From Tenericutes bacterium ADurb.BinA155 (GTDB lineage: Bacteria > Bacillota_I > Bacilli_A > RFN20 > CAG-826), in contig MVZL01000046.1 in NCBI GenBank assembly GCA_002068375.1, positions 1-8,872 of the forward strand: a stretch of 8,872 bases of DNA, given 5' to 3'. The translations under genes and the position numbers were made by a program. Below the pieces are notes generated by a model. It did not search any database, had not been told where the DNA came from, and was given only the letters and a program-made list of their open reading frames with translations. Below, piece after piece: positions 1 to 8,872 of this stretch; position 1 is the first letter of the stretch; each line of letters opens with the position of its first letter.

Positions 1-285
1 CTTCAGGACTTAAACCAAATTCTTCCCGACTATATCGCGGCCTCCCTCAAAGAAGCGTTTCCGATCCTTGGGCAGAGCCAGTCCTTCTTTTTGGAGAATG
101 AAGCCGTCCTCACCGGAGTCGAGACCCGCAGCTCTTCGCCCGTCCGAATTCCCCGGGGCGACGATTGCCAGTGCAACATCCGTGGAATCTACCCCGCTGG
201 AGAAGGGGCTTCTTACGCTGGTGGGATCATGTCGAGCGCCCTCGATGGCATAAAAGTGGCCGTCAGTTTGCTCCAAAATGCCTGA
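1..285 (+). CDS. FAD-dependent dehydrogenase (COG2509 type), C-terminal end only
   Basis: Reading from base 1 in frame gives 94 residues and a TGA stop; the start lies outside the window. The fragment carries TGVETRSSSPVRI near residues 38-50 and GIYPAGEGASYAGGI near 62-76. These match the C-terminal signatures of the uncharacterised NAD(P)/FAD-dependent dehydrogenases of COG2509, where the GEGAGYAGGI-like segment closes the FAD-binding site and a following helix (SSALDGIKVA) leads to the end. In this family 'TRTSSPVRI' is nearly invariant, so the match is firm at family level. The cellular substrate of the family is, to my knowledge, not established. The end is natural, followed by a normal intergenic gap. 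I see no terminator behind it. Confidence 0.85.
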   Translation, partial: LQDLNQILPDYIAASLKEAFPILGQSQSFFLENEAVLTGVETRSSSPVRIPRGDDCQCNIRGIYPAGEGASYAGGIMSSALDGIKVAVSLLQNA

Positions 286-294
286 AAATCTCAT

Positions 295-323
295 TTGACT
301 ATCTCTACAAGATAGACTTTAAT
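295..323 (+). promoter_or_regulatory. Sigma-A-type promoter for the membrane-protein gene
   Basis: TTGACT (295-300) and TTTAAT (318-323) are separated by exactly 17 nt, close to the housekeeping consensus TTGACA-17-TATAAT. The predicted transcription start near 330 leaves a leader of about 59 nt before the ATG at 389. An inverted repeat sits between the two boxes. Confidence 0.65.
299..315. promoter_or_regulatory. Inverted repeat in promoter spacer, possible operator
   Basis: CTATCT (299-304) and AGATAG (310-315) form a perfect 6-bp inverted repeat around a 5-nt centre. It covers the last bases of the -35 box and most of the spacer, so a bound dimeric regulator would block polymerase. It is short, so chance is possible. 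Confidence 0.3.
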
Positions 324-388
324 TATTACTTGCTGCTTCCCTCATTCATTTTGAAGACGGTTGCGGATCCCAAAAAGAGGTTCAAAAC

Positions 389-1345
389 ATGAAGTATTCA
401 TCATCGATTCGAATGATCAACGCGGTCGTCTTCGCGTTAATCTTTGTCGCCTTTGGCTGCTTAGGCTGCTACTTCTCCTTCTTTGTTTGCCCCGATTTCT
501 TCGATCCCTCGGGCTCTTCGCAAGCCAACAACTTCATTGGCAACACCGGCTACAACTTCGGCCTTCAATTCGGTGTGCTTGGATTAGCGGTCATGCTGAT
601 TGCGGCTTTAGGATTTGTCCTTTCGCTCAAATCGATCCGCCAAGAAAATGACGACAAGATCGTGAAAGCTTCCTTCCTTTGCTACGTTGCGATTGGTTAT
701 GTCTTCTGCGTGTTCTTCTTCCTCAACTCCGTCTTGTTCTATCGCTTAATCGGCAAAGACCAGATTGCTTGGTGGATCGTCGTCTCGGTCATCTTGCTCA
801 TTGGTTCGCTTATTGCATCCAACGTCCCGATGATGAAGATGCTCGAAGATGCCGATTCCAATATCATTTTGACCGTCCTCACCGCGACCTTCGCGGTGGT
901 CCTCTTCTCCTTTGTTCTCACGATGGGCATCACTTATCTCGTCACCTTAAGGGCCCAAGGCAATGTCGGGGTCATCCGGGCGGAGCTCTTAACCTACGTC
1001 TTGATCGCCTTTGGCACGTTCGTTCTCTCGTTGGCCGCCGCGATTGTCTTCTTCAAGAACTACAAGAAAGGCGCTCAGACCAAACTTCCGCACCTTTTAG
1101 CGGACTTCGGAATGCTCTTGGTGAGCGGTCTCTTCTTCGGTTCCTCTTCCTATGAATACGTCTACCGGGTGACCAGCAGCAAGACCTATCACGTTTCGCT
1201 TCAGGGCACGGATGCGATTTATGCCGGCCTCGATTATGTCATCATGGGTTACATCGTTGGATCGCTTCTTGCGATTGGAGCGGTGGTCCTTCTCATCTCG
1301 AACTTGATCGGCGATAAGAAACCGGCCGCGAAGAAAGAAGCCTAA
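389..1345 (+). CDS. Eight-helix integral membrane protein, function unknown
   Basis: The 318-residue protein is strongly hydrophobic. Likely membrane helices lie near residues 10-33, 60-80, 95-120, 127-145, 158-185, 200-223, 234-252 and 282-307. A polar loop follows helix 1 (about 34-58), another precedes helix 8 (about 253-281), and the C-terminus is a short lysine-rich tail (KKPAAKKEA). The positive tail and K/R-rich loops at about 81-94 and 224-232 suggest those faces are cytoplasmic, by the positive-inside rule. I see no transporter signature, enzyme motif or cleavable signal peptide and do not recognise the family. The start is supported by an AAAGAGG-like ribosome site ending about 9 nt upstream. 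It appears monocistronic: own promoter, own terminator. Confidence 0.8.
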   Translation: MKYSSSIRMINAVVFALIFVAFGCLGCYFSFFVCPDFFDPSGSSQANNFIGNTGYNFGLQFGVLGLAVMLIAALGFVLSLKSIRQENDDKIVKASFLCYVAIGYVFCVFFFLNSVLFYRLIGKDQIAWWIVVSVILLIGSLIASNVPMMKMLEDADSNIILTVLTATFAVVLFSFVLTMGITYLVTLRAQGNVGVIRAELLTYVLIAFGTFVLSLAAAIVFFKNYKKGAQTKLPHLLADFGMLLVSGLFFGSSSYEYVYRVTSSKTYHVSLQGTDAIYAGLDYVIMGYIVGSLLAIGAVVLLISNLIGDKKPAAKKEA

Positions 1346-1358
1346 TCTCATTGAATTG

Positions 1359-1390
1359 AAAATCGCCCTCCTTGCGGAAGGCGATTTTTT
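1359..1390. terminator. Rho-independent terminator shared by convergent genes
   Basis: AAAATCGCC (1359-1367) pairs with GGCGATTTT (1380-1388). The stem continues past one C/A mismatch as TCC/GGA around a TTGC loop, and a T run follows on the plus strand. It lies 13 nt after the stop of the membrane-protein gene and overlaps the stop of the converging kinase gene (TAA, 1391-1389). Read on the minus strand it ends in TTTT, so it may stop transcription both ways. Confidence 0.85.
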
Positions 1391-1889
1391 ATTTCGCAGC
1401 AGCGATCTTCGGACTCACGAAGTTCGGCCCGATGATGTGATATTCATCGTAGAGGCGGATCACGTTTTCAGTCGGGGGTTCGAATTCGTTATGGAGCCGT
1501 TCCATCGCGGCGAGAGGGACGATCTTCTCTTTCGGGCGAAGTTGGTTCTGCTTTAAGGCAATCTCATAGGGGATATCGAACACCACGAGGATATGGTGGG
1601 TGAACTTCGGGGTCATATCGTGGTAGTAGATCCGATACTTATTGTTAAGGTTGGTCGAATCGGCGATCACGGTGCAATCGGGTTCCTGCTCAGCGTAATG
1701 GTTGATCGTATCGAGGAAGGTTTGCCAGACCAGCGGTTCTTGCGAAAAGTTCTGCTGGTTCCCCGTGACTGATTTCCGAACATCATCCGAAGAGACGATG
1801 TGGGTATTGGGATGCTCCTTTTGATAGAGCTTGGCCCAAGTGGATTTTCCAGCGCCAGGGATGGCCGAGAGCAAAATGAAGGTCGACAT
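1389..1889 (-). CDS. Stand-alone polynucleotide kinase-like P-loop kinase (AAA_33 type)
   Basis: The 166-residue protein aligns motif by motif with the kinase domain of T4 polynucleotide kinase. It has a P-loop PGAGKST (11-17) with K15 and S16, SSDDVRK with D35 and R38, ADSTNLN (76-82), and VFDIPYE followed by NQLRP with R118. In T4 Pnk, K15, S16, D35, R38 and R126 bind ATP and the 3'-phosphate or act as general base; K15, S16, D35 and R38 fall at the same residue numbers here. This predicts transfer of the ATP gamma phosphate to a 5'-OH of RNA or DNA, or to a small molecule in a relative of the family. There is no phosphatase domain and no neighbouring RNA ligase. The usual first Gly of the Walker A motif is Ala9. 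The ATG has no Shine-Dalgarno; a -10 box ends 10 nt before it. Confidence 0.8.
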   Translation of the reverse strand: MSTFILLSAIPGAGKSTWAKLYQKEHPNTHIVSSDDVRKSVTGNQQNFSQEPLVWQTFLDTINHYAEQEPDCTVIADSTNLNNKYRIYYHDMTPKFTHHILVVFDIPYEIALKQNQLRPKEKIVPLAAMERLHNEFEPPTENVIRLYDEYHIIGPNFVSPKIAAAK

Positions 1890-1899
1890 AACGTTCTTT

Positions 1900-1928
1900 A
1901 TGATAACTTTTGGCGTCGGTCTTTTCCA
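1900..1928 (-). promoter_or_regulatory. Promoter of the kinase gene, leaderless-type
   Basis: On the minus strand, TGGAAA (1928-1923, 4 of 6 to TTGACA) and TATCAT (1905-1900) are 17 nt apart. The expected start is about 4 nt before the ATG at 1889, too close for a ribosome-binding site. The -35 box lies inside the palindrome at 1920-1938. Confidence 0.45.
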
Positions 1929-1938
1929 TAGGAAAAGA
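1920..1938. promoter_or_regulatory. 19-bp palindrome over the kinase -35 box, possible operator
   Basis: TCTTTTCC (1920-1927) and GGAAAAGA (1931-1938) are perfect inverted complements around ATA. The element sits in the divergent intergenic region. It overlaps the predicted kinase -35 box and lies 43 nt upstream of the sdaA -10 box. There is no T run after it, so it is not a terminator. An operator is the simplest reading. Confidence 0.4.
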
Positions 1939-1980
1939 GCAGAAGAGAGCGCCCATCTATTTTCTTTCGCCTTTTTGGCC

Positions 1981-1986
1981 TAAGAT
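1981..1986 (+). promoter_or_regulatory. -10 box of sdaA, leaderless-type
   Basis: TAAGAT ends 6 nt before the sdaA ATG, placing the expected transcription start at or next to the A of ATG. No Shine-Dalgarno is visible in the preceding 20 nt. No convincing -35 box is found at 16-18 nt spacing. Confidence 0.4.
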
Positions 1987-1992
1987 AGAACC

Positions 1993-3228
1993 ATGAAATC
2001 GCTCAGTAAACTCTATCGAATTGGTCCCGGGCCAAGTTCTTCTCACACGATTGCCCCTTTTAATGCCGCGAAAGCCTTTAGTCAGAAGCTCCCTAAAGGC
2101 GTCACCGCGATCCGGGCGACCTTCTACGGGTCCTTAGCCTTAACGGGCCAAGGACACCATAGCGAGTTTGCGATCGACGAAGCCTTTAAGCCTCTACCCG
2201 TCCAAATGATCTTCGATACCGTGGCAAAGAAACCCCATCCCCTCACGATGAAGTTCGAAGCGATGAAGGGCGAAAAAGCTCTTAAAGAAGCCACCTATAT
2301 TTCTTTAGGCGGGGGCGAGCTCCTTTCCCACGATGATAAATCGGTGAACGAGAAGGATATCTATCCTTTCCATAATTTCCAAGAGATTAAAGATTACATG
2401 GCGAAGGAGCACCTTGCCGACCTCAAAGCCTTCTGCCTCGACTTCGAAGATCCGGCGATCGATGATTACCTTCTTAATGCAATCAAAGAGATGTTTACGG
2501 CGGTGGAGCGCGGGTTAAGCGAAGAAGGGCCCATTCCTGCGAATAACAACCCGAAGCTTCAAGTCTCCCGGACCGCAAAAGCGATGCACGGGGTCGCTGC
2601 TTCGATCGCGGATGAAGAAGCGAGACGGACGATGCTCATCTCTTCTTACGCCTACGCCGTGAGCGAAGGCTCCGCCTGTGGCGAAGCGGTCGTGACCGCC
2701 CCAACCTGCGGGTCTTCCGGCGTGCTTCCGAGCGTCCTTTATTATCTCCACCACGATAAAGGGGTTTCGCTCGAACGTTGCCGCGATGCTTTATACGCGG
2801 CTGGGATCTTCGGGAACCTCGTGAAACAAAACGCTTCAATCGCCGGTTCGATCGGAGGGTGCCAAGCCGAAATCGGAACCGCCTCTTCGATGGCCGCGGC
2901 CGCCCTATGCTATCTCGATGGCTTATCGCTCCATCAGCAGGAATACGCCGCTGAAGTCGCAATGGAACATTTCTTGGGCCTCAGCTGCGACCCGGTCGAT
3001 GGTTACGTCATCATTCCTTGCATCGAACGGAATGGAATTGGAGCGGTTCGGGCTTACACCGCCTATGTTTATGCGAAATACGTCGCCCCGATCCGTCAGA
3101 ACAAAGTCAGCTTCGATAACGTGGTCGCCGCGATGAAACTCACCGGGGATTCCTTAAAGAAAGCGTATAAGGAAACCGCCCAAGGGGGCTTGGCCGAAAT
3201 CCTCAAAGCGAGTCAGGGCTCCAAGTAG
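1993..3228 (+). CDS. sdaA: L-serine dehydratase, iron-sulfur dependent, single chain
   Basis: It deaminates L-serine to pyruvate and ammonia through a [4Fe-4S] cluster. The N-terminal beta domain opens with GPGPSSSHTIAP (11-22), the family serine/substrate loop. The catalytic domain follows, with TAPTCGSSGVLPS (235-247), SIAGSIGGCQAEIGTASS (282-299) and SCDPVDGYVIIPCIERN (331-347). Cys290, Cys332 and Cys343 are spaced 42 and 11 residues, exactly as the cluster ligands Cys343, Cys385 and Cys396 of Legionella serine dehydratase. At 411 residues it is shorter than the about 455 of Escherichia coli SdaA, mostly in the N-terminal half. It ends in SQGSK without the C-terminal Cys that serves as the fourth cluster ligand in the Legionella enzyme. 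The ATG has no Shine-Dalgarno, and a -10 box sits directly upstream. There is no clear terminator after the TAG stop. Confidence 0.95.
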   Translation: MKSLSKLYRIGPGPSSSHTIAPFNAAKAFSQKLPKGVTAIRATFYGSLALTGQGHHSEFAIDEAFKPLPVQMIFDTVAKKPHPLTMKFEAMKGEKALKEATYISLGGGELLSHDDKSVNEKDIYPFHNFQEIKDYMAKEHLADLKAFCLDFEDPAIDDYLLNAIKEMFTAVERGLSEEGPIPANNNPKLQVSRTAKAMHGVAASIADEEARRTMLISSYAYAVSEGSACGEAVVTAPTCGSSGVLPSVLYYLHHDKGVSLERCRDALYAAGIFGNLVKQNASIAGSIGGCQAEIGTASSMAAAALCYLDGLSLHQQEYAAEVAMEHFLGLSCDPVDGYVIIPCIERNGIGAVRAYTAYVYAKYVAPIRQNKVSFDNVVAAMKLTGDSLKKAYKETAQGGLAEILKASQGSK

Positions 3229-3254
3229 CCTCGTTTTATAAACCGATTCTCTTT

Positions 3255-3263
3255 TGATATAAT
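3255..3263 (+). promoter_or_regulatory. Extended -10 promoter of the 193-aa gene, leaderless-type
   Basis: TGATATAAT is a perfect extended -10 element (TGN-TATAAT). Its end is 9 nt before the ATG at 3273, so the transcript should start within about 3 nt of the start codon. There is no good -35 box, which is usual for extended -10 promoters, and no Shine-Dalgarno. Confidence 0.55.
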
Positions 3264-3272
3264 GAACTCCCG

Positions 3273-3854
3273 ATGGAAACGATCCTGATCAAAAATAAAA
3301 AGTTTGTAATCGATCACATCCAGGCCTCACACCCGGACCATATTTCCTATATCGCGGTCTATTCGGGCGTCACCTATTTGGTCCGGGTCTATCTTAATGG
3401 CTATGAGCAGGCTTTGGCGGATTACAAGACGTTAAAACACGCCGGCATCAATATGGCCAAAATCGCCTATCACGACGACGAGAACAAGATCATCGCCTTC
3501 GATTATTTCCCGGAGAAGGATGTCCTTGAGATGCTCGCGGAGCAAGCGCTCCCCGATGAATACTTCCGCGCCTTATTCAGCCTCTATCGTTTCTGCCGCT
3601 TCTCCAAGATCACTTTGGATTGGGAACCCCAGAACTTCATGCTACGGGGGTCTCAAATGTTCTATTTGCCCCTCAAAGTCCAGCCGATGAAGGAGGGGAA
3701 CCGCCTTGAAGACGGTGGCCTCCGTTATTGGTTCCATGGTCAAGAGTGCTTAGCCTTACTTAAACGCAAAGGATACGATATTTCGAAAATCACCCCGGTC
3801 GCCGAGAACCAAGTCAACAAGAACATGGTGCTCATGTCGGTTGCCTATTGGTGA
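3273..3854 (+). CDS. Unrecognised 193-aa protein with possible degenerate kinase fold
   Basis: I do not recognise this gene by name. The order of elements recalls a small protein-kinase/aminoglycoside-kinase fold. There is a YLVRVYL strand (35-41) with Arg38 where the kinase Lys would be, a helix YEQALADYKTLK (44-55), and a strand-hinge region KIIAFDYF (72-79). LDWEPQNFML (115-124) has Asp116 and Asn121 at the D-x4-N spacing of the kinase catalytic loop, but there is no His two residues before the Asp. Where the metal-binding Asp of DFG is expected, the protein has YLPL (131-134). If the fold is right, it is a pseudokinase or a very divergent enzyme. It is soluble, with no membrane segment. 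It ends TGA TAA, two stops in a row. The first stop overlaps the prs promoter. The fold call is inference from motif order only. Confidence 0.7.
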   Translation: METILIKNKKFVIDHIQASHPDHISYIAVYSGVTYLVRVYLNGYEQALADYKTLKHAGINMAKIAYHDDENKIIAFDYFPEKDVLEMLAEQALPDEYFRALFSLYRFCRFSKITLDWEPQNFMLRGSQMFYLPLKVQPMKEGNRLEDGGLRYWFHGQECLALLKRKGYDISKITPVAENQVNKNMVLMSVAYW

Positions 3855-3860
3855 TAAAAT
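3852..3860 (+). promoter_or_regulatory. Extended -10 promoter of prs, overlapping the upstream stop codon
   Basis: TGATAAAAT reads as an extended -10 (TGN-TAAAAT). Its TGA is the stop codon of the preceding gene. The box ends 9 nt before the prs ATG, giving a leader of about 3 nt or none. No Shine-Dalgarno is present and the -35 region is weak. Confidence 0.5.
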
Positions 3861-3869
3861 TAACCTTAT

Positions 3870-4826
3870 ATGAAAGATAGCGTTGTCCTCTTTAAACTTA
3901 CGAGTTCACCGAAGCTGGCTCAACAGGTAGCCGACCTTTTAAAACTGCCGTTAGGGAAAAGCGAAGTCAACCATTTCGCCGATGGGGAATTCTTGGCTCG
4001 GGCGACCGAATCGGTCCGGGGCAAAACCTGCTATGTGATCCAATCGACTTGCAACCCGGGGGCGGAGCGTTTGCTCGAAACCTTAATTTTCGTCGATGCC
4101 CTTCGGAATGCTAAAGCGAAAGAAATTAATCTCGTGGTGCCTTATTTTGGCTTCTCGCGGCAAGATCGCATCGCCCGGGCGGGCGAACCGATCACGGCCC
4201 GTCTCGTCGCTGATATGATCGACACGGTCGGAGTGAACCGGGTCATCATGGTCGATCTCCACACCCAACAAATCCAGGGCTTCTTCAGCTGCCCGGTCGA
4301 TGATATTTCAGTCGTCCCGCTTTTTGGAGACTATTATCGGAAGAAACTCGCTGCTCTCCAAATCAAAACCGAAGACGTGGTGGTGGTTTCGCCTGACCAT
4401 GGTTCGATTCATCGGGCTCGCGACCTCGCGACCGAACTCCCGAACTCGGGACTGGCCATCATCGATAAACGCCGTCCGGCTCCGAATGTTGCCGAAGTCG
4501 TTTCCGTCGTCGGTGAAGTGAAAGATAAAAACTGCATCATCCTCGATGACATTATCGATACAGGCGGAACCGCGTTAGGGTGCGCCGAAGCCTTGAAGGC
4601 TCGCGGAGCCAAACAAGTGATGCTCGCCGGGACCCACGCCATCTTCTCGGGTGACTGCGTGAAGAAACTTCAGGGCGGTCATTTCAAAGATATCGTCGTC
4701 ACCAATTCGATCGAGCAAAATAGCGAGGGCGTGAATGTGATTTCGCTCGCCCCGATGATCGCGGAAGTGATCAAAGCGACCGAAGAAGGACGCTCGATCC
4801 CCGATTCTTGGATGTCCTTTTATTGA
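3870..4826 (+). CDS. prs: Ribose-phosphate pyrophosphokinase (PRPP synthase)
   Basis: It converts ribose 5-phosphate and ATP to PRPP and AMP, feeding nucleotide, His, Trp and NAD synthesis; it is cytoplasmic. The 318 residues match the usual class I length. Visible motifs in order are NHFADGEF (34-41), the ATP-binding loop YFGFSRQDR (92-100), VDLHTQQIQGFF (128-139) with the catalytic-region His131, VVSPDHGSIHRAR (172-184), IIDKRRP (197-203), and the PRPP loop DDIIDTGGT (226-234). All key positions are intact. The start at 3870 matches the normal N-terminus of the family (a few residues, then the first beta strand SVVLFKL). Only 15 nt separate it from the previous gene. It may be read both from its own promoter and by read-through. 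Confidence 0.97.
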   Translation: MKDSVVLFKLTSSPKLAQQVADLLKLPLGKSEVNHFADGEFLARATESVRGKTCYVIQSTCNPGAERLLETLIFVDALRNAKAKEINLVVPYFGFSRQDRIARAGEPITARLVADMIDTVGVNRVIMVDLHTQQIQGFFSCPVDDISVVPLFGDYYRKKLAALQIKTEDVVVVSPDHGSIHRARDLATELPNSGLAIIDKRRPAPNVAEVVSVVGEVKDKNCIILDDIIDTGGTALGCAEALKARGAKQVMLAGTHAIFSGDCVKKLQGGHFKDIVVTNSIEQNSEGVNVISLAPMIAEVIKATEEGRSIPDSWMSFY

Positions 4827-4832
4827 TCGATT

Positions 4833-4841
4833 TGCTATACT
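4833..4841 (+). promoter_or_regulatory. Extended -10 promoter for the riboswitch-queT transcript
   Basis: TGCTATACT is an extended -10 (TGN-TATACT) just after the prs stop. The expected start, about 4848, lies only a few bases before the first riboswitch stem at 4853, which fits a short leader carrying just the aptamer. I see no good -35 box at 17 nt. Confidence 0.6.
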
Positions 4842-4852
4842 AGTCGCCGCGA

Positions 4853-4891
4853 AGCTGTTTCCTCGGAACCCAGCTCTAAAAAATCAGGAGG
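4853..4891 (+). promoter_or_regulatory. preQ1-I riboswitch controlling translation of queT
   Basis: Stem P1 is AGCTG (4853-4857) pairing with CAGCT (4871-4875). The 13-nt loop starts TTTCCTC, and the stem is followed by the A-rich tail CTAAAAAATC. This is the compact hairpin-plus-A-tail layout of preQ1-I aptamers. Loop CCTC (4861-4864) can pair with GAGG (4888-4891), or CCT with AGG (4886-4888), forming the pseudoknot. Either pairing buries the AGGAGG ribosome site (4886-4891) of queT. The inference is that preQ1 binding shuts off translation of its own importer. No terminator hairpin lies between aptamer and ATG, which supports translational control. Confidence 0.85.
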
Positions 4892-4898
4892 ACTTCTT

Positions 4899-5402
4899 AT
4901 GTCCGATAACGTCGTCTACAAAATCGTCAGCAATGCTACCATTGCGGCGATTTATTTTGTTGTTACGTACCTTTCCACCCCGATTGCTTTTGGCCAAATC
5001 CAGATCCGAATCGCCGAAGCGCTGATTCTCCTTTGCTTTTTCCGAAGGGACTATTGGATCGGCCTCACCTTAGGGTGCCTCTTAAGCAATCTCACTTCGC
5101 CCCTCGGCTGGCCCGACATCGTCTTTGGGACCGGCGCGACCTTGATCTCTTCGCTTTTGGTTGCGTATGCATCGCCTTGCCTTTTGATCGCGGTGGCCTA
5201 TCCCGTTATCGCCAACGCCTTTGTGGTCGGAGCGGAACTTTATTTCATTCTCGAACTCCCTTTCTGGGTCAATGTCGCCTATGTCGGAGCGGGCGAATTG
5301 GTCGCGGTTTCGCTCGGTTACGCTTTCTTCATGATTATGAAACGGCGCAAGGGTTTCCTGCCGGCCTTAAAGGCGGAACGCCACCTCGATTTCAAATTCT
5401 AA
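4899..5402 (+). CDS. queT: QueT-family preQ1 transporter, ECF S component
   Basis: This is the substrate-binding membrane subunit of an energy-coupling-factor importer for the queuosine precursor preQ1 (possibly related 7-deazapurines). The 167-residue protein has about five to six membrane segments. The QueT signature IAFGQIQIRIAEALILL (29-45) is followed by GLTLGCLLSNL (55-65), GWPDIVFGTGATLISSLL (70-87) and a C-terminal GAGELVAVSLGYAFF segment (130-144). It should work with shared EcfA/A'/T modules, which are not in this window. AGGAGG lies 7 nt before the ATG and is embedded in the preQ1 riboswitch, which independently supports the substrate. It ends just before a strong terminator, so it forms a one-gene transcript beside the tgt-queA-queH operon. 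Confidence 0.92.
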   Translation: MSDNVVYKIVSNATIAAIYFVVTYLSTPIAFGQIQIRIAEALILLCFFRRDYWIGLTLGCLLSNLTSPLGWPDIVFGTGATLISSLLVAYASPCLLIAVAYPVIANAFVVGAELYFILELPFWVNVAYVGAGELVAVSLGYAFFMIMKRRKGFLPALKAERHLDFKF

Positions 5403-5411
5403 ATCCAACAA

Positions 5412-5450
5412 AAAACGGCATCTTGAATGCTTGATGCCGTTTTGCTTGCT
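5412..5450 (+). terminator. Rho-independent terminator after queT
   Basis: AAAACGGCATC (5412-5422) pairs perfectly with GATGCCGTTTT (5433-5443) around a 10-nt loop, with the T run at the end of the stem. It begins 10 nt after the queT stop. It separates queT from tgt, so tgt must be transcribed from a promoter downstream of it. Confidence 0.85.
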
Positions 5451-5453
5451 GAT

Positions 5454-5555
5454 TTTTCTGTTGTCCGTCAACTACTAGCCGAGACGTCTAGCTTTGATTC
5501 GGGGTTTTCTGCCTCCCGTAGGCTGCTAGCCGAAAGGTCTAGCTTTGGGCCGGAT
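5454..5555 (+). repeat. 51-bp tandem repeat with conserved hairpins
   Basis: Two units at 5454-5504 and 5505-5555 are head to tail with an exact 51-bp period and agree at 36 of 51 positions by my count. Both begin TTTTCTG and share CTAGCCGA and GTCTAGCTTTG. Hairpin A (unit positions 7-19) is GTTG-TCCGT-CAAC in unit 1 (5460-5472) and GCCT-CCCGT-AGGC in unit 2 (5511-5523). Three base pairs differ between copies and all three stay paired. Hairpin B is CTAG...CTAG (5475-5491) and GCTAG-CC-GAAA-GG-T-CTAGC (5525-5543). The pattern fits a structured RNA or a protein-binding site kept under selection. I do not recognise it as a known family. Confidence 0.75.
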
Positions 5556-5603
5556 TGAGGTGTCAGCGCACCAGTTCTTGCGAACTGCATTTCTGTTAGC
5601 GCA
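5454..5603 (+). ncRNA. Candidate structured RNA upstream of tgt
   Basis: The gene-free stretch 5403-5688 (286 nt) holds the queT terminator, the 51-bp tandem repeat, and the perfect hairpin CAGTTC-TTGC-GAACTG (5572-5587). That hairpin is flanked by near-identical copies of TGTYAGCGCA (5561-5570 and 5594-5603), whose GCGC cores can also pair with each other. No coding frame of note is present. If transcribed on the plus strand it could be a tgt leader or a separate small RNA. The tgt promoter predicted at 5652-5680 favours the second reading. I see no convincing promoter between 5444 and 5454. Strand and extent are inference. Confidence 0.35.
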
Positions 5604-5651
5604 AATAAGTGGAACGGAAGGATCGGGTTTCCTTGACGATGCGGCTTCAGT

Positions 5652-5665
5652 TTGCCTTAAGGCAA
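5652..5665. promoter_or_regulatory. Perfect 14-bp palindrome at the tgt -35 box, possible operator
   Basis: TTGCCTTAAGGCAA is fully self-complementary and covers the predicted -35 element. Its position suits a repressor that would control the queuosine operon at transcription. No other copy is visible in the window. Confidence 0.45.
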
Positions 5666-5680
5666 GGAACTCTTTAGAAT
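5652..5680 (+). promoter_or_regulatory. Promoter of tgt-queA-queH operon, leaderless-type
   Basis: TTGCCT (5652-5657) and TAGAAT (5675-5680) are 17 nt apart. The -10 box ends 8 nt before the tgt ATG, so the transcript should begin within about 2 nt of the start codon, and no Shine-Dalgarno is present. The -35 box is the left half of a 14-bp palindrome. Confidence 0.55.
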
Positions 5681-5682
5681 AG

Positions 5683-6815
<1,133 letters not shown>

Positions 6816-6816
<1 letters not shown>

Positions 6817-7877
6817 TGGATATCAATCTTTTTGATTTTGACTTGCCGGAAGAACTGATCGCGCAGAATCCCTTAAAGCAACGGGACGAATCCCGCCTCA
6901 TGGTGATCGACCGCGAGCATCATACGATCGAGCACAAGATCTTTCATGACCTCCTCGACTACTTAAAGCCCGGGGATGTCCTCGTCCGCAATAACACCAA
7001 AGTCATTCCGGCCCGCCTCGTCGGGGAGAAACTCGACACCCACGGGAAGGTCGAAGTCCTGCTGCTCCACCAAGTGGAAGGCGATGTTTGGGAGTGCCTC
7101 TTAGGCAATGCCCATAGCGTGAAACTCGGGACCGTCTGCTCCTTTGGCGATGGCTCGCTTCAGTGCACCTGCGTGAAGGTCTTGCCCGAAGGGATCCGCC
7201 ACATGGAATTCCATTATCAGGGGATCTTCTTGGAGATCCTTGATAAGTTAGGCAAGATGCCGTTACCCCCGTACATCAAAAAGCAATGCGAAGACAATAA
7301 CGATTACCAGACCGTCTACGCCAAGGTCCCCGGCTCGGCCGCGGCCCCGACCGCCGGTTTCCATTTCACCCCGGAACTCTTTAAGGAAATCGAAGCCAAA
7401 GGGATCGAAGTGGTGGATATCACCCTCAATATCGGTTTAGGGACCTTCCGTCCGGTCAAAGTCCAGGACACGAAGGACCACGTGATGCATAGCGAGACCT
7501 TTGATGTGTCGAAGGAAGCCGCGGACGCCCTCAATAAAGCGAAAGCGGAAGGCCGGCGCGTCATCGCGGTCGGGACCACCTCGGTCCGGACCCTCGAAGC
7601 CGAATACGCGAAAGCCGGGAAGTTCTATCCGACCACCGACGAAGCGACTGCGATTTTCATCCAGCCGGGCTTCACCTATCAAGCGGTGGATGCCCTCATC
7701 ACCAATTTCCATTTGCCCAAGAGCACCCTCGTGATGCTCGTTTCGGCCTTCATGGGCCGGAAATGGACGTTGCACTGCTACCAAGAAGCGATCGCGAAGA
7801 AGTACCGTTTCTTCAGCTTTGGCGATGGGATGTTCATCTATGGGAAATACGATTATTCCCATAACCTTGAGGATTAA
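6816..7877 (+). CDS. queA: SAM:tRNA ribosyltransferase-isomerase QueA
   Basis: It transfers and isomerises the ribosyl group of S-adenosylmethionine onto preQ1-34 of tRNA, giving epoxyqueuosine. The 353 residues are the usual size. The N-terminus FDFDLPEELIAQNPL (6-20) is typical. MPLPPYIKK (148-156), PGSAAAPTAGFHFT (172-185), NIGLGTFRPV (205-214), HVMHSE (222-227) and AVGTTSVRTLE are family signatures. The common GLHFT reads GFHFT here, a mild change. ATG overlaps the tgt stop (TAATG), and AAAGAGG (6803-6809) sits 6 nt upstream, so it has a proper ribosome site inside the operon. It is followed after 5 nt by queH, which acts on its product. Confidence 0.97.
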
Positions 7878-7882
7878 AGAAG

Positions 7883-8548
7883 ATGCCCGAGGCCTACATC
7901 AATTACTACAAGATGAGCTTAAAGGAGCTTGCGGCCTTGCCAAAGGATCGAAAGCCCACCCTTTTGCTTCACGCGTGCTGCGGGCCTTGCTCGACCTTCC
8001 CTTTGACCTTCCTTTGTCCCCATTTTGATGTGACGATTTATTACAATAACTCGAACATTTTCCCCGAAGCGGAATACCAAAGACGTTTGGAGGAACTGAA
8101 GAAGTTCCTTGGCTATTTCAAACGGGACTATGGCTATGACGTGAAACTCATTGTCCCGCCTTATGATAACGTAGCCTATACCGCGGATTTAGCCCCGTAC
8201 GCCTTAGAAAAAGAAGGGGGCAAACGCTGCGTCCTTTGCTACACCAAACGGATGGGCGAAGCCTACGACTACGCCGAAGCCCATGGCTACGATTATTTCA
8301 CGACCGTGATGACGATCTCCCGCCAGAAGAATTCGGAGATCCTGAATGCCGTCGGAAAGCAACTTGCTGAGCAGCACCAAAAAACCCATTATTTCTATAG
8401 TGATTTCAAGAAGGCCAAGGGGATCGACATCGCTCGGGAAATGCGGATCCATTATGGCCTCTATAACCAGCTGTATTGCGGTTGCCAATATTCGTACGCC
8501 GCTTCCTTAAAAAAGGCGGATTCCAAAGACCAAAATTGGAAGGGCTAA
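7883..8548 (+). CDS. queH: Epoxyqueuosine reductase QueH (DUF208)
   Basis: It reduces epoxyqueuosine-34 in tRNA to queuosine without cobalamin, using Fe-S and additional iron, in place of the B12-dependent QueG. The 221-residue protein has LLLHACCGPCS (27-37) with Cys32, Cys33 and Cys36, and KRCVLCYTKR with Cys116 and Cys119. SRQKNSEIL and LYCGCQYS with Cys199 and Cys201 complete the conserved cysteine sets of QueH. The ATG is 5 nt after the queA stop; GAGG (7869-7872) lies 10 nt upstream. An internal ATG at 7913 would also keep every motif, but the upstream start fits operon spacing better. It is the last enzyme of the preQ1-to-Q path encoded here. Confidence 0.95.
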   Translation: MPEAYINYYKMSLKELAALPKDRKPTLLLHACCGPCSTFPLTFLCPHFDVTIYYNNSNIFPEAEYQRRLEELKKFLGYFKRDYGYDVKLIVPPYDNVAYTADLAPYALEKEGGKRCVLCYTKRMGEAYDYAEAHGYDYFTTVMTISRQKNSEILNAVGKQLAEQHQKTHYFYSDFKKAKGIDIAREMRIHYGLYNQLYCGCQYSYAASLKKADSKDQNWKG

Positions 8549-8552
8549 ACCG

Positions 8553-8870
8553 ATGGACGAGGCCGGAAAACTTCTGATTTTGTCGAGGCTTGCCCATAAG
8601 TTTAACGAAGCCGATATCACCTGGGCTTTAGGGGCGTCTTGCTTTCTCTATTTGAAGGGGATTTGCGGGACGTTCCATGACCTTGATTTCATGGTGAGCG
8701 AACCCGATGTTTTGGTGGCCGAGAAGATCCTAGGGGAGTCGGGGCAAAAGCAACCGGAACATTACGACCGTCTCCGTTACGGAACCACGGTCTTTTCCGA
8801 GTATCAAATCGCTGGGGTCGATATCGATCTCATGGCGGGATTTTCCATCCGCAAAGCGTTCAAAACGTGA
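8553..8870 (+). CDS. Short nucleotidyltransferase-fold protein
   Basis: The 105-residue product has the core of the minimal nucleotidyltransferase fold. WALGASCFLYL (24-34) gives the GAS segment, FHDLDFMV (41-48) has Asp43 and Asp45 as the metal-binding pair, and VDIDLMAGF (89-97) supplies the third acidic strand (Asp90, Asp92). Proteins of this type move nucleotides onto small molecules, proteins or RNA; the substrate cannot be read here. Homologues usually continue for 40 or more residues after the third Asp strand, whereas this frame stops at TGA 8868-8870, two bases before the window ends. It may be naturally short, or broken by a frameshift near its end. AAGGG (8540-8544) lies 8 nt before the ATG, and queH ends 4 nt upstream, so it appears to be the fourth gene of the queuosine operon. 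Confidence 0.75.
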   Translation: MDEAGKLLILSRLAHKFNEADITWALGASCFLYLKGICGTFHDLDFMVSEPDVLVAEKILGESGQKQPEHYDRLRYGTTVFSEYQIAGVDIDLMAGFSIRKAFKT

Positions 8871-8872
8871 AC

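Follow-up and report, generated by a model that had tools for sequence, protein, structure and literature searches.

The closest described systems are the type III toxin-antitoxin loci. In PMC5086642, such a locus is described as having a toxin gene downstream of tandem repeats and a Rho-independent terminator, all served by one promoter, and three families, ToxIN, CptIN and TenpIN, are distinguished. The window analyzed here, that is, the whole stretch of 8,872 nucleotides of contig MVZL01000046.1 from Tenericutes bacterium ADurb.BinA155, contains a two-unit array between queT and tgt. At most of the homologous arrays that we found, the neighbouring gene encodes a PBECR4 domain protein (PF18813). 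These PBECR4 loci resemble the type III systems ToxIN (with AbiQ), CptIN and TenpIN (PMC5086642) both in their tandem-repeat RNA with predicted pseudoknots and in the terminator that lies between the RNA and the gene of the (predicted) nuclease. They differ in that the gene is PBECR4, which showed no sequence match to the solved chains of known type III toxins, and in that the loops of the arrays find their best pairing partner in the linker of the opposite unit. The RNA beside PBECR4 has no match in Rfam. The window copy differs further from type III loci in having no toxin gene.

The two-unit element in the window

The gene order in the window is prs, queT, then tgt, queA and queH. Two 51-bp units are arranged head to tail (5454-5504 and 5505-5555); they mismatch at 15 of the 51 positions, and their 43-nt core is 77% identical. 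The original prediction, made from the letters of the window, had described these units, and its description was confirmed on the sequence. In hairpin A, six of the inter-unit differences make up three exchanged base pairs (T-A to C-G, T-A to C-G and G-C to T-A) around a YCCGT loop. The CTAG...CTAG hairpin is present in both units, with a GAAA loop in unit 2, and CTAG is indeed scarce in the window (6 observed versus 16.4 expected), 4 of the 6 copies lying inside the array. The predicted extent stood only in part. The two units were retained, but the whole element is larger, running from about 5587 down to 5410 in the minus-strand sense, its 3' end being the hairpin that had been taken for the queT terminator. 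In this sense each unit reads linker (4 nt), hairpin B, hairpin A and A-rich tail, and the units are numbered in the reverse order of the original prediction (Table 1).

Table 1. Positions of the predicted features of the element and of neighbouring features in the window.
Feature	Position	Strand	Basis or remark
Hairpin D, CAGTTC-GCAA-GAACTG, 5' part of element	5572..5587	-	sequence
Hairpin C, GGTG-CGCTGA-CACC, 5' of first unit	5559..5572	-	alignment
Linker 1 (TCCG), partner of loop 2 at 5464-5467	5551..5554	-	alignment, pairing count
Hairpin B, sense unit 1 (unit 2 of the original prediction)	5525..5543	-	96% of cells paired, double changes at 5/5 pairs
Hairpin A, sense unit 1, GCCT-ACGGG-AGGC	5511..5523	-	loop CGGG (5515-5518) pairs with linker 2
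Linker 2 (CCCG), partner of loop 1	5500..5503	-	alignment, pairing count
Hairpin B, sense unit 2 (unit 1 of the original prediction)	5474..5492	-	88% of cells paired, double changes at 5/5 pairs
Hairpin A, sense unit 2, GTTG-ACGGA-CAAC	5460..5472	-	loop CGGA (5464-5467) pairs with linker 1
A-rich tail AGAAAAATCAGC after array	5448..5459	-	identical 12 bases after the L239 array
Intrinsic-terminator-like hairpin, putative RNA 3' end	5410..5443	-	predicted fold; 11-bp stem 5412-5422/5433-5443, six T (minus)
Whole match of covariance model R3	5449..5571	-	72.8 bits; model built without the window
43-aa open frame across array, probably not a gene	5427..5558	+	P0121: 42/43 residues identical
tgt promoter-like site TTGCCT-17-TAGAAT, not part of element	5652..5680	+	ends 8 nt before tgt ATG

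Hairpin C is paired in 80% of cells in the aligned arrays, with double changes at three of its four pairs, and hairpin D has a counterpart, GTTCG...CGAAC, upstream of the array in the viral contig L239. On the minus strand the outer pair of hairpin B in sense unit 2 is G-U; read on the plus strand, it is A-C. The terminator-like hairpin directly follows the repeats and could also be used by queT on the plus strand; a terminator scan with a loop limit of 8 did not list it, its loop being 10.

The 43-aa frame across the array was rejected as a gene because it starts inside the terminator hairpin with no ribosome-binding site seen, and the coding reading was rejected because the inter-unit differences are distributed 3/6/6 over codon positions 1/2/3 (counted by hand). 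A 54-aa frame on the minus strand was likewise set aside, as no relative was found. A JGI protein (P0121) equals the 43-aa frame with one change, T19M, and at least one other sequence therefore has the element. If T19M is a single-base change, it corresponds to C5485T. The minus-strand sequence GACGT would thereby become GACAT, also found in L339 and in the first L235 array. Unit 2 of the original prediction holds CTGCCTCCCGTAGG at 5509-5522, which is present in three of the seven relatives searched; the copy checked, in L236, lies within 16S rRNA, and the resemblance is probably a coincidence.

A random-substitution simulation gave three compensated pairs in the hairpin A stem in 34 of 300,000 copies (28 kept all four pairs). 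When any 4-bp hairpin was allowed, three compensated pairs arose in 14 of 40,000 copies, and column shuffles gave 21 of 40,000. A chance origin of the compensatory changes in the tandem element is unlikely. The folding-energy z-scores of the window strand (0.27, 0.14 and 0.36) are ordinary, which argues against an unusually stable RNA. The probability of hairpin A was low (0 to 0.25) in single-sequence RNA folding, a method that is blind to loop-linker pseudoknots.

Homologous arrays and the loop-linker pairing

The two window units served to build a covariance model (R1). With stricter filters, it was run on sets of 145, 224 and 279 related genomes, which overlap, and gave three weak matches in coding regions; these lie inside adk, rnhB and dnaE (names read from translations) and were taken as chance. 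Among 395 genomes from the class, one match was found at E<=0.05, in genome G322 (E 8.4e-7, calculated per one genome). Its locus, L235, holds four R1 matches in two arrays with 53-bp spacing. Searches based on L235 matched four plasmid records (three of Pediococcus pentosaceus and one of Ligilactobacillus salivarius) and two Enterococcus phage records, of which one record per organism was examined (L328, L329 and L327). In IMG/VR, 88 stretches were picked out by a pattern scan, and 80 of them were scanned with R1. Among these loci, L239 holds a pair of units at a distance of 51 bp (E 2e-9 and 6e-8). L246 and L255 were weak with R1 (E 0.008 and 0.02) and strong with R3 (52.2 and 76.5 bits), a later model built from nine arrays with the window excluded.

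R3 matched the window on the minus strand with E 7.9e-15 in the 78 kb searched (E-values from both models are rough). On 15 chosen sources it also matched L255, L336, L338, L246, L332 and L334, and weakly L329 (28 bits), with no match at E up to 1 in L330, L331, L342, L344, L242, L248 and L249. On 48 other loci (301 kb, including the tgt loci of relatives), the best match had an E-value of only 0.15. The homologous arrays thus found come from a Bacilli genome, from records of Enterococcus, Pediococcus, Ligilactobacillus and Macrococcoides, and from IMG/VR contigs.

Rfam searches of the window and of 5440-5690, carried down to E 10, returned no relevant family. The suggestion in the original prediction of a new small RNA is upheld to this extent: the predicted RNA is absent from Rfam. 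A search of the 8.9-kb window found no copy of the array beyond the two units. A DNA search with 5444-5690 gave matches at E up to 1 in 70 of 145 relatives; the best (E 0.0057) is a terminator-like hairpin, and the remaining ones were assumed to be chance. A scan of viral contigs with CTAGCCGANANGTCTAG gave 26 stretches, which scored at most 17.8 bits with R1 and mostly matched hairpin B alone; they were taken as chance.

The comparison of 11 arrays showed how the loops and linkers are related. In the second hairpin A, the final four bases of the loop (loop 2) form Watson-Crick pairs with linker 1 at 44 of 44 positions in 7 pairings, and the loop of the first hairpin A (loop 1) does so with linker 2 at 42 of 44 positions in 8 pairings; each score was reached by 0 of 20,000 shuffles. 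Loop-linker pairing inside one and the same unit is poorer (33/44 Watson-Crick for each loop; 40 for loop 1 and 36 for loop 2 when G-U is counted) and was rejected in favour of the cross-unit arrangement, although the own-unit Watson-Crick scores also exceed most shuffles, being reached by 126 and 74 of 20,000. The count covers neither the first L235 array, the isolated or incomplete copies at L329 and L336, nor L246, L255 and L332/L334, whose full matches were found later.

Since the 4-mers in this count were picked by eye with pairing in mind, the analysis was repeated on 10 of the 11 arrays aligned with MAFFT, excluding L338, which has a longer hairpin B. In this alignment 94.1% of 290 cells are paired and double changes occur at 25 of 30 pairs, the consensus structure string having been written from the aligned sequences themselves, which favours its score. 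Four of the five measures were reached by 0 of 500 shuffles and the fifth, which counts types of pair, by 8, and pairing fell to 28-42% when the structure was slid along the alignment. The two hairpins A are paired in 95 and 100% of cells and the two hairpins B in 88 and 96%. The covariance-model search of other genomes that had been proposed for the element thus yielded homologous arrays with conserved pairing, and the view that the element is a selected RNA structure and not a chance repeat is borne out by the simulation and by the covariation in the 10 aligned arrays. The window keeps both cross-unit helices (CGGG/CCCG and CGGA/TCCG), and the T/C difference of its YCCGT loops is compensated in the linkers. 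Because of these loop-linker pairs, the predicted RNA units are pseudoknotted, as in type III systems.

PBECR4 genes beside the arrays

Of the 16 array loci, the window counted, 11 directly precede a PBECR4 gene, in the layout of two repeats, terminator and PBECR4 gene; 7 of these 11 were reached via the protein. Among the seven loci found from the RNA side, the window aside, four have PBECR4 next to the array (Pfam E-values of 7e-30 for L235, 6e-31 for L239, 2e-18 for L327 and 8e-19 for L328). The other three showed no PBECR4 at the locus by Pfam on the neighbour (L329) or by motif (L246 and L255; the L246 stretch ends near the array). L329, L246 and L255 are other possible orphan arrays.

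The protein-side route led from PBECR4 proteins to the upstream DNA. PBECR4-like genes were found in 92 plasmid records, 76 of them from Enterococcus; six records were examined, including one from Enterococcus with an array, together with one phage record and eight viral contigs. After redundancy was taken into account (L337 and L239 are one contig, the L342 protein recurs in L343 and L344, and L332 and L334 are alike), 11 loci were left. In seven of them the array immediately precedes the gene, both lying on one strand (L333, L335, L336 and L338-L341). With L235, L239, L327 and L328, PBECR4 thus lies downstream on the same strand at 11 loci, at L336 by tblastn. At L332/L334, counted as one locus, the array lies 3' of PBECR4 on the opposite strand, and three loci (L330, L331 and L342) have no such array. 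L332 and L334 are Ligilactobacillus salivarius plasmids with the array at 2062-2195 on the minus strand.

Pfam found PBECR4 in 11 of the 12 neighbouring proteins tested, namely ten at array loci and the one at L342; the neighbour in L329 is not PBECR4. On the protein side the Pfam-confirmed loci are L333, L335 and L338-L342, and the assignment rests on record annotation at L330-L332 and L334 and on tblastn alone at L336. Upstream of position 1450 in L342 (and in L343) there is a different two-copy repeat with 78-nt spacing, 24 of 30 bases alike, along with a terminator-like hairpin; it is possibly a second kind of RNA partner for PBECR4.

A terminator-like hairpin was seen just before the array on the TTTTTCTG strand in the window, the second L235 array, L239, L327, L328 and L329, the hairpins at these arrays and partner loci being read by eye. 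Since gene order and terminators at the homologous loci read RNA, terminator, gene, the minus strand is taken as the sense strand. The strand had been left undecided in the original prediction; from the homologous loci, we infer that the array in the window is encoded on the minus strand.

Pfam describes PBECR4 as a predicted nuclease only, and no link to a known type III toxin was found in PDB, PADLOC or NCBIfam. A literature search for PBECR4, whose scope did not extend to preprints and most subscription papers, returned no paper, and a prior description may exist. A search for BECR proteins with RNA antitoxins surfaced one review, on type II systems.

Status of the window copy and its neighbourhood

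Like the partner loci, the window has two units of a predicted small RNA. At the place of the toxin gene it has queT, on the other strand, and not PBECR4. The best minus-strand promoter-like site scored 7/12 versus 8-12/12 at six partner loci, these scores coming from a consensus scan only. Pfam on ten frames and a motif search of the six-frame translation found no PBECR4 in the window. Because no PBECR4 gene was found, the copy is regarded as an orphan, and because no toxin gene lies downstream, it is not classed as a toxin-antitoxin system.

We consider it likely that the window holds an orphan antitoxin-like RNA, two-unit and on the minus strand, from a family often placed before PBECR4, whether this copy is now kept or decaying. 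An antitoxin-like role seems the most likely one for the RNA, since the layout matches that of type III loci. The RNA would consist of 5' hairpins, then linker, hairpin B and hairpin A twice, an A-rich tail and an intrinsic terminator. It would fold into pseudoknotted units held together crosswise, with loop 1 paired to linker 2 and loop 2 to linker 1, and the folded units would bind and block PBECR4, a predicted BECR-fold nuclease, in the manner of a type III antitoxin. By this analogy PBECR4 would be a toxin neutralized by the RNA. We infer that the window copy is, or was, transcribed; the orphan array might be kept as protection against an incoming toxin, or might be decaying. A bolder proposal, which we regard as possible and rather doubtful, is that PBECR4 and the two-unit RNAs form an undescribed fourth type III family, in which two specific loop-linker helices join the repeat units to each other, and that the toxin-free copy in the window provides immunity against toxin-bearing plasmids or phages. 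If the RNA neutralizes PBECR4, a further family would be added to the type III systems. The pairing of loops with linkers would specify, as a simple code, the toxin against which each RNA protects, and orphan arrays would play at the RNA level the part of anti-addiction modules. The pairing model yields exact mutational predictions.

A serious competing explanation, to which we assign somewhat less than an even chance, is that a PBECR4 locus landed between queT and tgt and lost its gene and promoter, leaving a decaying RNA that is now functionless. In the window neither a PBECR4 gene nor a good promoter was found, and further arrays have no PBECR4 match (L329, L246 and L255). The queT-tgt gap of 286 bp was not seen elsewhere. 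Among relatives, 40 of 46 rows have a gap between -3 and 56 bp, each row being queT and tgt in one stretch, with some genomes counted twice; in the other six it is 456-1185 bp, and an open frame lies between the two genes in the five that were opened (L120 representing L172 as well, both from one genome). However, the loop-linker helices, hairpins and terminator of the window copy are intact despite seven differing bases in hairpin A and its loop, although the divergence of the units could predate the gene loss. It is fairly improbable that the array is a cis-acting leader that controls PBECR4 transcription via the terminator, and not an antitoxin. Such a leader would fit the partner loci, where the array is directly followed by a terminator-like hairpin and the gene. 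Two like repeats with cross-unit pairing, however, resemble type III antitoxins, in L332/L334 the array is on the opposite strand, 3' of the gene, and in the window there is no gene for the array to control.

The original prediction had raised control of the queuosine genes as a possibility, on account of the position between queT and tgt, and this idea was not sustained; we regard it as very unlikely. The inferred strand is the minus strand, relatives of the array precede PBECR4 genes (at 11 of the 16 loci), and the array was not found at the queT-tgt place in relatives. It also lies upstream of the tgt promoter-like site, and the model of the preQ1-type queT leader described below gave a best score of only 1.6 bits over 5403-5700 with filters off, so that a preQ1-like origin of the array was rejected. 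Palindromes and tandem copies could further suggest a DNA-level repeat of the REP type, a protein-binding array or a chance tandem duplication. The covariation of loops with linkers, the lack of further copies in the window and the chance simulation make this extremely unlikely, and the dimeric protein-binding array once proposed is not needed. The array is like REP/REPIN repeats in being a short intergenic palindrome and differs in having no further window copies, covarying loop-linker pairs and a gene partner elsewhere. A REP-type repeat is disfavoured; Y1 transposases occur in 6 of 41 relatives, no array copies were found, and the 8.9-kb window holds only the two units. A CsrA-sequestering RNA was rejected since CsrA was found in 0 of 41 relatives, with the control positive in 3 of 14 known genomes. 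A likeness to the STAR elements of S. aureus was also considered, on which a literature search yielded nothing useful, and what we took to be a MetJ box, AGACGTCT, in one unit was dropped because it is absent from the other.

The tgt gene appears to have a promoter of its own downstream of the array. A TANAAT box (-10) ends 5-14 nt before the tgt start in 29 of 46 distinct relative sequences, compared with a mean of 1.1 and a maximum of 5 after shuffling, and tgt may be transcribed without a leader. A perfect 14-bp palindrome, TTGCCTTAAGGCAA, at 5652-5665 covers the -35 of the promoter-like site; it may be an operator or a chance occurrence.

A preQ1 class I-like pseudoknot leader was noticed at 4850-4892 on the plus strand before queT, and also upstream of queT in relatives. 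Its features are UU after the 5' P1 strand, an invariant C before the 3' strand, an A-rich stretch and an AGGA partner. A preQ1 class I riboswitch and the array are alike in being small pseudoknot RNAs adjoining queT; the array differs in having no model match. The leader resembles the type III preQ1-I class, which PMC11625349 places almost exclusively in Pseudomonadota. The Rfam preQ1 models gave no match at the leader of the window (E up to 10) or in six relatives (E up to 1). In 25 sequences, P1 covaries with 98.4% of cells paired, and its covariation score was reached by 0 of 500 shuffles. The window leader scores 51.4 bits with this model, of which it is one of the 25 sequences. The model matches 89 of 224 family genomes, and all 67 of the 67 matches with E up to 1e-5 sit 2-113 bp before a queT match.
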